Origin: Allomeiothermus silvanus DSM 9946
GTDB taxonomy: Bacteria; Deinococcota; Deinococci; Deinococcales; Thermaceae
NCBI RefSeq assembly: GCF_000092125.1
Contig: NC_014212.1
Coordinates: 248,001-312,000 of the forward strand
DNA: 64,000 bases
Reading direction: 5' to 3'
How positions within the stretch are numbered: the first letter of the stretch is position 1; the number at the start of each line of letters is the position of its first letter. Both the position numbers and the translations under genes were made by a program. Below, in pieces: positions 1 to 64,000 of the stretch. Under the pieces are notes generated by a model. It did not search any database, was not told the DNA's origin, and saw only the letters and a list, made by a program, of their open reading frames with translations.

Positions 1-2
1 TG

Positions 3-1139
3 GGGGCAGGGCAGCAATTTTTGGGGGGGATCGAGCGTAAGTCAGGGCGGGTATATACGGTGCTGCTGGCGGAGAAGGACAGCAAACCCTCCAGCCCCCC
101 GCCGGTTCCCGCCGGGCTCGAGGTGCCCAAACCCAACACCGCCTGTCCCGATTGGGTGCACGACCAGTACATGGTCAAGGGCTTCGATGGGAAGATGTAC
201 CGCACCTGGCATCCCCAGATTGACCCGGTCTACTGGTGTTACTTCGGCCACGAACACGGCTCCGACCCGCGCATGTTCGCGGCCTTTGACAAAATCGCCC
301 CGGCCTTCGGCTATGTAAGTCAAAAAGCCAATGCCGATGAACCCCATACCGGTTTTAAGCTCTTCGCCTACGACGACAACCAAGGGCATTCGTGGTTGAT
401 TCAGTTCCACATCGGTACAGGTGGTAAGGGCCGGCTTTGCACCCGCTTCCACGAATACAATGTGTGGGTAGCGAACCGACAAAGCGGTGAATTGTTGGCT
501 GATCTGCACTTTATGACCGACACCGGCCCGGCTTTGAACGCCAGCGCCACCGGAACCCCGGACGACCCCGGCAAAGCCAACACCACCCGTTACAAACCCG
601 AAGGGTGCCCGGACAATCTCAGCATCCCCATGAACAACGACCAGGGTCGCCGCCGGATTCCCCAGATTGATCGCAACGGCTACGAGACCTGGCAACCTAG
701 CCTGCCCTCCACCTTGGGCCTCTTCGGCGGGCGCGGCTACAACACCGACAACCCCCAGACCCGCTGCTCCACCGAGACCGATGCTCAGGGCAATCCCACC
801 TGCAATGAAGTGATCAAGACTAAATCCGACTATGATTGGGGCGAGAACCGCTGGTTTATCATCGCCGAGGCTGATGCCAACAAGGGCTTTGGCATTGATG
901 CCAGCACCGCCCTAGCCACCGGGGTTTTCTACACCGATCCCAAGGGCCTCGAGCTACGCAAACCCATCGACCCCGACGCGGTGCACCAGTACATCAAACC
1001 CGGCTTGAACATCGTTCACATCACCGGGGAGCGCTGGATTCCCTATGACCCCTGGTGGGTGCAGTACCGAGCAGTACCCTCGGGCAAGGTGTTTTTCTCC
1101 GGGCATAACCTTGAAGACTCACTGCGCCAGCCCAACTGA
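3..1139 (+). CDS. secreted-type protein of unknown function, 5' end outside window
   Basis: The reading frame is already open at the window edge, so the true start is probably upstream; a TTG at 21 is the first start codon inside. The visible 372 residues are rich in Trp, Tyr, His and Cys and hold an aromatic stretch with HEHG near residue 78. The composition and the low content of long hydrophobic segments fit an exported protein, but the signal peptide would lie outside the window. I recognise no family. It is followed by nested inverted repeats, not by another gene of the same operon. Confidence 0.6.
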   Translation, partial: GAGQQFLGGIERKSGRVYTVLLAEKDSKPSSPPPVPAGLEVPKPNTACPDWVHDQYMVKGFDGKMYRTWHPQIDPVYWCYFGHEHGSDPRMFAAFDKIAPAFGYVSQKANADEPHTGFKLFAYDDNQGHSWLIQFHIGTGGKGRLCTRFHEYNVWVANRQSGELLADLHFMTDTGPALNASATGTPDDPGKANTTRYKPEGCPDNLSIPMNNDQGRRRIPQIDRNGYETWQPSLPSTLGLFGGRGYNTDNPQTRCSTETDAQGNPTCNEVIKTKSDYDWGENRWFIIAEADANKGFGIDASTALATGVFYTDPKGLELRKPIDPDAVHQYIKPGLNIVHITGERWIPYDPWWVQYRAVPSGKVFFSGHNLEDSLRQPN

Positions 1140-1267
1140 TACCAGATTTGGTTAATTCGTTACCGAACGGTAACGAATTAACCCGACCAAAGGGAGTGCT
1201 CTAGGATTCAAAAAGATAGCCTCTGGGGTTTTGGGTTTTGATAACTGTCTTTTTGAATCCGGTATCA
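1137..1267. repeat. nested inverted repeats between convergent genes
   Basis: Three inverted repeats lie here. The outermost is TGATACC (1137-1143) with GGTATCA (1261-1267). Inside it is a perfect 16-bp palindromic pair at 1150-1165 and 1168-1183 with a 2-base centre, and a perfect 13-bp pair at 1204-1216 and 1248-1260. The first stem could end transcription but has no T-run after it. The outer and inner pairs together look like the remains of a small MITE-like element. The rest of the gap to 1342 holds nothing I recognise. Confidence 0.5.
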
Positions 1268-1342
1268 CAGGGCGGTTACGGGGGGCCTAAGCTACCCCTA
1301 CCGACACACGAGTTCAGTGGCTGTCCGTTGCGAGCGGAGAGT

Positions 1343-1672
1343 TTAGCCACGGGAGACTCCTTTGTTGAAGGGGCGGCACCAAAACACGACGATAAGGGCC
1401 GCCAGGACGTTGAATAACAGTCCCGCGCTCTGCGCGAAGCGCTCGAGCGGGGAGGCGATGAGCTCGAGGTGGGCCAGATGATAGGCGTTGTGGGGGAGTT
1501 GGTAGGCCAGGGAGGCCAGGGCGAAGGGCGCGGCCAGGCCGGGCTGCCACAGGGCCAGCAGCCCCAGGACGCCCAGGGCCAGGTTCAGCCTGCCCACGTC
1601 GCGGATAAGGTGCTCGTTGTAAGGGCCGTCCACGCTGACCCAGGCCCAGCCGAGCTCAGGAGGAAGGTCCAC
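1343..1672 (-). CDS. small multi-pass membrane protein, unknown
   Basis: About 109 residues with three likely membrane helices: around residues 28-48, 52-68 and a strong one near 84-100. The N-terminal part is acidic and polar. The start is unsure: a strong Shine-Dalgarno (GAGGTGA) lies just after the upstream gene's stop, but the first in-frame GTG is 23 bases further on; I used that GTG. It follows the DUF5602 gene with a short gap, so the two are probably co-transcribed. No family recognised. Confidence 0.55.
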   Translation of the reverse strand: MDLPPELGWAWVSVDGPYNEHLIRDVGRLNLALGVLGLLALWQPGLAAPFALASLAYQLPHNAYHLAHLELIASPLERFAQSAGLLFNVLAALIVVFWCRPFNKGVSRG

Positions 1673-1719
1673 GTAAGGGCGGCGGGTTTCACGGATTCAC
1701 CTCGGGGCGTCCGGCGGAC

Positions 1720-2544
1720 TTACTCGCCCGCCTGGAAGTTGCTGTAGGCCAGGTAGTAGGCGTTGGCCTTGGCGTCGTAGGTGAGCTTGAAGCGGGTGGG
1801 GTAGAGGGTCTTGCGGCCTGTCTTGGCCGGGCGGCTGACCTCGAGGTCGAGGTTCTGCTTCTTGAGCAGGAACTCGCGGGTGATCATGGGCTCGGTGAAG
1901 GTGTACTGCCCCTTGTAGAAGCCGGCGATCAGCACGTGGTCAAAGAGGCCGGGCTTGAGCTGGCCGGGGGCGCTGAACTCCGACATCGGCACGCCGTGGA
2001 AGCCCATCAGCGGCACGCAGAACTCGGCGGCGTTGGCGCCGGGGGGCACCGCGGGGGCGTAGCCCTTGGGGGTCAGCTCGAGCGCGGGCGGGGTCAGGTC
2101 CTTGCAGTCGATCTTGGCCACCTCGGCGGCGCTGACGCCGAAGAAGTGGAAGTCGAAGTGGGGGGTGAGGTAGCGCTCCGGGGGGTGGCCGAAGCCCTCC
2201 CACCACACCTGCACGTGGTCGAGGAAGGTGGTCTTCTTGACGGCCGCGGGGAACTCGAGGATCGCCTCGGGCCCGAAGCCGGGGCCGCCCTCGGCCTGGG
2301 GCTTGTCGTTGGGCCCGGGCAGCGGCGCTTTCTCCACCACGCTCATCGGCACGGTGATCCCGGCCTCGAGCACCTGTCCCTTGGCGTCGAGCTTGGCCCA
2401 GCTCGAGACCTGGCCGCCAAAGAGGGTCTTGGTCTGCCCCATGACGGTCTGCCCCTGGCCCTGGGCCATGACCTGTGCCGTCCACGAGACCGCGCCCAAC
2501 CCCAAAGCTGCTACCGTAATGCCTGTCCAGATTGCTTTATTCAT
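1720..2544 (-). CDS. secreted DUF5602 (TTHB210-like) protein
   Basis: 274 residues with a classical signal peptide: MNK, a hydrophobic stretch and an AQVMAQ cleavage region near residue 28. The body carries the HFDFHFFGV motif near residue 127 and a later MGFHGVPM segment, both typical of the DUF5602/TTHB210-like family of Thermus and Deinococcus. The repeated His/Asp in the first motif suggests metal binding, but the function is not known. In Thermus thermophilus a relative is controlled by an extracytoplasmic sigma factor; no sigma gene is seen here. A good Shine-Dalgarno (AAGGAGAGG) precedes the ATG, and a hairpin sits in the leader. Confidence 0.75.
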   Translation of the reverse strand: MNKAIWTGITVAALGLGAVSWTAQVMAQGQGQTVMGQTKTLFGGQVSSWAKLDAKGQVLEAGITVPMSVVEKAPLPGPNDKPQAEGGPGFGPEAILEFPAAVKKTTFLDHVQVWWEGFGHPPERYLTPHFDFHFFGVSAAEVAKIDCKDLTPPALELTPKGYAPAVPPGANAAEFCVPLMGFHGVPMSEFSAPGQLKPGLFDHVLIAGFYKGQYTFTEPMITREFLLKKQNLDLEVSRPAKTGRKTLYPTRFKLTYDAKANAYYLAYSNFQAGE

Positions 2545-2562
2545 ATCCTCTCCTTGCTGCTA

Positions 2563-2582
2563 AACCCTGAACTCTCAGGGTT
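2563..2582 (-). promoter_or_regulatory. hairpin in leader of DUF5602 gene
   Basis: Perfect 8-bp inverted repeat AACCCTGA / TCAGGGTT with a 4-base loop, 19 bases upstream of the ATG and just before the Shine-Dalgarno. It may be an operator or an mRNA hairpin. Which one cannot be told from sequence. Confidence 0.4.
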
Positions 2583-2735
2583 GCGAGGATGAGGATAGGA
2601 GAGGGGTTGTGACTGAGCTGTGACCGGTCTGGAGGCTGCTCTACCCTGGCCGGTCACGGCCTCGATTCACAGCCGCCATGCGATGCGAGGCCTCCTCGGA
2701 GGGCTCGAGCGCCACGCCCGGCAGGTCGGGGCCGC

Positions 2736-5700
2736 TTAGCGGGGTTGCGCGGCGGCTTGCAGGATGGCGCGGTTGAAGGGGTTGTGCTCGAGGAAGCTCG
2801 AGCGGTACTGGGGGGGCACCCTCTCTTGGGCGATCTCGCGGAGCCAGGCGGCAGTCTCGGTGAGGTAGGCCGCTGCCTGCGGATCGCCGTTGGCCTGGAG
2901 CGCTTGGTAGTGGGTGAGCCGCACCTCCCCGGCGTAGAGATCGGGGGTGTAGGTCTCCAGGAGAGCAAGGGCGTTGCGGGTGTGCTCGAGCGCCTCGGCG
3001 GGGTGATCCAGGTGCAGCAGGGCTTGGGCGGCGAGGGTGTGCGCCGCGATCTCGAGCCCCTTGAGGCCGTATTGCTGGGCGAAGACCAGGCTTTGCCGGT
3101 GGGCCTTGAGGGCCTGGGCGGGGGGAAGCAGCCGGGCCTCTTCCAAGCGGAAGCGATACCCCGACAAGTTGGCCGCTTCCCCCAGCATGGGTCGGGCCCG
3201 GTTTAGCGGGGACTGCGGGTTCCGCCCGCTCCAGCTCGAGAGGCGGATCTGCTCTAGCCAGACCAACCCGGCCTCCTGGTAGGCCTCGGTGAACTCCTCC
3301 AGCGCCCGGTTGAGATAGCTCTGGGCCTGCTCGAACTGGCCTAGCTCGGTTTAATGTCCGAGCGAAGTTGCGGTAGAGGTCCTCCAGCTTCCAGTGCTGG
3401 TATCCCTCCACCATGGCTCGGGCTTGCTCAAGGTACTCCAACGAGCGCCGGTACTCCAGCAGGAGGCGGTGATGGTTAGCCAGGGAGGTCAGCACCACCA
3501 GATGAGCCCCGGTGGCCCCCTCGGTCTCGGCCAGCATCTCTCGGGCCCGCTCCAGGGTTTCCAGGGCTTCGCGGCTCCGCCCCAGTTGTCCTAAGCAGAT
3601 CGCCAGGTTGTTGAGCACCCGCCCCCGGGTGGTGCGGTCTTTTTGCAGCGCGAAAGCTTCCTGGAAGCGCTGGGCGGCTTCGGCGTAGCGGTTGAGCTGC
3701 TGGAGGGCCAGCCCCAGGTTGCTCAGCACGGCGGCCAGCAGGGTCTCGTTGTGGGTCTCCAAGCACAGCTCGCGGGCTTGCTCGAGGGCGGCTCGGGACT
3801 CCTCAAAGCGGCCCTGGCGGCGCCACACGATCCCTAGGAGGTTTAGAGGATCCACCTCGAGCCCCCGGTCGCCGGAGCGCAGCGCGTTTTCCAGGGCCTG
3901 CTGCGCTGCCCGTTCGCCCTCGGGGGTCTGCCCGCGGTGCAGGTGCAGGGTGGCCTGGTAGAGCCAGGCCCGCGAACTCGAGCGGGGGTCACGGGCCAGC
4001 TCGAGTATCTTCTGGGCTAAACGCTCGGCGCGGGCCCCGGTATCGAAGTCAAGGATGAACTCGCAGACGTTGAGGAGCGCTTCGGCGGCCTCAGTGGGGC
4101 GCTCCTGGCGTTCCAGCAGGGCCGCAGCTCGTTCATAAAAATCCGCCGCGTCGAAGAGGTGGTAGGTGGAGCGGGCCGCTTTGGCCGCTTCCAGCAGGAA
4201 GGGGACGGCCTTGCGCTCGTCGGCTTCCAACCAGTGCTGGGCGATGAGGGCGGGATCAGCCCCGATCATCTCTAGGTATTTGGCGGTGCGGCTATGCAAC
4301 ACCTGCTTGACCGCGGTAGGGATGCCTGCTAAGACCGCTTCGAACACCAGATCGTGGGTGAAGGCGTTGCCGCGCAGGATCTGGGCGGCCTCGAGTTCGG
4401 CGTGGCTCTCGGCCAGCTCCAAGCCCGAGCGCTCCAGCACCTCCTGGGCCAGCCCCAGCCCAAACTCGGTCTCGGCTACCGCGGCGGCCCGGGCCAGGTT
4501 CAAAGCCGCCGGGGTGAGCCGTTGCAAGCGGCGCTGGATCAGCGGGGCCACCCGACCAGGCGGGGCCAGCCGGGCCGGTAAGCCGCGCTCTAAGGTATCG
4601 GTCTCGATGAGGTGCTTGAGGGTCTCGAGGATGAATAAGGGGTTTCCCCCAGTGTAGCGTGACAGCCCCGCCGCCAGCCGGTCGGCTCCGGGCAGCTCGA
4701 GACCTTGCAACAGTGTCAACACCGAGTCCGGGTCGAGCGGCTCGAGTTCGATCAACACGCCCTCTCCTGTCTCCACGAACTGGGCGGCGAAGCGGTCCAT
4801 GCCCTCGGAGTTGTCCCCACTGCGGTAACAGCCGATATAACCGCGCAGCCCGCTAGGCCCCAGTGGCAGCACCGAACTCATCAGATAGGCCCCCACTTGG
4901 TTGCTGGAGGCGTCCTGAAACTGGAGGTCGTCGAGCAGCATAGCCTCGTGGTGGCGTACTAGGATGCTGAAGATCTCTCGGTGAGCCTCGAAAAAGCGGG
5001 CCTGCTGGAGCGGGCTCGGCTCGACGGGGGCAGGGCTCGGCCCCAGCTCGGGCATCCAGGGGGCCAGGGCCTGCCGCACCCAGTCCGGTAGGGGCTCGGT
5101 GGGATATTTGGCCAGAATCGCCCGCAGGTGGCGGAAGTTGGAGGAATAGGGCACATGCGGGTCACCGGGGCGGGCCTCGAGCCGGATATAGGAGCCTTTG
5201 TGCTCGAGAAAATCCGCGGCCAGGCGGCTCTTGCCCACCCCCGGCTGGCCCTTGAGAAAGATCAGCTTCCCCGCTTCCCAGGCCTCTTCCATCATGGCCC
5301 ATTCCCGTTCACGCCCGGCCAGCACCGGGGGCCGCAGGGTGGTGGCGGGGATCAGCGGGCTCTTGGGCTTTGGGGGGGCGTCGGGCAGGTGGGCGCCGGA
5401 CTCGATCATGCGCAGCAGCCGCAGAGTCTCCGGCAGAGGCTCGGCCCCTAGCTCCTGCTCGAGCATCGCCCGGCCGCGCTCGAGCGTGGCGAGCGCCGCA
5501 GCCCGGTCACCCAACAGGTACTGTAACCGCGCCACTTGCCGGTAGCTATCCTCGGAGAGCGGCTCCATGCGCAAGCGAATCTGAGCGTACTCGAGGGCCC
5601 CCTTAAAGTTCTCCGCCCGCTCCAGCCGGGTGGCCTCGGCTTCGGCGGCCTGGGCCCGCAGCTCACGGAGTTCGGCGCGGGTGCTCTCTACCCACTCGGC

Positions 5701-6072
5701 CAGCTCGGGAAGGTCATCGTGGTCGCTTCCCTTCAGAAAAGCCTCTTCCTGGCGCAGCTGGCTCAGGAAGGGCGATTCTAGGTAGGACCAGCGCCCCACG
5801 TCGGCCTCCACCTCGGGGGCTAGCTCGATCAGGTCCTCGCCCAGCACCACCTCGCCTGCCGCCATCCGCAAGCGGCGTAAGAGTTGGCGCATGTTGTTGC
5901 GAGCTGCGGTCTCGCCGGATTCCGGTCACAGCCACCCGGCCAGCTTGTACTTGCGGACCGGGCCTTCCAGGGCCAGGTAGGCCAGCACGGCGGCGGTTTT
6001 GCGCTCGAGTAGCAGGCTTCCCCCAGGGGTCTCGAGCCGTGCTGCGCCGAGCAGAAAAAGCTTATGGGTCAC
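2736..6072 (-). pseudogene. broken SARP/BTAD-ATPase-TPR transcriptional regulator
   Basis: Read from a GTG at 6070-6072 (gggag upstream), the frame gives a winged-helix start that matches SARP-type regulators up to LAGWL. It then hits TGA at 5926-5928, exactly where the conserved Trp of the LLWPE motif is expected (TGG to TGA). The same frame reopens at once with PESGETAARNNMRQLLRRLR. It continues through a BTAD domain, a P-loop (GQPGVGKS) of a STAND ATPase, a LLDDLQF Walker B-like motif, and many TPRs. Near 3350-3354 (TTTAA in the + strand) the frame shifts by one base: the TPR reading continues in another frame (LGQFEQAQSYLNRALEEF) to a stop at 2736. An uninterrupted gene would encode about 1110 residues. 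Two independent lesions make a pseudogene likely. An annotation starting at the internal ATG (5892) would miss the DNA-binding helices. Confidence 0.8.
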
Positions 6073-6408
6073 GTGGATACTCCCAAGTTCAAGCCCGGCC
6101 TGAAGGTGGTGGCAAAAAAAGGGGCCGTAGGATGTCTCGAGTATACGGGTAAGAGGCTGGAGCGGTCATGGACTAACTCTGATCAGAGCAAAGTAAGGCT
6201 CAATTCGAACCTCACCCGATTCTGCCTCAGGCCGCGCTGATTGCTCCCAGCGATGGTGGTGAAATCCCCGTGGCTGCACTCCTATTCTCGCCCTTTGAAA
6301 ACGGTCGTCGGTTTCCCGCTTGAAAGCACTTGGCTGGACTTTGGGGATGTCCTACTGCGGGAAAAATTTAGGGCGCAGTTTTCCACCGCGCCCCGGTTCT
6401 CGCTCCGT
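6073..6408. other. intergenic region beyond the nar operon
   Basis: About 336 bases between the end of the nar operon and the broken regulator. Besides the terminator at 6361-6393 I see no gene, repeat or convincing promoter. The region upstream of the regulator's GTG contains an A7 tract (6115-6121) but no clear -35/-10 pair. Confidence 0.5.
6361..6393 (-). terminator. Rho-independent terminator of the nar operon
   Basis: In the minus strand a 9-bp stem (GGGCGCGGT with ACTGCGCCC, one G-U pair) and a 5-base loop are followed by TAAATTTTT. It lies 16 bases after the stop of the last narK gene. Confidence 0.8.
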
Positions 6409-7770
6409 TCAGCAGGGTTTCTCAGCCCCGCTACGGGCGTAGAAATACCAGTTGAGGAACGCGTTGATCGCGTAGAACGCCGCTACCCCGTAGAAGAACG
6501 CGGTAGGGTGTCCGGCGCGGGCGATGATCGCGGCGATGATCACCGAGAAGACGAAAGGGCCATAGGCTGCGATGGCCGAGGTCCAGCCGATCACTCCCCC
6601 GGCCTTGCGGGGGTCGAAGATCATCGGCATTTGCTTGAAGGTGCTGGCGTTGCCGATCCCTGCGAAGAAGAACAACATCAGCATGAAGCCCACGAAGTAG
6701 GGGAACTGGGAGAGCGAGGCCGGATTGACGAAGAAGCTCAAGCCCACTGCGCTCACCAGCATCCCCAGGGTGCTCAGTTGGGTCAGCTTAGCCCCACCCA
6801 CCTTATCGGCCAATGGGCCGAAGGCCACCCGTAGCAGCGAACCCACGAGCGGTCCTAGATAGGCAAAGGCCAAAGGGTCGGGCGCGCCTTCGAACTTGCC
6901 GTAGAGTTGCCGGATGAGCAAGGCGAACACCGCCGAGAACCCCGAGAACGAGCCGAAGGTGGCGATGTACAGGCTGGTCATGATCCAGGTGTGTTTGTCA
7001 CGGAAGATGTCGAACTGCTCACGGAAGTTGGCCCGGACCGGCACGCTTTTGAGAAGCGCCCAGGCCAGCACCACCCCCACCAGGATGAAAAGCGTCCAGA
7101 CCAAGGCCGCGTTGTGCAGCCAGATGGGGCTCGAGAGCCCGTTCTCGGTGGTAAAGCTCTGCGGATTGCCCAGGTTCACGATTCCACTGGCGAACAGCGC
7201 AAAACCCACCACCCAGGGGGTGAGAAACTGCACCACGCTCACCCCGAAGTTGCCGATTCCGGCCTGGATGCCTAGCGCCGTGCCTTGTAGCCGTTTAGGG
7301 AAGAAGTAACTTGTCGAAGGCATGAAACCGGAGAAGTTCCCACCCCCGATTCCCGCCAAAAAGGCCAGCAATAACAGCATCCCATAGGGTGTACTGGGGT
7401 TTTGAATCGCATAGCTCCAGCCCAGCACCGGGATCAGTAGGAGGGCGGTTGAGAGGGTGACTAGGTGCCGGGTGCCCAGGATGGGGGGCAGAAACGTCCA
7501 GATAATCCGCAGGGTTCCTCCGGCCAACCCTGGCATGGCAGTGAGCCAGAAGAGCTGGGTAGAGGTGAACTTGAAACCCACGCCGGGGAGTTTCACCACA
7601 ATGGCCGAGACCATGAACCACACGATGAAAGAGAGTAGCAGGCTATATGTGGTGATCCAGAGGGTACGCCAGGCCAGGTGTTTGCCGGTGGTTTCCCAAA
7701 AGACATGGTTTTCCGGTTCCCAGCGCGTGAGCCAGGTTCCGTCCTTAGTAGGAATGCTTGGCGAGGCCAT
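6409..7770 (-). CDS. narK: nitrate/nitrite transporter, NarK2-type MFS
   Basis: 453 residues, 12-helix major facilitator. It carries the nitrate-signature glycines GIGGGNFSGFM and, later, GIQAGIGNFGVS, close to E. coli NarK, which exchanges nitrate for nitrite. I place the start at 7770 (MASPSIPTK), not at the longer frame, because AAGGAGATTCC precedes it and TAATG couples it to the stop of the upstream transporter. It is the last gene before the operon terminator. It is likely to export nitrite made by NarG or exchange it for nitrate. Confidence 0.85.
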   Translation of the reverse strand: MASPSIPTKDGTWLTRWEPENHVFWETTGKHLAWRTLWITTYSLLLSFIVWFMVSAIVVKLPGVGFKFTSTQLFWLTAMPGLAGGTLRIIWTFLPPILGTRHLVTLSTALLLIPVLGWSYAIQNPSTPYGMLLLLAFLAGIGGGNFSGFMPSTSYFFPKRLQGTALGIQAGIGNFGVSVVQFLTPWVVGFALFASGIVNLGNPQSFTTENGLSSPIWLHNAALVWTLFILVGVVLAWALLKSVPVRANFREQFDIFRDKHTWIMTSLYIATFGSFSGFSAVFALLIRQLYGKFEGAPDPLAFAYLGPLVGSLLRVAFGPLADKVGGAKLTQLSTLGMLVSAVGLSFFVNPASLSQFPYFVGFMLMLFFFAGIGNASTFKQMPMIFDPRKAGGVIGWTSAIAAYGPFVFSVIIAAIIARAGHPTAFFYGVAAFYAINAFLNWYFYARSGAEKPC

Positions 7771-9104
7771 TAGGAATCTCCTTCGGGTATACGTTCGAAC
7801 TTGTGTTCGAGGTGGGGTGTGGCTTTTTGCAGCAGCGAGAGCACGGTTAGGTGCATCCAAATCGCTGCAATCAAAGTAAGCAAGAAGAGTACTAAGAATG
7901 TACTCTGGGGCATCGAGGTCCACTGCTGGGCGTAGGCGAAGAGTGGGGGCAAGAAGAATCCGCCCAAGGCACCCAGCATCCCCACCAATCCGCCCACTGC
8001 GCCCACGTCATTGGGGAAGTACTCGGGGATGTGCTTGTAGACTGCGGCCTTGCCCACACCCATCGAGATGCCGATCAGGAACACCAAAGTCGTGAAGAGC
8101 CAGATATTCACGTGCCAGGGCATCACCTCGCGGGTTCCCGAGGACAGCTCGAGCACGATATGCCCCTCCGGCATCATCAGCACGCCTGAGGCCAACAGCA
8201 TCAGACCGAAGGTCCAGTACATTAACCGCCGCGCTCCGAAGCGATCCGAAAGGTAGCCGCCCAAGGGCCGCAGCAGGCTGGCAGGAAAGATGAACAAGGC
8301 GGTGAGCAAGGCTCCCTGGTAGAGCGGCACGCCGAAGTTGTCCACGTAATACTTAGGCAGCCAGGCTGAGAGCGCCACGTAGGCCCCGAAGACCACCACG
8401 TAGTAGAGGCTGAAGCGCCACACCCGCACGTTGCGCAAGGGGCGCAGCATCTCACCCAGCGGGCGGCCGCGACCGGGCCTGCGGTCGGCGCGGGGGGTGA
8501 AGACCCACATCGCCAGGCCCATGAGGATCAGCAGGATGCCGTAGAGGAAGGGCACGAACCGCCAGCCACCGGGGATCACCCCACCCCAATACCCGGCTGC
8601 GGGGGTCAGGGTTATCAAAGCCGGACCGATGAACTTAGTCACCGAAGCCCCCACATTCCCCGCGCCGAATACGCCCAGGGCAAAGCCTTGCTGTTCCTTA
8701 GGGAACCAGGCCGAGTTCCAGGCGATGCCCACGCTGAAGGCGTTCCCGGCGAAGCCCACCAGGAAGGCGTAGAAGAGGAGCGCTGGGTAGCTGGTGGCGT
8801 GAGCGACCAGGAAGGCGGGAATAGAGGTCGCAAAGAGCATGGTGGTGAAGACCACCTTGCCTCCGTATCGGTCAGCCAGGATACCCGCCGCTAGCCGCCA
8901 GATCGAGCCGTTAAGGATGGCCACCGCCGAGAGCCAGGAGAGTTGTACATCGCTCAGGCCGAACTCCTTGCGGATGGGGATGCCCAGCACCCCGAACATC
9001 AGCCACACCGCGAACATCAGGGTGAAGCCCAGGGTGGAGAGGGTCAGCACTTCGGCTCGAGCCTTGCGCTCAGCCGGGAGGGGAGCGCCGTTAGTCTGAA
9101 CCAT
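7770..9104 (-). CDS. narK: nitrate transporter, NarK1-type MFS
   Basis: 444 residues, 12 predicted membrane segments. It has the NarK1-type signatures LADRYGGK after helix 2, GNAFSVGIAWNSAWFP, and GAGNVGASVTKFIGP. The family includes proton-coupled nitrate importers. The start overlaps the end of narI by 14 bases, and its stop shares a base with the next ATG, so translation is coupled. The presence of one NarK1-type and one NarK2-type protein in tandem is the usual arrangement in Thermus nar operons. Confidence 0.85.
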   Translation of the reverse strand: MVQTNGAPLPAERKARAEVLTLSTLGFTLMFAVWLMFGVLGIPIRKEFGLSDVQLSWLSAVAILNGSIWRLAAGILADRYGGKVVFTTMLFATSIPAFLVAHATSYPALLFYAFLVGFAGNAFSVGIAWNSAWFPKEQQGFALGVFGAGNVGASVTKFIGPALITLTPAAGYWGGVIPGGWRFVPFLYGILLILMGLAMWVFTPRADRRPGRGRPLGEMLRPLRNVRVWRFSLYYVVVFGAYVALSAWLPKYYVDNFGVPLYQGALLTALFIFPASLLRPLGGYLSDRFGARRLMYWTFGLMLLASGVLMMPEGHIVLELSSGTREVMPWHVNIWLFTTLVFLIGISMGVGKAAVYKHIPEYFPNDVGAVGGLVGMLGALGGFFLPPLFAYAQQWTSMPQSTFLVLFLLTLIAAIWMHLTVLSLLQKATPHLEHKFERIPEGDS

Positions 9105-9837
9105 GAGTACCCCTTTCTCCCTGTAGGGGCGGGAGGGGCTGAGGAGGGACAGGCGGCATCGCCGAGCGGGTCCGCCGCTGCCAAATCACGATCTGCCAGG
9201 GCCGCCAGAGGTAACCCAAAGGCAGAGTGATGATATGAATCAGCCGGGTGAAGGGAAATACCGCCAGCAGCAGCCAAAAGTTGAAGACGTGGAACTGGAT
9301 CACGCCCGGTAGATCCGCCAGCAGTTCGGGGCGCGGGCGCAGGGTCAGGATAGACCAAACATAAGGGGTGAACACCGCCGGGAACCAGTAGGAGCCATAG
9401 CGGTACTGCACCGCCGTGAGGATGCCGGTGATCAGGGAGACGCCCAGCAGCAGTAATACCACCACGTCCATGGATGTCGTCACAACCCGCACCCGCTTCT
9501 CGCTGAGGCGGCGGTAGAGCAGGATGAGCAGGCCCCCCAAGGCCCAGATGGCTAGCGCCAGGCCGGTAATCTCGAGCAGGTACAGCCGGATTGGCACCGC
9601 ATTCCACAAGAGCAGTCCCTGGGGGATCACCAGCGCCACCAAATGCCCGGCCAGCACCACCAGGATGCCCCAGTGGAAGGGGATCGAGCCGAAGAAGAGC
9701 TTCTTGCGCTCGAGGAGCTGGCTTGAGAGCGACGAGACGCTAAAGGGCTTGGCGCGCATCCGCTGGAAAGTGACGATCACCGCCAGGGTCAGCGCCACGT
9801 AGGGAAAGACCTGAAAGAGCAGGATGTTCCAGTTCAT
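9091..9837 (-). CDS. narI: respiratory nitrate reductase gamma subunit (cytochrome b)
   Basis: 248 residues with five membrane helices. It takes electrons from quinol (and, in Thermus, through NarC) and passes them to NarH. Four heme-ligand histidines are visible at positions matching the family: H55 and H65 (PFHWG, AGHLV), and H183 and H201 (QFHVF, RLIHI), enough for two b hemes. The C-terminal tail is Pro-rich and dispensable-looking. It starts 3 bases after narJ and overlaps the next transporter. Confidence 0.95.
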   Translation of the reverse strand: MNWNILLFQVFPYVALTLAVIVTFQRMRAKPFSVSSLSSQLLERKKLFFGSIPFHWGILVVLAGHLVALVIPQGLLLWNAVPIRLYLLEITGLALAIWALGGLLILLYRRLSEKRVRVVTTSMDVVVLLLLGVSLITGILTAVQYRYGSYWFPAVFTPYVWSILTLRPRPELLADLPGVIQFHVFNFWLLLAVFPFTRLIHIITLPLGYLWRPWQIVIWQRRTRSAMPPVPPQPLPPLQGERGTHGSD

Positions 9838-9839
9838 GT

Positions 9840-10373
9840 TTACCTCCCTGGCCCGGCCTGGATCGGCGGACGGGCGTTGACATAAGCTGCCACCGCCTCT
9901 TGAGTCGCTTCTAGCAAGTCCAGATAGGGGTTGGCAGGCTCGAGTGTTTGGAGGGTGTGTTCGATCTGTTTGAGGGCCGGAGGCAGGATCTGTAGCAGTT
10001 CGGGCAGCGGCTCAGGAACAACCGCCAGATAGCGCAGCACCAGGCTCAGGTGGTCGGGGAGTTCGCCCGCGAGGTCAATTCCGGCCTCGATCATGGCCCG
10101 GTTGAGGACCGCCATCAGGCTCCCCCGCCGATAGTCCTCCCCGTAGACGGCGTAGCCCACGTAGGGCGCGGTGAGCGGGGTCAGGTCAAGGGTGCGGGTG
10201 TAGAGTTCCTCGTGCTCGGAGAGGGTGAGGTGGGAGAGGGCCTGGGCGAAGCGCTCGAGGTGGGCTTTCGCCGGGCTCTTGGGCAGGTCCTTGAGACCGG
10301 CGAAGAGCCGGCGCACGCTGCCCGCTTGGGGGTACTGGTAGGCTATCGAGAGGGTTTCGAGTAGGGGGTTCAT
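9840..10373 (-). CDS. narJ: nitrate reductase assembly chaperone
   Basis: 177 residues of the NarJ/TorD fold, all-helical. The APYVGYAVYGEDYRRGSLM stretch matches the family's PxY..G...RG core. NarJ binds the NarG N-terminus and controls molybdenum cofactor insertion and membrane attachment. AGGAAG precedes the ATG. It lies between narH and narI as in all narGHJI operons. Confidence 0.92.
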   Translation of the reverse strand: MNPLLETLSIAYQYPQAGSVRRLFAGLKDLPKSPAKAHLERFAQALSHLTLSEHEELYTRTLDLTPLTAPYVGYAVYGEDYRRGSLMAVLNRAMIEAGIDLAGELPDHLSLVLRYLAVVPEPLPELLQILPPALKQIEHTLQTLEPANPYLDLLEATQEAVAAYVNARPPIQAGPGR

Positions 10374-10433
10374 AGGTTCTTCCTTTGGCCGAGAAGAGGG
10401 TGAGGCGGTTGGCAGTTGGCGGTTTGCTCCTTT

Positions 10434-11942
10434 CTAGTTCCCCCGCACCGGGAGTTCAATGGTGCCCACCCCGACCTCACCCTTGTGGGCCAGCGGGTCG
10501 TTCCAGGCCTCGGTGGCCATCTCGCGGTGGTAGGGGGGCAGCACGAAGCGCTGCTCGAGGGTGGGCAGGGTGGTGAGGCGGTAGATAGCCTCGGCGGTCT
10601 CGAGGTCGAGCCTCACCGACTCCAGGAGCTTCAGGGTAGCCGTGTCCACCGCCCCCTCCACGCTCTGTTTGCGCTTGAGGATGCGCACCGCCAGCATTTT
10701 CTGCAGGATCGGCTTGATGACCTCGACGTTGCCGGCGGCGAAGAGGTTGGCCAGGTACTTGAGCGGGAGGCGAGCCTTCTCGAGGTGGTTGAAGAGTTCG
10801 AAGTCCACTTTTTCGGGCGGCAGCTCGAGCCTGACCAGTCCGCGCTCGATGGTGCTCACGATGGGGGAGAGCGGCGGGATGTAGTACATCATCGCCATCG
10901 TGCGGTACTCGGGATGCAAGGGCAGGGCTAAACCCCAGACCTTGACGAACTTGTAGACCGGCGACTCCTGCGCGGCCTTGATCCAGCCTTCGTCGAGCCC
11001 GCCAGCTTTGGCCGCGGCGATCACCTCGGGGTCGAAGGGGTCCAAGATCACGTCCAGATGGCTCGAGACCAGGTGCTCGTCGTCCACCATCGCCGCGGCG
11101 GGGATCTTGTCGGCGTCGTAGAGCAGTACTCCCATGTAGCGGATGCGGCCCACACACGAGTGGGCGCAGGCCGGGGCCTGGCCGGTCTCCATGCGGGGGA
11201 AGCAGAGGATGCACTTCTCACTCTTGCCGGTGGCCCAGTTGTAGAAAACCTTCTTGTAGGGGCAGGCTGCCACGCACATGCGCCAGCCCTTGCACTTGTT
11301 CTCGTTGACCAGTACAACTCCGTCCTCGGCCCGCTTGTAGATGGCTCCGCTGGGGCAGGCCGCCACGCAGGAGGGGTTGAGGCAGTGGTTACAGATGCGC
11401 GGCAAGTAGTTGAAGACCACCCGCTCGATCTCGCCCATCTGAGCCAGGATTCCCTCGTCCACACCGTCCCAGCTGGGATCGTTCTGGGCATAGAGGTTTG
11501 ATCCGCCTAGGTCGTCGTCCCAGTTCGGCCCCGCTTCGATGTTCATGGGCTCTCCAGTGATCATCGAGACCGGGCGGGCCACCGGTTGGTCGTTGCCTTC
11601 GGGCGAGTTGAAGAGGTCTTGGTAGCGGAAGGTGAAGGGCTCGTAGTAATCGTCGAGTTCAGGCAAGGCGGGGTTGAAGAAGAGGTTGGCCAGGCCCTTG
11701 GGGCGGGAGTGGAGCTTGAGCTCGAGTTGGTTTCCCCTCCGCTCCCAACCCCCCTGAAAGCGCTCCTGATCCTCCCAGCCGGTGGGGTAGCCGGTACCGG
11801 GGCGAGTCTCCACGTTGTTCCACCACATGTACTCGGTACCTTTGCGATCCGTCCAGAGGTTCTTACAAGCCACCGAACAGGTGTGACAGCCGATGCACTT
11901 GTCCAGGTGGAACAGCATTGAAACGTGGGCGCGTACATTCAT
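10434..11942 (-). CDS. narH: respiratory nitrate reductase beta subunit (Fe-S)
   Basis: 502 residues carrying four iron-sulfur centres. The cysteine groups are CIGCHTCSVAC near residue 16, CNHCLNPSCVAACP, CKGWRMCVAACP (the Trp in place of the second Cys marks the [3Fe-4S] cluster, as in other NarH proteins), and CILC...CAHSC. It relays electrons from NarI hemes to NarG. A 64-base gap containing a hairpin separates it from narG. Confidence 0.95.
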   Translation of the reverse strand: MNVRAHVSMLFHLDKCIGCHTCSVACKNLWTDRKGTEYMWWNNVETRPGTGYPTGWEDQERFQGGWERRGNQLELKLHSRPKGLANLFFNPALPELDDYYEPFTFRYQDLFNSPEGNDQPVARPVSMITGEPMNIEAGPNWDDDLGGSNLYAQNDPSWDGVDEGILAQMGEIERVVFNYLPRICNHCLNPSCVAACPSGAIYKRAEDGVVLVNENKCKGWRMCVAACPYKKVFYNWATGKSEKCILCFPRMETGQAPACAHSCVGRIRYMGVLLYDADKIPAAAMVDDEHLVSSHLDVILDPFDPEVIAAAKAGGLDEGWIKAAQESPVYKFVKVWGLALPLHPEYRTMAMMYYIPPLSPIVSTIERGLVRLELPPEKVDFELFNHLEKARLPLKYLANLFAAGNVEVIKPILQKMLAVRILKRKQSVEGAVDTATLKLLESVRLDLETAEAIYRLTTLPTLEQRFVLPPYHREMATEAWNDPLAHKGEVGVGTIELPVRGN

Positions 11943-11964
11943 TTATCTCCTCCTCGCTGCGTAC

Positions 11965-11992
11965 CGCATATCGCTGTTGTTTGTGATATGCG
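11965..11992 (-). promoter_or_regulatory. hairpin between narG and narH
   Basis: Inverted repeat CGCATATC / GATATGCG, 8-bp stem and 12-base loop, in the only sizeable gap inside the operon core. No T-run follows, so it is more likely an mRNA stability or processing element than a terminator. Similar TATCGC/GCGATA-rich spacer DNA lies at 56938-57014. Confidence 0.45.
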
Positions 11993-12006
11993 ATGGGCGA
12001 TTCGCA

Positions 12007-15000
12007 TCACCATTCGGGTTCCTCGATGCGCCGGACGTAGACGAACGTATCCCGGTTCACCCCCACCGGCCCCCAGTAGTTGAAGGCATAGGTGAACTGG
12101 GCGTAGCCACCCGACATCAGGACGGGTTTGAGGCGGGCGCGGGTGAGGGAGTTGTTCATCCCCGCCCGCTTGCCGCGCAGTGGGGACTTGGGTACGCTCA
12201 CGGTGCGCTCGGTGGCGTGGTAGACGAAGACCGTGCCCCTGGGGATGCGGGCCGAAACGATGCAGCGCTGCACGAAGACGCCGTTGTCGTTGAAGACCTC
12301 GACCCAGTCGTTGTCGGTGATGCCCATCTCCTCGGCGTCCTTGTCGTTGAGCCACACCGGGTAGCCTCCGCGCGAGAGGGTCATCATGCGGTGGTTGTCG
12401 GAGTAGGTGGAGTGGATGCTCCACTTGCCGTGGGGGGTGATGTAGTTGAGCAGCTTACCCTGGGCCTCCGCCGCGCTCTTCTCGGTCTCCATCAGCATGG
12501 TGTGGTCGGGGCGGGGCTTGTAGGTGGGTAGGTGCTCGCCCCAGGCCAGGTAATTGGGGTGGTCGAGGTAGAAGTGCTGCCGCCCGGTGAGAGTGCGCCA
12601 GGGGATCAGCCGCTCGACGTTGAGGGTGTAGGGGCTGTAGGCGCGGCCCTGGTTGATCAGGCCGCTCCAGGTGGGCGAGGTGAGCATGCGCCGCGGCTGG
12701 GCCACGATGTCCTTGAAGCCGATGCGCACGCCCCGGGTGGGCTCGGCCAGGTCGGTGAGGGGCAGACCCACCTTCTTCTCCTCGTCCTTGAAGGCCCGGT
12801 AGGCGATCTCGCCGTTGGAGACCGGGTCTAAGTGCAGGATGGCCTCGGCCACCTCCCGGGCTTCGTAGAGGCTCGGCAGTACGTCCTCGCCGTACCGGCG
12901 CGGCTGTTTGGCGGCCAGCTCGCGGTAGAAGTCGGCCACCTCGATGCTGAGGCCGTGCATCCCCACGCCGTTCTCCTCGATGTTCTTGCCCAGCGTGGTG
13001 AACTGGTCGAAGATTCGGGCGTAGTCCCGCTCCACCACCCGGAACTTGGGCATGGTCTTGCCGGGGACGGGCTCGGTCTCGCCCCGTTTCCAGTCCTTGT
13101 CGGTGGGCTGCGCCAGCTCGTCGGGGGTGTCGTGTTGCAGGGGGATCATCACGAGGTCTTTGACTGGCCCCTGGAAGTGCTCGCGGGCCAGCTCGCTGAA
13201 CTTAGCCGCCACCGCTTTGTAGATCTCCCAGTCGCTCTTGGATTCCCACGCCGGGGGCACCGCCGCCTGCAGCGGGTTAATGAAGGTGTGCATATCGGTG
13301 GTGTTAAGGTCTTCTTTCTCGTACCAGGTGGCCGCGGGCAGCACAATGTCGGAGTAGAGGGCCGAGGTGTCCATGCGGAAGTTGAGGTCCACCACCAGGT
13401 CGAGCTTGCCTTTGGGGGCCTCCTTGCGGTAGCGAACCTCGCTGATGTGTCCGTTGGCCATCTCCTCGGCGACGGCGTTGGTGTGGGTGCCCAGGTAGTG
13501 CTTGAGGAAGTACTCGTGGCCTTTGGCGCTGGTCCCGATGGCGTTGCCGCGCCAGATAAACCAGACCCGGGGCCAGTTGTGGGGGGCGTCGGGGTCTTCG
13601 ACGGCAAACTCGAGCTTCCCTTTCTTCAACTGCTCCACCACGTAGGCCACGATCTCGGCTTCGGTCTTGGCCCCGTTGGCCTCGGCTTCCTTGACCACCT
13701 CGAGCGAACTCTTGTTGAATTGGGGGAAGAAGGGCAGCCAGCCCTTGCGCACCGCCCGCACTTGGTGGTCGATGGTGTGATCGGAGAGGGATTTTTTGTC
13801 GGCGGTGCGGTCGTAGTCCTTGTAGCCCCGCTCGTAGCGCCACTGGTCGGAGTGGACGTAGTGGAAGGAGGGGGTGTTCTGCTGCCGGGACGGGTATTTC
13901 CAGTCCCCCGCGAAGGCGATAGGACCCCAAGAAGCTTGGTTCGCCAGCTTTTCTTGCCCCACGTAGTGCGCCAGCCCGCCGCCGTTGACCCCCACGCTGC
14001 CGGTGAGCATCAACGCCACGATCCCCGAGCGGTAGAGCAGGTTGTTGTGGTACCAGTGGTTGGCCCCCGCCCCGATGATGATGAGGTTCTTGCCCTGGGT
14101 CTTCTCGCCGTTCTCGGCCCACTCGCGGGCAAAGCGGACGATGGTGTCGCGGTGGATGCCGGTGTAGGCCTCGGCCCAGGCCGGGGTGTAGGGGGCCTTC
14201 TCGTCGTCGTAGCCGGTGGCGTACGCCCCGCCCAGCCCGCGGTCCACGCCGAACTGGGCCATCAGCAGGTCGAAGACCGTGGTCACGGTGACGCGCTTAC
14301 CGTCCTTGGTGGTGAGGTGCTTGACCGGAACGCCGCGCCGCACCTTGTGTTCCGAGCCAAAGTCATCGAACTCGAGCAACTCTACCCCGTCGCTCACGTC
14401 CCGCAGCGAAAGCAGCGGGTCAATGTCCTCGCCGGTCTTGGCGTCTTTGAGCTCGAGATTCCACTTGCCCTTCTGCTTTTGCCAGCGGAAGCCGATGGTT
14501 CCACCGGGCATCTTCGGAGCCCCGGTCCCCCGGTCCCAAACCAGGAGCTTCCACGCGGGGTTCTCCTCGTCGGCATAGGCTGTGATCTCCCCCGCCCGCA
14601 GGTACTGGCTGGGCCGCCCCTCTTTGACCGTGACTAGAAAGGGGGCCTCGGTGTAGCGCTTGAGGTAGTTGGTGAAGCGGGGAACCTGCCGTAGCAGGTA
14701 GAACTCCTTGAGGATCACGTGGTTTACCGCCATCCAAAAGGCGGTGTCCTGGCCGGGGTGAGTGGGGATCCACCAGTCGGCGTACTTGGCTACCTGAGAG
14801 AAATCGGGGCTGAAGACGGCAAGCTTAGCCCCGGCGTGGCGCACCTCGGCGATGAAGTGGGTATCGGGGGTGCGGGTCATATTGAGGTTAGAACCCATCA
14901 CCGCAATGAAGCGAGCGTTGAACCAGTCGGCTGATTCGTGTACGTCGGTCTGCTCGCCCCAGACCTCCGGCGAGGCGTTGGGCAGATCGCAATACCAGTC

Positions 15001-15606
15001 GTAAAAGCTCATCACCACGCCGCCCAAGAGGCTGAGGAACCTCGAGCCCGCCGCATAGGAAATTTGCGACATGGCAGGTATGGGGCTGAAGCCGATGATG
15101 CGGTCAGGGCCGTATTCCTGGATGGTGTGCACCAACGAGGCCGCGATGATCTCGAGCGCTTCGTCCCAGGAGAATCTACGGAACCCACCCTTGCCCCGGG
15201 CAGTCTGGATGCGCTTGCGCTTTTCGGGGTCGCCCATCAGGCTTTTCCAGGCCTCCACCGGGTTGGTGTGGTGGGCCCTGGCCTCGCGCCAGAGGTCGAT
15301 TAAGGCCCCGCGCCCGTAGGGGTACTTGACCCGGATCGGGCTGTACAAGTACCAGCTAAAGCTGATCCCCCGCTGGCAGCCCCGGGGCTCGTAGGGGGGG
15401 AGGCCGGACTCGAGCTGGGGATAATCGGTAGCCTGGAGTTCCCAGGTCACGATCCCGTCTTTGACGAAGACCTCCCAGCTACACGAGCCGGTGCAGTTCA
15501 CCCCGTGGGTGGTGCGCACCCGCTTGTCATGGGTGAAGCGGTTACGGTAAAACTCCTCCCACTTACGCTCGGTAGGGGCTTCGATCTCCTTGAACCATTG
15601 GTTCAT
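12007..15606 (-). CDS. narG: respiratory nitrate reductase alpha subunit (Mo-bisMGD)
   Basis: 1199 residues. NarG reduces nitrate to nitrite at a molybdenum cofactor on the cytoplasmic side. The N-terminal [11 protein letters not shown] with the later RGCQRG supplies the His/Cys ligands of the FS0 [4Fe-4S] cluster. [20 protein letters not shown] holds the family's active-site segment. I chose ATG 15604-15606 because a strong GCAGGAGGA precedes it and it overlaps the narC stop as ATGA; the longer frame (to 15657) only adds narC shadow. The length is within a few residues of other Thermus and E. coli NarG proteins. Confidence 0.95.
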
Positions 15607-16427
15607 GCTCTCCTCCTGCGAATGCGTTCGGCCAGGCTTACCCGCCGATTGAGCCACAATAGGTACATCCCCCCAAAGAGCGCCAAAGCCCCGAAAATTC
15701 CGGCGTACAGGAGCCGCCCGCTATCCACCCAGGCCGCTCGAGCCGGTTCCTTGGCGACCTCGGCAAAGTAAGCGGTGAGGGCCCTGATCTCCTCGGGGGT
15801 GAGGACTTTGCCCTTATAGGCCTCGCGCATCACCGGGAAGGCGATGCTCGAGAGCACCCCCTGAATCCCCGCCTCACCCAGCCGCGCATAGAGGTCGGTA
15901 AGGTCCTTGCCTAGACTGCCCCCACCCATGGGACCCAGGTCGCCCGCGCTGTGGCAGGCCATACAGGGTACCCCGCCATTGGCGAAGGCCTTCTGCCCAG
16001 TGAAGAAGGCTCGGCCCAAGGCGGCCTGCGCGGCGTCGGGAGTCGGGGCTAAGGCGGGTCGGGGCGCGGGAGCGGGTGCCGGGGTGGCAGGCTCAGCCTG
16101 GGCACTTCCCCCGGCTAGACCCTTGAGGTAGGCCGCGATGGCTTTGGCGTCCGCGTCGGAGACCTGACCTATAGGGGGCATGGCCCCGTTGAACTGCTGC
16201 CCGTTCACCTCGAGCAGCCCCTTGAGACCCTCACGAATGACCTTAAGCACGTAGACTTCATCAGCCACCCTGGGGTTCTTGGCCAGAGGTGGGAAAGCCC
16301 CCGGTACGCCTTGGGCTGTCTGGCCGTGGCAGCCTGCACAGTTTTGTTGGTATAGCTGCTGCCCATCGGCAGCCCAGGCCAGACCGAGCAACCCGGCAGC
16401 AGCCAGAACAATTCGTAATCGCTTCAC
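15603..16427 (-). CDS. narC: diheme cytochrome c of nitrate reductase
   Basis: 274 residues: N-terminal signal/anchor (ends near AWA, residue 20), two class I cytochrome c domains with CAGCH (~31) and CMACH (~155), a Pro/Ala linker between them, and a C-terminal membrane helix. This is the Thermus-specific NarC, which acts as an extra electron-transfer and membrane-attachment subunit of nitrate reductase. GTG start overlaps the upstream small gene (GTGA), and its own stop overlaps narG (ATGA). Confidence 0.92.
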
Positions 16428-16627
16428 GCCAACCCCCTGTTTTCACCGTTTTTGTGGGCTTCCAGCCAGGACATAAGCTCCTCGAGTTCCCTAAAGGAGA
16501 ACTCAGCCCCGGTCTTGGCGTTTTTGATACGTCCTTCCCAGTTTCCGGTTCTATCTGGCCATAAGAGCACCAGATACACGGGCCCCTGCGCTCTGGGAAG
16601 CAGTCTGGAGGTGAAGCTCTGTGCCAT
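16424..16627 (-). CDS. small protein at the head of the nar operon, unknown
   Basis: 67 residues from ATG 16625-16627 with GGAAGGA upstream; a longer frame to 16678 lacks a ribosome site. Its stop overlaps the narC start by 4 bases, so it is translated with the operon. The sequence has a beta-strand-like middle (GPVYLVLLWPDRTGNWEGRI) and a short acidic helix FRELEELMSWLEAH. No cysteines, no signal peptide, no membrane helix, so it is cytoplasmic. I do not recognise a named family. Confidence 0.65.
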   Translation of the reverse strand: MAQSFTSRLLPRAQGPVYLVLLWPDRTGNWEGRIKNAKTGAEFSFRELEELMSWLEAHKNGENRGLA

Positions 16628-16713
16628 ACCCCTAGGTTCCTTCCTGGGGTTTACCGGCCACTTACCGTGTTGGGACAAATGACCTACTGGAGTTTCCTAT
16701 ACTGTAGCTACGG
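16628..16713. promoter_or_regulatory. divergent promoter region, nar operon and DnrS-like regulator
   Basis: Rightward, TATACT at 16698-16703 lies 10 bases before the ATG, so the regulator's mRNA is probably leaderless or nearly so. Leftward, TATAGG (16695-16700 read on the minus strand) overlaps it. Neither has a convincing -35, which fits activator-dependent promoters. No 5-4-5 FNR-type box was found here. Confidence 0.5.
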
Positions 16714-18699
16714 ATGAACCAGGTGCGCTGGCAGCTCGACAAGGAGGGCCGTATTGTGGCTTGGAGCCCCGAAGCTGCCGTGTTTTTCCGTCTTCCTGCC
16801 GAAGCGGTGCTGGGTAAGCGCTGCGCCGAGGTGGTAGCGGGTACTGACGGCTTTGGCCGTCCCTTGTGTGGGCGCTGCCCGGTACAACGAGAGATCCGGC
16901 GTGGAGCTTACCAGGCCAGTACAGCCCTCTCCTATGGCGGTAAGCGTCTGATCTGCCAGGGTTATGCAGGTAGGGAGATTGGTGTTGGGCTGAAGCCAGA
17001 GCGACAAACCGATGCGGGCGAAGTTCTGGCTTCGCTCTCTCGAGCGGTGCGCACCCTGACCGATGAACCTGGTCGCCTTTTCCAGACTCTACAGGTCTTC
17101 TTGGCAGGTTTACGCAAGAGCCTGAAGATGGAGGCCGCTGAACTTTTTTTGGCCGACCCGCAAGAGCGTCATTTGGCGCTCACCGCCTACGACGGGATGC
17201 ACCGCGAGGCCTTCATGGAGCGGCCCTGGTTTGCCTGGGGCGAGGGGTATCCGGGCTTGGTGGCGCTGGGCCACCAGCCACTCGTCACCCACGACTTAGC
17301 TTCGGACGGGCGTTACTTGCGGCAAAAGGTCAAGCGGCTCGGTTACAAGACTTATGTGTGTTATCCGCTCGAACTGCCCCGTCTTCCGGGGGAGCGTCCT
17401 CAAGGGCTTATCGGGGTGCTCGACCTGGCCAGCCAAGACCCTGAGGTGGACGATGCCGTCTTGCTCGAGCAGCTTGCCTTGATCAGTCCCGTGTTAGCCT
17501 CTTCGCTCTACGCTGTATTGACGCGGCTGGGCGAGAAAGGGCTGCTCGCCATCACTGCAGCTTTGCGCCAAGGTGCAGAGACCGAGGGCATCGAGGCGTT
17601 CTTAGCCCAGGCCACCGAACTCTCAGGGGCTTCCTGCGTGCGGCTGGTACTACGGGATGGGCGGAATCTGGTGCAGGGGCGTTGCGAACCTCCCAGGTGC
17701 GCCCAGGTCGGACGTTGCCCAGTCTGGATAGGCACGGCGCAGGGAGGCAGGATGGGCCTCGAGCCCTGCCCCTTCTCCCAGGATGTTCAGCCCCGTTATT
17801 GCTTACCCCTATGGTCGGGTGGGCAGGTGATAGGCGTACAGCAGTTTTACTTCACTCGGCAGCCACGGCCTCCTAGCCAAGCAGTGGCCCCAATCCTGTG
17901 GTTGGAGCGCTTGGGGGCTGAGGTGCTTTGGCCCCATTCAGACCAGGTAAAGAGAGAAGTGCCCTGGCTGGAAATTCGTACGTTGGGAACCTTACAGGTA
18001 CGGCGGGCAGGGGAGCTGCTTTCGACCAATGCTTTTGGCCGCCGTCGGGCCCTGACCCTTTTCGGGCTGCTCTTAGCCTATCGGGGCCGAACCCTGTCGC
18101 GCGAGGAGCTTTGCGATCGGCTGTGGCCAGGAGAGGATCCCGCTCTGACCATTCCCCGCTTCCACGTCCTACTCCACGGGTTGCGTCAGGCTTTAGAGCC
18201 CGATCCAGCCAGTCCGCGTGTGATCCTGCGGGAAGGGTCAGGTTATCGCTTCGCCCCACAAATCTCCTACTTCCTCGATGTTGAGCGCTTCGAACAACTG
18301 TTGCAGCAGGGCGACAGCCTGGACGGGCTAGCGGCCATGGAGGCTTATCGCCAAGCACTTGCCTTATACAAAGGTGACTTCCTGGCCGACGAGCTCTATG
18401 CCGATTGGGTCGAACTCGAGCGCTCCTATCTGCGCGAGCGGGCGGTGGGAGCTCTCTTCCGCGTTGCAGGAATCGCCGAGAGGATGCACCTAACCCAGGA
18501 GGCCCAGGAGGCCTACCGCCATATCCTTACCCTCGACCCCTGGCGCGAGGATGCCTACCGCGCGCTGCTCGGGATGCTGGTGGCTTCCGGGCAACACCGT
18601 GAGGCCCGCAGCCTCTTCACCCAGTACCGGGTGCGGATGGAGCGCGAGGGGTTGCCGGTTTCTACCGAGTTAGCCCAGATGGTGCACGTGAGCGGATAG
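16714..18699 (+). CDS. DnrS-like sensor/BTAD transcription activator of nitrate respiration
   Basis: 661 residues. Residues 1-95 look like a PAS sensor with C37, C52, C55 and C81 (CGRCPV). Residues ~105-270 are a GAF domain. A second GAF-like segment (~280-390) holds six cysteines between about 308 and 362 (GRCEPPRCAQVGRCPV, EPCPF, RYC). Residues ~424-515 are a winged helix (LRTLG-type start, LSREELCDRLWPGED), followed by a BTAD helical domain to the end. Thermus nitrate-respiration islands carry DnrS divergent to narC, and the position here is the same. The cysteines suggest redox, Fe-S or metal sensing; that is inference. The winged-helix motif RLWPGED is intact here, unlike in the broken relative at 2736-6072. 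Confidence 0.75.
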   Translation: MNQVRWQLDKEGRIVAWSPEAAVFFRLPAEAVLGKRCAEVVAGTDGFGRPLCGRCPVQREIRRGAYQASTALSYGGKRLICQGYAGREIGVGLKPERQTDAGEVLASLSRAVRTLTDEPGRLFQTLQVFLAGLRKSLKMEAAELFLADPQERHLALTAYDGMHREAFMERPWFAWGEGYPGLVALGHQPLVTHDLASDGRYLRQKVKRLGYKTYVCYPLELPRLPGERPQGLIGVLDLASQDPEVDDAVLLEQLALISPVLASSLYAVLTRLGEKGLLAITAALRQGAETEGIEAFLAQATELSGASCVRLVLRDGRNLVQGRCEPPRCAQVGRCPVWIGTAQGGRMGLEPCPFSQDVQPRYCLPLWSGGQVIGVQQFYFTRQPRPPSQAVAPILWLERLGAEVLWPHSDQVKREVPWLEIRTLGTLQVRRAGELLSTNAFGRRRALTLFGLLLAYRGRTLSREELCDRLWPGEDPALTIPRFHVLLHGLRQALEPDPASPRVILREGSGYRFAPQISYFLDVERFEQLLQQGDSLDGLAAMEAYRQALALYKGDFLADELYADWVELERSYLRERAVGALFRVAGIAERMHLTQEAQEAYRHILTLDPWREDAYRALLGMLVASGQHREARSLFTQYRVRMEREGLPVSTELAQMVHVSG

Positions 18700-18784
18700 G
18701 TTGAGGTCCAGGCTATGGTGCCGCGGCGCGTTGTAAGCCCAGAGCGGTGGCCCGATTTGCTCGAGCCCGAAGAGCCGGTTGACG

Positions 18785-19249
18785 TTAAGAGCCCAGCCCC
18801 GTCCACAGCAAGCTGATCCACAAGAAAACCAACCCCAAGAACAGAAAATTGGTCGCGTAGGCGATCAGGGCGTATTTTTGCCGGGTGATCCGGGAGATCG
18901 CGTAAGCCTGCTCCGCGACTTCCTGAAAGGAATCACTCTTTTCCAGAGCCTGTTTGTAAGCGGCGAAGTCCGGGTGGGCGGCGATATGGCCCCAGAAAAT
19001 AGTGCCCTTGGGGTTTCGGGCCGAGCGCGGGCGCACGCTCAGGACCGAAGTCACAATCGCACCCAACAACAAAAGGCCGGCTACGATGACTAGGGTGATT
19101 TTCCACCCTGGAAGATGGGGTGGCAGATCCTTGAGAAGCGCCACCCCCAAAGTCGCCAGCCCGGTGATAAACCCCGCCTTGGTGTCGGCAAACTGGATAT
19201 CACTATAGACCGCGTTGCGGATTTGCCATGCGTAATCGGTTTTGTCCAT
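18785..19249 (-). CDS. PycTM-type (DUF5706) membrane effector 1
   Basis: 154 residues from ATG 19247-19249, chosen over the longer frame because GAGGGAAG sits just upstream and homology to its neighbour starts there. Layout: amphipathic N-terminus with DTKAGFITG (~22-30), a weak hydrophobic segment (~28-40), a strong helix (~50-70), a cytoplasmic loop with GTIFWGHIA (~82-90), and a C-terminal helix (~127-149). The DxKA and (I/L)FxGHIA motifs are those of DUF5706/PycTM, the membrane effector of Pycsar defence, which damages the inner membrane when it binds cCMP or cUMP. It is roughly 60% identical by eye to the next gene. Alternative: a membrane protein used in other signalling. Confidence 0.75.
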   Translation of the reverse strand: MDKTDYAWQIRNAVYSDIQFADTKAGFITGLATLGVALLKDLPPHLPGWKITLVIVAGLLLLGAIVTSVLSVRPRSARNPKGTIFWGHIAAHPDFAAYKQALEKSDSFQEVAEQAYAISRITRQKYALIAYATNFLFLGLVFLWISLLWTGLGS

Positions 19250-19346
19250 ACGCTTCCCTCTTCGAGCTAGCTCGAGCAAGAGTCGTAATAAGCCATTCCT
19301 GCCCTGCACCGAAGCATCCGTTCCGGCGCGCCTTGGTATAGGGCAT

Positions 19347-19811
19347 CTATTTGATGAGCTTGTTCACGATCAGGCTGATCCACAGGGTGACCAATCCGGC
19401 AGCCAGCAAGCTGGTGGCCCAGGCGATCAGGGCATGTTTTCTCTTGGTGATGCGGGAGAGTTCGAAAGCCTGCTGGGCCACCTCGTCAAAATCGTCGCTC
19501 TGCTCGAGGGCCTTCTTATAGGTGGCGAAGTCTTTGAAGGCTGCAATATGGCCCCAGAAGATGGTGCCGTCAGGGTCGTTGGTAGACCTTGGGCGCACGC
19601 TCAGCACCGCCATGATGATTGCTGCCAGCAGCAAGAAGCCGGTTAGAACCACTAGGGCGATCTTCCAGGGTGGGAGGTCGGGTGGGGTGTCCCGCAACAG
19701 GGCGACGCCCAAGGTGGACAGGCCGGTGATAAATCCTGCTTTGGTATCTGCCAGTTGAATATTGCTGTAGCTGCTGTCCCGAATCTTCCAAGCGTGCTCG
19801 AGTTTATCCAT
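19347..19811 (-). CDS. PycTM-type (DUF5706) membrane effector 2
   Basis: 154 residues from the second of two adjacent ATGs (19811; the first is at 19814), with GAAGGAGGA and GGGGGAG upstream. Same order as its neighbour: LADTKAGFITG, hydrophobic segments, GTIFWGHIA, C-terminal helix. The two are clearly a tandem duplication, 97 bases apart in the same direction. They diverge mainly in the C-terminal helix and in the region after FWGHIA, where ligand or partner choice could differ. It is the gene nearest the divergent cyclase. Confidence 0.75.
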   Translation of the reverse strand: MDKLEHAWKIRDSSYSNIQLADTKAGFITGLSTLGVALLRDTPPDLPPWKIALVVLTGFLLLAAIIMAVLSVRPRSTNDPDGTIFWGHIAAFKDFATYKKALEQSDDFDEVAQQAFELSRITKRKHALIAWATSLLAAGLVTLWISLIVNKLIK

Positions 19812-19814
19812 CAT

Positions 19815-20096
19815 CTCCCCCGTCCTCCTTCAAGCAGACCTCCAGGCAGTTCGTTGGGTTCGATCGGGGAAGGTGCTCGCTTGGGTAATCTTCCGATCAC
19901 CTTAGATATTCACCATCGGGCCGTTGCTGCTAGCGCCACTTCCTACGAAAGCCTAACGGGCATGCGGCGGCTCCGCTTTAGCGCCCAAGTAAAAGATTCG
20001 AAAAATAGTATAGCCCAACTCGGGGCTGTCGAAATAAGGAAAGTCCGAGGTTCCGAGGTAGACTGGAGGGGCCAGGCCGAAGCGAGGCAAAAGACG
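19815..20096. promoter_or_regulatory. divergent control region of effectors and cyclase
   Basis: 282 bases with no gene of its own; the cyclase frame stays open leftward through it, but those codons show no family resemblance. TATAGC at 20011-20016 preceded by AAAAATAG is a possible rightward -10. It is noticeably less GC-rich between 19975 and 20040 than the coding DNA around it. No clear operator was found. Confidence 0.4.
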
Positions 20097-23000
20097 TTGA
20101 GCGGTTCACACCCCACCCCCCAGGGGCTCATAGAAGCCCTGGCGACCTATTTACCCATAGACCGGCAGCAGGCGCTGGCTGGGGGTTGGACGCTACCGGA
20201 CCGCACTCAGGGCGCGGCCTTGTCGGTGGACATCTCGGGGTTTACTGCCCTGACCGAAACCTTAGCCGAAACCCTAGGCCCCCACCGCGGAGCAGAGGAA
20301 CTCACCCACCGGCTCAATGCCATCTACGATGCCCTGATCGCCGAGGTCCACCGCTATGGTGGCAGCGTGATCGGCTTTAGCGGTGACGCCATCACCTGCT
20401 GGTTCGACCAGGACGGTGGGTCGCGGGCGGTTGCCAGTGCTTTAGCCATGCAGGCCGCCATGCCCCAGGTCGGGACGGTCGCGCTGCCCGAGGGCACCTC
20501 GGCGCAGCTGGCCATTCGGGCAGCAGTGGTGCGAGGTTCAGTGCGCCGCTTTTCCCTAGGCGACCCGGCTATTCAGCGGATGGACGCCATCGCTGGGCGG
20601 ACCCTGGACCTCCTGGCGGAGGCCGACCACTTGGCGGAACCCGGTGAGGTGGTGGTGGCGGAGGGGGTCGAGGGGCTGGGTGAGCTGATTGAGGTCTCGA
20701 GCTGGCGCGGCGATCCTCTAGGCGAGGTGCGGGTAGGGTTGGTGGGTGGCCTGCGCGAGCCGGTCACCCCTCATCCCTGGGCGCCGCTGACCCCGGCTGC
20801 TCTGAGCGAGGGCGAGGTACGCCCCTGGGTCCTCCCGGCGGTATACGAGCGTCTGCGGCGCGGGCAGGGCCAGTTTATGGCCGATTTGCGCCCGGTGACA
20901 GCGCTCTTCTTGGCCTTTGCAGGGGTGGCCCCCGACGAGGATGACGACGCGGGAATCCTGCTCGATGCCTATATCCGGCGGGTTCAGGCTACCCTCGCCC
21001 ATTACGAGGGCACCTTGGTACAGCTCACTTTTGGCGACAAGGGCAGCTACCTTTACGCAACTTTCGGGGCCCCGGTGGCTCATGACGACGACGCGCTCAA
21101 TGCGGTCAGCGCGGCCTTGGAACTGCTCAAGCCTCCGGCCAACCTGAGCTTTATCCGTTCGGTTCATATCGGCATCACCCACGGCCAGATGTACACCGGG
21201 GCTTATGGCAGTGCCCAGCGCCGCACCTACGGGGCCTTGGGTGACAAGACCAATTTGGCGGCCCGGTTGATGCAGCAGGCCAAACCCGGCCAGATCCTTT
21301 GCGACGAGGAGGTCTACCAGCAAGCTCAGCGGCGGTGGACTTTCGAGATCCTCCCCTCGGTGCGGGTCAAGGGCAAGGCCGGGAAGATCCGGGTGTACTC
21401 GCCGACTGGGCAACCCGCCGGAGAAAAGCCCGAGCCTCCTGCCGAGAAAGCGCTGGTGGGGCGTAAGGAGGTAGTGGCCCGGTTGCAAGCCGCCCTCGAG
21501 GCCCTCAAGGCGGGACAGGGGCAGGTTTTGTTTATCGAGGGTGAGGCGGGTATCGGCAAGACCCGGTTGGTGCAGGAGTTGATCCGCCGCTTGCGTGAAC
21601 TGGGGCTCAGTGGACTCCTGGGTGGCGGGCACAGCATCGAGCAGCAGACCCCCTACCGGGCCTGGCGCGATGTCTTCGCCTCCTATTTCGCACTGGAGGG
21701 GCTAAACGATCCGCTCGAGCGCCAGGAGCGGGTTAAGCGGGTGGTGCAGGAGATTGCGCCCAAGTTAACTCAGCGTTTGCCACTTCTCAACGACCTGCTC
21801 AACCTGGGTCTGCCTGATACCCCGCTTACTGCTGCTTTGGATCCGGCTTTGCGGCAAGAGAGCTTGGTGGCCCTTTTGATTCAGCTGTTGCGGGCGTGGA
21901 CCCAGGAGCGCCCGCTGACCCTCATCCTGGAGGACGCCTACTGGCTGGATAGCCTCTCCTGGGACCTGGCAGTTAAGGTGGCCAAGGCCCTGCTGGGATC
22001 GGGCGAGCCGCTCTTGCTGGTGATGATCAGCCGCCCCATCAGCGAGCAGGGTTTGGGAGTGCAGGCTGCTAGTGCCCTACGGGGGATGCCGGGCAGCGAG
22101 ACCCTGGAGATCGGGGCGCTGGACGTGGAGGAGACCGCCGAGCTGGTGGCAGCCCGCCTGGGGCTGCCGGTCGAAAAGCTGCCCCTCCCCTTGGCCCGTT
22201 TCGTGCGCGAGCGCTCGGGAGGAAACCCCTTCTTCTCGGAGGAACTCACCTACACCCTGCGGGACCGGGGGCTCATCAAGCTGGTCGGTGGCCCGGCCTT
22301 GGAGATCGACCCCAAACTCTTCCGCACCCATTCGATCCTGCCTGACACCCTCCAGGGCCTGGTTTTATCGCGCATCGACCGCTTGCCCCCCGATCGCCAG
22401 CTCACCCTCAAGATCTCCTCAGTTATCGGGCGCAACTACCCCTACCCTCCGCTGCGCGACAGCGTGATGCGGCTAGCTGCCTTGGGCGAACCGTTGTTGC
22501 GTCAGCACCTGCAAGAACTCATGCACCGCAGCCTGATTCTGCTCGAGGCTCCTGATCCTGAGCCGCTCTATGCCTTCAAACACGCCATCACCTACGAGGT
22601 GACCTACCAAAGCCTCTTGTTTGCCCAGCGCCGCCAGATTCACCGGATGCTGGCAGAGTGGTACGAAGAAGTCCATGCTGCCGATTTAGCCTCGGTCTAC
22701 CCGCTCTTGGCCCATCACTGGATGCACGCTGCTGAGGGGAGCGGGGATCCAGCGCTCACCCTGCGGGCCAAGGGGTTTCTGGCGAAAGCGGGTCTGCGGG
22801 CGTTGCAACTTTGCGCCTACCCCGAGGCTCTGAGCTTTTTGCAGCGGGCGCTGGCCCTCACCCCGGCTCTCCCCGAGCAGGCCCTCGAGCGGGCCGGGCT
22901 CTTGGTCTCGATCGGGATCGCCCACGAGAAGCTAGCTGACTACGCCGCCGCCACCCTGGCCTTGCAGGAGGCGCTCGAGCTGGCCCGCGTGGTTCCCGAC

Positions 23001-23858
23001 GCCCAGACCGAAAGCCAGGTCCTGTCCGAACTGAGCTGGATCGCCCTACGCAAAGGCGAGTATCCCCAGGCTGAAGTGCTGGGCCAGCGAGCACTTGCGC
23101 TGGCTCAGCAGGCGGGGGACAAGTTAGCTAGCGCCAACGCGGGCTCGCGGCTGGGTATCCTGGCTTTTTACCGGGGGGACTATCCCCTGGCAGTCCAGCG
23201 CTTCCAAGAGGGGCTGAGGCTATCCCAGGAGGCTGGGGACCCCTACCGGATTGCCGGGAACCTCAACAGCCTGGGGTTAGTCGCCATCTACCAAGAAGAT
23301 TACGCGGCGGCTACCCGCTACTTTGAGGAGGCGTTGGCCATCGCCCGGGCGCTGGGCAACCGTGAGGCGGTGGGGAAGTTCCTGACCAACCTGGGTCTGG
23401 TTGCCGAGCGGCAGGGGGACTATCCTTTGGCCATCCGGCGCTATGAGGAAAGCCTTGCCATCCTACGCGAGATCGGGGCTCGCCACGCGGCCCTGCTCAA
23501 TGTGCTCAACCTGGGCGACGTGGCGACCGCTCAGGGCGATGACGAGGCCGCCGGGCGCTACTACCTGGAGGTGCTCCCAGAAGCGCTGGCCCTGGGGGCT
23601 TTGCACGTGGCGTTGGGCACAGTACGAGGGTTGGCCGGGGTGCAGGCTCGAGCAGGGAACCACGCTCAGGCGGCGAGGCTGATCGGACTGGTGCTGAGCC
23701 ACCCGGCCAGCAGCGCAGAGGAGCGTTCGTCCGCGGAGCCGATCCTTACCTTCCTACAGGATAGGCTCCCCGCAGCAGCGCTCGAGGCCGCCCTGGCGCA
23801 GGGCAAAGCGTTGCTTCTGGAAACGGTCGCTGAGGAACTGGTGACCCTGCGGCACTGA
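20097..23858 (+). CDS. sAC-like tandem class III cyclase with STAND ATPase and TPRs
   Basis: 1253 residues from TTG 20097; an upstream open frame to 19755 exists but overlaps the effector gene. C1 domain (~38-215): VDISGFTALTE with metal Asp45, GFSGDAI with metal Asp97. C2 domain (~265-435): FGDKGSYLYATFG with Lys315, and GDKTNLAARL with Asn386 and Arg390, the transition-state pair. C1 therefore supplies the metals and C2 the Asn/Arg, as in animal soluble adenylyl cyclase, whose motifs (VDISGFTAMTE, FDKGCSFLCVFG, KVNLAARM) it matches closely. Then an ATPase with P-loop GEAGIGKT (~482-489) and LILEDAYWLD, and from ~900 repeated TPRs to the end. Such proteins sense a signal through the TPR/ATPase half. 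The product (cAMP, cGMP or a pyrimidine) cannot be read from sequence. Divergent PycTM genes suggest it makes their ligand. Confidence 0.85.
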   Translation: MSGSHPTPQGLIEALATYLPIDRQQALAGGWTLPDRTQGAALSVDISGFTALTETLAETLGPHRGAEELTHRLNAIYDALIAEVHRYGGSVIGFSGDAITCWFDQDGGSRAVASALAMQAAMPQVGTVALPEGTSAQLAIRAAVVRGSVRRFSLGDPAIQRMDAIAGRTLDLLAEADHLAEPGEVVVAEGVEGLGELIEVSSWRGDPLGEVRVGLVGGLREPVTPHPWAPLTPAALSEGEVRPWVLPAVYERLRRGQGQFMADLRPVTALFLAFAGVAPDEDDDAGILLDAYIRRVQATLAHYEGTLVQLTFGDKGSYLYATFGAPVAHDDDALNAVSAALELLKPPANLSFIRSVHIGITHGQMYTGAYGSAQRRTYGALGDKTNLAARLMQQAKPGQILCDEEVYQQAQRRWTFEILPSVRVKGKAGKIRVYSPTGQPAGEKPEPPAEKALVGRKEVVARLQAALEALKAGQGQVLFIEGEAGIGKTRLVQELIRRLRELGLSGLLGGGHSIEQQTPYRAWRDVFASYFALEGLNDPLERQERVKRVVQEIAPKLTQRLPLLNDLLNLGLPDTPLTAALDPALRQESLVALLIQLLRAWTQERPLTLILEDAYWLDSLSWDLAVKVAKALLGSGEPLLLVMISRPISEQGLGVQAASALRGMPGSETLEIGALDVEETAELVAARLGLPVEKLPLPLARFVRERSGGNPFFSEELTYTLRDRGLIKLVGGPALEIDPKLFRTHSILPDTLQGLVLSRIDRLPPDRQLTLKISSVIGRNYPYPPLRDSVMRLAALGEPLLRQHLQELMHRSLILLEAPDPEPLYAFKHAITYEVTYQSLLFAQRRQIHRMLAEWYEEVHAADLASVYPLLAHHWMHAAEGSGDPALTLRAKGFLAKAGLRALQLCAYPEALSFLQRALALTPALPEQALERAGLLVSIGIAHEKLADYAAATLALQEALELARVVPDAQTESQVLSELSWIALRKGEYPQAEVLGQRALALAQQAGDKLASANAGSRLGILAFYRGDYPLAVQRFQEGLRLSQEAGDPYRIAGNLNSLGLVAIYQEDYAAATRYFEEALAIARALGNREAVGKFLTNLGLVAERQGDYPLAIRRYEESLAILREIGARHAALLNVLNLGDVATAQGDDEAAGRYYLEVLPEALALGALHVALGTVRGLAGVQARAGNHAQAARLIGLVLSHPASSAEERSSAEPILTFLQDRLPAAALEAALAQGKALLLETVAEELVTLRH

Positions 23859-23951
23859 CCGCAGGCACGACCCGAGAGCGGTCTTCGAAGAAATCGAACC
23901 GTAGGGGCGAACCTTGCGTTGGCCCTAGCGCTACTTGTAGAGAGCACCTGC

Positions 23952-24512
23952 TTAGAGCTGGATGCAGGTGACGCTATCGGGATTGCGGGTGGTCACGCAA
24001 CTAAAGTCCCGCTGTTCCAGCACGGCCCCGCTGGCGTTATCGGTCAGGGTGAGGGTCGCCCGGTCCCAGAACACGAAATCGATGTTGGCAGTCCAGTTGT
24101 TGTTGGGGCAGCCCAATCGCTTCGCACTCAGCGAGGTCTGGGCGTTGGCCTCGACCTCGAAAGGGCTCCTGCCGTTCTTGACGATGGGGACGTCGTGAAG
24201 GATCAGTTGGCTGGCCGCGCCCGAGACCTTGGGAGGGTTCTGGCCAGGGGCCTGGGTTCCCCCTTGGTTGATGCAGCTCACCACTGGGATCCCGCTAGCC
24301 GACAGCGTGACCACCACGTCTACGTTCCCCAGCACCACGTTACCTTCGGCGATGAGCGACCCCAGGCTGAAGTGGATCGCCCCCAGGAAAGAGCCCTGGC
24401 CTTGAGCACCGACTCCTCCGGGCTGGCCGATCGGGGCCGAAGCGCAACCCGCCAGAAAGGCCGCCAAGCCGATGAACACTCTATAGCGCGCAATACCCGA
24501 GTTCTTGAACAT
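23952..24512 (-). CDS. putative lipoprotein, unknown
   Basis: 186 residues. The N-terminus has a hydrophobic stretch ending in a lipobox (FLAGC, Cys22), then a Gly/Gln-rich linker. The body looks beta-rich with four further cysteines in two pairs (SCINQ/LGCPN and FSCVTT/TCIQL) that could form disulfides outside the cell. No family recognised. The upstream gap to 24835 is not shared with an obvious partner. Confidence 0.65.
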   Translation of the reverse strand: MFKNSGIARYRVFIGLAAFLAGCASAPIGQPGGVGAQGQGSFLGAIHFSLGSLIAEGNVVLGNVDVVVTLSASGIPVVSCINQGGTQAPGQNPPKVSGAASQLILHDVPIVKNGRSPFEVEANAQTSLSAKRLGCPNNNWTANIDFVFWDRATLTLTDNASGAVLEQRDFSCVTTRNPDSVTCIQL

Positions 24513-24835
24513 AAGCCTCCTTAGTGCGAGAACGTCTTGTGCTCAAATCCTGACTGAAGAAAACCGGCTATGGAACGGCCAGAAATAATGAATGACGCTC
24601 AAGTACACAGTATACAGCCGTTTCGTTCAGCCGGTAGGTGTGCCCCCATCGCGTGGCTTTTCGCGGGCTCGGGCCGCGTTTTGCTGAGAGGGTGCGGCGA
24701 GGGTGGGCCGACCTATAGTCCCCGCCTCGACTGGAAAAAATTCATGCTAAAGGGTTTGGGGCCAGATCCTGGGAGGTCGGACTGCTCGGCCTGGAACCCG
24801 GTGGCCGACCCCGGACGCGGCTTAAACTATAGGCG
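24513..24835. other. intergenic region before the Crp-family gene
   Basis: 323 bases without a gene. TAAACT at 24823-24828 lies 7 bases before the GTG and could be a -10 for a nearly leaderless mRNA; no good -35 is present. An AT-richer stretch at 24580-24620 holds ACACAGTATACA, which is not a recognisable FNR box. Confidence 0.4.
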
Positions 24836-25504
24836 GTGGAGGCGTCTGCGGTTTTAGCCCAAAGCCCGCTGTTCCGCGGGCTCGAGAGCACCGACTTGGT
24901 GGCCCTTGCGGCAGAAGCCCGCTTCCGCTCGCTTGCCAAGGGGCAGACCCTTTTCCTCCAAGGCGATCCGGTAGACGCGCTCTACCTGGTGGCGCGGGGG
25001 CTCATCAAGGTGTACCGCTTCGATCCCAAAGGGGGCCGTCAGGTGGTGCTGCACCTGGAAGGCCCGCACCAAGCGGTGGCAGCGGTAGCGGTGTTTCTCG
25101 AGCAACCCTATTATCCGGCCTCAGCAGAGGCACTCGAGGATACCCTGGTACTTTCTATTCCCCGAGAGGCCTTCGATCGCCTGGTGGACACCCGAGCATC
25201 CCTCGCCCGCGCCGTCATCCGCTTTTTGGCCAAGCGCCAGAGCCAGCTGGTACACCTGCTGGACCGGCTGGTCTTTGCTGAAGTCGGATCGCGGCTGGCC
25301 GAGTATCTCCTGCAGCGCGCCGAGGCCGAAGGCCCGGGCTTTCGCCTACCCACCAACCCCGAACTGGCCGCCCTGCTGGGTACGGTGCCCGAGGCGGTGA
25401 GCCGCAAGCTAGGACAGTTTTTCCGCGAAGGGCTGATCGAGGTGAAGAAGCGGCAAGTGTGGGTGTTGGATGCTTCAGCCTTGCGGGAGATCGCCGAGGG
25501 GTGA
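24836..25504 (+). CDS. Crp/Fnr-family transcription regulator, DnrT-like by context
   Basis: 222 residues: cyclic-nucleotide-binding-type beta barrel (~8-120), long dimer helix (~125-150), and an HTH with LPTNPELAALLGTVPEAVSRKL (~170-192). There are no cysteines at all, so it is not an Fe-S sensor like FNR. The phosphate-binding Arg of true cAMP receptors is missing from the VFLEQPYYPAS segment, so it is unlikely to bind cAMP in the usual way. A heme or allosteric partner as in DNR proteins, or DnrS as in Thermus, are alternatives. Two 5-4-5 boxes nearby (25514, 28881) are its likely targets. GTG start. Confidence 0.75.
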   Translation: MEASAVLAQSPLFRGLESTDLVALAAEARFRSLAKGQTLFLQGDPVDALYLVARGLIKVYRFDPKGGRQVVLHLEGPHQAVAAVAVFLEQPYYPASAEALEDTLVLSIPREAFDRLVDTRASLARAVIRFLAKRQSQLVHLLDRLVFAEVGSRLAEYLLQRAEAEGPGFRLPTNPELAALLGTVPEAVSRKLGQFFREGLIEVKKRQVWVLDASALREIAEG

Positions 25505-25513
25505 GGGAGGGAT

Positions 25514-25527
25514 TTGACCCAGGTCAT
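25514..25527 (+). promoter_or_regulatory. FNR-type box, class II position
   Basis: TTGAC-CCAG-GTCAT, a 5-4-5 dyad of the Crp/FNR type. Its centre (25520.5) is 41.5 bp before the A of the cupin gene's ATG, with a -10-like TGAAAT at 25550-25555. This is the classic class II activator layout if the transcript starts at the ATG. Confidence 0.65.
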
Positions 25528-25561
25528 GGCCCGAGGCTTGCTGCCCGGTTGAAATAGGACC

Positions 25562-25876
25562 ATGTACCGCTATCTACCCGACATCCAGCAAGAAGCTGCG
25601 GTGCAGCCCGATGGTATCTTGAGCCGTGTGCTGCACAACAAGGGCGGCGTCCGCGTAGTAATTTTCGCCTTCGATGCAGGTCAAGAGCTCAGCGAACACA
25701 CTGCTTCCAGGCCCGCTATCCTCCAAGTGCTCGCTGGCACGGGTGCCCTCAGGCTGGGGGCGGACGAACGCGAGGCCCGCCCTGGCACCTGGGCCTATCT
25801 GCCCGCCGGGTTGGTCCACGCCATCCGGGCCGAAAGTCCCCTCACCCTCCTGCTAACCTTGCTCCCCAAGGAGTGA
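25562..25876 (+). CDS. small cupin-domain protein
   Basis: 104 residues, single conserved beta barrel. Cupin motif 1 is reduced (GQELSEHTASRPAILQVLAG, one His and one Glu); motif 2 is PGTWAYLPAGLVHAI. Such small cupins are often found in FNR/DNR-controlled operons with nitrogen-oxide genes; the substrate is unknown. The weak ribosome site and the box at -41.5 suggest a leaderless mRNA. A YwiC-like gene follows after 4 bases. Confidence 0.75.
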   Translation: MYRYLPDIQQEAAVQPDGILSRVLHNKGGVRVVIFAFDAGQELSEHTASRPAILQVLAGTGALRLGADEREARPGTWAYLPAGLVHAIRAESPLTLLLTLLPKE

Positions 25877-25880
25877 GCCC

Positions 25881-26669
25881 ATGACCGCACAGCCTAAGAC
25901 TGCAAGAGTACCGCTCAAGGCCGTGGCCCTCCCCAATGAGCACGGAGGTTGGGGGTTCACGCTCGAGCCCATCCTGCTCGGATTGCTGGTGGCCCCCAGT
26001 TGGGCCGGGCTGGGCCTGAGCGTCTTCGCCTTGGCCGCCTTTTTCACCCGCCACCCCTTGAAGCTATGGCTAGCCGACGTGCGCAAGGGAAAACGGTTCC
26101 CCCGCACCCCGATCGCGGGCCGCTTTGCGCTCGGCTACGGAACCATTGGAGCACTGGGGTTGCTGCTGGCTTTGGTGGGCGCCAAGGGGCCATTTTACTG
26201 GCCTTTGCTGGCTGCGTTGCCGCTCATGGCCGTCCAGTTATGGTTTGATGCCCACAATAAGGGCCGCAACCTGCTCCCGGAGATCTCGGGTGCCATGGCC
26301 ATGGGCTCCATCGCCAGTGGGATAGGGCTGGCTGCCGGCATGGAAGCGCGGCTGGCCTTGGGCTTGTGGCTGGTGCTGGGAATGCGGGCGCTGGCGGCTA
26401 TCTACTATGCCAGGGCCCAGGTGATGCGGGCCAGGGGTAGTGCGGTAAACCTCCGCTTGACGTACGCCGCCGAATCGTTGGCGATTGGGATTTTGCTCCT
26501 GGGGGCGATCTTTGGCCTGGTTCCCTGGCTGAGCGGGGTGGCGTTGGGTTTGTTGTTACCCTTCTCGCTGTATGCCTTCTCTAGACCACCAGTTCCAGCC
26601 AGGATAGTGGGCTGGAGCCAAATGGCCTTTGGCTTGCTGGTCGTGCTATTGACTGCCTTGGGGAGGTGA
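25881..26669 (+). CDS. YwiC-like membrane protein
   Basis: 262 residues, about seven to eight helices. The N-terminal LPNEHGGWGFTLEPILLG, with NEHGGW, is the YwiC-like family signature, and a later DAHNKGRN loop is also typical. In Bacillus subtilis ywiC lies beside narK, fnr and narGHJI, so the link to nitrate respiration is recurrent. The molecular role is not known. AAGGAG precedes the ATG. Confidence 0.75.
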   Translation: MTAQPKTARVPLKAVALPNEHGGWGFTLEPILLGLLVAPSWAGLGLSVFALAAFFTRHPLKLWLADVRKGKRFPRTPIAGRFALGYGTIGALGLLLALVGAKGPFYWPLLAALPLMAVQLWFDAHNKGRNLLPEISGAMAMGSIASGIGLAAGMEARLALGLWLVLGMRALAAIYYARAQVMRARGSAVNLRLTYAAESLAIGILLLGAIFGLVPWLSGVALGLLLPFSLYAFSRPPVPARIVGWSQMAFGLLVVLLTALGR

Positions 26670-26744
26670 ACCTCGAGCCCACCATACAGCGTAATGTACT
26701 CGGCCAGCAAACCCCGCTGTACCGAGTATTCGCAGGAACCGCTC

Positions 26745-27188
26745 TTACTCTTGGCCTTTGGCCTCCCGCTTGGCCCGCAGCTGGGCCAGCATATCGCTGG
26801 TGACTACCCGCTTGGTCATCGCGTAGGCGAAGATGCCTATGGCCCCCAGCTGAAGAAGTCCCGAGGCTACTAGGATGGGCCGCAGGCTCTCTGTTCCGCT
26901 ATATAGTATCCAGGGCTCGAGCACCAGCCGCAGGGCCAGCCCGGTGTTGAGGGCGATGTAGGTAGCCGCCTCGAGCGTATCCTGGCGCATCCGGCCGGGG
27001 CGGGGCATCATCCAGTAGGCCACCCCCATCACCATGCTGAGGAAGAACCCCACCAGCCCCGCGTGCACGTGGGCGGTTTTGAAAAAGCCCGTCAGGCTGG
27101 GCCACACATAGAAGGCGGTGCCGGTGAGGGCGGTGTAGATCAGGTAGACCAAGCTAGTGCGGATAAACAAAAACTCCCAAAAGTACAT
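26745..27188 (-). CDS. short heme-copper-oxidase-like membrane protein
   Basis: 147 residues, four helices. Helix 2 contains HVHAGLVGFFLSMVMGVAYWMMPRP, which resembles the helix of cbb3 oxidase and NorB subunit I that carries the low-spin heme ligand, but the protein is about a quarter of their length. Short proteins of this type are seen with denitrification genes; function unproven. It may bind a heme through the HxH. The C-terminus is a short charged tail. It lies 91 bases after the ferredoxin operon in the same direction. Confidence 0.6.
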   Translation of the reverse strand: MYFWEFLFIRTSLVYLIYTALTGTAFYVWPSLTGFFKTAHVHAGLVGFFLSMVMGVAYWMMPRPGRMRQDTLEAATYIALNTGLALRLVLEPWILYSGTESLRPILVASGLLQLGAIGIFAYAMTKRVVTSDMLAQLRAKREAKGQE

Positions 27189-27278
27189 GCTTTACTCCGA
27201 TCTAATTCGCCCTACGGTGCCTTCACCCCACGTTGGGTACGCACCGCGGGGTCCCCGACCCACCTACATTGGAAGCGC

Positions 27279-27530
27279 TCAGGCTCCCCAGCGGCGGAAG
27301 TAGTCGCGGTTGCCCTCGGCGTAGGCGGCCCAGGCTTCAGGTAGGTCTTCCTGGGGGAAGATGGCCCCGACCGGGCAGACGCTCGCGCACAGCCCGTAGT
27401 GAATGCAGAGGTCGGGATCGATGTAAAGCTGTGGGTCGCTGGGCCGCCCCCCGATAGCTTCGGTGGGACAGACCACCGTGCAGCTCAGGTCCTTATGGCC
27501 GATGCAGGGCTCGGCGATGACATAGGCCAC
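27279..27530 (-). CDS. ferredoxin variant lacking one cluster cysteine
   Basis: 83 residues, clearly a copy of the adjacent 7Fe ferredoxin. The N-terminal ligand set CIGHKDLSCTVVCP is kept. The second motif reads CIHYGLCASVCP, where the normal form is CxxCxxCxxxCP: Tyr (TAC) stands in place of the second Cys. It may therefore carry a [3Fe-4S] or a cluster with a non-Cys ligand at that site, or have lost it. Starts 3 bases after the preceding gene, so it is co-translated. Confidence 0.85.
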   Translation of the reverse strand: MAYVIAEPCIGHKDLSCTVVCPTEAIGGRPSDPQLYIDPDLCIHYGLCASVCPVGAIFPQEDLPEAWAAYAEGNRDYFRRWGA

Positions 27531-27533
27531 GGT

Positions 27534-27794
27534 TCATTCCTCCGGGCGGTGTTGGTTGGGGCCTGCCGAGAGGCGGCGGTTTTTCTCGATGTAGCTATAC
27601 CACTCTGCTGGCAAGTCTTCTTGGGGGTAGATGGCCGAGACCGGGCAGGCGGGGACACACGCTCCGCAGTCGATGCACTCGTCGGGGTGGATATAGAGTT
27701 GGTCGCCTCCATCGTAGATGCATTCCACCGGGCAGACTTCCTGGCAGCTGCGGTCCTTCACGCCGATGCAGGGTTCAGCGATCACGTGGGGCAT
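27534..27794 (-). CDS. 7Fe ferredoxin ([3Fe-4S][4Fe-4S])
   Basis: 86 residues. CIGVKDRSCQEVCP (C-x7-C-x3-CP) and CIDCGACVPACP are the ligand sets of Thermus-type 7Fe ferredoxin, and most of the chain (VECIYDGGDQLYIHPDECID) matches that protein. Carries electrons in the cytoplasm; the partner could be the neighbouring nitrogen-oxide genes. Spaced 3 bases from both neighbours. Confidence 0.92.
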   Translation of the reverse strand: MPHVIAEPCIGVKDRSCQEVCPVECIYDGGDQLYIHPDECIDCGACVPACPVSAIYPQEDLPAEWYSYIEKNRRLSAGPNQHRPEE

Positions 27795-27797
27795 GGC

Positions 27798-28600
27798 TTA
27801 GTTTCCTTTCTCGATCAGCAGCTCGACTTGGCCCGGGCCAAGTTCACGCAGGGCGTAGGGGTGGCCCTCCTGCTCCAGCCGTGCTAAGAGATGCACTGGG
27901 CGGCGCACGTGGTGCACCAGCAGGCGCTGGCCGGGCTCGAGGCGGGCCAGCGCCTCCAGCACCCGCATCATGGGCAGGGGGGCTCGAGGTTTTCCTCGAG
28001 GAAAACCTCGGCCTGGTAGCCCGACCAATCGGCATCGCCCAGACCCCCTGCCCTAGGAGCCGAGCGGGCCCCGGCAGCCCCGGGGAGGCGGTAGAAGTGG
28101 GCTCGGTAGTGCTCCTCCTCGAGCCGTTCGCACCAACCGGCGAAGCCCTGCTTGGCCAGGGTCCGGTAGAGGGGGAGAGGCTCGAAGAGGACCTCGAGGA
28201 CGAGCCGCTCCCCAGGGCTAACCGTGCGGGCCGCGGCCATGATCTTCCCAAAGGGCTCGCCCCCGGCCTCGAGGATGGGCCGCACGTCCAGGTGGGCACC
28301 CACCGGGGCGGTGAGCCAGGGGGGCGGGGAACTACCCACCCTGCTCTCGTTCCCAGCAGGGGCTTGTGAAGGGGGTTCCGCCTCCTCCCCTCCCAAGGCC
28401 CGGTTGAGTCGCTCGACCAGGGCAGCGGGCTCGAGCCCCCCGATGCGCGCGGCCTGGGCCACGCTCACCAGCCGGGGCATGGTGCGGCGCAGCAGGGGGT
28501 TTTTGAGCTTGGCGAAGGCTGGGCTGGCCTCGATGAGCACCTCCAGCAACTCGGGGTGTTGCTCGAGCAGCTCGCTCACCTTCATTTCAGGCCGGATCAT
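27798..28600 (-). CDS. DUF1858-DUF2249 protein with a frameshift at a C6 run
   Basis: The first frame (from ATG 28600) gives DUF1858 (MKVSELLEQHPELLEVL), a linker and one DUF2249 domain, and stops at once after LEPPCP. The expected second DUF2249 core, LEPPLPMMRVLEALARL, appears in another frame and runs to 27798 (QVELLIEKGN). Adding one C to the CCCCCC run at 27977-27982 restores a single ~267-residue protein. DUF2249 resembles the TusA/SirA fold (PPxPMM replaces CPxP). Seen often with denitrification and NO-response genes. Real mutation, slippage-decoded gene, or sequencing error are all possible. Confidence 0.7.
27985..28010. repeat. 26-bp perfect palindrome inside the DUF2249 gene
   Basis: CGAGGTTTTCCTC followed by its reverse complement GAGGAAAACCTCG, with no spacer. 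On the mRNA it ends 2 bases before the C6 run where the frame breaks. Confidence 0.7.
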
Positions 28601-28603
28601 CCA

Positions 28604-28834
28604 CTATCCCTTCTTGCGGATCCTCACCCGCCAGGTCTCGGGGCCTTGCTCCAGATACTCCCAGCCGAACTGCTCGGGGCGCTCGGCGCTGAACTGGTAG
28701 AACAGTGGCTTGGGGTCGTGGTCGTTGACCAGCTCGAAGGCCTGGCCGTCCCCGAGGCTGTCGAAGAGGTGGAAGATCCTGGGGTGGCGCTCGCGCGGGG
28801 GGATGCTGCGGACATCAAGTATCTGGATGGGCAT
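28604..28834 (-). CDS. DUF2249 protein
   Basis: 76 residues from ATG 28832-28834, chosen because GAGGTGA lies 6 bases upstream; the frame extends to 28894 but that would run through the FNR box. Core: LDVRSIPPRERHPRIFHLFDSL, then ELVNDHDPKPLFYQF, a full single-domain DUF2249. First gene of the operon leading to the two ferredoxins, 3 bases before the next ATG. Likely cytoplasmic; function unknown beyond its recurrent company with NO and nitrate genes. Confidence 0.75.
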   Translation of the reverse strand: MPIQILDVRSIPPRERHPRIFHLFDSLGDGQAFELVNDHDPKPLFYQFSAERPEQFGWEYLEQGPETWRVRIRKKG

Positions 28835-28880
28835 GAAGTTCACCTCGGCTTCAGTGTGGGGAGGAGCGGCTTTTTTAGCC

Positions 28881-28894
28881 ATGACCTGAGTCAT
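28881..28894. promoter_or_regulatory. FNR-type box between divergent genes, class II position
   Basis: ATGAC-CTGA-GTCAT, a perfect 5-bp dyad. Its centre (28887.5) is 41.5 bp before the ATG at 28929, identical to the box at 25514, and 53.5 bp before the leftward ATG at 28834. The flank TCATGGCC is shared by both boxes. Confidence 0.7.
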
Positions 28895-28928
28895 GGCCGT
28901 AGGTCCGGAGTGTTCCTAAGCTGAACCC

Positions 28929-30089
28929 ATGACCTCCCTCGCCGCGCCCGACAAGCTCGTTCCACTCACCCTGCCGCTAGGGTTCATCGCGGTGGGGGTG
29001 CTCGAGCTGATCGCGGGGGCTTTCTTGCTGGCCCTATATCCCGATGCCCTGCTGGCGTACCGCCACCCGGTGCTGCTGGCCGCGGCCCACCTCCTGCTGC
29101 TCGGCTTTGGCGCAGGCGCGTTGATGGGGGCCATGCACCAGTTGTTACCGGTGATTCTGGAAGTCCCGCTGGCCCGGCCCGCTTGGAGCTATCCGGCTTT
29201 GGCGTTGTGGGCGCTGGGTACCCCGCTTCAGGTACTGGGTTTCCTCGAGGCTCAGTCCGCCTGGGTAGCCTTGGGGGGTGGCTTGGCGCTATTGGGGATC
29301 ATGCTCTTTGCCCTGCACATGCTTTTCACCTACCGCCAGGCCAGGCGCTGGAACCCGGTGGCAACGGCTTTGGCCTGGGCTACAGCCTACTTGGTGCTGA
29401 CCCCGATGTTGGGGATGCTGCAAGCCCTCACGCTGCGGTATGGCTTCTACGATCCTAACCGCTTGGCCTGGCATGTCGTGGCCGGATTGGTGGGCATTTT
29501 CTTGCTCTCGATCCTGGGGGTGGGGCACAAGCTAGTGGGGATGTTCACCCTCTCCCATGGGGTAGGGGAGAAGGTACTGGGCCTCGAGCTATGGGCGGTG
29601 AATTTGGGTCTGGTTGGGCTGGCTTTCGGGTATTGGCCCGGGTGCGCGCTCCTCGCGGTAGGTATTGGGCTGGCCCTGTACGACACTTATGCTATTCTTC
29701 GCCACCGCAACAAGCGATTTTTCGACGTGGGGGTTCGGCACTTCTTGGCCGGGGTAGGGTTTTTGTCGCTCGCGTGGGTAGCGCTGGTCCTTCGCCGCTA
29801 CGAACTGGCGGGGCTGTGGTTTGTGCTGGGGTTCGTGGGGCTGGTGGTGAGCGGGATGCTCTATAAGATCCTGCCCTTCTTGGTCTGGACCCACCGCTAC
29901 GCCCCGCAGGTGGGGCGTACCCCGGTTCCGCTCCTCAAGGACATGCTCCCCGAGCGAGCTGCGCACCTGGCCGGTGCGCTGCTTGGGCTAGGGGCCTTGC
30001 TGACGCCCTTTGCCCCGCTGGGACGGTGGTGTTTCGCTTTGGGCACCCTGCCTGTTGCCTACGCCCTTTGGGAGGTATACCGACGATGA
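28929..30089 (+). CDS. 12-helix heme-copper/NnrS-like membrane protein
   Basis: 386 residues, about 12 helices. Helix 2-3 [23 protein letters not shown], and later LHMLF, AWHVVAG and [10 protein letters not shown], place histidines where oxidase- and NnrS-like proteins hold hemes. It is not a full NorB (no complete copper/iron ligand set seen). Its expression is probably under the FNR-type box at -41.5. The stop overlaps the next start (ATGA). Best guess: a NO-related membrane heme protein. Confidence 0.6.
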
Positions 30090-30163
30090 AGTCGCATAGT
30101 GACCCGGCTAGCGCCGGTACTCAAGTGAAGTCGCATAGCGACCCGGCTAGCGCCGGTACTCAG
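30086..30163 (+). repeat. two tandem copies of a 39-bp coding repeat
   Basis: Copies at 30086-30124 and 30125-30163 differ at three bases and read (M/V)[12 protein letters not shown] twice. The shared core CCCGGCTAGCGCCGGTACTC holds a CCGGC-TAGC-GCCGG hairpin. A third copy, also in frame, is at 50995-51033. Confidence 0.85.
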
Positions 30164-30487
30164 ATGACCGAAGCGCAGCTCTCTACGCAGACCCTGGAGT
30201 TATTGGCCTGGGAGGCGCTCCAACAGGTCTATGACCCCGAGTTGGGGCTGGATGTAGTAAATCTGGGGCTCATCTATCAGCTGCGGCTCGAGCCCCCCCA
30301 GGCTTTTGTACAGATGACCCTGACCACCCCAGGTTGCCCACTGCATGGCTCGATGCAAGGGGCCATCGAGCGGGCGTTGATGCAGCTTCCGGGGATTACC
30401 GAGGTTCGGGTTGAACTGGTCTGGGACCCGCCTTGGAGCCCCGCGCGGATGTCGTCAGAAGCCCGCCGGAAGCTGGGCTGGGGTTGA
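30086..30487 (+). CDS. MIP18/DUF59 family iron-sulfur assembly factor with repeat extension
   Basis: 133 residues from the ATG that overlaps the upstream stop. Residues 27-133 form the MIP18 domain: [15 protein letters not shown], then [11 protein letters not shown] with the conserved Cys, and [15 protein letters not shown]. Such proteins help insert Fe-S clusters (SufT, PaaD relatives). The first 26 residues are two copies of a 13-residue repeat, so the ancestral start was probably ATG 30164 (MTEAQL). Co-translated with the membrane protein before it. Confidence 0.85.
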
Positions 30488-30615
30488 GGCGTATTTTCGC
30501 CGAGCGCAGCGAGGGGTGGCGTATTTTCGCCGAGCGCAGCGAGGGGTGGCGTATTTTCGCCGAGCGCAGCGAGACGCTTCTTTCGCCGCCGATAGGCGGG
30601 GTAGCGGGGTGGGGT
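30488..30615. repeat. 30-bp tandem repeats joined to a dispersed repeat
   Basis: The unit beginning GGCGTATTTTCGCCGAGCGC occurs three times (30488, 30518, 30548; the third is cut at GCGAG). It runs into ACGCTTCTTTCGCCGCCGAT and a GGCGGGGTAGCGGGGTGG tail. The same composite, inverted, is at 36533-36626, and a related copy is at 62375. It starts directly after the MIP18 stop. Confidence 0.8.
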
Positions 30616-30659
30616 GGCTGGCGTTCCATGCCCAGAGTCTAGGCACTATCTTAGAAGCG

Positions 30660-31349
30660 ATGGACTACGACGTGCTGATTGTGGGCGCAGGGTTCGCTGG
30701 CGCGGAGGCGGCCTATGCCTTGGCAAGAAGAGGGGTTCGCGTAGGGCTTTGCACCCAAAGCCTGGACACGGTGTTTTTGCCCTTTACCCCGGTCATGCCG
30801 CCCTTTCCTGAAGGGACCCTCCTGGCCGAGGTCGGGTTTGCCGGGGCGAAGGGCTGGGAGATCCACGCCAGGGCCAAATACAAGCTCGAGGCCGAGCCCA
30901 ACCTGCACTTGTTTCAATCCTCGGCGACGCGGCTGTTGCTGGAGGGAGGTCGGGTAGGCGGGGTGGAGACTTGGGAAGGCCCCCAGCGCCGGGCCGGGCG
31001 GGTGGTGCTGGCGGTGGGGAGCTTTATTGACCCCAAACTCGCCATCGGCAAGGTGGTAGAGGCGGCGGGGCGCCTTTCTGAGGCAGCCTACCCCGATCTA
31101 TATCAGGATCTGCTCGCCCACGGATTCCGCTTCGTGGAGCGAAAGGCCGAAGTTCCCCCGCTGGAGGGGACCCCCGGCTACAGCGTGACGTTCAAAGTCT
31201 TGGCGCCGGAGGAGTGGGAGGTAGAGACGTTCAGGCTAGCTCGGCTCGAGGGCCTCTACGGCCTGGGCTTGTGCGTCCTCGGCGAGGGAACCTACGCCCG
31301 GATGTGCGAAGAGGGGCTGCGCTTGGCCGCTGGCTGGGCGAAAGGCTGA
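30660..31349 (+). CDS. GidA-like FAD-binding protein, short form
   Basis: 229 residues. The N-terminal DVLIVGAGFAGAEAAYALAR is a Rossmann dinucleotide fold with GAGFAGAEAA as in GidA/MnmG and TrmFO; VLAVGSFIDPKLAIG is the second FAD contact. It is about a third of MnmG's length and lacks its tRNA-binding C-terminal region, so it is a separate short family seen in this lineage. TATCTT at 30646-30651 just before the ATG suggests a leaderless mRNA. Its 3' end overlaps the mutY frame on the other strand. Confidence 0.7.
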   Translation: MDYDVLIVGAGFAGAEAAYALARRGVRVGLCTQSLDTVFLPFTPVMPPFPEGTLLAEVGFAGAKGWEIHARAKYKLEAEPNLHLFQSSATRLLLEGGRVGGVETWEGPQRRAGRVVLAVGSFIDPKLAIGKVVEAAGRLSEAAYPDLYQDLLAHGFRFVERKAEVPPLEGTPGYSVTFKVLAPEEWEVETFRLARLEGLYGLGLCVLGEGTYARMCEEGLRLAAGWAKG

Positions 31350-32348
31350 GGCTTTGTCGTTGCTTGGCCCGCAGGGCAAACACTTCTTTAGGATCTTCTG
31401 GTCGAGCTTGGAGAGTGGTTTGTGCGTTGGGCTGTAGCCGGGACCGTCCCAGCGGGCACGGTACACCTTCACGGTGAGCTTGCGGTGGGTGAACCTGTGC
31501 CGCACCTCGCCCACGTACTCGGCTGTCCTAACTCCCAGACGCTTTTTTAGTCCATCCAGCCCCTCGGCCATCGGCACGCCCCACAAGCCGCCTAGCACAG
31601 GGCCGCTACGGGGCTCGAGGTAGATTCCCTCCGGCCCTTCGAGCACCAGCGCAGCCATCAATACCTTGGTGAGCTGCCGGGGTTTGCGCCGGGGGTAGCG
31701 CTCAGGGTGCTGCTTCCCCCGGCACCCCCAGGAGATGGGGCAGGCGGTACAGCGCGGGTTTCGCGGCGTGCAAACCGTCGCTCCTAACTCCATCAGGGCC
31801 TGATTCCAATCGCCGGGGGCATCTCGCTGCAAGAGCTGATCCGCTTTTTCTTGGATCTGCCGAGAGGTGGGGTTTTCCCAGGCGAAAAAGCGCGACAAGA
31901 CCCTCCGCACGTTTCCGTCTACAGCAGCCACCGGTTCGCTAAAAGCAATCGAGGCGACCGCGGCCGCCGTGTAGGGGCCCAGGCCAGGGAGCCGAAGGAG
32001 CTGTTCATGCCGAAGAACAAGCGTCGGGGTCTGCTGGGACAGCTGGTGCAGGTTACGCGCCCGGGCGTAGTACCCAGCTCCTTGCCATACCCGCAAAACC
32101 TCCTCGAGCGGAGCTTTTGCCAAAGCGGCTAGGGTGGGAAAGCGCTCGAGAAACCGGCGGTAGTAGGGAATAGCTTGGTTTACCCGGGTTTGCTGCAGCA
32201 GCACCTCGGAGAGCAGGATTCGATAGGGGTCGCTCTCGCCGCGCCAGGGCAGCTCACGCCGCTTCTCTTGATACCAATCCAGTAAAGCCCTTTGTATGCT
32301 CTGTCCATGGAGATCACCCCCAAGGACTACCCCACCGCCCTGGTCCAC
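31236..32348 (-). CDS. mutY: A/G-specific adenine glycosylase
   Basis: Removes adenine mispaired with 8-oxoguanine. Seen: LPWRGESDPYRILLSEVLLQQTRV with the catalytic Glu, the helix-hairpin-helix LPGLGPYTAAAVASIAF, catalytic Asp in AAVDGNVRR, the [4Fe-4S] set C-x6-C-x2-C-x5-C (CTPRNPRCTACPISWGC), and a C-terminal NUDIX-like domain (HRFTHRKLTVKVY). The start is doubtful: no in-frame ATG lies near the homologous N-terminus, so I give GTG 32348, which overlaps the divergent gene by 42 bases. The last ~45 residues after KKCL are also odd and overlap the convergent gene. Confidence 0.8.
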   Translation of the reverse strand: MDQGGGVVLGGDLHGQSIQRALLDWYQEKRRELPWRGESDPYRILLSEVLLQQTRVNQAIPYYRRFLERFPTLAALAKAPLEEVLRVWQGAGYYARARNLHQLSQQTPTLVLRHEQLLRLPGLGPYTAAAVASIAFSEPVAAVDGNVRRVLSRFFAWENPTSRQIQEKADQLLQRDAPGDWNQALMELGATVCTPRNPRCTACPISWGCRGKQHPERYPRRKPRQLTKVLMAALVLEGPEGIYLEPRSGPVLGGLWGVPMAEGLDGLKKRLGVRTAEYVGEVRHRFTHRKLTVKVYRARWDGPGYSPTHKPLSKLDQKILKKCLPCGPSNDKASAFRPASGQAQPLFAHPGVGSLAEDAQAQAVEALEPS

Positions 32349-32894
32349 CTCTACCGGGGCGAGATCGGGCGGATGGTGGTATACCGCACCCGCCTCGACA
32401 CCACTACCAACTGGGCGGTGGGCACCACTGCGGCGATGGTATCGTTCGCTTTGGGTAACGCCCAGGTGCCGCACTTCGTCTTCGTGTTGGCCCTTTTCTT
32501 GAACCTGATGTTCTTGTGGATGGAAGCCCGCCGCTATCGTTACTACGAGCTGATCCGGGGGCGGGTTCGGTGGCTCGAGAGCGGTTTTTACGCCCAAGTG
32601 CTCTTGGGTGCTTCCACCGATTGGCAAGCCCCGCTGCGGGAGAGCCTGATCCGTCCCCGGCTTCCCATCAGCCATCTGCAAGCCCTTTCGGTTCGGCTGC
32701 GCCGTAACTACCTGTGGCTGCTGGCAGTGGTCTACGCGGGTTGGTTGCTGAAGCTCGACCTGCACAGCGCTTCTTTCATCAGCGGAGCCCGCATCGGCCC
32801 GCTGCCGGGGTTTTGGGTGCTGATCCTGGCGCTGTTGCTGTTTCTTGCTCTGGTCGCGATCTCGCTGCACTACCGACCCCTTGAGGACGAGTGA
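32307..32894 (+). CDS. DUF2270 membrane protein
   Basis: 195 residues. N-terminal HLYRGEIGRMVVYRTRLD and TNWAVGTTAAM, then two helices, a conserved ARRYRYYELIRGRVRWLESGFYA loop and two C-terminal helices. This is the DUF2270 layout. Function unknown; four membrane helices with a basic cytoplasmic loop. Its ATG lies inside the 5' part of the divergent mutY frame. Confidence 0.8.
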   Translation: MEITPKDYPTALVHLYRGEIGRMVVYRTRLDTTTNWAVGTTAAMVSFALGNAQVPHFVFVLALFLNLMFLWMEARRYRYYELIRGRVRWLESGFYAQVLLGASTDWQAPLRESLIRPRLPISHLQALSVRLRRNYLWLLAVVYAGWLLKLDLHSASFISGARIGPLPGFWVLILALLLFLALVAISLHYRPLEDE

Positions 32895-32896
32895 CC

Positions 32897-33307
32897 CTAA
32901 GCTCCCAGCAGTTGGCGGTGGACAATCATCAAACAGCGGTCTTGAATGACCCCAATGCCGAGGTCCTCGAGCTTTTCTGCGAAGGCATCGTCGCGGATTC
33001 CCGACTGCAACCATACCAGCTTGGGGTGCAAGGAGAGGATATCCTCGAGGTGAGAGAGCAGAGCTTCGCTGCGGCGGAACACCTCCACGATGTCGACCGG
33101 CTCGAGGATCTCGCTCAGCGTGGGGCGGAAAGGTTGGCCCCACAGGGTTTGTCCGGCGAATACCGGGTTGACGGGGAGGATCCGGTAACCGTGCCGGTAG
33201 AGGTAATCCGGCACGTAGAAAGCCGCTTTGTTGTGGTTGGTGTGCGCGCCCAGCACGGCGATGGTTCGCGTCGCTGCAAGGAACTCGCGCAGTGCAGCCT
33301 GGGTCAT
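32897..33307 (-). CDS. CoA-binding (CoA_binding_2) protein
   Basis: 136 residues, single Rossmann-like domain: TIAVLGAHTNHNKAAFYVPDYL, GYRILPVNP, DIVEVFRRSE, VWLQSGIRDD, and VIQDRCLMIVH. These are the motifs of the CoA-binding family exemplified by Thermus TTHA1899-like proteins. Probably binds CoA; its partner enzyme is unknown. Confidence 0.85.
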   Translation of the reverse strand: MTQAALREFLAATRTIAVLGAHTNHNKAAFYVPDYLYRHGYRILPVNPVFAGQTLWGQPFRPTLSEILEPVDIVEVFRRSEALLSHLEDILSLHPKLVWLQSGIRDDAFAEKLEDLGIGVIQDRCLMIVHRQLLGA

Positions 33308-33383
33308 CTTTTTAGCTTAGAGGCTCTGCGGACCCAAGGCGATGAGGCTGGTTACGTTTGGCCTTATCGCGCTCGGCTTGCCC

Positions 33384-34229
33384 TCAACGAACGGAAAACC
33401 GCTCAGGATGCGCCTGCTGAAATAGCCGCCAGGAATCCCAGTCACGGGGTAGCCCCTGGGCCACGGCCCACAGCAAAAAAGGGGTCAGCAAGGAGCGGGC
33501 GGTTTTCAACTCGAGGTAAAACAGGTGCGCTCCCAACCCTCCTTCTTCCAAGAGCCCCGAGGCGTGAAAGGCCCGTAAGGCCGCCTCTAGGTCGTAGGGG
33601 ACCTGGCGGAACTCCCAGCGGGTTTGTTCCGGTGAGATTTCAAGCAGCATATATTGTGCCCGAGGATCGCCGTTGAAAGGCGAGCCCACCGCCCCGCTGT
33701 TGAGCACCAGCGTGCCCCCCTGTTGGCGCACGTAGGGCCGGTGGGTATGCGATCCCACCAAGGTCCGGGCCGGGTACTCCTGCACGATCTCGGCGATGGC
33801 CATATCCGAGAGGCGCTCGTCGTAGCCCTCGCGGTAGTGGCGGGGTGAGCCGTGGGCGATGCGGAGGCCGAGTTCTTCCAGGTAAATCTGGTAGGGAAGG
33901 GCTGCGATCCACTCCAGATGCTCGGGCTGTAGCTGGCTCGCCGCCCAACTGGTGGAGACGAATAAGGGATCGTCGTAAAGCTCGGAGAGGCTGGGGTCAT
34001 GCCGCGCCCAGCGCAGTACCAGATCGTCGTGGTTTCCCAGGGTGAAGCGAAATTTACCCCTTTGCGCCAACTCCCACATCCGCTCGATGACCTCGCGGTT
34101 AGCAGGCCCCCGGTTGATACAGTCGCCGTTTACCACCACCAAGTCGGCGTCCAGGCCCTCGAGGTCGGCCAGCGCCGCCTCTAAGGCCGGAAGGTTCCCG
34201 TGAATATCGCTGAGGATAGCCACCCGCAC
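33384..34229 (-). CDS. calcineurin-like metallophosphoesterase
   Basis: 281 residues. Metal motifs in order: SDIHGNLPAL (~7), NGDCINRG (~34), TLGNHDDLVL (~63), IAHGSP (~125) and GSHTHRPY (~158). Two-metal hydrolase of the YfcE-like group; the substrate (phosphodiester or dinucleoside polyphosphate) is not clear. It could act on nucleotide second messengers, but nothing links it to the cyclase at 20097. Confidence 0.85.
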   Translation of the reverse strand: MRVAILSDIHGNLPALEAALADLEGLDADLVVVNGDCINRGPANREVIERMWELAQRGKFRFTLGNHDDLVLRWARHDPSLSELYDDPLFVSTSWAASQLQPEHLEWIAALPYQIYLEELGLRIAHGSPRHYREGYDERLSDMAIAEIVQEYPARTLVGSHTHRPYVRQQGGTLVLNSGAVGSPFNGDPRAQYMLLEISPEQTRWEFRQVPYDLEAALRAFHASGLLEEGGLGAHLFYLELKTARSLLTPFLLWAVAQGLPRDWDSWRLFQQAHPERFSVR

Positions 34230-34239
34230 GCCGTTACCC

Positions 34240-34431
34240 CTAGGGCTGCCGCAGTCCTTCCCAGTCCAGCACCCCCACTACGATTATCCCAGCCACGCTA
34301 ATGGCCAGGAAGAGCACCCACAGAAACTTTCGCAACTCGACCCCAAACGGCTCCCGGTTCTGCCGCAAGAGGATCAGTCCCGCCAGGGACAAGCCCCAGA
34401 GGATGGCCAGCATTATCAGCGCGCGAACCAT
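34240..34431 (-). CDS. small two-helix membrane protein
   Basis: 63 residues with helices at ~4-22 and ~36-55 and a short basic loop between. Starts 8 bases upstream of nothing coding and ends 10 bases before the phosphoesterase start, so the two are probably co-transcribed. No family recognised. The gap 34432-34572 behind it holds nothing I recognise. Confidence 0.6.
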   Translation of the reverse strand: MVRALIMLAILWGLSLAGLILLRQNREPFGVELRKFLWVLFLAISVAGIIVVGVLDWEGLRQP

Positions 34432-34572
34432 GGGTAGACCTCTCCGCTTAGCACCGTAAGCACGGCTCTTTCAGCATAGCGAGTTCATCTGCACTTTTCG
34501 CACAATGCCCTCAGGAGGGCCATCTGTAATCGGTATCCGCTCGCCCTGCGCGGATGGGGTTTTTCCACGGGG

Positions 34573-35442
34573 CTAGTGGCCTGAAACCGGTAGCTCCAGC
34601 CTGAAGTCTAGAGGCCGTAGATAAAATTCGCCGATGGCCGTGGTCGAAATCACCGCTACCGTAGGGATGGTGCGCTTCCAGTGGGTTTTGTTGACCAGGC
34701 TCTTGACCCGCGCTACCTCGGCTTCGGTATAGCCTAGCTTCACGATATAGCCGTCGGGGTAGCCCTTCAGGTAGTGCTCGAGGATCACGTCGGCTCTGCG
34801 GTAGGCGATGCCTAGGTCCCCTTCGTCGGTCTGGCCAATCTCGAGGTCAGCGGTGGGCGGTTTCTTCACCACCGCCTCGGGGAGCTCCAGATACTCCGCC
34901 AGGCCCCAGACCTGGGTCTTGTAGAGGTCGCCCAGCGGGTTGATGGGGCCGGTATCGGCCACGTCGTGCCAGGTGTAGTAGCCGAAAAGCCGCTCGGTCT
35001 TGTTACCCGTGCCGAGGTGCAGCCCACCGTACTGCTCGGCCTTGTCGAAGCCGACGATGGTGCGGGCCCGGGCCATGGCGTTGCCTTTGCGGCGGGGCGT
35101 GATGTCGGGTACTTGGGCGGCGTAGCTCTCCACCATCCCGGTGATATCTACGACCTCGAAGGGAACCCCGTACATTCCGGCAATCAGCTCGGCGTGTTCG
35201 CGCGATTCCGGGCGGGAGATGGCGTGGGGCATGTAGACCGCGTAGACGTTCTTGGCGCCCAGGGCCTGCACCCCTAATGCCAGGGTGACGGCGGAGTCTA
35301 CCCCGCCGGAAAGGGCCACCACCGCTTTCTTGAAGCCACGCCACTCTAGTTCCTCGCGGATGAACCGCACCAGGAAGTCGCTCACCAGAGGGTAGTTGAG
35401 TTCCAGCACCTCGTGGCCCGGTGCTGCGGCGATGATTTTCAT
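34573..35442 (-). CDS. nadE: NAD synthetase, ammonia-type
   Basis: 289 residues from ATG 35440-35442 (MKIIAA), overlapping the upstream stop as ATGA; a GTG six bases earlier is possible. Adenylates nicotinate adenine dinucleotide and amidates it. SGGVDSAV is the pyrophosphate loop; TGNKTERLFGYYTWHDVADTG holds the NaAD-binding residues. It lacks a fused glutaminase, but the gene before it encodes one-like domain, so the pair may form a two-gene glutamine-dependent enzyme. Confidence 0.92.
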   Translation of the reverse strand: MKIIAAAPGHEVLELNYPLVSDFLVRFIREELEWRGFKKAVVALSGGVDSAVTLALGVQALGAKNVYAVYMPHAISRPESREHAELIAGMYGVPFEVVDITGMVESYAAQVPDITPRRKGNAMARARTIVGFDKAEQYGGLHLGTGNKTERLFGYYTWHDVADTGPINPLGDLYKTQVWGLAEYLELPEAVVKKPPTADLEIGQTDEGDLGIAYRRADVILEHYLKGYPDGYIVKLGYTEAEVARVKSLVNKTHWKRTIPTVAVISTTAIGEFYLRPLDFRLELPVSGH

Positions 35443-36341
35443 ATCCACCCCGCTTTCTTCCCATGGGCAGCGGTTTTGCCGGGCTGGCGCATCACCCGTT
35501 GGAGGTCGTTCATCAGCAGGGGAAGTCCCCCTTCCAGGTCGGGAAGCAGCGGGTTGTCGTAACGCACCGGGGCCAGCCGCTCGAGGTCGATCTCCGCGAT
35601 CAGGGCGGCTTCTTCGAAGGCTGGAGCCTGGGCCAGCAGGTTGCCTTCCGGCCCGGCCACCACGCTGCCGCCCGCTAGGCCCTTACCGGCCTCGAGCCCC
35701 ACCAGAGAGCTCAGCACCACGTAGACCCCGTGCTCGGCAGCTACCGCCTGGCAGAGGCTCTTCCAGCGGGCCACGTTGGCGGGTTCGGCCCCCGCGAAGC
35801 CCCGGGCGGGGCTGGCCGAAGGTACGTAGAGGATCTCCGCTCCATCCAAGGCGGCGATGGTGGCGGTGAGGGAGTGCCAGAAATCTTCGCAGATCAGGAG
35901 GGCTACCCGCCCATATCGGGTGTCGAAGGCCTGGATGCGGTTGCCGCGCGAGATGTAGCGCTCCTCGTCGAAGACCCCGTAGGTGGGCAAGAACACTTTG
36001 CGGTGGACGTGCAATAGCCCCCGCCCACCCAGCTCGAAGTAGGCGGCGGAGTTATAGTAGACCCCGCTGTCAAGCTCATAAAAGCCCACGATTAGGTCGA
36101 GTGGCTCGCCCCAGTCGAGCGACTGGTACATGACCCCGAGCCGCTCGGATAGCTCCTCGCGGGTCATGGCCAGCTCGCGCACCCCCCCTTGGAGAAAGTA
36201 GCCCGTCAGGTAAGCCTCGGGCAGCACCGCTACCTGGGGCTTATACGAGCGCAGCTCGGAGAGGGCCTGAGCGATGTGCTGTAGGTTCTTGCGGATCTGG
36301 CCCTTCTCGGGTTTGAGTTGTAAGACTGCGTGACGAATCAT
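35439..36341 (-). CDS. carbon-nitrogen hydrolase, NadE glutaminase-like
   Basis: 300 residues from ATG 36339-36341 (MIRHAVLQL), preceded by GGGGAGA; the longer frame is repeat DNA. Nitrilase triad visible: Glu in VLPEAYLTGY, Lys in HRKVFLPTYGVF, Cys in LLICEDFWHS. The CEDFWH form and YGVFDEERY are those of the glutaminase domain of glutamine-dependent NAD synthetase. Overlaps nadE, so probably supplies ammonia to it. Alternative: a free-standing amidase. Confidence 0.85.
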   Translation of the reverse strand: MIRHAVLQLKPEKGQIRKNLQHIAQALSELRSYKPQVAVLPEAYLTGYFLQGGVRELAMTREELSERLGVMYQSLDWGEPLDLIVGFYELDSGVYYNSAAYFELGGRGLLHVHRKVFLPTYGVFDEERYISRGNRIQAFDTRYGRVALLICEDFWHSLTATIAALDGAEILYVPSASPARGFAGAEPANVARWKSLCQAVAAEHGVYVVLSSLVGLEAGKGLAGGSVVAGPEGNLLAQAPAFEEAALIAEIDLERLAPVRYDNPLLPDLEGGLPLLMNDLQRVMRQPGKTAAHGKKAGWI

Positions 36342-36671
36342 GTTCTCCCCGCTCCAAGACAAGTGTACGCTGCCCCTACTGCCCCTATCGCCCGTTGGCC
36401 TCACACTTCCACCGAAACCAAGAAGCTCCATAGGGGTCGTCGTGAGGGGGAGGCCTTGTCGAAATACTCGGCTTGGATCTCGTGCCGGTCGGAATGTTGA
36501 GCCTAGCCTTTTTCGGGCGAGAGGAGCGCACCCTGACGGTTTGGCCACCCCACCCCGCTACCCCGCCTATCGGCGGCGAAAGAAGCGTCTCGCGGCGAAA
36601 GAAGCATCTCGCTCCGCTCGGCGAAACTACACCTCACCTTTTGTCCTCGAGTTCTCCCTACAATCAAAGGC
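36342..36671. other. intergenic region with an inverted copy of the dispersed repeat
   Basis: No gene in 330 bases. 36533-36626 is a reverse-complement copy of the composite at 30540-30615: GGCCACCCCACCCCGCTACC, the CGCCTATCGGCGG hairpin, two AAGAAGC(G/A)TCTCGC units and CTCGGCGAAACTAC. The rest shows nothing I recognise. Confidence 0.7.
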
Positions 36672-37076
36672 GTGGAAACCAATACACCTTCAGCGAATGC
36701 CCAGAGAGGTTACAGCGACCGCTCTTTTTGGAATAAGCTCCGCCGCTACGCCCGGCTGGCGGGGAAAGAGGTGGTGGAGAAGGCTCTTACCCTTTACTTT
36801 ACCCTGCAAGACCCCGACACCCCGGTCTGGGCCAAGCGGGTGGTGATCGGGGCGCTGGCCTACTTCATCATCCCCTTCGACGCTATCACCGACTTGCTGC
36901 CCCTGGTGGGCTTTACCGATGACCTCGGGGCTTTGCTGACCGCCCTCAGCACGGTGGCTATGCACGTCAAGCCCGTGCATAAACAGCGGGCCAAGGAGCA
37001 GGCCGAGGCCTGGTTCCCCCATGAGGTCGTGTCGGTGCAGGTTCGGGTCGAGCCACCCAAAGCTCTGCCGGAGTAG
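36672..37076 (+). CDS. YkvA/DUF1232 membrane protein
   Basis: 134 residues, GTG start. The DUF1232 core AKRVVIGALAYFIIPFDAITDLLPLVGFTDD (around 54-84) is complete, with IPFDAITD and GFTDD. An N-terminal amphipathic region precedes it. The family lies in or at the membrane; function unknown. A small soluble gene follows. Confidence 0.85.
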   Translation: METNTPSANAQRGYSDRSFWNKLRRYARLAGKEVVEKALTLYFTLQDPDTPVWAKRVVIGALAYFIIPFDAITDLLPLVGFTDDLGALLTALSTVAMHVKPVHKQRAKEQAEAWFPHEVVSVQVRVEPPKALPE

Positions 37077-37159
37077 AAAAACCTAACCTCTCCGCCTCCG
37101 CCCACGGTTGACGTGGTCCCTGCGAGAGCAGAGGCTTTATGCTCTTACAGGAGGGGCGT

Positions 37160-37390
37160 ATGCCAAAGCTCTATAACGCGACTACCGGGGCCGAACTAGG
37201 CGAGATCACCGACGAGCAGCTCGAGTTTTTGCAGGATCAGCTCGAGGAGGAATCCGCCGAAGACCAGGATTACTACATCAACCAGGAAACCTTGGAGTAC
37301 TTCGCTGAGCAGGGTGCGGATCGGGCGCTGATTGACCTGCTCCAAGCTGCCCTGGCCGGGCGTGCCGAGATTGACATTCGTTGGGATTAG
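37160..37390 (+). CDS. small acidic soluble protein, conserved type
   Basis: 76 residues from ATG 37160 (CAGGAGGGG upstream). Very acidic: an N-terminal beta hairpin-like LYNATTGAELGEI, then a helix LEFLQDQLEEESAEDQDYY, then a Leu/Ala helix. Similar small proteins occur in Thermus and Deinococcus under misleading enzyme names; I assign no function. Confidence 0.65.
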   Translation: MPKLYNATTGAELGEITDEQLEFLQDQLEEESAEDQDYYINQETLEYFAEQGADRALIDLLQAALAGRAEIDIRWD

Positions 37391-37469
37391 TCCAAAAGAG
37401 GAGGGCAAACCGCCACCCGGCTACGCCGTGAAAAGACGCACCCCCGCCCTTGCCGTCCATGCAACCGCC

Positions 37470-37871
37470 CTAATTTGGCCAGATTTGGGCCCCCATCAGC
37501 TCGAGGTGATGGTCAAAAGTCCACGCCGGAATAGCCAGATCGCGGCTGACGATCGCGAGCGCGGCATCGTGCAGCGTGATCTTCTGGTCGGGGTAGTTTC
37601 TCAAAAGCTTTGCCGCGTCCCGATAGGCTTGAGCGTCGGGGTTGATCGGGTTCAGCTCTTCCAAGACCGCCTCAAACCAGGCCTGGGCGAACTGGGGATA
37701 CGTGCGTTGCAGGATCCGGCGCTGGGTTTCCAGCAAGGTCGGGTAGAGCACCATCCCGGCGTACCCCTGGCCCCACAAGACCTCCTGCTCTTCCTGGGCT
37801 CGACGGTGCAGTTGATCGGAGGGAACCGCGTGCGCGTACAAGACCTCGGTATCGAGCAAGACCCGGATCAC
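37470..37871 (-). CDS. PIN-domain toxin (VapC-like)
   Basis: 133 residues. Acidic residues in PIN positions: D7 in LLDTEVLYA, Glu in LYPTLLETQRR, Asp in TLHDAALAIVS, and Asp in WTFDHH. Probable Mg-dependent RNase. Its start overlaps the upstream antitoxin stop (ATGA), the usual toxin-antitoxin arrangement. LDTE in place of the common LDTN is a small variation. Confidence 0.8.
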   Translation of the reverse strand: MIRVLLDTEVLYAHAVPSDQLHRRAQEEQEVLWGQGYAGMVLYPTLLETQRRILQRTYPQFAQAWFEAVLEELNPINPDAQAYRDAAKLLRNYPDQKITLHDAALAIVSRDLAIPAWTFDHHLELMGAQIWPN

Positions 37872-38149
37872 CGAGCGACCTGCTCCGCTTGTTCGGGGGT
37901 GGGGTCGGAAAGGTCGTGGCGCAGGCTCAGGTCGTCGGGGCCGCCGAGATCTACCTCGAGCACGAGGAGCTTGCGGGTGCGCCGCAGCGGTGAGTGGTAC
38001 TGATACTTCCGCAGCTTAGCCTGGAGCAGGTACTCCCGCAGGGCGCCTTGCACCAGGGCGGTAAGGCTGGGAGCGGGCTTTTGGGTGCTCAGGTACTCCT
38101 CGAGAGCTTGCTCGAGTTCGTCGTTCAGGGTTACGGTAAAGCGCTTCAT
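37868..38149 (-). CDS. antitoxin with ribbon-helix-helix start
   Basis: 93 residues. Residues 1-45 (MKRFTVTLNDELEQALEEYL, then LTALVQGALREYLL) are a CopG/MetJ-type RHH DNA-binding fold. The rest (VLEVDLGGPDD...) would cover the PIN toxin. It likely represses its own promoter through the dyad 12-36 bases upstream. Confidence 0.8.
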   Translation of the reverse strand: MKRFTVTLNDELEQALEEYLSTQKPAPSLTALVQGALREYLLQAKLRKYQYHSPLRRTRKLLVLEVDLGGPDDLSLRHDLSDPTPEQAEQVAR

Positions 38150-38160
38150 GACCCCAGCCC

Positions 38161-38185
38161 ATCACCATTTGGTGATTTTGGTGAT
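38161..38185 (-). promoter_or_regulatory. operator of the toxin-antitoxin operon
   Basis: ATCACCA (38161-38167) and TGGTGAT (38170-38176) form a dyad with a 2-base spacer, followed by a third TGGTGAT half-site at 38179-38185, exactly 9 bp on. Repeated half-sites just before an RHH antitoxin gene are typical autoregulatory operators. Confidence 0.65.
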
Positions 38186-39147
38186 TAGGGGATGAGCAGC
38201 ACTTTCCCGGTGGTCTCTCGGCCTTGCAGCTTACGGTGCGCCTCGGCGGCCTGCTCGAGGGGAAACTCCGCCCCGATCCTCACCCGGAGCTTGCCCTCGG
38301 CGGCCCACTGCATGATCTCGCCTGCCCGCCACTGGAGTTCTTCGCGGGTTTGGGTGTAGTGCCACAGCGAGGGCCGAGTGAGGTAGAGGCCGCCTTTTTG
38401 GTTCAGCACCTGGGGGTTGAAAGGGGGTACCGGGCCGCTGGACTGGCCGTAGAGCACCAGCATCCCCCGCACCCGTAGGCTGGAGAGACTGCCCTCCCAG
38501 GTGGCCTGACCCACCCCGTCGTAGACCACGTCGGCTTTCTTGCCCGCGGTTACTTCCCGGACTTTCTGATCAAAGCCCTCGTAGGGGAAGACAAAATCGG
38601 CCCCGGCTTCCCTGGCTAAAGCCCTTTTTTCCTCGCTGCCAGCGGTGCTGATGACCCTGGCCCCGATCATCTTGGCCATCTGGATCAGCAATAGCCCGAC
38701 CCCACCCGCCCCGGCGTGCACCACACAGGTCTCCCCAGCCTGGAGAGGGTAGGTGCTTTTCGCCAGGTAGTGGGCGGTCATACCCTGGAGCATCAGGGCC
38801 GCGGCGATCCGGGCGTCTAGATGGGCAGGAATCTTCACCAGCTTCTCAGCGGGAACCAGCGCGTACTCGGCATACGCGCCCTGGACGTTGGCGTAGGCCA
38901 CCTTGTCGCCGGGCTGGAAACCGGACACGCCGGGCCCTATCGCCTCCACCGTGCCGGCTCCTTCCTCCCCGACCACGAAAGGCAAGGGCAAGCTGTAGAG
39001 CCCGGAGCGCTTATAGGTGTCGATAAAGTTTACCCCGATGGCCTCCTGCCGCACCAGCACCTGCCCCTCGCCGGGGGTGGGGGTGGGGATCTCCTCGAGC
39101 ACCATGACCTCGGGGCCGCCGGTTTGGTGAACGCGGATGGCTTTCAT
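38185..39147 (-). CDS. qor: NADPH:quinone reductase, zinc-independent MDR family
   Basis: 320 residues from ATG 39145-39147. GroES-like N-domain (VNFIDTYKRSGLY, GEEGAGTVEAIG) and Rossmann domain (VHAGAGGVGLLLIQMAK, AGSEEKRALA, YDGVGQATW). No zinc-binding cysteines, as expected for quinone oxidoreductase/zeta-crystallin. Reduces quinones one electron at a time with NADPH. TATAAG at 39156-39161 lies 8 bases before the ATG, again suggesting a leaderless mRNA. Confidence 0.88.
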   Translation of the reverse strand: MKAIRVHQTGGPEVMVLEEIPTPTPGEGQVLVRQEAIGVNFIDTYKRSGLYSLPLPFVVGEEGAGTVEAIGPGVSGFQPGDKVAYANVQGAYAEYALVPAEKLVKIPAHLDARIAAALMLQGMTAHYLAKSTYPLQAGETCVVHAGAGGVGLLLIQMAKMIGARVISTAGSEEKRALAREAGADFVFPYEGFDQKVREVTAGKKADVVYDGVGQATWEGSLSSLRVRGMLVLYGQSSGPVPPFNPQVLNQKGGLYLTRPSLWHYTQTREELQWRAGEIMQWAAEGKLRVRIGAEFPLEQAAEAHRKLQGRETTGKVLLIP

Positions 39148-39184
39148 GGCCAAAGCTTATACCAGACCGTGAGCACCCGACAGC

Positions 39185-40720
39185 CTAGCGAGGTATAAAT
39201 TCGACGGGCAGCTTGCCGGGGGTGGAGGCTCCGCTTAGGGCTTCCAGCAAAGCCTCGAGGGTGGGCTGCCGCCAGCCGTAGGTGATGAGGGCCGGTTGCC
39301 CTAGGTTCATGGCGTGATAAGGGTTCCACAAAGCGACGTGGAGGGCCGGGCGGCCCGAGGCGAAGAGAAGGTGGCCCAGCTCGACCTCCCCAGGCCGAAG
39401 GGGTTGCCGGGAAGTAGTCACGTACAGGATGAAATCGGCTTCCTGAAGGGCGGCTTGAAGGCTTTCTCGGATGGCTTCGGGCTCGCTGCGGGGGTAGGCG
39501 AGGGTCTTTAGCCCCGGGAAGCGCTCCGCCAGGCGGCGGGCCAGGTCTTGGGCGGCGGGGCCATTTTCGTAGGCACTTTCCCCCACCGCCACATCCGGAG
39601 CCACGAAGAGGATGCGGTCACCGGGCCGGGGGAGCTGGACTTCGCCGTAGCGGGTAATGCTGCGCCGGGCGGCGGCTGTGAAGATCGCTAGGTCCCCCGC
39701 CTCAAGCGTGGGGGAGTAGGGGCGGGGCGTGCCGGGGAAGCGGGCGATGGCCTCTTCGAGCCTCCGTTGGCTTTCCTCCCACCGCTCAGCGGGGATGGTG
39801 CCCTCTTCCTGCGCTTGCCGCAGCGCCTCGGCTTGGGCCTGCTGAGTTTCTCTGGATCCCAGGGCCAGTACCAGATCGGCCCCGGCGCCAAAGGCGTGGA
39901 GAGCGGCTGCCCCAGCGTTGAAGCGATCCGCGCTAAACTGGGTGATGGCCTGCATATCCATCGAGTCGGTGACGACCAAGCCGTCGTAACCCCACTCCTC
40001 GCGCAATAGCCCGGTGAGGATAGCCTGGGAGAGGGTCGCCGGGTACTCTGGGTCTAAGGCCGGGTAGAGGATGTGGGCGGTCATGATGGAGGAAATCCCT
40101 GCCTCCACGGCCCGGCGGAAAGGGTAGAACTCCACGGCCTCGAGCTGTTCCCGCGGCTTGCGCACTACCGGCAGCGCCAGGTGGGAGTCCAGATAGGTAT
40201 CGCCGTGGCCGGGGAAGTGCTTGACGCAGGCCATAACCCCTGCTCCCTCGAGCCCCCGCGCCCAGCTTAGCCCCAACTCAGCCACCTTGGCCGGGTCAGA
40301 GCCAAAGCTGCGATCCCCGATCACCGGGTTGCGCGGGTCAGTGTTCACGTCGAGTACTGGAGCGTAGTCCCAGTTGATTCCCAGGCTGATCAGCCCGCGG
40401 CCCACCGCTGCCCCTACCGCTTCGGCTAAGGCGGGGTCGTCGGCGGCTCCCAGGGCCATCGCCGAGGGGGCTTCGGGCAGGTCGGTGGTGCGCAGCACCG
40501 CCCCGCCCTCCTGATCGATGGCGATGAGGGCCTCCGGGCCCAGCACCTCGCGAATCTGCTCGACCAACTCGGCCAGTTGCCGCCGGTGCTGGACGTTTTT
40601 GCGAAACAGGCAGACCCCGGCGAAGCCGTAGTGGGCCAGGTGGCGGCGGGTGGCGTCGTCCAGGGTCGGGCCGGGAACGTCCACCACCAGGGGGCAGAAT
40701 TTGGCCGAATATTTTTTCAC
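39185..40720 (-). CDS. nagZ: GH3 family beta-N-acetylhexosaminidase (NagZ-like)
   Basis: 511 residues from GTG 40720 (AAGAGGT upstream). Releases terminal N-acetylglucosamine, typically from cell-wall fragments. GH3/NagZ motifs: IDQEGGAVLR, NWDYAPVLDVN, KHFPGHGDTYLDSH (with the His/Asp acid pair of NagZ), and VVTDSMDMQAI with the nucleophile Asp. A C-terminal domain of ~170 residues follows, making it longer than proteobacterial NagZ. No signal peptide, so cytoplasmic. Divergent from the amino-sugar operon, which would use its product. Confidence 0.88.
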   Translation of the reverse strand: MKKYSAKFCPLVVDVPGPTLDDATRRHLAHYGFAGVCLFRKNVQHRRQLAELVEQIREVLGPEALIAIDQEGGAVLRTTDLPEAPSAMALGAADDPALAEAVGAAVGRGLISLGINWDYAPVLDVNTDPRNPVIGDRSFGSDPAKVAELGLSWARGLEGAGVMACVKHFPGHGDTYLDSHLALPVVRKPREQLEAVEFYPFRRAVEAGISSIMTAHILYPALDPEYPATLSQAILTGLLREEWGYDGLVVTDSMDMQAITQFSADRFNAGAAALHAFGAGADLVLALGSRETQQAQAEALRQAQEEGTIPAERWEESQRRLEEAIARFPGTPRPYSPTLEAGDLAIFTAAARRSITRYGEVQLPRPGDRILFVAPDVAVGESAYENGPAAQDLARRLAERFPGLKTLAYPRSEPEAIRESLQAALQEADFILYVTTSRQPLRPGEVELGHLLFASGRPALHVALWNPYHAMNLGQPALITYGWRQPTLEALLEALSGASTPGKLPVEFIPR

Positions 40721-40731
40721 ACCTTTACCTC

Positions 40732-40759
40732 TTGACAAGAATTTACTTCATCCTCTAGC
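40732..40759 (+). promoter_or_regulatory. promoter of the amino-sugar operon
   Basis: Perfect -35 TTGACA at 40732-40737 and a weak -10 TCTAGC at 40754-40759, 16 bases apart, upstream of the RpiR gene. The same bases are the ribosome-binding region of the divergent GH3 gene. Confidence 0.55.
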
Positions 40760-40791
40760 CTGAGTCCAGCCACAACCACTTTGGAGAGCCT

Positions 40792-41658
40792 GTGAGCCGT
40801 TCCAAGCAGCGAGACCCTATGCCCGGCGGGGCTCTGATGAGCCTCAGGAGCCTCACGGGGTCGATGACCCCGGCCCTCGAGCGCATCGCCCAGTACGTGT
40901 TGCACAACGCCGACCAGGTAATCTACCAGACCGTGATCGAGGTGGCGGACGCGGCGGGCTCGAGCGAGGCCAGCGTGGTGCGCTTCTGCCGCGACCTGGG
41001 CTTTCAGGGTTTCCAGGATTTCAAGCTGGCGTTGGCGAGCGATTTGGTGACCAGCCCGGTGATCTTGCCCAAACAGGAAAAACCCACCTCGGCCCAAAGC
41101 ACTGCCGACTACGTTTACAACACCGCCCGGCAGGTCCTCGACGAGACCCGCCGCTTGATGAATGTGGATCTGCTCGAGGAGGTAGTGGAACGTATTCTGA
41201 AAGCCCGCCGCATCGACTTTTACGGCGTAGGGAACGCGGGAACCACCGCCCAGGATTTTGCCCAAAAGCTCCAGCGGCTGGGCTGCGCGGCCATCGCCTA
41301 CCCCGACCCACACTCGGCCGCAGTTTCGGCAGCCACGTTGGGGCCAAAAGACTTGGCCTTTGGCATCTCGGTCTCGGGCTCTTCCATCGACACCGTGAAA
41401 GCGCTCGAGCAGGCTAAGCTGGCGGGGGCCTATACCGTAGCGGTGACCCGTGGAGCCCGTAGCCCCATTACCCGCTTCGCCGACGCGGTGCTGCTCACCT
41501 CGGCGCCCGAGTCCCCGCTTACGCGCGGCTCGATGGGCGCCAAGATCAGCCAGCTGATGCTCCTCGATTTCCTTTTCACCCGTACCGCCCTGCGTCACCC
41601 CAAGGGCGCAGAACTGCTGAGCAAAACTGCGGCGGCGGTGGCGGATCGGAGTTACTGA
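40792..41658 (+). CDS. RpiR-family regulator with SIS domain
   Basis: 288 residues, GTG start. N-terminal HTH (EVADAAGSSEASVVRFCRDLGFQGFQDFK, ~45-75) and C-terminal SIS sugar-phosphate domain (FYGVGNAGTTAQDFAQKL, GISVSGSSIDTVKALEQAK). RpiR proteins usually bind an amino-sugar phosphate and control its catabolic genes. It leads the operon and probably controls it and the divergent GH3 gene. Ligand unproven. Confidence 0.88.
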   Translation: MSRSKQRDPMPGGALMSLRSLTGSMTPALERIAQYVLHNADQVIYQTVIEVADAAGSSEASVVRFCRDLGFQGFQDFKLALASDLVTSPVILPKQEKPTSAQSTADYVYNTARQVLDETRRLMNVDLLEEVVERILKARRIDFYGVGNAGTTAQDFAQKLQRLGCAAIAYPDPHSAAVSAATLGPKDLAFGISVSGSSIDTVKALEQAKLAGAYTVAVTRGARSPITRFADAVLLTSAPESPLTRGSMGAKISQLMLLDFLFTRTALRHPKGAELLSKTAAAVADRSY

Positions 41659-41727
41659 TCGTCGGGGCATGTTGCTCTTTGGCCTTTCGGGATTTCCCGT
41701 GGCAAACAGAATCTGTAGGAGGAAACC

Positions 41728-42972
41728 ATGGTTAAGCGGTTGCTGGCAGCAGGAGCGATGGCGCTGGGCTTGAGCGCTTTTGCTCAGACCCAGATCGAGT
41801 TTTGGACCTACTACCTGAGCCCAAACTTCGACAACTACATCAAAAGCACCATCGCCGACTTCGAGAAGGCCAACCCCACCATCAAGGTCAAGTGGGTGGA
41901 TAAGCAGGACACCATGGAGCGCGACCTCACCGCCTCCATTGCCCTGGGCAAGGCGCCCGACGTGGTCAACTTGTGGCAGGACTCCACCTTCGCCGGAGCG
42001 CAAAACGGTATCCTGCTCCCCATCACCCAGGTGGTCCCGCGTGGCCTGCTTGACCAGCTCTATTACCCTAACGTACTGGACATCTTCACCGTGGAGGGCC
42101 AGGTCTACGGCTTGCCCTGGTATGGCTGGCTCGACCAAGGGGTGATGATGTACAACCCCGATCTCTTCGCCAAGGCCGGGGTGGACATCCGGAGCATCAA
42201 AAACACCGACGACTTGCTAGCCGTCTCCGAGAAGATCAAGAAGGCCACTGGAGCCTACGGCTGGTTGCCCCCGGTCAAGGACCCCAACGGTGCGAGCTTC
42301 TTGGGCCGCTTCTTCCTCGAGGGCCTCTCCATCTACGATAAAGACGGCAAGGCCAACTTCAACTCTCCGGCTCATGTGGCCCTCTTGCAAAAGTACGTAG
42401 ACGCCATGAAGAACGACGTGATCCCCCAGGAGTTGCTGCGCAAAGAAGCCTTCCAACTTTCTAACGAACTCTACAGCCAGGGCAAATCCGCCATCATCGT
42501 GGGGGCACCGACCTCGCTGAACCGGGTGAAAGAGGCCAATCCCGACCTTTACAAAAAGACCAAGATCGCCAGCGCTCCTTTGGGCAAGGCCGGGATCCAA
42601 ACCGGCGGGGCTATGGATCTGGTGATCCCCAAGGCTTCTAAGAACCAAGCTGCGGCGGCCCGCTTTGCCCTGTTCATCACCAACCGCGCTAATCAGGTCA
42701 AGTTCGCCAACGTGGTACCCATCGTCTGCACCGCCAAAGGTTGTGAGAGCGACCCCGGCCTCAAGGCCAAAAGCGACGACCCCCTCGAGATCGGCAAGGG
42801 GATGAACTCGAGCTCAGGCCGCCTCATCAACCCGGGCTTCAAACCCCCTAAGAACACCGACGACATCTACAAAAACTTCAATGACAACATCGAGGCCGCC
42901 TTCTTAGGCAAGAAAAGCGCCAAGCAGGCCCTTGACGACGCAGTAGCCTTCTGGAACGCAAACGCCAAGTAA
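41728..42972 (+). CDS. sugar ABC transporter substrate-binding protein
   Basis: 414 residues, family 1 solute-binding protein. Signal peptide with cleavage near AFA-QTQ (residue 19-20); no lipobox, so it is a free or otherwise held periplasmic protein. The body has the usual IEFWTYYLSP start, VNLWQDSTFAG and GLPWYGWLDQGVMMYN. A single CxxxxC pair near the end (VCTAKGCES). GGAGGAAA precedes the ATG. Likely binds an N-acetylated sugar or muropeptide sugar. Confidence 0.88.
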   Translation: MVKRLLAAGAMALGLSAFAQTQIEFWTYYLSPNFDNYIKSTIADFEKANPTIKVKWVDKQDTMERDLTASIALGKAPDVVNLWQDSTFAGAQNGILLPITQVVPRGLLDQLYYPNVLDIFTVEGQVYGLPWYGWLDQGVMMYNPDLFAKAGVDIRSIKNTDDLLAVSEKIKKATGAYGWLPPVKDPNGASFLGRFFLEGLSIYDKDGKANFNSPAHVALLQKYVDAMKNDVIPQELLRKEAFQLSNELYSQGKSAIIVGAPTSLNRVKEANPDLYKKTKIASAPLGKAGIQTGGAMDLVIPKASKNQAAAARFALFITNRANQVKFANVVPIVCTAKGCESDPGLKAKSDDPLEIGKGMNSSSGRLINPGFKPPKNTDDIYKNFNDNIEAAFLGKKSAKQALDDAVAFWNANAK

Positions 42973-42981
42973 TAAGGGTGT

Positions 42982-43013
42982 GGGGCTCGAGGAGACCTAT
43001 CACCTCGAGCCCC
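42982..43013 (+). promoter_or_regulatory. stem-loop between binding protein and permease
   Basis: Perfect 11-bp stem GGGGCTCGAGG / CCTCGAGCCCC with a 10-base loop, 9 bases after the stop. No T-run. Such stems after binding-protein genes protect the upstream mRNA and lower permease expression. Confidence 0.65.
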
Positions 43014-43027
43014 ATTCCCGAAGCCCT

Positions 43028-43936
43028 ATGAAACGCCAAGCCTGGACCACCACCCTCGCAGCCTACGCTTTTTTAGCACCAGCGTTGGTGCTGATGGGGC
43101 TATTCACCTTTTATCCGGTACTCTACGGGGCTTACCTGGGGTTTACCGAGTACACCGCCGCCAACCTGGGCTCGGGAGAGCCGCCCCGTTGGGTAGGCGG
43201 GCAGAACTTCGCCCTAGTCTTACGTGACCCGCTTTTCCAGATTGGGATCTTGAACTCGCTCAAATACTTGGTGGTGGTGCCCATCCTGCAAATCGCCTCC
43301 TTGGCGGTGGCGGTGCTGGTGAACCGGAAGCTACCCTTCATGGCGTTTTTCCGCGCCGGGTATTACATCCCAGTCATCACCTCGATCTCGCTGGCGGCGG
43401 TGATGTGGGAGTGGATTTTTCAGAAGGATGGACTGCTCAACTGGTCGCTGCGGCTAATTGGGTTTTTCAACCAGGGTGGACAGTTCAACTGGCTCTTGAA
43501 CGAGCACACTGCCCTCTGGGCGATCATGCTGGTGACCTTCTGGCGGGGGTTCGGCTACTGCATGGTGCTCTATTTGGCCGGGCTGCAGGCCATCCCCGGC
43601 GAACTCGAGGAGGCCGCCACTCTCGATGGGGCCAGCCCTTGGCAGCGCTTTTGGCGGATTATCGTCCCGCTGATGCGCCCCACCATCCTCTTGTGCAGCC
43701 TGCTCTCGACCATCGCGGCGATCCGGGTGCTGGAGGAGATTTTAGTCTTTACCGGGGGCACCGGCGGCCCGCTCAACAGCACCTATACCGCTTTACTCTA
43801 CGTCTACAACAAGAGCCTGGGGCTGGACTTCAACTACGGGGTGGCCAGCGCGGCGGGGCTGCTCATTGCATTGGTGGGCTTCGGGCTCAGTTACCTTAAC
43901 TTTCGCATCACCCGCGAAGATCGGGGGGAACGATGA
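43028..43936 (+). CDS. sugar ABC transporter permease 1
   Basis: 302 residues from ATG 43028 (MKRQAWTT); a GTG at 42980 would start inside the stem-loop. Six helices of the MalF type. The coupling motif is ELEEAATLDGASPWQRFWRI with the EAA...G core. Pairs with the next gene; the ATPase subunit is not encoded in the window, so a shared MsmX/UgpC-like ATPase elsewhere is likely. Stop overlaps the next ATG. Confidence 0.88.
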   Translation: MKRQAWTTTLAAYAFLAPALVLMGLFTFYPVLYGAYLGFTEYTAANLGSGEPPRWVGGQNFALVLRDPLFQIGILNSLKYLVVVPILQIASLAVAVLVNRKLPFMAFFRAGYYIPVITSISLAAVMWEWIFQKDGLLNWSLRLIGFFNQGGQFNWLLNEHTALWAIMLVTFWRGFGYCMVLYLAGLQAIPGELEEAATLDGASPWQRFWRIIVPLMRPTILLCSLLSTIAAIRVLEEILVFTGGTGGPLNSTYTALLYVYNKSLGLDFNYGVASAAGLLIALVGFGLSYLNFRITREDRGER

Positions 43937-44841
43937 ATGAACAAGAAAAGTTCCCGACCACTCTCCACGCTCGAGCGGAGGCTATGGGGCTGCGCCGCCG
44001 GGCGGTGTGGCGCAAGGGGATCGGCCTCGTCCTGACCTACGCGGTGCTGCTGGCCATCCTGATTTTCGCGGTTTTCCCCTTTTTGTGGACCCTGGCGATC
44101 GCGATCACCGACAAAAAAGCGGCGGGAATCAGCATCTACGACTTTCCCCGTAGCCTCCTCCCGCCTGCCGTCACCCTGGGTAATTTCGTCGAGGTATTCG
44201 AGAAGCTCAGGCTGGGTAAGTATTTGCTAAACTCAGTGGTCATCACCGGGCTCACCGTGGCGGGAACCCTGATCGTCTCGGCTCTGGCCGCTTACCCACT
44301 GGCCCGGCTGCGTTTTCCCGGGAAGAACCTCATCTTCGGTGCGATCATCGCTACCTTGGTCTTGCCCACCGAGACCTCGTTTATCGTCAACGTGCTGACC
44401 CTCAACAAGTTGCACCTGCTGGGCACCTACTGGGGCGTGGTGCTGCCGATTGTGGCGACAGCGTTCGGTATCTTCCTGATGCGCCAAGCCTATCTGGCTA
44501 TCCCCAGCACCCTTATGGAGGCGGCTCGGATAGACGGAGCCAGCGAAATGCAAATCCTATGGCGCATCATGATCCCGCTCTCGAGGCCCTCGCTCACCGC
44601 TTTGGGCATCTTTACCCTGGTAGGTACCTGGAACGCCTACTTCTGGCCCTCGGTAGCGCTGCTCACCAATGAAGAACTGCTGCCGTTGTCGGTGGCCATC
44701 CTGAAGCTCAAGGGGCAGTTCAACTACGATACTTTCAACGTGGCAGCGGGGGCCATCCTGATGATGATCCCGGTGCTATTAGTTTTTCTGCTGGCTCAGC
44801 GGCTTTTCATGCGCGGTTTAGAGGGGGCGGTGAAAGGATGA
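43933..44841 (+). CDS. sugar ABC transporter permease 2
   Basis: 302 residues, six helices of the MalG type. EAA motif: LMEAARIDGASEMQILWRIM. An N-terminal cytoplasmic extension of ~30 residues precedes helix 1. Start overlaps the first permease (ATGA), and its stop overlaps the FAD oxidoreductase start, so all three are translationally coupled. Confidence 0.88.
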   Translation: MNEQEKFPTTLHARAEAMGLRRRAVWRKGIGLVLTYAVLLAILIFAVFPFLWTLAIAITDKKAAGISIYDFPRSLLPPAVTLGNFVEVFEKLRLGKYLLNSVVITGLTVAGTLIVSALAAYPLARLRFPGKNLIFGAIIATLVLPTETSFIVNVLTLNKLHLLGTYWGVVLPIVATAFGIFLMRQAYLAIPSTLMEAARIDGASEMQILWRIMIPLSRPSLTALGIFTLVGTWNAYFWPSVALLTNEELLPLSVAILKLKGQFNYDTFNVAAGAILMMIPVLLVFLLAQRLFMRGLEGAVKG

Positions 44842-46223
44842 TGGAAAAGACCGCCATTCTGCCAGTCAAAACCGAATCTCGGCGCTGGGACGTGATCGTC
44901 GTGGGGGGCGGCACGGCGGGCGCCATCGCCGCCATCGCTGCTGCTCGAGCTGGTGCGAGAACCCTGGTGGTGGAAGCTCTGGGAAGCCTGGGGGGAACCG
45001 GCACCAACGCCCAGGTCACACCCCTTATGCGCAACGTTGCAGCCGGGGTCAACCTCAACCGGGGCCTCACCGACGAGCTCAAGCGCCGCCTCTGCGAGCG
45101 CGGCGACGGGGCCACCGACCGCAGCGGCAACGATAACTGGTTCAACCCCGAGGGGATGAAGTACGTCCTCGAGCGCATGCTGGTCGAGGCAGGCGGGGAA
45201 ATCCTCTACCACACCCACTTCGTGGCACCTGAGGTGGAGGGGGGGCGCGTGCGGGCCATCCTGGTCCACAACAAGGACGGGCTGGTGCGGCTGGCGGCCC
45301 ACACCTACATCGACGCCACTGGCGACGCCGACCTGGCGGTGCGGGCGGGCGCGCCCTTCGAGGCCGGGGAGGCCGAGAGCGGGCTGCACCAGGCCATGAG
45401 CCTGCGCTTCATGCTGGGCGGGGTGGACGGCGAGCGGCTGTGCGCCTTCCTGGCCCGCCACGGCCAGCCCCAGGAGAGCCCCCGTTTCATGCACTTCTGG
45501 ATGGTGTGGGGCAAGAAGTCGAGCCTCGAGCCCCTCTTCCGCCGGGGGGTTGAGGAGGGGCTCTTGCTCGAGCGCGACGGCGACTACTTCCAGGGCTTCA
45601 GCGTGCCGGGGCAGCCCGGGGTGATCTCCTTCAACTGCCCGCGCCTGGCCGCCGAGCTCAACGACGGGGCCGACGCCTGGACCCTTTCGCGGGCCCAGAT
45701 CGACGGCAAGGAGGCTATCGACCGGCTAGTGCGCTTCCTGCGGGCCACCTTCGAGGGCTGCGAGCATGCCTTCATCGCCTCGTATGCCCCCATGGTGGGG
45801 GTGCGCGAGACCCGGCGCATCGTGGGGGAGTACGTACTCACCCTGGAGGACATCCTCTACTGCAAGACCTTCGAGGATGCCATCTGCCGCAACCACTACC
45901 CCGTGGACATCCACACCCCGCGCGGCCAGAAGCTCTACCACGAGCGCTCGGGCGACCTGCCCTACTTCAAGCCTGACGCCTTCCACGAGATCCCCTACCG
46001 CAGCCTGATCCCGCAGGGGCTTTCCAACGTGCTGGTGCCGGGACGCTCGGCCAGCGCTACCTTCGAGGCCCAGAGCGCCATCCGGGTGCAGCAGAACTGC
46101 CACTCGATGGGCGAGGCCGCGGGGCTCGCGGCGGCGTGGTGCGCGGCGCGGGACGTGGGGGTGCGCGAGATTGACGGGGTCGAGCTGCGCGAGGCCCTGC
46201 GGCGGCAGGGGGCCAACCTGTGA
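44838..46223 (+). CDS. FAD-dependent oxidoreductase in the sugar operon
   Basis: 461 residues. FAD motif WDVIVVGGGTAGAIAAIAAARAG (~17-39), then GSLGGTGTNAQVTPLM and YIDATGDADLAVRAGAP near 155-170, and a C-terminal VPGRSASATFEAQSAIRVQQNC. This is the FAD_oxidored (PF12831) family found in several sugar operons, close to xanthan lyase-associated proteins. Substrate unknown; it could oxidise the imported amino sugar or a derived glycoside. Overlaps the permease gene by 4 bases. Confidence 0.8.
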   Translation: MMEKTAILPVKTESRRWDVIVVGGGTAGAIAAIAAARAGARTLVVEALGSLGGTGTNAQVTPLMRNVAAGVNLNRGLTDELKRRLCERGDGATDRSGNDNWFNPEGMKYVLERMLVEAGGEILYHTHFVAPEVEGGRVRAILVHNKDGLVRLAAHTYIDATGDADLAVRAGAPFEAGEAESGLHQAMSLRFMLGGVDGERLCAFLARHGQPQESPRFMHFWMVWGKKSSLEPLFRRGVEEGLLLERDGDYFQGFSVPGQPGVISFNCPRLAAELNDGADAWTLSRAQIDGKEAIDRLVRFLRATFEGCEHAFIASYAPMVGVRETRRIVGEYVLTLEDILYCKTFEDAICRNHYPVDIHTPRGQKLYHERSGDLPYFKPDAFHEIPYRSLIPQGLSNVLVPGRSASATFEAQSAIRVQQNCHSMGEAAGLAAAWCAARDVGVREIDGVELREALRRQGANL

Positions 46224-46240
46224 GGGCGAACCCTAACCCT

Positions 46241-46268
46241 GTAGGGACGACGCGCGCGTCGTCCCTAC
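46241..46268. repeat. 28-bp perfect palindrome
   Basis: GTAGGGACGACGCG followed by its reverse complement, between the FAD gene and the DUF4127 gene. No T-run, so not a standard terminator; it resembles REP-type intergenic palindromes. A related GTAGGGGCGAACC fragment is at 23902. Confidence 0.75.
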
Positions 46269-46326
46269 GAACGACCATTCAACACGGCCCCCTGGGCTGG
46301 GACACCGACGAGGAGAACCCCCACCG

Positions 46327-47847
46327 ATGAAGCGCGTGCTGCTGCTGCCCTGCGACACCCGCCCGCCCACCCTCGAGCTTCCCCACCAACTCGCGCGGGT
46401 GGCCGGAGTCGAGCTGCTTTCGCCCCCGCTCGAGCTGCTCAACGACCTCAACCGGCCCGGCGATACTGCGCGAATCGCCGAATGGCTGCGTGAGCACGCC
46501 CCCGCTGCCGACGCGGCCCTCGTCACCCTCGAGACCCTGGCCCTGGGCGGCATGATCCCGGCCCGCCGGGTGTCGGATAGCCTCGAGGATGCGCTGAAGC
46601 GGCTCGAGGTGCTGCGCGAGGTGAAGCGGGACAACCCCCGGCTACGCCTGCTGGCCTACGGCGTGATCGTGCGGGTGGCCCACGACAACGACCCGCTCGA
46701 GGAGAAGCCCTATTACGGCGAGTGGGGCGCGGCACTGCGCCGGGTGTCGGAGTGGACCGACCGGGTGGAGCGCGGGGCCGATTCCAGCGAGCTCGCGGAG
46801 GCCCGCAAGGCGGTGCCCGCCGAGGTGCTGCAGGACTGGCTCGCCACCCGCGAGCGCAACCATCAGCTTCACCAAGCAGCGATTCGGCTTCTCGAGGAAG
46901 AGGTACTCGAGCACCTTTGCCTGACCCTCGACGACACCACTCCGTATGGTCTAGCAACCAGGGATCGGCGGCATTTGGAAGCCCGGATCGACGAGCTGAA
47001 TCTGTGGCCGAGGGCCGATGTGTATCCGGGTGCGGACGAGGTGGCAGCGGTGCTGCTGGCTCGAGCTTTGGTCAATACCTGGGGCAACCCCCCCAAGGTC
47101 TTCGTGCGGTATCCGTCTGTCCTGGCCGAGGAGGCCGTCATGCTCTACGAGGACCGCCCGCTAGGCGAACTGGTGAAAGCGCACTTGCGGGCGGCAGGCT
47201 GTACGTGGGCCTGTAGCCCCGAGTCTGCCGACTTGATCCTCGCGGTCAATGCTCCTGCCTTTAAGCAAGCCCACTGCCAGCCGGATTTCGAGGCCGTGGA
47301 TACCGCCGCGCGCAACCTTCCCGAGTTCGTGGACCGGATCGCCGAGGACGTCTCCGCTGGCCGAAACGTCGCCGTGGCCGACGTGGCCTACGCTAACGGG
47401 GCCGAGGAGCGCTTCACCCGGCTGCTGCTGAATGCCGTGGATGTGACCCGGCTCGCCGGGTACGCCGCCTGGAACACCGCAGGCAATACGTTAGGCAGCG
47501 CTATCGCTTCGGGGGTCTGTTCCCTCCGCGGGGGCGACCGTGTAGCCCGGGCCGAAGCCACCTTCTCGAGGCTCGTCGATGACTGGCTCTACCAAGGCCG
47601 GGTGCGCGGCGAGGTGCGCGAGGCTCTAGGAAACCCCAGCCCCTTCGACCTGGGCGAGCTCAAGCCCCGCGCCGAGGCCCTGATCGAAGCCCGCATGGCC
47701 CCCTTGATCCAGGAGCTATGGGTGCGGCACTTCGCCCCGCGGCTGCCAGGGGTGCGCCTCGAGCGCGGGCCAGCCAGGTTAGCCTGGCCCCGCCTGTTCA
47801 CCGGGGTATTCCCCCTGCGCCTGGTGCGGGAGGGGCGCGTAATCTAA
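46327..47847 (+). CDS. DUF4127 family protein
   Basis: 506 residues with no signal peptide. The N-terminal LLLPCDTRPPTLELP and ETLALGGMIPARR, the YGVIVRVAHDNDP segment, TLDDTTPYGLA and YAAWNTAGNTLGSAIASGV are the conserved DUF4127 blocks. The acidic and His residues suggest a metal enzyme, but the activity is unknown. Its place between the FAD oxidoreductase and NagA suggests a step in sugar breakdown. GAGGAG precedes the ATG. Confidence 0.8.
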   Translation: MKRVLLLPCDTRPPTLELPHQLARVAGVELLSPPLELLNDLNRPGDTARIAEWLREHAPAADAALVTLETLALGGMIPARRVSDSLEDALKRLEVLREVKRDNPRLRLLAYGVIVRVAHDNDPLEEKPYYGEWGAALRRVSEWTDRVERGADSSELAEARKAVPAEVLQDWLATRERNHQLHQAAIRLLEEEVLEHLCLTLDDTTPYGLATRDRRHLEARIDELNLWPRADVYPGADEVAAVLLARALVNTWGNPPKVFVRYPSVLAEEAVMLYEDRPLGELVKAHLRAAGCTWACSPESADLILAVNAPAFKQAHCQPDFEAVDTAARNLPEFVDRIAEDVSAGRNVAVADVAYANGAEERFTRLLLNAVDVTRLAGYAAWNTAGNTLGSAIASGVCSLRGGDRVARAEATFSRLVDDWLYQGRVRGEVREALGNPSPFDLGELKPRAEALIEARMAPLIQELWVRHFAPRLPGVRLERGPARLAWPRLFTGVFPLRLVREGRVI

Positions 47848-47861
47848 ATGCAGGAGGTCTA

Positions 47862-48950
47862 ATGGAACTTTCCGGAACCCTCATCACTCCCCAGGGCCCC
47901 GTAGCCGGACGGCTCAGCTTCAGCGAGCGTATCGAGGGGCTCGAGCCGCTATCTGCCAAGCCGGAGCCCGAACGGTTTATTTTGCCTGGATTCATTGACT
48001 TACATGTTCACGGCGGCGGCGGAGCCGATGCCATGGAGGGTGAGGCCGCCATTCGCCAGCTGGCCCGCTTCCACGCCCAACACGGCACCACCACCCTGCT
48101 TGCCACCACCGTGACGGCTCCGGTAGAGGAGATCGAAGCGGCTTTACGGGGGGCTCGAGCGGTGATCGAGCGACCTGCTGTGGGCGAGGCCCAAGTAGCG
48201 GGGGTGCACCTGGAGGGCCCGTTTATCAACCCCCAAAAGCTAGGGGCTCAGCCACCCTACCCGCTTTTGCCCGACCTCCAGGTGATGCAGCGCTTTTGCT
48301 CGCTGGCCCCGATCCGCATCGTCACCCTGGCCGCCGAACTGACGGGCGCGCTCGAGCTCATCCGCTGGCTTATGGGGCGGGGGGTCCGGGTGCAGCAGGG
48401 CCATACCGCCGCCACCTACGCCGAAGCCCTATCCGCTTTCGAGGCGGGGGCCAAGGGCTTTACCCACCTCTTCAACGCCATGCCCGCTTTGCACCACCGT
48501 GAGCCGGGGGTGGCCGGGTTGGGGCTCGAGCGAGCACGCTATGCTGAGGTTATCGGCGACGGGCTGCACGTCCATCCGGCGGTGTTCCGGGTGTTATTGC
48601 GGACTATTCCGGGCGTATACGTGGTCAGCGACGCGGTAGCCGCCGCTGGGATGCCCGAGGGCGAGTATAGGATGGGCCGCCACCCGGTTTACCGCAAAGG
48701 CGATGGAGTCTACCTCGCCGATGGCGGGCTGGCTGGGAGTTCCCTCACCCTAGACCGCGCCTTGCGCAACCTGGTGGGGTGGGGTCTACCCCTGGAGGAA
48801 GCTGCGCGGCGGGTGGCTACCTTGCCTGCCGAGTATCTGGGCCTCGAAGGGCGGGGCCGCATCGAGCCGGGGGCGCAGGCCGATTTGGTGGTGATGAACG
48901 CACGGCTCGAGGTCGAGGAAGTCTACATCCGCGGGGAGCGGGTGCGCTGA
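47862..48950 (+). CDS. nagA: N-acetylglucosamine-6-phosphate deacetylase
   Basis: 362 residues from ATG 47862 (CAGGAGGTC upstream). Amidohydrolase fold: DLHVHGGGG metal His pair, HLEGPF with the metal Glu, GHTAATY, HLFNAMPAL, and the catalytic Asp in VSDAVAAAGM. Makes glucosamine-6-phosphate and acetate. The C-terminal barrel-cap ends with GQADLVVMN. Followed after 124 bases by the deaminase; I see no gene in that gap. Confidence 0.93.
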   Translation: MELSGTLITPQGPVAGRLSFSERIEGLEPLSAKPEPERFILPGFIDLHVHGGGGADAMEGEAAIRQLARFHAQHGTTTLLATTVTAPVEEIEAALRGARAVIERPAVGEAQVAGVHLEGPFINPQKLGAQPPYPLLPDLQVMQRFCSLAPIRIVTLAAELTGALELIRWLMGRGVRVQQGHTAATYAEALSAFEAGAKGFTHLFNAMPALHHREPGVAGLGLERARYAEVIGDGLHVHPAVFRVLLRTIPGVYVVSDAVAAAGMPEGEYRMGRHPVYRKGDGVYLADGGLAGSSLTLDRALRNLVGWGLPLEEAARRVATLPAEYLGLEGRGRIEPGAQADLVVMNARLEVEEVYIRGERVR

Positions 48951-49074
48951 GCCACCCCAGAGTGGGCTTGTCCGATGGCCTCATGCAGCTACGGCTACCC
49001 AACACCCCATTTACCGGGGTTCCCCCAGCGGCCCGCAGATATTTAGATCGAATACATGCTCCTGGAGAAAGCCC

Positions 49075-50118
49075 ATGAATGCTGACCAAACCAAGATGTA
49101 CCGCGAAGCCTTGCAAGCGCCCACGGTAGTGGAGCGTTTATTGCGCGAGAACCGGAGTGAGGTAGAGAGCCTGGCGGGTTTTTTGCGGCGTAACCCCCCA
49201 CCCTTTGCGCTCACCGTGGCTCGAGGCAGCTCCGACCATGCCGCCCTCTATGGCAAGTACCTGCTCGAGAGCCTACTGGGGCTGGTCTGCTCGAGCGCCA
49301 TCCCCTCTGCCATCACCGTATACGGGGCGAGGCTGGGGCTATACAAGGCCCTGGTGCTAGCGGTGTCGCAGTCGGGGGAGAGCCCCGATCTGATCGAAGT
49401 GGCCCGCCAGGCCCGGCGCGGGGGAGCCCTTACCGTGGCCTTGGTGAACCAAGAGTCCTCGCCGCTGGCTCGCTCGTGCGAGGTGGTGCTGCCCCTGTGG
49501 GCCGGTCCGGAGGAGGCTGTGGCCGCTACCAAAAGCTACCTGGCCACCTTAGCCGCCTTGGCCCAACTGGTGGCATACTGGCGCGACGATAGAGAACTGC
49601 AAGGCGCGCTCAGCCAACTCCCCGAGGCCTTACACCAGGCTGCTGAGGCGAACTGGAGTGCTGGGCTCGAGGTCTTGAGCGAAACCGACAACACCCTGGT
49701 GGTCGGACGGGGCTATGCTTTCGCAGTAGCCAACGAGCTAGCCCTCAAACTCAAGGAGACCAGCGCCCTCCACGCCGAAGCCCTCTCGGGGGCTGAACTC
49801 CTGCACGGCCCAGTAGCCCTGGTAGAGCCGGGATTCCCGCTATTAGCACTCTTGCCCAGGGATAAGCCCCTGCCCGGCATGCTAAGCCTCCTGGAGAACC
49901 TGCGCGGGAAGGGTGCCCACCTGCTGGTGGCCTCCTCCGAGGCGGACGCTCTGGAGTTCGCCCACACCCCCATGCCGCTGCCTGTCAGGCTGCATCCGGT
50001 CTTGGATTCGGTGCTTATCGCTCAGGCTTTTTACCCTTTTGCAGCCCAGCTGGCGGTGGCCCGGGGCCACAACCCCGACGCTCCCCGCAACCTCTCGAAG
50101 GTCACCCGGACACGCTGA
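49075..50118 (+). CDS. SIS-type glucosamine-6-phosphate deaminase (NagB-II)
   Basis: 347 residues with two SIS domains: VARGSSDHAALYGKYLLE and VLAVSQSGESPDLIEVARQ in the first, VVGRGYAFAVANELALKLKE in the second. It resembles the isomerase half of GlmS without the glutaminase, with the C-terminal PDAPRNLSKVTRT typical of amino-sugar deaminases. Converts glucosamine-6-phosphate to fructose-6-phosphate and ammonia. GGAGAAA precedes the ATG. Confidence 0.88.
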   Translation: MNADQTKMYREALQAPTVVERLLRENRSEVESLAGFLRRNPPPFALTVARGSSDHAALYGKYLLESLLGLVCSSAIPSAITVYGARLGLYKALVLAVSQSGESPDLIEVARQARRGGALTVALVNQESSPLARSCEVVLPLWAGPEEAVAATKSYLATLAALAQLVAYWRDDRELQGALSQLPEALHQAAEANWSAGLEVLSETDNTLVVGRGYAFAVANELALKLKETSALHAEALSGAELLHGPVALVEPGFPLLALLPRDKPLPGMLSLLENLRGKGAHLLVASSEADALEFAHTPMPLPVRLHPVLDSVLIAQAFYPFAAQLAVARGHNPDAPRNLSKVTRTR

Positions 50119-50128
50119 TGAGGTCGCG

Positions 50129-50809
50129 ATGCATCCCACGGTAGCTAAACTGCAGCACAAGCTTATCGTTTCCTGCCAGGCAAGGGCTGATACCCCCCTG
50201 CACGGCCCCCGCTTTATGGCGGCGATGGCCGAAGCCGCCGAGAGAGGCGGGGCGGGGGGGATACGGGCTAATGGGGCAGAGGACATCCGGGCCATCCGGG
50301 CCGTCACCCAACTCCCCATCATCGGTATTGACAAACGCCTGGACCCGCAGGGGAACGTGATCATCACCCCGGACCTGGAGTCTGCCCGCCGGGTCGTGGA
50401 GGCCGGGGCTGATCTGGTGGCCCTCTCCTGTGCTTTTTACCAACGACCCAGCCTTCCCGAACTACACACCCTCATCCGGGAGATTCAAGACGAGCTAGGG
50501 GTACCGGTGATGGCCGACTGCTCCACGCTCGAGGAGGGGCTGTGGGCCGCCGAAGCCGGGGCTGACCTGGTGGCGAGCACCCTTTCGGGCTACACCCCCG
50601 CCACGCAAGGGCTACACCAAGGGCCGGATTTGGAACTGGTGGCCGACCTCGCCCGGCAGGCCCGCGTTCCGGTGGTTGCGGAGGGCCGCATCTGGACCCC
50701 CCAGGAAGCCAGGGCTGCCCTCGAGGCCGGGGCGTATGCGGTGGTGGTGGGCACGGCCATCACCAACCCGACCGAGATCACCCGCCGCTTCGTAGAGGCC
50801 TTGCTATGA
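50129..50809 (+). CDS. nanE: N-acetylmannosamine-6-phosphate 2-epimerase
   Basis: 226 residues from ATG 50129 (GATGAGG upstream). TIM barrel with LIVSCQARADTPLHGPRFM, AGGIRANG, IIGIDKR, VMADCSTLEEG with the catalytic residues, TLSGYTP and VVAEGRIWTPQEA. Converts ManNAc-6-P to GlcNAc-6-P for NagA, so the operon can also use N-acetylmannosamine or sialic-acid breakdown products. No NanA lyase is seen. Overlaps the kinase start (ATGA). Confidence 0.92.
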   Translation: MHPTVAKLQHKLIVSCQARADTPLHGPRFMAAMAEAAERGGAGGIRANGAEDIRAIRAVTQLPIIGIDKRLDPQGNVIITPDLESARRVVEAGADLVALSCAFYQRPSLPELHTLIREIQDELGVPVMADCSTLEEGLWAAEAGADLVASTLSGYTPATQGLHQGPDLELVADLARQARVPVVAEGRIWTPQEARAALEAGAYAVVVGTAITNPTEITRRFVEALL

Positions 50810-51813
50810 CGCTCGTTTTAGGAATTGACGGGGGGCAAACCTCCACCCGGGCGGCGGTGGCCGACCTCCAGGGCCGGGTGTTGGCCCTAGCTCAGGCTGG
50901 GCCTTGGGATGACCTCTCCACCGAAGAAAAGCGCCAGCGCTGCCGAGCGGTGCTGGAAGAACTGCTGCGACAGATCGGAGCGCAGCTTCCCCTAGTGAAG
51001 GGCCATCGGCTCCCGGCTAGCGCCGGTACTCAGGAGCCGATCCGCCACGCCGCCTTGGGCCTGACCGGGGCACAGAGGGGCTCCCCCGTCGTCGAGGCCT
51101 GGATGCGGGAGCTCTTGCCCGGTTTGGTGAGCCTGGCCATTCACCACGACACCCAGAGTAATTTCCGGGGGGCCGACCCTTACGGCAACCCCGGGGTGTT
51201 GGTGATCGCCGGGGGCGGCTCGATCGCCTGGGGTTTCGATGTGGCGGGTCGGGAGGCCTTCGCAGGTGGCTACGGCTACCTTCTGGGCGACGTAGGAAGC
51301 GGTTATGAGCTAGGGCGGCAGGCGGTGCGGGCGGTGCTCGAGGCCTCCCAACTGCTGGGCCCGGCCACCCATCTGACCCAGGCCCTGCTGGTCCACCTCG
51401 GCCTAGGCCAGCCCTGGGATTTGCGCATGGCCTTTTACGATGGCCGCTTGGAACGCCAGCAAGTAGCAGGGTTGTTGCCGGTGGTGGCACGGGTCGCCGG
51501 GGAGGGCGATAAGGTTGCACAGCGCATCCTGAGGGAGGGGGGAGCGGCGTTGGCGGGGCTGGCGGGGGCTGTCATGCGCCAGCTCGAGTTCTGGGACCCG
51601 GCGGTGTACCCCACCGGGGGGGTCTTCCGGGTGGGTTTGCTGCGGGAGGCGTTTATGCAAGCGCTTGCTCGGCTGGCCCCTAGGGCGGTGGTGCGGCCTC
51701 CCCGGCTTGAGCCTCTGGGGGGTGCGCTGGTGCTGGCGCTCGAGCGGGCCGGGCCGATTCATCCTGGCCAGATTGTTGGCCTCGAGCAGGCCTTACCCTA
51801 CGCCGATGCCTGA
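50806..51813 (+). CDS. BadF/BadG-type N-acetylhexosamine kinase with repeat insert
   Basis: 335 residues. ASKHA ATPase: LGIDGGQTSTRAAV (phosphate 1), LVIAGGGSIAWGFD (phosphate 2), GDVGSGYELGRQA. Family members phosphorylate GlcNAc or glucosamine, which would feed NagA/NanE. Residues 64-76 (VKGHRLPASAGTQ) are the translated copy of a 39-bp repeat and sit in a surface-like region between the first two helices and RHAALGLTG. Starts in the nanE stop. Confidence 0.85.
   Translation: MTLVLGIDGGQTSTRAAVADLQGRVLALAQAGPWDDLSTEEKRQRCRAVLEELLRQIGAQLPLVKGHRLPASAGTQEPIRHAALGLTGAQRGSPVVEAWMRELLPGLVSLAIHHDTQSNFRGADPYGNPGVLVIAGGGSIAWGFDVAGREAFAGGYGYLLGDVGSGYELGRQAVRAVLEASQLLGPATHLTQALLVHLGLGQPWDLRMAFYDGRLERQQVAGLLPVVARVAGEGDKVAQRILREGGAALAGLAGAVMRQLEFWDPAVYPTGGVFRVGLLREAFMQALARLAPRAVVRPPRLEPLGGALVLALERAGPIHPGQIVGLEQALPYADA
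50995..51033 (+). repeat. 39-bp coding repeat, third copy
   Basis: GTGAAG, a variable 9 bases, then CTCCCGGCTAGCGCCGGTAC and TCAG, in frame inside the kinase gene. Same length, same reading frame and same 20-base core as the two copies at 30086-30163. Confidence 0.85.
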
Positions 51814-52738
51814 GTTCCTCCCAAGCCTCGAGTCCCCCGCTCAGGCCGAGCCCCATGGGCGGGATGAGTTCGGACTGCCCTTCGTCCAGCTTTCGCCCCA
51901 CCCCACGGGACTGCGTTTTCCCCGCCCGCCTACCTCGGTTGCTTGGGCCCGCCCGCTGCTGCGCCTAGTGAACGCCCGCGACTGCCGCCGTACGGCCCGC
52001 CTTGTGGTGTGGAGGGGGCGTGTCCGCCTCGGTACACTGGACGTGCGAATTCCTGCGCGGTGGGCAAGCTGGCTGCTGGACCTCTCGGGCGTACTTGGGT
52101 GTGATCCCGCGCGCTGGCCGGAGGTGCTTGAGGTCGAGGTCACCGCCCAGAAGACCTTGGTCGGCATCCAGGATTCGCTACTTCTAGATCATCCCTTGCC
52201 AGCGCTGATTGTAGGCGGGGAAGACCGCTTCGCACCCACGAGTGCGTGGGTTGCGGTTCCCTTTGAGCCTGAACCGAATCCTCGAGTGCGGGCCCTAAAT
52301 GATTTCCTCCACACCCGAGGGGCTCTCGATTATCTGGGCTGGATGGTTGGTTGTACGACTACCGGGCTGTGGGATATGTACACTGCTACGGGGAATCTGC
52401 ACTTTCTCGAAACTCGAAACTCTAATCATCGTGTACCTGCTTCTCTCCGAGCAATTTATCAAGGGATTGACTGCGGGAGCTACCAAGGGCTAGCCGGGAA
52501 AAGCCCGGTCGTACTGGTGCGGCCATACTGCCTTCCCCACTCCGAGCGTCCGCGCGGCTCGGTAGGCCCAGTAGGGCTCGGCCAGGAGGGCTCGAGCCAA
52601 AAACACCACATCGGCCTGTCCCTCGCGGAGAATGGCCTCGGCCTGCAGGGGGTCGGTGATGAGGCCTACGGCCCCGGTTTTGAGAAAGGCCTCGCGCCGG
52701 ACCTTCTGCGCAAAAGGCACCTGGTACCCCGGGCCTAG
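51806..52738 (+). pseudogene. truncated gene, probably an alpha-barrel glycoside-hydrolase-like protein
   Basis: ATG 51806 overlaps the kinase stop. About 200 residues look like real protein: PRFPRPP-type start, beta-rich middle, then DFLHTRGALDYLGWMVGC and TGLWDMYTATGN, which resemble alpha/alpha-barrel sugar hydrolases. After residue ~203 (HFLETR, ~52413) the resemblance ends; the frame merely runs on through AT-richer DNA and then antisense through the OYE gene to 52738. The 3' part of a larger gene has therefore been lost. A short direct repeat CTCGAAACTCGAAACTC marks the break. Confidence 0.5.
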
Positions 52739-53554
52739 CGGGATCTTCACCCCGGGAACGATCCCACCCGAGGAGCAGTCGAGCAAATCCACCCCCCGCT
52801 TCGCCAACTCTTGGGCGAAAGCCACCGTGTCTTCGATGGTCCACCCGCCTTCCACCCAGTCGGTGGCTGAAACCCGCACTAACAGGGGAAGCTCGCTCGG
52901 CCAGATCTCGCGTACCGCCTCTACCACCTCCAGCGGGAAGCGCATCCGGTTCTCCCGGCTCCCTCCGTACTTATCGGTGCGGCGGTTGGAGAGGGGCGAG
53001 AGAAAAGAATGCAGCAAGTAGCCGTGGGCCATGTGCAGTTCGATGACCTGGAAACCGGCCTCTCTCGCCCGCCAAGCGGCTTTCTGGAAAGCGTGTTGTA
53101 TCCCCTCGAGCCCAGCCAGATCCAACTCCTGAGGGATTGGCCAGCCTTCCTGAAAAGCCAGCGCACTCGGGGCCACCGGAGTCCAGGCATGGAGGGGCTT
53201 TCCGCCCTCCCAGGGGCGCGCGGTTCCGGCTTTGCGCCCGGCATGGGCTAGCTGGATCGCAGCCACCGCCCCGTGGGCTTTAATTTTGGCCGCCAGTTCC
53301 CGCAACCCCAAGATGTGTGCGTCTGACCAGATGCCCAGATCCTCTGGGCTGATCCGACCCCGCTCCTCCACTGCGGTGGCCTCTACCACGATCAGCCCGA
53401 CCCCGCCCACGGCTCGGGTGGGATAGTGGAGCAGATGCCAGTCGTTTACCTGCCCGTCTTGCCCCTCGCAGGAGTACTGGCACATGGGGGACATGGCGAT
53501 GCGGTTTTTTAGCGTGACCGAACGAAGCTCGAGCGGCTCGAACAGCAGACTCAT
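52490..53554 (-). CDS. Old Yellow Enzyme family NADH:flavin oxidoreductase (YqjM-like)
   Basis: 354 residues from ATG 53552-53554. FMN-dependent ene reductase. Family marks: [15 protein letters not shown] with the redox Cys of thermophilic OYEs, [34 protein letters not shown] with the His pair, and [13 protein letters not shown]. Likely reduces activated double bonds or detoxifies electrophiles. Divergent from the phosphoglucomutase gene. Confidence 0.9.
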
Positions 53555-53644
53555 AGGCCGGATTCTAGGATGCAAGGGCGAGTGCAATGGTGCCCGTATC
53601 GTCAAATTCCGCGGGTAACGGGTAAGATTCTTCCAGGAGGCCCC

Positions 53645-55291
53645 ATGTCGCTGCACCCTCTGGCCGGAAAGCCCGCCCCACAGGACATTTTGGTCAACAT
53701 TCCCCGCTTGTTGGTGGAGTACTACGCCCTCAGGCCTGACCCCACCGACCCCCTGCAGCAGGTAGCCTTCGGTACCAGCGGCCACCGGGGGACCTCCCAT
53801 CGCCGTACCTTCAACGAGGCGCACATCCTGGCCATCTCCCAGGCGTTGGCCGAGTACCGCGCCCAGTCGGGCATAAGCGGGCCGCTTTTCGTCGGGATGG
53901 ATACCCACGCCCTCTCCGAGGCGGCTTGGGCGAGCGCCATCGAGGTCTTGGTAGCCAATGGCGTTCGTGTGTGCATCGAGAAGGGGCGCGGCTACACTCC
54001 CACCCCGCTGGTTTCGCACGCCATCCTCTCCTACAACCGGGGCCGCAGCCACGGGCTGGCCGACGGGATCGTGATCACCCCCAGCCACAACCCGCCCCAG
54101 GACGGGGGCTTCAAGTACAACCCGCCCTCCGGCGGCCCTGCCGATACCAGCGTCACCGGGGCCATTCAGGAGCGGGCCAACCAGATCCTGCAGGGTGGGC
54201 TGCGCGAGGTGCGGCGGGTGAGTCTGGAAGAGGCGCTCGAGGCTGCCGAGGAGTTCGACTTCGTATCGCCCTATGTCCAGCAGTTGCACGAGATCCTCGA
54301 CCTCGAGGCCATCAAGGCCGCCGGGGTGAAGATCGGGGTGGACCCGCTAGGGGGCTCGAGCCTGGCCACCTGGCAGAAGATCGCCGACCACTACGGCCTC
54401 GACCTGACCATCGTCAACGAGCGCATCGACCCTAGCTTCTCCTTCATGAGCGTAGATAAGGACGGCAAGATCCGTATGGACTGCTCCAGCCCCTACGCCA
54501 TGGCTTCCTTGATAGGGCTAAAGGATCGCTTCGACGTAGCTATCGGCAACGACCCTGACGCTGACCGCCACGGCATCGTGACCCAGGACGGGCTGATGAA
54601 CCCCAACCACTACCTGGCGGTGGCGATCCACTACCTCTTCCAGCACCGTCCAGAGTGGGGGCCGGAGAAGGGGGTCGGCAAGACGCTGGTCAGCAGCAGC
54701 ATGATCGACCGAGTGGCTGCCAGCCTGGGTCGGCGGTTGGTGGAAGTTCCGGTGGGCTTCAAGTATTTCGTGGAGGGACTGTTGCAAGGGACCCTCGGTT
54801 TCGGCGGCGAGGAGAGCGCCGGGGCGAGCTTCCTGCGCAGGGACGGCTCGGCTTGGAGCACTGACAAAGACGGGATCATCCTGGGGCTCTTGGCGGCGGA
54901 GATCCTGGCTAAGACCGGCAAAAGCCCCAGCGGGCACTACAAAGATCTCGAGGCCCGTTTTGGCGCTTCGGCCTATGCGCGTGTAGACGCCCCGGCCAAT
55001 CCGGCCCAGAAAAAAGTCCTGGCCAACCTCCGTCCGGAAATGGTCAGCGCCACCGAACTCGCCGGGGAGCCCATCCTGGCCAAGCTCACCCACGCTCCCG
55101 GCAACGGCGAGCCTATCGGCGGCCTCAAGGTGGTGACCGAGAACGCCTGGTTTGCTGCGCGGCCTTCGGGTACTGAGGACGTGTACAAGATCTACGCGGA
55201 GAGCTTCCGGGGTACAGAGCACCTCGAGCGGCTTATACAAGAGGCCAAGGAAGTAGTGAATGGAGCCTTCCGCTCGGCGGGGGTTTTATAA
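53645..55291 (+). CDS. pgm: phosphoglucomutase, alpha-D-glucose specific
   Basis: 548 residues from ATG 53645 (CCAGGAGGCC upstream). Catalytic serine in ITPSHNPP, metal loop NDPDADRHG, sugar loop [10 protein letters not shown], and phosphate-binding [12 protein letters not shown]. Length and motifs match E. coli Pgm, not the PMM/PGM group. Converts glucose-1-P and glucose-6-P. Confidence 0.94.
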
Positions 55292-55295
55292 GGGC

Positions 55296-55700
55296 TCAGA
55301 GCCTATACTCCTCCTCCGAGACGTGCTCGAGCCAGTGTACCGCTACTCCGTTCTCGCTGGCCTGTAGGGCCAGGTGCACCATCGCATAGGTAGCAGAAGC
55401 TCCGTGCCAGTGCTCCTCACCGGGCGGGATATAGATCGTATCGCCCGCCTTGATCTCGAGCACCCCTTCCCCCCGCCGCTGGAACCAGCCGATCCCGCTC
55501 TCCACGTGCAGGATCTGCCCCTTGGGGTGGGTGTGCCAGGCGGTGCGGGCGCCGGGGGTAAACATCACCCGGTAGACCTGTAGGCTCATCGGTTGGGGGC
55601 TCTGGATCAGCTCGCTGATGTAGACCAGCCCGCTGAAGTACTCGGCAGAGCCTTGCCGGGTGGGGCTTTGCGGGACGAACTTCTTCCAGGGGTTTTCCAT
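55296..55700 (-). CDS. cupin protein, mandelonitrile-lyase-like
   Basis: 134 residues with a full cupin: TPGARTAWHTHPKGQ, GDTIYIPPGEEHWHGAS. Four potential metal ligands (H, H, Q, H). Residues before the barrel (GSAEYFSGLVYI) match the family of small cupins near ArsR regulators. It is divergent from an ArsR gene across a 77-base spacer, so is a likely target. Converges on pgm with a 4-base gap. Confidence 0.82.
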   Translation of the reverse strand: MENPWKKFVPQSPTRQGSAEYFSGLVYISELIQSPQPMSLQVYRVMFTPGARTAWHTHPKGQILHVESGIGWFQRRGEGVLEIKAGDTIYIPPGEEHWHGASATYAMVHLALQASENGVAVHWLEHVSEEEYRL

Positions 55701-55718
55701 GCCCTCAATCTACCTCCC

Positions 55719-55765
55719 TTGACTTATTCCAGTATTCCTGCTAACATTTCGATATTTGTTGGAAT
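55719..55765 (+). promoter_or_regulatory. promoter and operator of the ArsR-type gene
   Basis: -35 TTGACT (55719-55724) and -10 TAACAT (55742-55747), 17 bases apart. ATTCCA (55726-55731) and TGGAAT (55760-55765) form a dyad covering the promoter, with an extra ATTCC at 55734. Fits autoregulation by the HTH protein. Confidence 0.6.
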
Positions 55766-55777
55766 GATCCAAAGGAG

Positions 55778-56350
55778 ATGAGCATGGAAACGATCAACCA
55801 AACCCTGTTGGGCTTTTTCCAAGCGCTGGCCGACGCCAACCGCTTGCGTATCGTGGGAGTATTGGCTCAGGGGCCGCAGACCGTCGAGCAGATCTCGGCG
55901 CTGCTCGGCCTGGGGATGTCCACCACCTCGCACCACCTGCGCAAACTGGCCAAGGCCGGGCTGGTAGAGGCCAGAGCAGACGGTCACTACAGCGTGTACT
56001 CGCTGCGTACCCAGACGCTCGAGGAACTGGCCAAGAACCTCTTAAGCCGTGAGACCTTGCCCAGGCTGGCGGGGGAACTCGATATGGACGCCTACGACCG
56101 CAAGGTGCTGGAGACCTTCACCGACGCGGAGGGCCGGATCACCGCCATTCCCAGCCAGAACAAGAAGTTTTTAGTGCTGCTGCGGTACGTCCTCGAGGCC
56201 TTCGAGAAAGGCCAGCGCTACAGTGAGAAGGAGGTCAACGCAATCCTCGAGCGCTACCATGAGGACACCGCCCTGCTCCGCCGGGCTTTAGTGGACTATG
56301 GTTACATGCAGCGAGAAGGGGGTGGTAAAGCCTATTGGCGGGTGGGTTAG
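55778..56350 (+). CDS. ArsR-family regulator fused to DUF2087
   Basis: 190 residues. ArsR winged helix (LADANRLRIVGVLAQGPQTVEQISALLGLGMSTTSHHLRKLAKAGLV, ~16-65) and DUF2087 (KKFLVLLRYVLEAFEKGQRYSEKEVNAILE, ~128-158). No metal-binding cysteines, so it is not an arsenic or metal sensor of the classic type. GGAG precedes the ATG. Confidence 0.87.
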   Translation: MSMETINQTLLGFFQALADANRLRIVGVLAQGPQTVEQISALLGLGMSTTSHHLRKLAKAGLVEARADGHYSVYSLRTQTLEELAKNLLSRETLPRLAGELDMDAYDRKVLETFTDAEGRITAIPSQNKKFLVLLRYVLEAFEKGQRYSEKEVNAILERYHEDTALLRRALVDYGYMQREGGGKAYWRVG

Positions 56351-56501
56351 GGTTGCATCTAGCTCATTGCGGATCGCACACGGCGCAGGATACAAGCGGT
56401 TGGCGATCCGCAACCTTGCTCTTTAATCGCGCCCTTACCCTTATAACGTTTTCTCGCCACTGGCCCCGTGATACGATATTGCGGTGCGTTTTGGGGCCGG
56501 C

Positions 56502-56530
56502 TTGAAGGGGGAGGACAAAAAACTTATACT
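56502..56530 (+). promoter_or_regulatory. promoter of the beta-flower gene
   Basis: TTGAAG (56502-56507), 17 bases, TATACT (56525-56530). AAAGGAG follows and the GTG start is at 56548. Confidence 0.65.
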
Positions 56531-56547
56531 CGGTCAAAGGAGACTTT

Positions 56548-56937
56548 GTGCGTACTGTCCTGTGGGACAAAAACGGTGAGCCAATCCTCTACCATACCGG
56601 GAGTGGGGTGGTCTACACCCTGGCGAACCAGCCGGTAGGGGTGCTGCTCGAGCCGGGGGCGGGCGGTTACCGCGAGGTCGTAGACTTCATGGGTAGGCAT
56701 CACGGCTGGTATCGGGACGGGCTCATGTGGGATTGCGAGGGGTATCTTTTTGCCTTTCGCAAAGGGGTTTCAGCCCCGCTGGAACTGCCTCCGGCCAAGC
56801 CCATCCGGGCTACGCTCAAACCCGTTCCCGCCCCCGGCTACCCGCTCTCCCTACCCTCTCCTTTGCCCCAGTTCAAGCCAAAGTGGAGCCAGTACGACGT
56901 GGGTTCGTTTTTCGGGATCGAGAAGGAGGTGAAGTAA
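56548..56937 (+). CDS. 4-fold beta-flower type protein, unknown
   Basis: 129 residues, GTG start. Repeated short strand pairs (WDKNGEPILYHTGSGVVYTL, GWYRDGLMWDCEGYLFAF) resemble the 4-fold beta-flower domain, and the C-terminal half is Pro-rich and probably unstructured. No enzyme motif. Own promoter; the acyl-CoA dehydrogenase follows after 77 bases. Confidence 0.65.
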   Translation: MRTVLWDKNGEPILYHTGSGVVYTLANQPVGVLLEPGAGGYREVVDFMGRHHGWYRDGLMWDCEGYLFAFRKGVSAPLELPPAKPIRATLKPVPAPGYPLSLPSPLPQFKPKWSQYDVGSFFGIEKEVK

Positions 56938-57014
56938 AGCCTATCGCTGATGGTCTATCGCGCATCGCTAAAAACGGTGATCCGCGATAAGCCATCCGCG
57001 ATACGCGATCTCTT
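56938..57014. repeat. TATCGC/GCGATA-rich spacer
   Basis: Several imperfect inverted repeats (TATCGC, ATCGCG, GCGATA, CGCGATACGCGAT) fill the spacer before the acyl-CoA dehydrogenase. The narG-narH spacer (11960-12010) is built of the same words, so this looks like a small intergenic repeat family. Confidence 0.45.
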
Positions 57015-58160
57015 ATGCCGATAGATTTCACCCTCACCGACGAACAGAAGCAACTCCAGGCCCTGGCCCGGCGCTTTGCCAAAGAGCAGATTGCGCCCGT
57101 TGCCAGCGAGTACGACGCCAAGGAAGAAGTCCCCTGGGCAGTGATCGAGAAGCTTTTCGAAGTGGGCTTGCTCAACGCCATCATCCCCGAGGAGTACGGG
57201 GGGTTGGGACTAGGGATGCTCGAGGAGGTGATCATCGGGGAGGAGCTGGCCTGGGGCTGCATGGGCATCTACACCATCCCCATGGCCTCCGACTTGGGTA
57301 TTACCCCGGTGCTGTTGGCGGGCACCTACGAGCAGAAGCAGCGCTTCTTTAGCAAGCTCACCGCAAAACCCGCCCTAGCCGCTTTTGCCCTCAGCGAGCC
57401 GGGTAACGGCTCGGATGCTGCGGCGCTGCGTACTAGAGCCGTGCGGGACGGCGACTATTACATCTTGAACGGCACCAAGACCTGGATCAGCAATGGGGGA
57501 GAGGCCGAGTGGGTGGTGGTTTTCGCAACAATTAACCCCGAGGCCCGCCACAAGGGTGTGGTAGCCCTGGTGGTCGAGAAGGGCACCCCCGGCTTCAAGG
57601 CCAACAAGCTCCACGGCAAGATGGGTCAGCGGGCTAGCGGAACCTACGAGCTAGTCTTCGAGGACTGCCGGGTTCCGGTGGCAAACCTGCTAGGGCAGGA
57701 GGGGGATGGCTTCAAGATCGCCATGAACACCCTGGACAAGACCCGTATCCCGGTGGCGGCAGGCTCCATTGGGGTGGCGCGGCGGGCCCTGGACGAAGCC
57801 AGCAAGTACGCGCGTGAGCGCGAGGCCTTCGGCAAGCCCATCGCTGAGTTCCAGGCCATTCAGTTCAAGTTGGCCGAGATGCTCATGGGGATTGAGACCG
57901 CGCGGGCGTATACCTATTACGCTGCCTGGCTCACGGACCAAGGATTGCCCCAGGCCCACGCCGCTGCCATCGCCAAAGCCTACGCTTCGGAGATCGCCTT
58001 TGAGGCCGCTAACCAGGCTATCCAGATCCACGGCGGATACGGCTATATGCGCGAATACCCTGTCGAGAAGCTCTTGCGCGACGTGAAGCTTAACCAGATC
58101 TATGAGGGAACCAACGAGATTCAGCGCCTCATCATCGCCCGGCACATCCTGAAGGGGTGA
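57015..58160 (+). CDS. acyl-CoA dehydrogenase
   Basis: 381 residues, complete three-domain fold. FALSEPGNGSDAA and KTWISNGGEA bind FAD; NQAIQIHGGYGYMREYPVEK and the catalytic Glu in QIYEGTNEIQR near the end. Oxidises acyl-CoA to enoyl-CoA and hands electrons to ETF, which is encoded directly downstream. Chain-length preference cannot be told. Confidence 0.93.
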   Translation: MPIDFTLTDEQKQLQALARRFAKEQIAPVASEYDAKEEVPWAVIEKLFEVGLLNAIIPEEYGGLGLGMLEEVIIGEELAWGCMGIYTIPMASDLGITPVLLAGTYEQKQRFFSKLTAKPALAAFALSEPGNGSDAAALRTRAVRDGDYYILNGTKTWISNGGEAEWVVVFATINPEARHKGVVALVVEKGTPGFKANKLHGKMGQRASGTYELVFEDCRVPVANLLGQEGDGFKIAMNTLDKTRIPVAAGSIGVARRALDEASKYAREREAFGKPIAEFQAIQFKLAEMLMGIETARAYTYYAAWLTDQGLPQAHAAAIAKAYASEIAFEAANQAIQIHGGYGYMREYPVEKLLRDVKLNQIYEGTNEIQRLIIARHILKG

Positions 58161-58194
58161 GGGGGCGAAGGCAGGATGCGAAAGGAAGGAACGG

Positions 58195-58947
58195 ATGAAG
58201 TTCATTGCGGTCATACGGCAAGTACCTGACAACGAAGCCAAGCTCCGTATCGAGGGGGGGCGGGTCAGCTACGAAGGCGCGACCTTGATCCTCGACCAGA
58301 TGGACGAGTGGGGCGTAGAAGAGGTAATCCGGCTCAAGGAGCAGCACGGCGGCGAAGCGGTGATTGTGGCTTTGGGCCCGGAGCGCTTTGAGGAGGCCAT
58401 CCGCACTGCCCTAGCGATGGGCGCGGACCGGGGCGTTCATCTCGTCACCGACGCGACCCTTGACCCCATCACCCAAGCCAAAGCCCTGGCCGATACCATC
58501 CGCGACGAGGCCCCTACCTTGGTCTTCACCGGCGGACAGCAATCCGACTGGGACTCACAGGCCCTGGGCGCGGCCCTCGCCGAGGCCTTGGGATGGCCGG
58601 TAGTAACCTGGACGACACACCTCGAACTCGAGGGTGAGGGTGCTTACGCTAAGGCCAAGCACGATCTCGACGAGGGGGCGGAGGTGGTGCGGGTAGCTCT
58701 TCCCGCCGTTTTTACCACCCAGCAAGGGCTCAACGAACCCCGCTACCCCACCCTGCCCGGTATTATGAAAGCCAAGAAGAAGGAGATCCGCAAAGTCCCT
58801 ATCGCTTTCGAGGGCAAGGTGGAGGTGCTCGAGCAGAGCATCCAGGAGCGCTCTCGCTTGGGCAAGCTCATCGATGGAACTAAAGACCCCGTAGCTGCGG
58901 CCAACGAGCTAGTCCGGCTGCTGCACGAGGAAGCAAAAGTGATCTAG
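58195..58947 (+). CDS. etfB: electron transfer flavoprotein beta subunit
   Basis: 250 residues. MKFIAVIRQVPDNEAKLRI start, LILDQMDEWGVEEVIRLKE, and the conserved GGQQSDWDSQALGAALAEAL loop. Holds AMP and contacts the alpha subunit. Same operon as the dehydrogenase (34-base gap) and etfA (26-base gap). Confidence 0.93.
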   Translation: MKFIAVIRQVPDNEAKLRIEGGRVSYEGATLILDQMDEWGVEEVIRLKEQHGGEAVIVALGPERFEEAIRTALAMGADRGVHLVTDATLDPITQAKALADTIRDEAPTLVFTGGQQSDWDSQALGAALAEALGWPVVTWTTHLELEGEGAYAKAKHDLDEGAEVVRVALPAVFTTQQGLNEPRYPTLPGIMKAKKKEIRKVPIAFEGKVEVLEQSIQERSRLGKLIDGTKDPVAAANELVRLLHEEAKVI

Positions 58948-58973
58948 CCATACGGCGCGCCCGGAGGTTATGC

Positions 58974-59921
58974 ATGATTTTAGTCGTACTCGAACACGAT
59001 GGAACCCGGCTGCGTAAAGGCGCCCTCGAGGCCATCACCCGCGCTCGAGGGCTCAATGCCATCGCCGGAAGCGTAGCTGGGGTGTTGATCGGAGAAAACC
59101 TCTCGGCGGTGGCTGAGGAGGCCAGGAAGTACGTCAACGCCCTCTACATAGCCGAGGTCGGCCCCTACACCGCCGAGAAGTGGGCGGCAGCGGCCTACGC
59201 CGCGCAGCAGAAGGCCGGGGCGCAGGTGGTAGTGGCTAGCGGCAGCCGCCAGGGGCGCTCGTGGACCCCCCGGTTGGCGTTCAAGATGGGGGCCGCGCTG
59301 CTCGAGGACACCCTCGAGACCAGCACCGACGGCTCTAAGGTCATCGCCACCCGCTACAGCTTCTTGAATCGCGTCACCGAGAAGCAAGCCGCCGCGCTCC
59401 CGGTGGTTATCACCGCCAAGCCCAATACCACCCCCCTGGCTGAGCCACTGGGCACGGAGGGCAGTGTGGAAGCCTTGAGCGTCGAACTTCCCGCGCAGAA
59501 GGTGGAGGTGCTCGAGCGGGTGGTGGAGCAGAAGAAGGGGGTCTCCCTCAGCGAAGCCACGGTGGTGGTAACCGGCGGGCGTGGGCTGGGTAGCCCCGAG
59601 GCCTTTGCCAAGGTGGAAGAACTAGCCGATCTGCTGGGAGGAGCGGTAGGGGCGACCCGCGCGGTGGTAGATGCAGGCTGGCGGCCCTATAGCGAGCAGG
59701 TGGGGCAGACCGGTAAGGTGGTGCAGCCAGGCGTCTACATCGCCCTAGGGGTCTCAGGTGCGGTGCAGCACCAGGCCGGGATGAACAAGAGCAAGTACAT
59801 CGTGGCGGTGAACAAAGACGCCGAGGCCCCGATCTTCAAGATCGCCGACTACGGGGTAGTGGGCGACGTGCACCAGGTGCTTCCGGCGCTGATCGAGGCG
59901 GCCAAGAAGCTGAAGGACTAG
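58974..59921 (+). CDS. etfA: electron transfer flavoprotein alpha subunit
   Basis: 315 residues. The C-terminal FAD domain is complete: [59 protein letters not shown] and NKDAEAPIF. Passes electrons from the dehydrogenase to the quinone pool. Last gene of the operon. Confidence 0.94.
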
Positions 59922-59964
59922 CAGGCCCCCGGCGCCACCAAGGCCGGATCTGCTCGGAATAGTT

Positions 59965-60102
59965 CTAGTCGTCTGCCGCCGAAGAAGCCGGGTGGGCCGC
60001 GGGGGCAGGCCTCGAGCCCCTTAGCTCAAGCTGCGGCAGCTGCACCACCACCAAGAGGGCCAATAGGCTCAAACCCGCCGCTACCAGAAAGATTTCTGAT
60101 AC
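59965..60102 (-). pseudogene. C-terminal remnant of the MFS exporter
   Basis: About 45 codons (VSEIFLVAAGLSLLALLVVV then a charged tail) form the last helix and tail of an EmrB-type MFS protein. The frame begins exactly at the TA where the IS630-type element ends (60100-60101). The first half of the same gene is at 62732-63311, on the same strand. Confidence 0.7.
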
Positions 60103-60924
60103 CCCTTTTTGTAATATCCTTCCTTCATGACGGTGGTCAATCACCTCACCCTGGAGCAACTGCAACACCGCATCAAACAGGAGAAAGACCCCATCGCCCA
60201 GCTTCGCTTCCTGGCCGTCTACCCTGCCCAAAGGGGATTGGGGGCTCAGGAGATCGCCCAACTCGCCGCTGCAACGCTACAACCCGCAAGGCCCCCAAGC
60301 CCTGAGCGACCGTCGCCATACCAACCCCGGACGCCGGCCCAAGCTGAGACCAGAGGAAAGCGCCCAGATGCACAAAGCCCACCGCCCGATGGCGGTCTTT
60401 GGACGGGCGAGAAACTGCGGCAGTGGGTGGCGCTGGCGGCTTTCGCTCAACCCGATCTACCGCCCGGGCTACCGTCTGAAGGTGCCCCGGCCGGTACACC
60501 GCAAGGGCGACCCGGCGGCGCAGGAGGCCAACCTCTGCCAAAGGGTTGAGGCGGCGCGGGCCATGGTTCTACGTCTGCAGCTTTGTGGAACCGGAGAGCG
60601 GGGCCAGCCTGAGTCTGTTGGTAGATGGGATGGACAGCGAGGTGATGAGCTGGGTGCTGCAGGAGTTTCAGGCCTGGGTAGGGGAAGGGACAGCCTGGGT
60701 GGTGCTGGATTACCTGCCGCCCTATTCGCCGGAGCTACAACCGGCGGAGCGGATGTGGCCGTTGGTGAACGAGGCGGTGGCCAACCGGTACTTTGAGACG
60801 CTGGAGGCGATGATGGCGGTGGTGGCGGAGCGCTGTCAGGTGCTTTCGGCAGACCCGGCTACGGTACGCAAGCATACCCTCTTCCACTGGTGGCCCAGGA
60901 TGAAGGAATCAACGTGAAAGGGTA
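60100..60924 (+). mobile_element. decayed IS630-type insertion sequence
   Basis: Recognisable IS630/Tc1 transposase pieces fall in three reading frames: NHLTLEQLQHRIKQEKDP (60127 frame), RYNPQGPQALSDRRHTNPG (second), GGLWTGEKLRQWV (first again), and WFYVCSFVEPESGASLSLL through LDYLPPYSPELQPAERMWP to 60917 (third). At least three frameshifts, and a central part is missing, so it is inactive. The ends read ATACCCCTTT at left and ATACCCTTTC (reverse strand) at right, both with TCCTTCAT further in, and both flanked by TA, the usual IS630 target. Confidence 0.75.
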
Positions 60925-60956
60925 TAACCTTTCGTTGCATGGCTGTCTCCAAAGCA

Positions 60957-60980
60957 GACCCCGCCCGAGTGGGCGGGGTC
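60957..60980 (-). terminator. hairpin after the unknown gene
   Basis: Perfect 10-bp stem GACCCCGCCC / GGGCGGGGTC with a 4-base loop, 20 bases beyond the stop of the leftward gene. No strong T-run, so termination is only likely. Confidence 0.5.
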
Positions 60981-60999
60981 GTGGCGTCTGGCTATACGG

Positions 61000-62356
61000 C
61001 TATACCTGGCGCTCCTTGGCCCAATCGGGCAGCGTGTCCTCGGGGATGCGCCGGAAGGGCTCGTTTTCGTGGTAGACCTTGCCGTTCTGGTACTGGAAGC
61101 GCCACTCGGCCCAGCCGCCATCCTCGCCCTTGTAGAGGGCGTGGTAGCCCCAGCCGTAGTCGGGCCGCCACAGCGGCACCTCGTCGTAGCCCACCAGCTT
61201 CCAGCGGGTCCCGTCCATGACGAATTCGACGCGGTCCTTGACGGGGAAGTGCTCGGGCGGCAGCCCGAACTGCGGTTCGGCCCATCGCTTCATGCCCCCA
61301 GTATAGCCGGTCTGCTCCTGGGCGGCGAAAGCGCGGCCCCGATAGAGGTCGTCCTCGGCGATGCGGCTGCCCTTGGAGTAGGTGGCGATTTCCGGCCCCA
61401 CGAAAATCTCGGGGCCGCCGTCGAGCTCTTCGGAGAAGTAGTGGACGCCCGTCGGGGTCGTGCCAGGCTTCCTCGGCCAGCCAGCGCCCCGGCTCGCGCC
61501 GGTAGCGGTCGGCGTGGTAGCGCTTGTTCAGCTCGCCGCGCCAATCGAACTCGGGGTCGTCGTACACCAGGCCCTCGGTCAGCTCGAGCAGGTACTTGGT
61601 GCGCTGGGGGTCCCGGCCCGTGCGCAACAGCTCGTCCAGCTCGGCCTTGAGCCCGTCGGCGACGTAGTCTTTCTTGGCGGCCTGGGCGTAAAGCCGGGCG
61701 AACTCGGCGGCGCGGTTGCGGGGCGGGGCGATGAGCAGCGTGCCCTCCTTGCCGATGCCCAGCCCGCTGCGCGAGGGGGGCGGCCCCCAGGCGGGGTCCC
61801 AGTCGAAGGCCGAGGTGCGGGGCACCGCCCCCACGATGGCCCCGCCGTTTCTGCGCACCCACTCGCGGGTCTGCTCGGCCCAGCGGGGGAAGTCGTTGTA
61901 GTCGGCGCTGAAGCTGTCCACCATGAGGGGGTGGCGGTCCCGCTCGCGCAGTAGCTCTTCCATCACGAGCAGGTGGTCGGCCCCGAGCTGGCCGCCGGTG
62001 GTCACCTTGCGCTCGATGAGCTGCTTGATAGGCTCCAGCGCGCCGTGGCGGTCGAGGCCGTCGGTCTGGTGGCGGGCCAGCGTGGCGATGCGGTCGAAGC
62101 TGAGCATCTTGCCCATGCGGCGCGGCAGGTCGAGCATGGCCTCGGTGATGTGGCGCTTTGGATTGTAAGAGGAACGCTGGACGTGGATGCTCTGCAAGGT
62201 CGAGGCCGTCTTCTCGTCTATCAGCGCGGCGTCCTGCACGTCGGCGCGTTGCCAGCGCTTGACGTGGGGGTTGGTGGGGGAAGGTTTCAGCACATAGCCT
62301 GCCCGCCCCATGATGCGGATTTTGCGGGCGAAGGCCACAACACGGGATGGTTTCAT
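61000..62356 (-). pseudogene. unknown ~452-residue protein, frameshifted
   Basis: From ATG 62354-62356 the frame is coherent to LAEEAWHDP near 61452. It then continues sensibly only in another frame (TGVHYFSEELDGGPEIFVG) to a stop at 61000. Removing one base in the CACGACCCCGACGGG stretch (61446-61460) restores one protein. It is basic at the N-terminus (KPSRVVAFARKIRIMGRAGY), rich in Arg, Trp and Tyr in the C-terminal third, with no membrane helix or signal. I recognise no family. Its place between a broken exporter's halves, next to an IS, suggests a mobile or phage-like origin; the frameshift may be natural decay or a sequencing error. Confidence 0.6.
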
Positions 62357-62731
62357 GAGTGACGACTCCCCGTTCTGAGACGCTTCTTTCGCCGCCGGTA
62401 GGCGGGGTAGAACGGGGCTTCACCCCGCTTCGCGGCGAAAAAAGCATCTCGGTTCTCACGGGGCTGCCCGTGCAGCGCCCATCCCCGAGGCGTAGTTTCG
62501 CGGCGATAGCCGGGTAGGCTCCGTCCGAGCCCAGAAAGACCTTGACACCCCGCTTCGCGGCGAAGAAAACGCCGCCGTATCAGCAGGCGTATGGCAATGC
62601 TTCCCGCCCCGCCTTGGCGGGGCGGATGCCACGGGTGTTCGTTTGGAGTTTTACCCATCGGACTACCCGATGGAACCCCCTACTCCAAGTTTCAAGGTGC
62701 ACGGGGACGGTCCCCCATCGGGACGGGCTAT
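62357..62731. repeat. repeat-rich junction inside the broken exporter
   Basis: 375 bases without a gene. GAGACGCTTCTTTCGCCGCC at 62375-62394 with a GGTAGGCGGGGTAG continuation is a third copy of the dispersed repeat. Related AGCATCTCGG, GTAGTTTCGCGGCGATAGCC and two CCCCGCTTCGCGGCGAA units follow. Hairpin CCGCCCCGCC-TT-GGCGGGGCGG lies at about 62609-62630. The sequence joins exporter coding at about 62732. Confidence 0.7.
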
Positions 62732-63311
62732 CGCGGCGGGCGGGCAAGTAGCGGGTGATCACCCATAGAGCAGCAGCAGCAAAGGGAAGATTGACGAAAA
62801 ACACCCAGCGCCAGCCCACGTGATCGGTGAGGAAACCCCCCACGAGGGGACCCACCACGCTGGAGAGCCCCCACACCGCCCCGGTGTAGCCCTGGTAACG
62901 CCCGCGCTCGAGGGGGGAGAAGATGTCGCCGATGGTGGTAAAGGCCATGCTCATCAGCATTCCGCCCCCGATGCCCTGGAAGCCGCGGGAGAGGATCAGC
63001 TCGAGCATGCTCTGTGCAAAGCCGGTGAGCACCGAGCCTATGGCAAAGACCACGATGCCCACTAAGATCAGCGGCTTGCGCCCATAAAGATCGGAAAGCT
63101 TGCCGCTGACCAGCACGGCCAAAGTGGAGGTGAGGGAATAACCGATGAACGCCCAGGCATAGTATTGCAACCCGCCTAGCTCGGCGATCACCCGGGGCAT
63201 AGCGGGGCCCACCACGGTGAGGTTTAGAGAAGCCAGGAAAAGCACTCCCAGTACGCCTATGAAAGCGAATACCTTCTCCTGCTCGTTCAAGGAGGTGATT
63301 TCCCTAGGCAT
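62732..63311 (-). pseudogene. N-terminal half of an EmrB/QacA-type MFS exporter
   Basis: About 193 residues: helices 1-6 of a 14-helix drug exporter, with [12 protein letters not shown] (motif A), [15 protein letters not shown], and [25 protein letters not shown] (motif C). After TRYLPARR the frame runs into repeat DNA. Only the last helix survives elsewhere (59965), so about 250 residues are missing and the gene is dead. The ATG overlaps the marR stop by 8 bases. Confidence 0.8.
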
Positions 63312-63744
63312 ACTGCACCTCCTTCAAGTGAGGCTCGAGCGCCCGTAGAGCAGCCAAGGCCTGCTCAAGCACCTCCTCGGGAACGTGCCCATAGTGCTCG
63401 GTAAGCACCTTGTGCGCGATCTGGCGGGTTTTCTGGCGGATTTTCTGGCCTTCGGGGGTAAGCCGCAAGTAGAAGCGGCGCAGATTGAGGGGGTCCACCC
63501 CGCGCTCGACGAGTCCGCGTTCTACCAGGTGGTTGAGGGTGCGGCTGATGGTGGGGGCAGGTATTTGTAGCTCGCGCGAGAGGTCGCTGGGGCTGTGGAC
63601 CCCCTGGTCGATGAGGCGCAGCACGCTGATCTCGCTAAAGTTGAGCTGCAGGGCAGCCTCGAGCGGTCCGTCTAGGGCGGCGCGAATCTGTCGGGAGAGC
63701 CGAAGGATAGCCGAGGAAAGCTCGAGAAGGGTTTGCTCGTCCAC
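63304..63744 (-). CDS. MarR-family regulator
   Basis: 146 residues from GTG 63742-63744 (VDEQTLLEL); the longer frame is not supported. Winged helix: [47 protein letters not shown] (~39-85), wing [17 protein letters not shown]. The ligand is probably a toxic small molecule. It once controlled the exporter directly downstream, which is now destroyed, so its present target is unclear. Confidence 0.87.
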
Positions 63745-63852
63745 CCGTTCATTTTTATATGAAAATCTTCCAAATGAAAGTAAGAAGCTACCCAATTGAT
63801 TCCAAAAATTACCCCAGGCAAGTCAGCCCGGGGCGAGGAGGGGAGGAGCATT

Positions 63853-64000
63853 TCAGCCTGCTTTGCGGCGGGTATTGATCCCTAAAGCTGCCCAAATAGG
63901 GCAAAAGTTGGTGGTCGCGGTAACCAGCATAACTACCGCTAAGAGCCCGAACACCCACTTCCAGATGCCCGCCACAAAGAACAGAGCGATTACTGCAAAC
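63853..64000 (-). CDS. DUF2892 (YgaP-like) membrane protein, 5' end outside window
   Basis: The visible 49 codons read FAVIALFFVAGIWKWVFGLL, then LVTATTNFCPIWAALGIN and a basic tail RRKAG. The NFCPIWAALGIN end matches the two-helix DUF2892 family (CPLYxLLGI). Partial: it runs off the right edge. Confidence 0.75.
   Translation of the reverse strand, partial: FAVIALFFVAGIWKWVFGLLAVVMLVTATTNFCPIWAALGINTRRKAG

Follow-up and report, generated by a model that had tools for sequence, protein, structure and literature searches.

A probable recent pseudogene of an AfsR-type regulator in M. silvanus DSM 9946 and a predicted operator of its putative regulon

Introduction

When a gene for a large transcriptional regulator carries one in-frame stop and one change of reading frame, is it dead, is it misread, or does a part of it still serve the cell, and what becomes of the promoters that it once controlled? 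These questions are raised by a locus in Allomeiothermus silvanus (hereafter M. silvanus) DSM 9946, whose genome comprises 3,721,669 bases in three replicons, and we addressed them within a window of 64,000 nucleotides (C1:248001-312000). The gene is, very probably, a recent pseudogene of a large activator of the AfsR type, and the promoters nearby point to a candidate operator. The features discussed are collected in Table 1.

Table 1. Features of the window, and one plasmid gene, that bear on the broken regulator
Feature	Position	Strand	Remarks
Broken AfsR-type (SARP-AAA-TPR) regulator gene	2736..6072	-	Runs from GTG to TAA
Opening 48 codons, up to the TGA; DNA-binding domain begins here	5929..6072	-	Alignment to EmbR and AfsR made via relatives
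In-frame TGA	5926..5928	-	At a Trp column of aligned relatives
Frameshift zone	3347..3361	-	Net +1 base vs C. chliarophilus; longest homopolymer three A
C-terminal coding remnant	2739..3347	-	Shifted frame; 55% identity to orthologue
Shine-Dalgarno-like GGGAG	6080..6084	-	7 nt ahead of GTG 6072
Mechanical ORF from internal ATG	2641..5892	-	1083 aa; BTAD, AAA, TPRs, out-of-frame tail
Sigma-70-like promoter match, upstream of regulator	6140..6169	-	1 found vs 0.5 expected by chance
Terminator-like hairpin, past transporter gene	6370..6394	-	Scan: 4 found vs 3.1 expected
Predicted operator GTCACA-N5-GTCACA	2608..2624	-	Direct repeat, 11-bp pitch
-10-like TATCCT	2592..2597	-	10 nt past the repeat
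TTHB210-like gene (PF18197), predicted target	1720..2544	-	Intact; 96% identical to C. chliarophilus protein
DnrS-like gene	16714-18699	+	PAS/GAF and BTAD
DnrT-like gene	24836-25504	+	CRP-type by eye
DrpB-like gene	27968-28600	-	DUF1858 and DUF2249
DrpA-like gene	28604-28894	-	DUF2249
Plasmid BTAD/AAA/TPR regulator	L032:5185-8175	-	996 aa

The Lesions and the Reading Frames

On the minus strand, the translation at the stop reads ...KLAGWL*PESGETAARNNMRQLLRRL..., with the TGA at 5928-5926, and the orthologue in Calidithermus chliarophilus reads KLAGWLWPDSGE at the same place, its tandem copy reading RLAGWLWPDSGE. The column of the TGA is occupied by Trp in 10 of the 11 aligned relatives, the eleventh (L020) being unreadable there because its chosen frame runs through an assembly gap, and this Trp is invariant in a profile of eight intact N-termini. 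L020 had at first appeared to be broken at its N-terminus, and a tblastn search reduced this to a 100-N gap only. Read against these relatives, the TGA interrupts the DNA-binding domain of the M. silvanus gene. The initial annotation had placed a Trp-to-stop change within a conserved LLWPE motif; the change of Trp to stop stands, the local variant of the motif being WLWP(D/E). Downstream of the stop, the frame is open from 5925 to 3361, and reading resumes at 3347 in a different frame that ends with the TAA, in agreement with a one-base shift that had been proposed near 3350, the net gain of one base being measured against C. chliarophilus copy 1. The comparison with the orthologue finds Trp in both C. 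chliarophilus copies and, in copy 1, a single frame across the shift zone, the M. silvanus frame being interrupted where the aligned orthologues are open. Each of the two copies spans a 100-N assembly gap, away from the lesion positions, and the full intactness of copy 1 is hence unproven.

The GTG start at 6072 is supported by the Shine-Dalgarno-like element ahead of it. The regulator gene comes after the nar transporter genes, from which it is set apart by a hairpin resembling a terminator and by a match resembling a promoter, both near chance frequency, and the hairpin suggests a transcription unit separate from that of the transporter gene.

Reads of the 454 type are prone to indels. Such reads were used in the genome project, along with Sanger and Illumina reads, toward a finished sequence for which the genome paper, in its available text, states an error of <1 in 100,000 (PMC3035272). 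An error in the deposited sequence at one or both lesions, with the gene itself intact, would also be in line with a protein without clear sign of relaxed constraint, but the stated rate translates into about 0.03 errors expected in 3.3 kb, making two errors in one gene unlikely, and the nonsense change is a substitution outside any homopolymer, while the frameshift lies beside a run of only three A. We therefore consider such errors improbable.

Recoding, in which the TGA would be read through or decoded as Trp or selenocysteine and the frame corrected by a programmed shift, has in its favor that 1105 codons hold a single stop and a single shift, and read-through had been offered initially as the alternative to decay. 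We find it the least credible of the readings considered. The genome has no selA, a tRNA-Sec model gives two hits over its cut-off that are tRNAs for Ser and Leu, prfB is present and ordinary, and shuffled sequences fold about as well as the region of the TGA (z +0.59), and on these grounds selenocysteine or other recoding was rejected. Moreover, no slippery homopolymer is found at the frameshift zone, the orthologues have Trp at the TGA column and a single frame, and read-through of the TGA would leave the frameshift uncured.

The Class of the Encoded Protein

Judged from its domains, the intact gene encodes an activator of the AfsR-type large SARP class, with an OmpR-like winged helix and a BTAD, followed by an AAA (STAND/NOD-like) ATPase and TPRs. 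In the 1083-residue ORF, Pfam models recognize BTAD, AAA_16 (residues 191-339) and TPR_12 in three stretches, so that an AAA/NOD ATPase is followed by TPRs, as expected of large SARPs of this type, and BTAD was found in all eight intact members. The order of an OmpR-type DNA-binding domain and a BTAD follows from a comparison of the profile of the eight N-termini with the PDB, in which the matches to EmbR (E 4e-7, profile positions 6-228) and AfsR (E 1.2e-6, positions 24-227) extend over both parts. Pfam winged-helix models gave no match in the intact relatives, and a phmmer search with one sequence retrieved TPR proteins for the most part, AfsR and EmbR both being absent from its hits. When modelled, the N-terminus of the C. 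chliarophilus protein has AfsR and EmbR at Foldseek ranks 1-4, but the model is poor over residues 1-100, and the class assignment thus leans on the profile match. AfsR itself was considered and rejected, the NCBIfam AfsR equivalog model scoring 35.9 bits against a cut-off of 1430. Literature searches gave nothing on the M. silvanus regulator gene among the entries listed, and a search for a Thermus thermophilus SARP with tetratricopeptide and AAA parts found no paper.

Relatives and the Age of the Damage

A scan of the genome collection revealed one close relative, C. chliarophilus DSM 9957, whose locus (L009) has two tandem copies of the regulator, at about 5.8-8.9 kb and from 12.7 kb onward. 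In a search of M. silvanus and 12 relatives, matches at E <= 1e-100 occur in 5 of the 13 genomes, with close orthologues only in C. chliarophilus; the other listed matches, among them an intact paralogue in M. silvanus (L002), are 39-44% identical. The dS between the regulator and its C. chliarophilus orthologue is 0.67-0.90, resembling that of nadE, the sole control gene (0.65), and both are thus plausibly ordinary orthologues. In the C. chliarophilus nadE match (L040, G006:C3:645043-645897), one TAG is reported within the match span.

Codon, relative-rate, and nonsense-count tests support a recent decay, as initially proposed. With C. chliarophilus copy 1 as the reference, the segment ahead of the stop has an omega of 0.35, the two parts between the lesions have 0.38 and 0.28, and the C-terminal remnant after the shift has the highest value, 0.57, and the third-position G+C in three segments is 0.79, 0.83, and 0.89. 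In relative-rate tests with nine outgroups, the M. silvanus sequence is not significantly faster than that of C. chliarophilus with eight, and barely faster with the remaining one (p = 0.047, uncorrected), two of the relatives (L012 and L020) still crossing assembly gaps in the corrected ORFs used. Likewise, at outgroup-invariant columns each of the two proteins deviates at 10 of 87. The 1105 codons hold no more than one nonsense hit, which limits neutral substitutions per site to 0.036-0.043 or less, and this cap, set against the dS of 0.67-0.90, together with a normal-looking constraint and no clear excess of rate, argues for recent decay.

These same values bear on a protein restarted at the internal ATG, which would function although unable to bind DNA, perhaps as an ATPase with a signalling or inhibitory role. 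An ORF from this ATG does exist, as had been predicted of an automatic annotation; it begins inside the predicted third helix and is without most of the DNA-binding domain, and it retains BTAD, AAA, and most TPRs, with constraint still visible. However, no Shine-Dalgarno-like element precedes ATG 5892, the last TPRs are replaced by an out-of-frame tail through the frameshift, and omega before the stop (0.35 against copy 1 and 0.23 against copy 2) is about that between the lesions, fitting function of the whole gene until recently. A working truncated protein is thus at least as doubtful as an error in the sequence, and slightly more so. The gene very probably became a pseudogene recently.

Bacterial genomes often contain broken regulator genes. 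For M. silvanus DSM 9946, 158 pseudogenes are counted in the available text of the genome paper (PMC3035272), and the loss described here is an ordinary, well-supported recent pseudogene. It is the predicted operator and regulon that are worth following.

A Predicted Operator and a Small Regulon

The gene next to the regulator, on the same strand, is TTHB210-like, and such a gene also follows copy 1 in C. chliarophilus. In both species the intergenic region between the two holds the direct repeat GTCACA-N5-GTCACA. The exact repeat occurs twice in the M. silvanus genome, five times in that of C. chliarophilus, and not at all in two other genomes (G001 and G002), the reversed pattern, as a control, occurring once in C. 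chliarophilus and in none of the other three. At seven of the seven exact repeats TANNNT stands exactly 10 nt downstream, which holds for no other spacing from 0 to 34. With this element included and up to one mismatch allowed, two sites are found in M. silvanus, seven in C. chliarophilus, and none in four other genomes, the reversed control giving none in all six. All seven C. chliarophilus sites are located at C3:484-498 kb, around the regulator copies, the seventh, with one mismatch, about 280 bp upstream of another site, and they precede TTHB210-like, NmrA-like, two cupin-like, and two likely lipoprotein genes; unlike the first of these labels, those of the NmrA-like, cupin-like, and lipoprotein genes were read from the sequences by eye. 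The second M. silvanus site precedes a gene for a lipoprotein-like protein of 138 residues (C1:3.007 Mb).

The direct repeats that SARPs bind have, as described, an 11-bp pitch, the last one standing 8 bp from the -10 element (PMC10936776, available text), compared with 10 nt from hexamer to -10 in the predicted site, a layout that is close but not identical to the base. A link between the regulator and the repeat is predicted from their co-occurrence in the two genomes. We tentatively propose, with confidence that stops somewhat short of an even balance, that GTCACA-N5-GTCACA-N10-TANNNT serves as operator for an AfsR-type regulon of the Thermaceae not described before, and that the sole activator of this regulon in M. 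silvanus has only just disappeared, leaving both promoters and their targets still intact. The predicted members would be the TTHB210-like protein, lipoproteins, cupins, and an NmrA-like protein. By analogy with AfsR (PMC10936776, available text), a dimer of the intact SARP domain would bind over the -35 region, at the GTCACA repeats, while the activity of the protein would be set by its ATPase and TPR parts. The bound activator would recruit RNA polymerase to two genes, the TTHB210-like one and the lipoprotein gene elsewhere, and, with the activator now lost in M. silvanus, both operator promoters and their genes would persist; the loss has probably orphaned a small regulon. Intact relatives and a promoter pattern allow an operator, and with it a small regulon, to be predicted for an activator of the AfsR type outside the actinomycetes, in a family of thermophiles, and, if this is true, target promoters are visible just after the loss of their activator, a regulon caught while being orphaned.

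TTHB210-like Genes Elsewhere

The TTHB210-like gene of the window differs from its C. chliarophilus counterpart (L024) by a dS of 0.12, compared with 0.65 and 0.46 for nadE and narG and with 0.67-0.90 for the regulator next to it, and this low value suggests that this gene alone was probably exchanged recently between the two genera. Its protein has no sequence match in the PDB at E <= 0.1, and a literature search found no paper naming TTHB210. Four other promoters of TTHB210-like genes (L030, L031, L033, and L034) have a direct repeat of another sequence, likewise with an 11-bp pitch (TATAACG or TTTAACRCC type), about 46-84 nt ahead of the start, possibly reflecting SARP control with another specificity, as judged from near matches of a kind that can arise by chance. 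A third M. silvanus locus with a TTHB210-like gene, on the larger plasmid (G000:C2, L032), is without such a repeat and has a BTAD/AAA/TPR regulator upstream on the same strand. A regulator of this kind is found upstream in three of the seven TTHB210-like loci.

The Nitrate Respiration Neighborhood

A role in nitrate respiration, suggested by position, was considered and rejected as the main reading. In C. chliarophilus the pair of the regulator and the TTHB210-like gene lies at C3:481-485 kb, far from narG at C3:1.34 Mb, and, with Calidithermus being one comparison only, the broken gene is probably not a nitrate regulator. In a direct profile comparison, the C. chliarophilus N-terminus matches a DnrS homologue weakly (E 0.073). 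The window does encode DnrS-like and DnrT-like proteins, whose genes are separated by about 6 kb, a stretch that includes a large cyclase/AAA/TPR gene (19755-23858).

Comparison with Known Systems

Four known systems lend themselves to comparison. In Thermus, as far as the available text of its description goes, drpA and drpB come immediately after the last of the nar transporter genes (PMC6282519), and the broken regulator gene holds this position in M. silvanus, whereas the Drp proteins (DUF2249 and DUF1858) are unrelated to it; the DrpA-like and DrpB-like genes of the window are about 22 kb from the nar end. DnrS, the activator of nitrate respiration in T. thermophilus, is likewise a BTAD regulator encoded beside nar genes, but it has a GAF sensing domain, in contrast to the AAA and TPR parts of the broken regulator, whose C. 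chliarophilus orthologue is located away from narG, and dnrST is bicistronic there, while the DnrS-like and DnrT-like genes are separated in the window.

EmbR of Mycobacterium tuberculosis, with its winged helix and BTAD, is the best full-span profile match in the PDB; its solved structures have a chain of 388 residues, in some entries together with a phosphopeptide, and it is not known to have the AAA and TPR parts found in the M. silvanus regulator. AfsR of Streptomyces coelicolor, a large SARP (SARP-NOD-TPR), shares the domain order, and structures of AfsR match the N-terminal profile, but the regulator described here is a protein of the Thermaceae, with its gene broken and its NCBIfam AfsR score far under the cut-off. 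The predicted GTCACA operator also differs in sequence from the afs box. The likeness would extend to layout, the predicted operator consisting, as in the available description of AfsR, of two direct repeats with an 11-bp pitch just upstream of the -10 element (PMC10936776).
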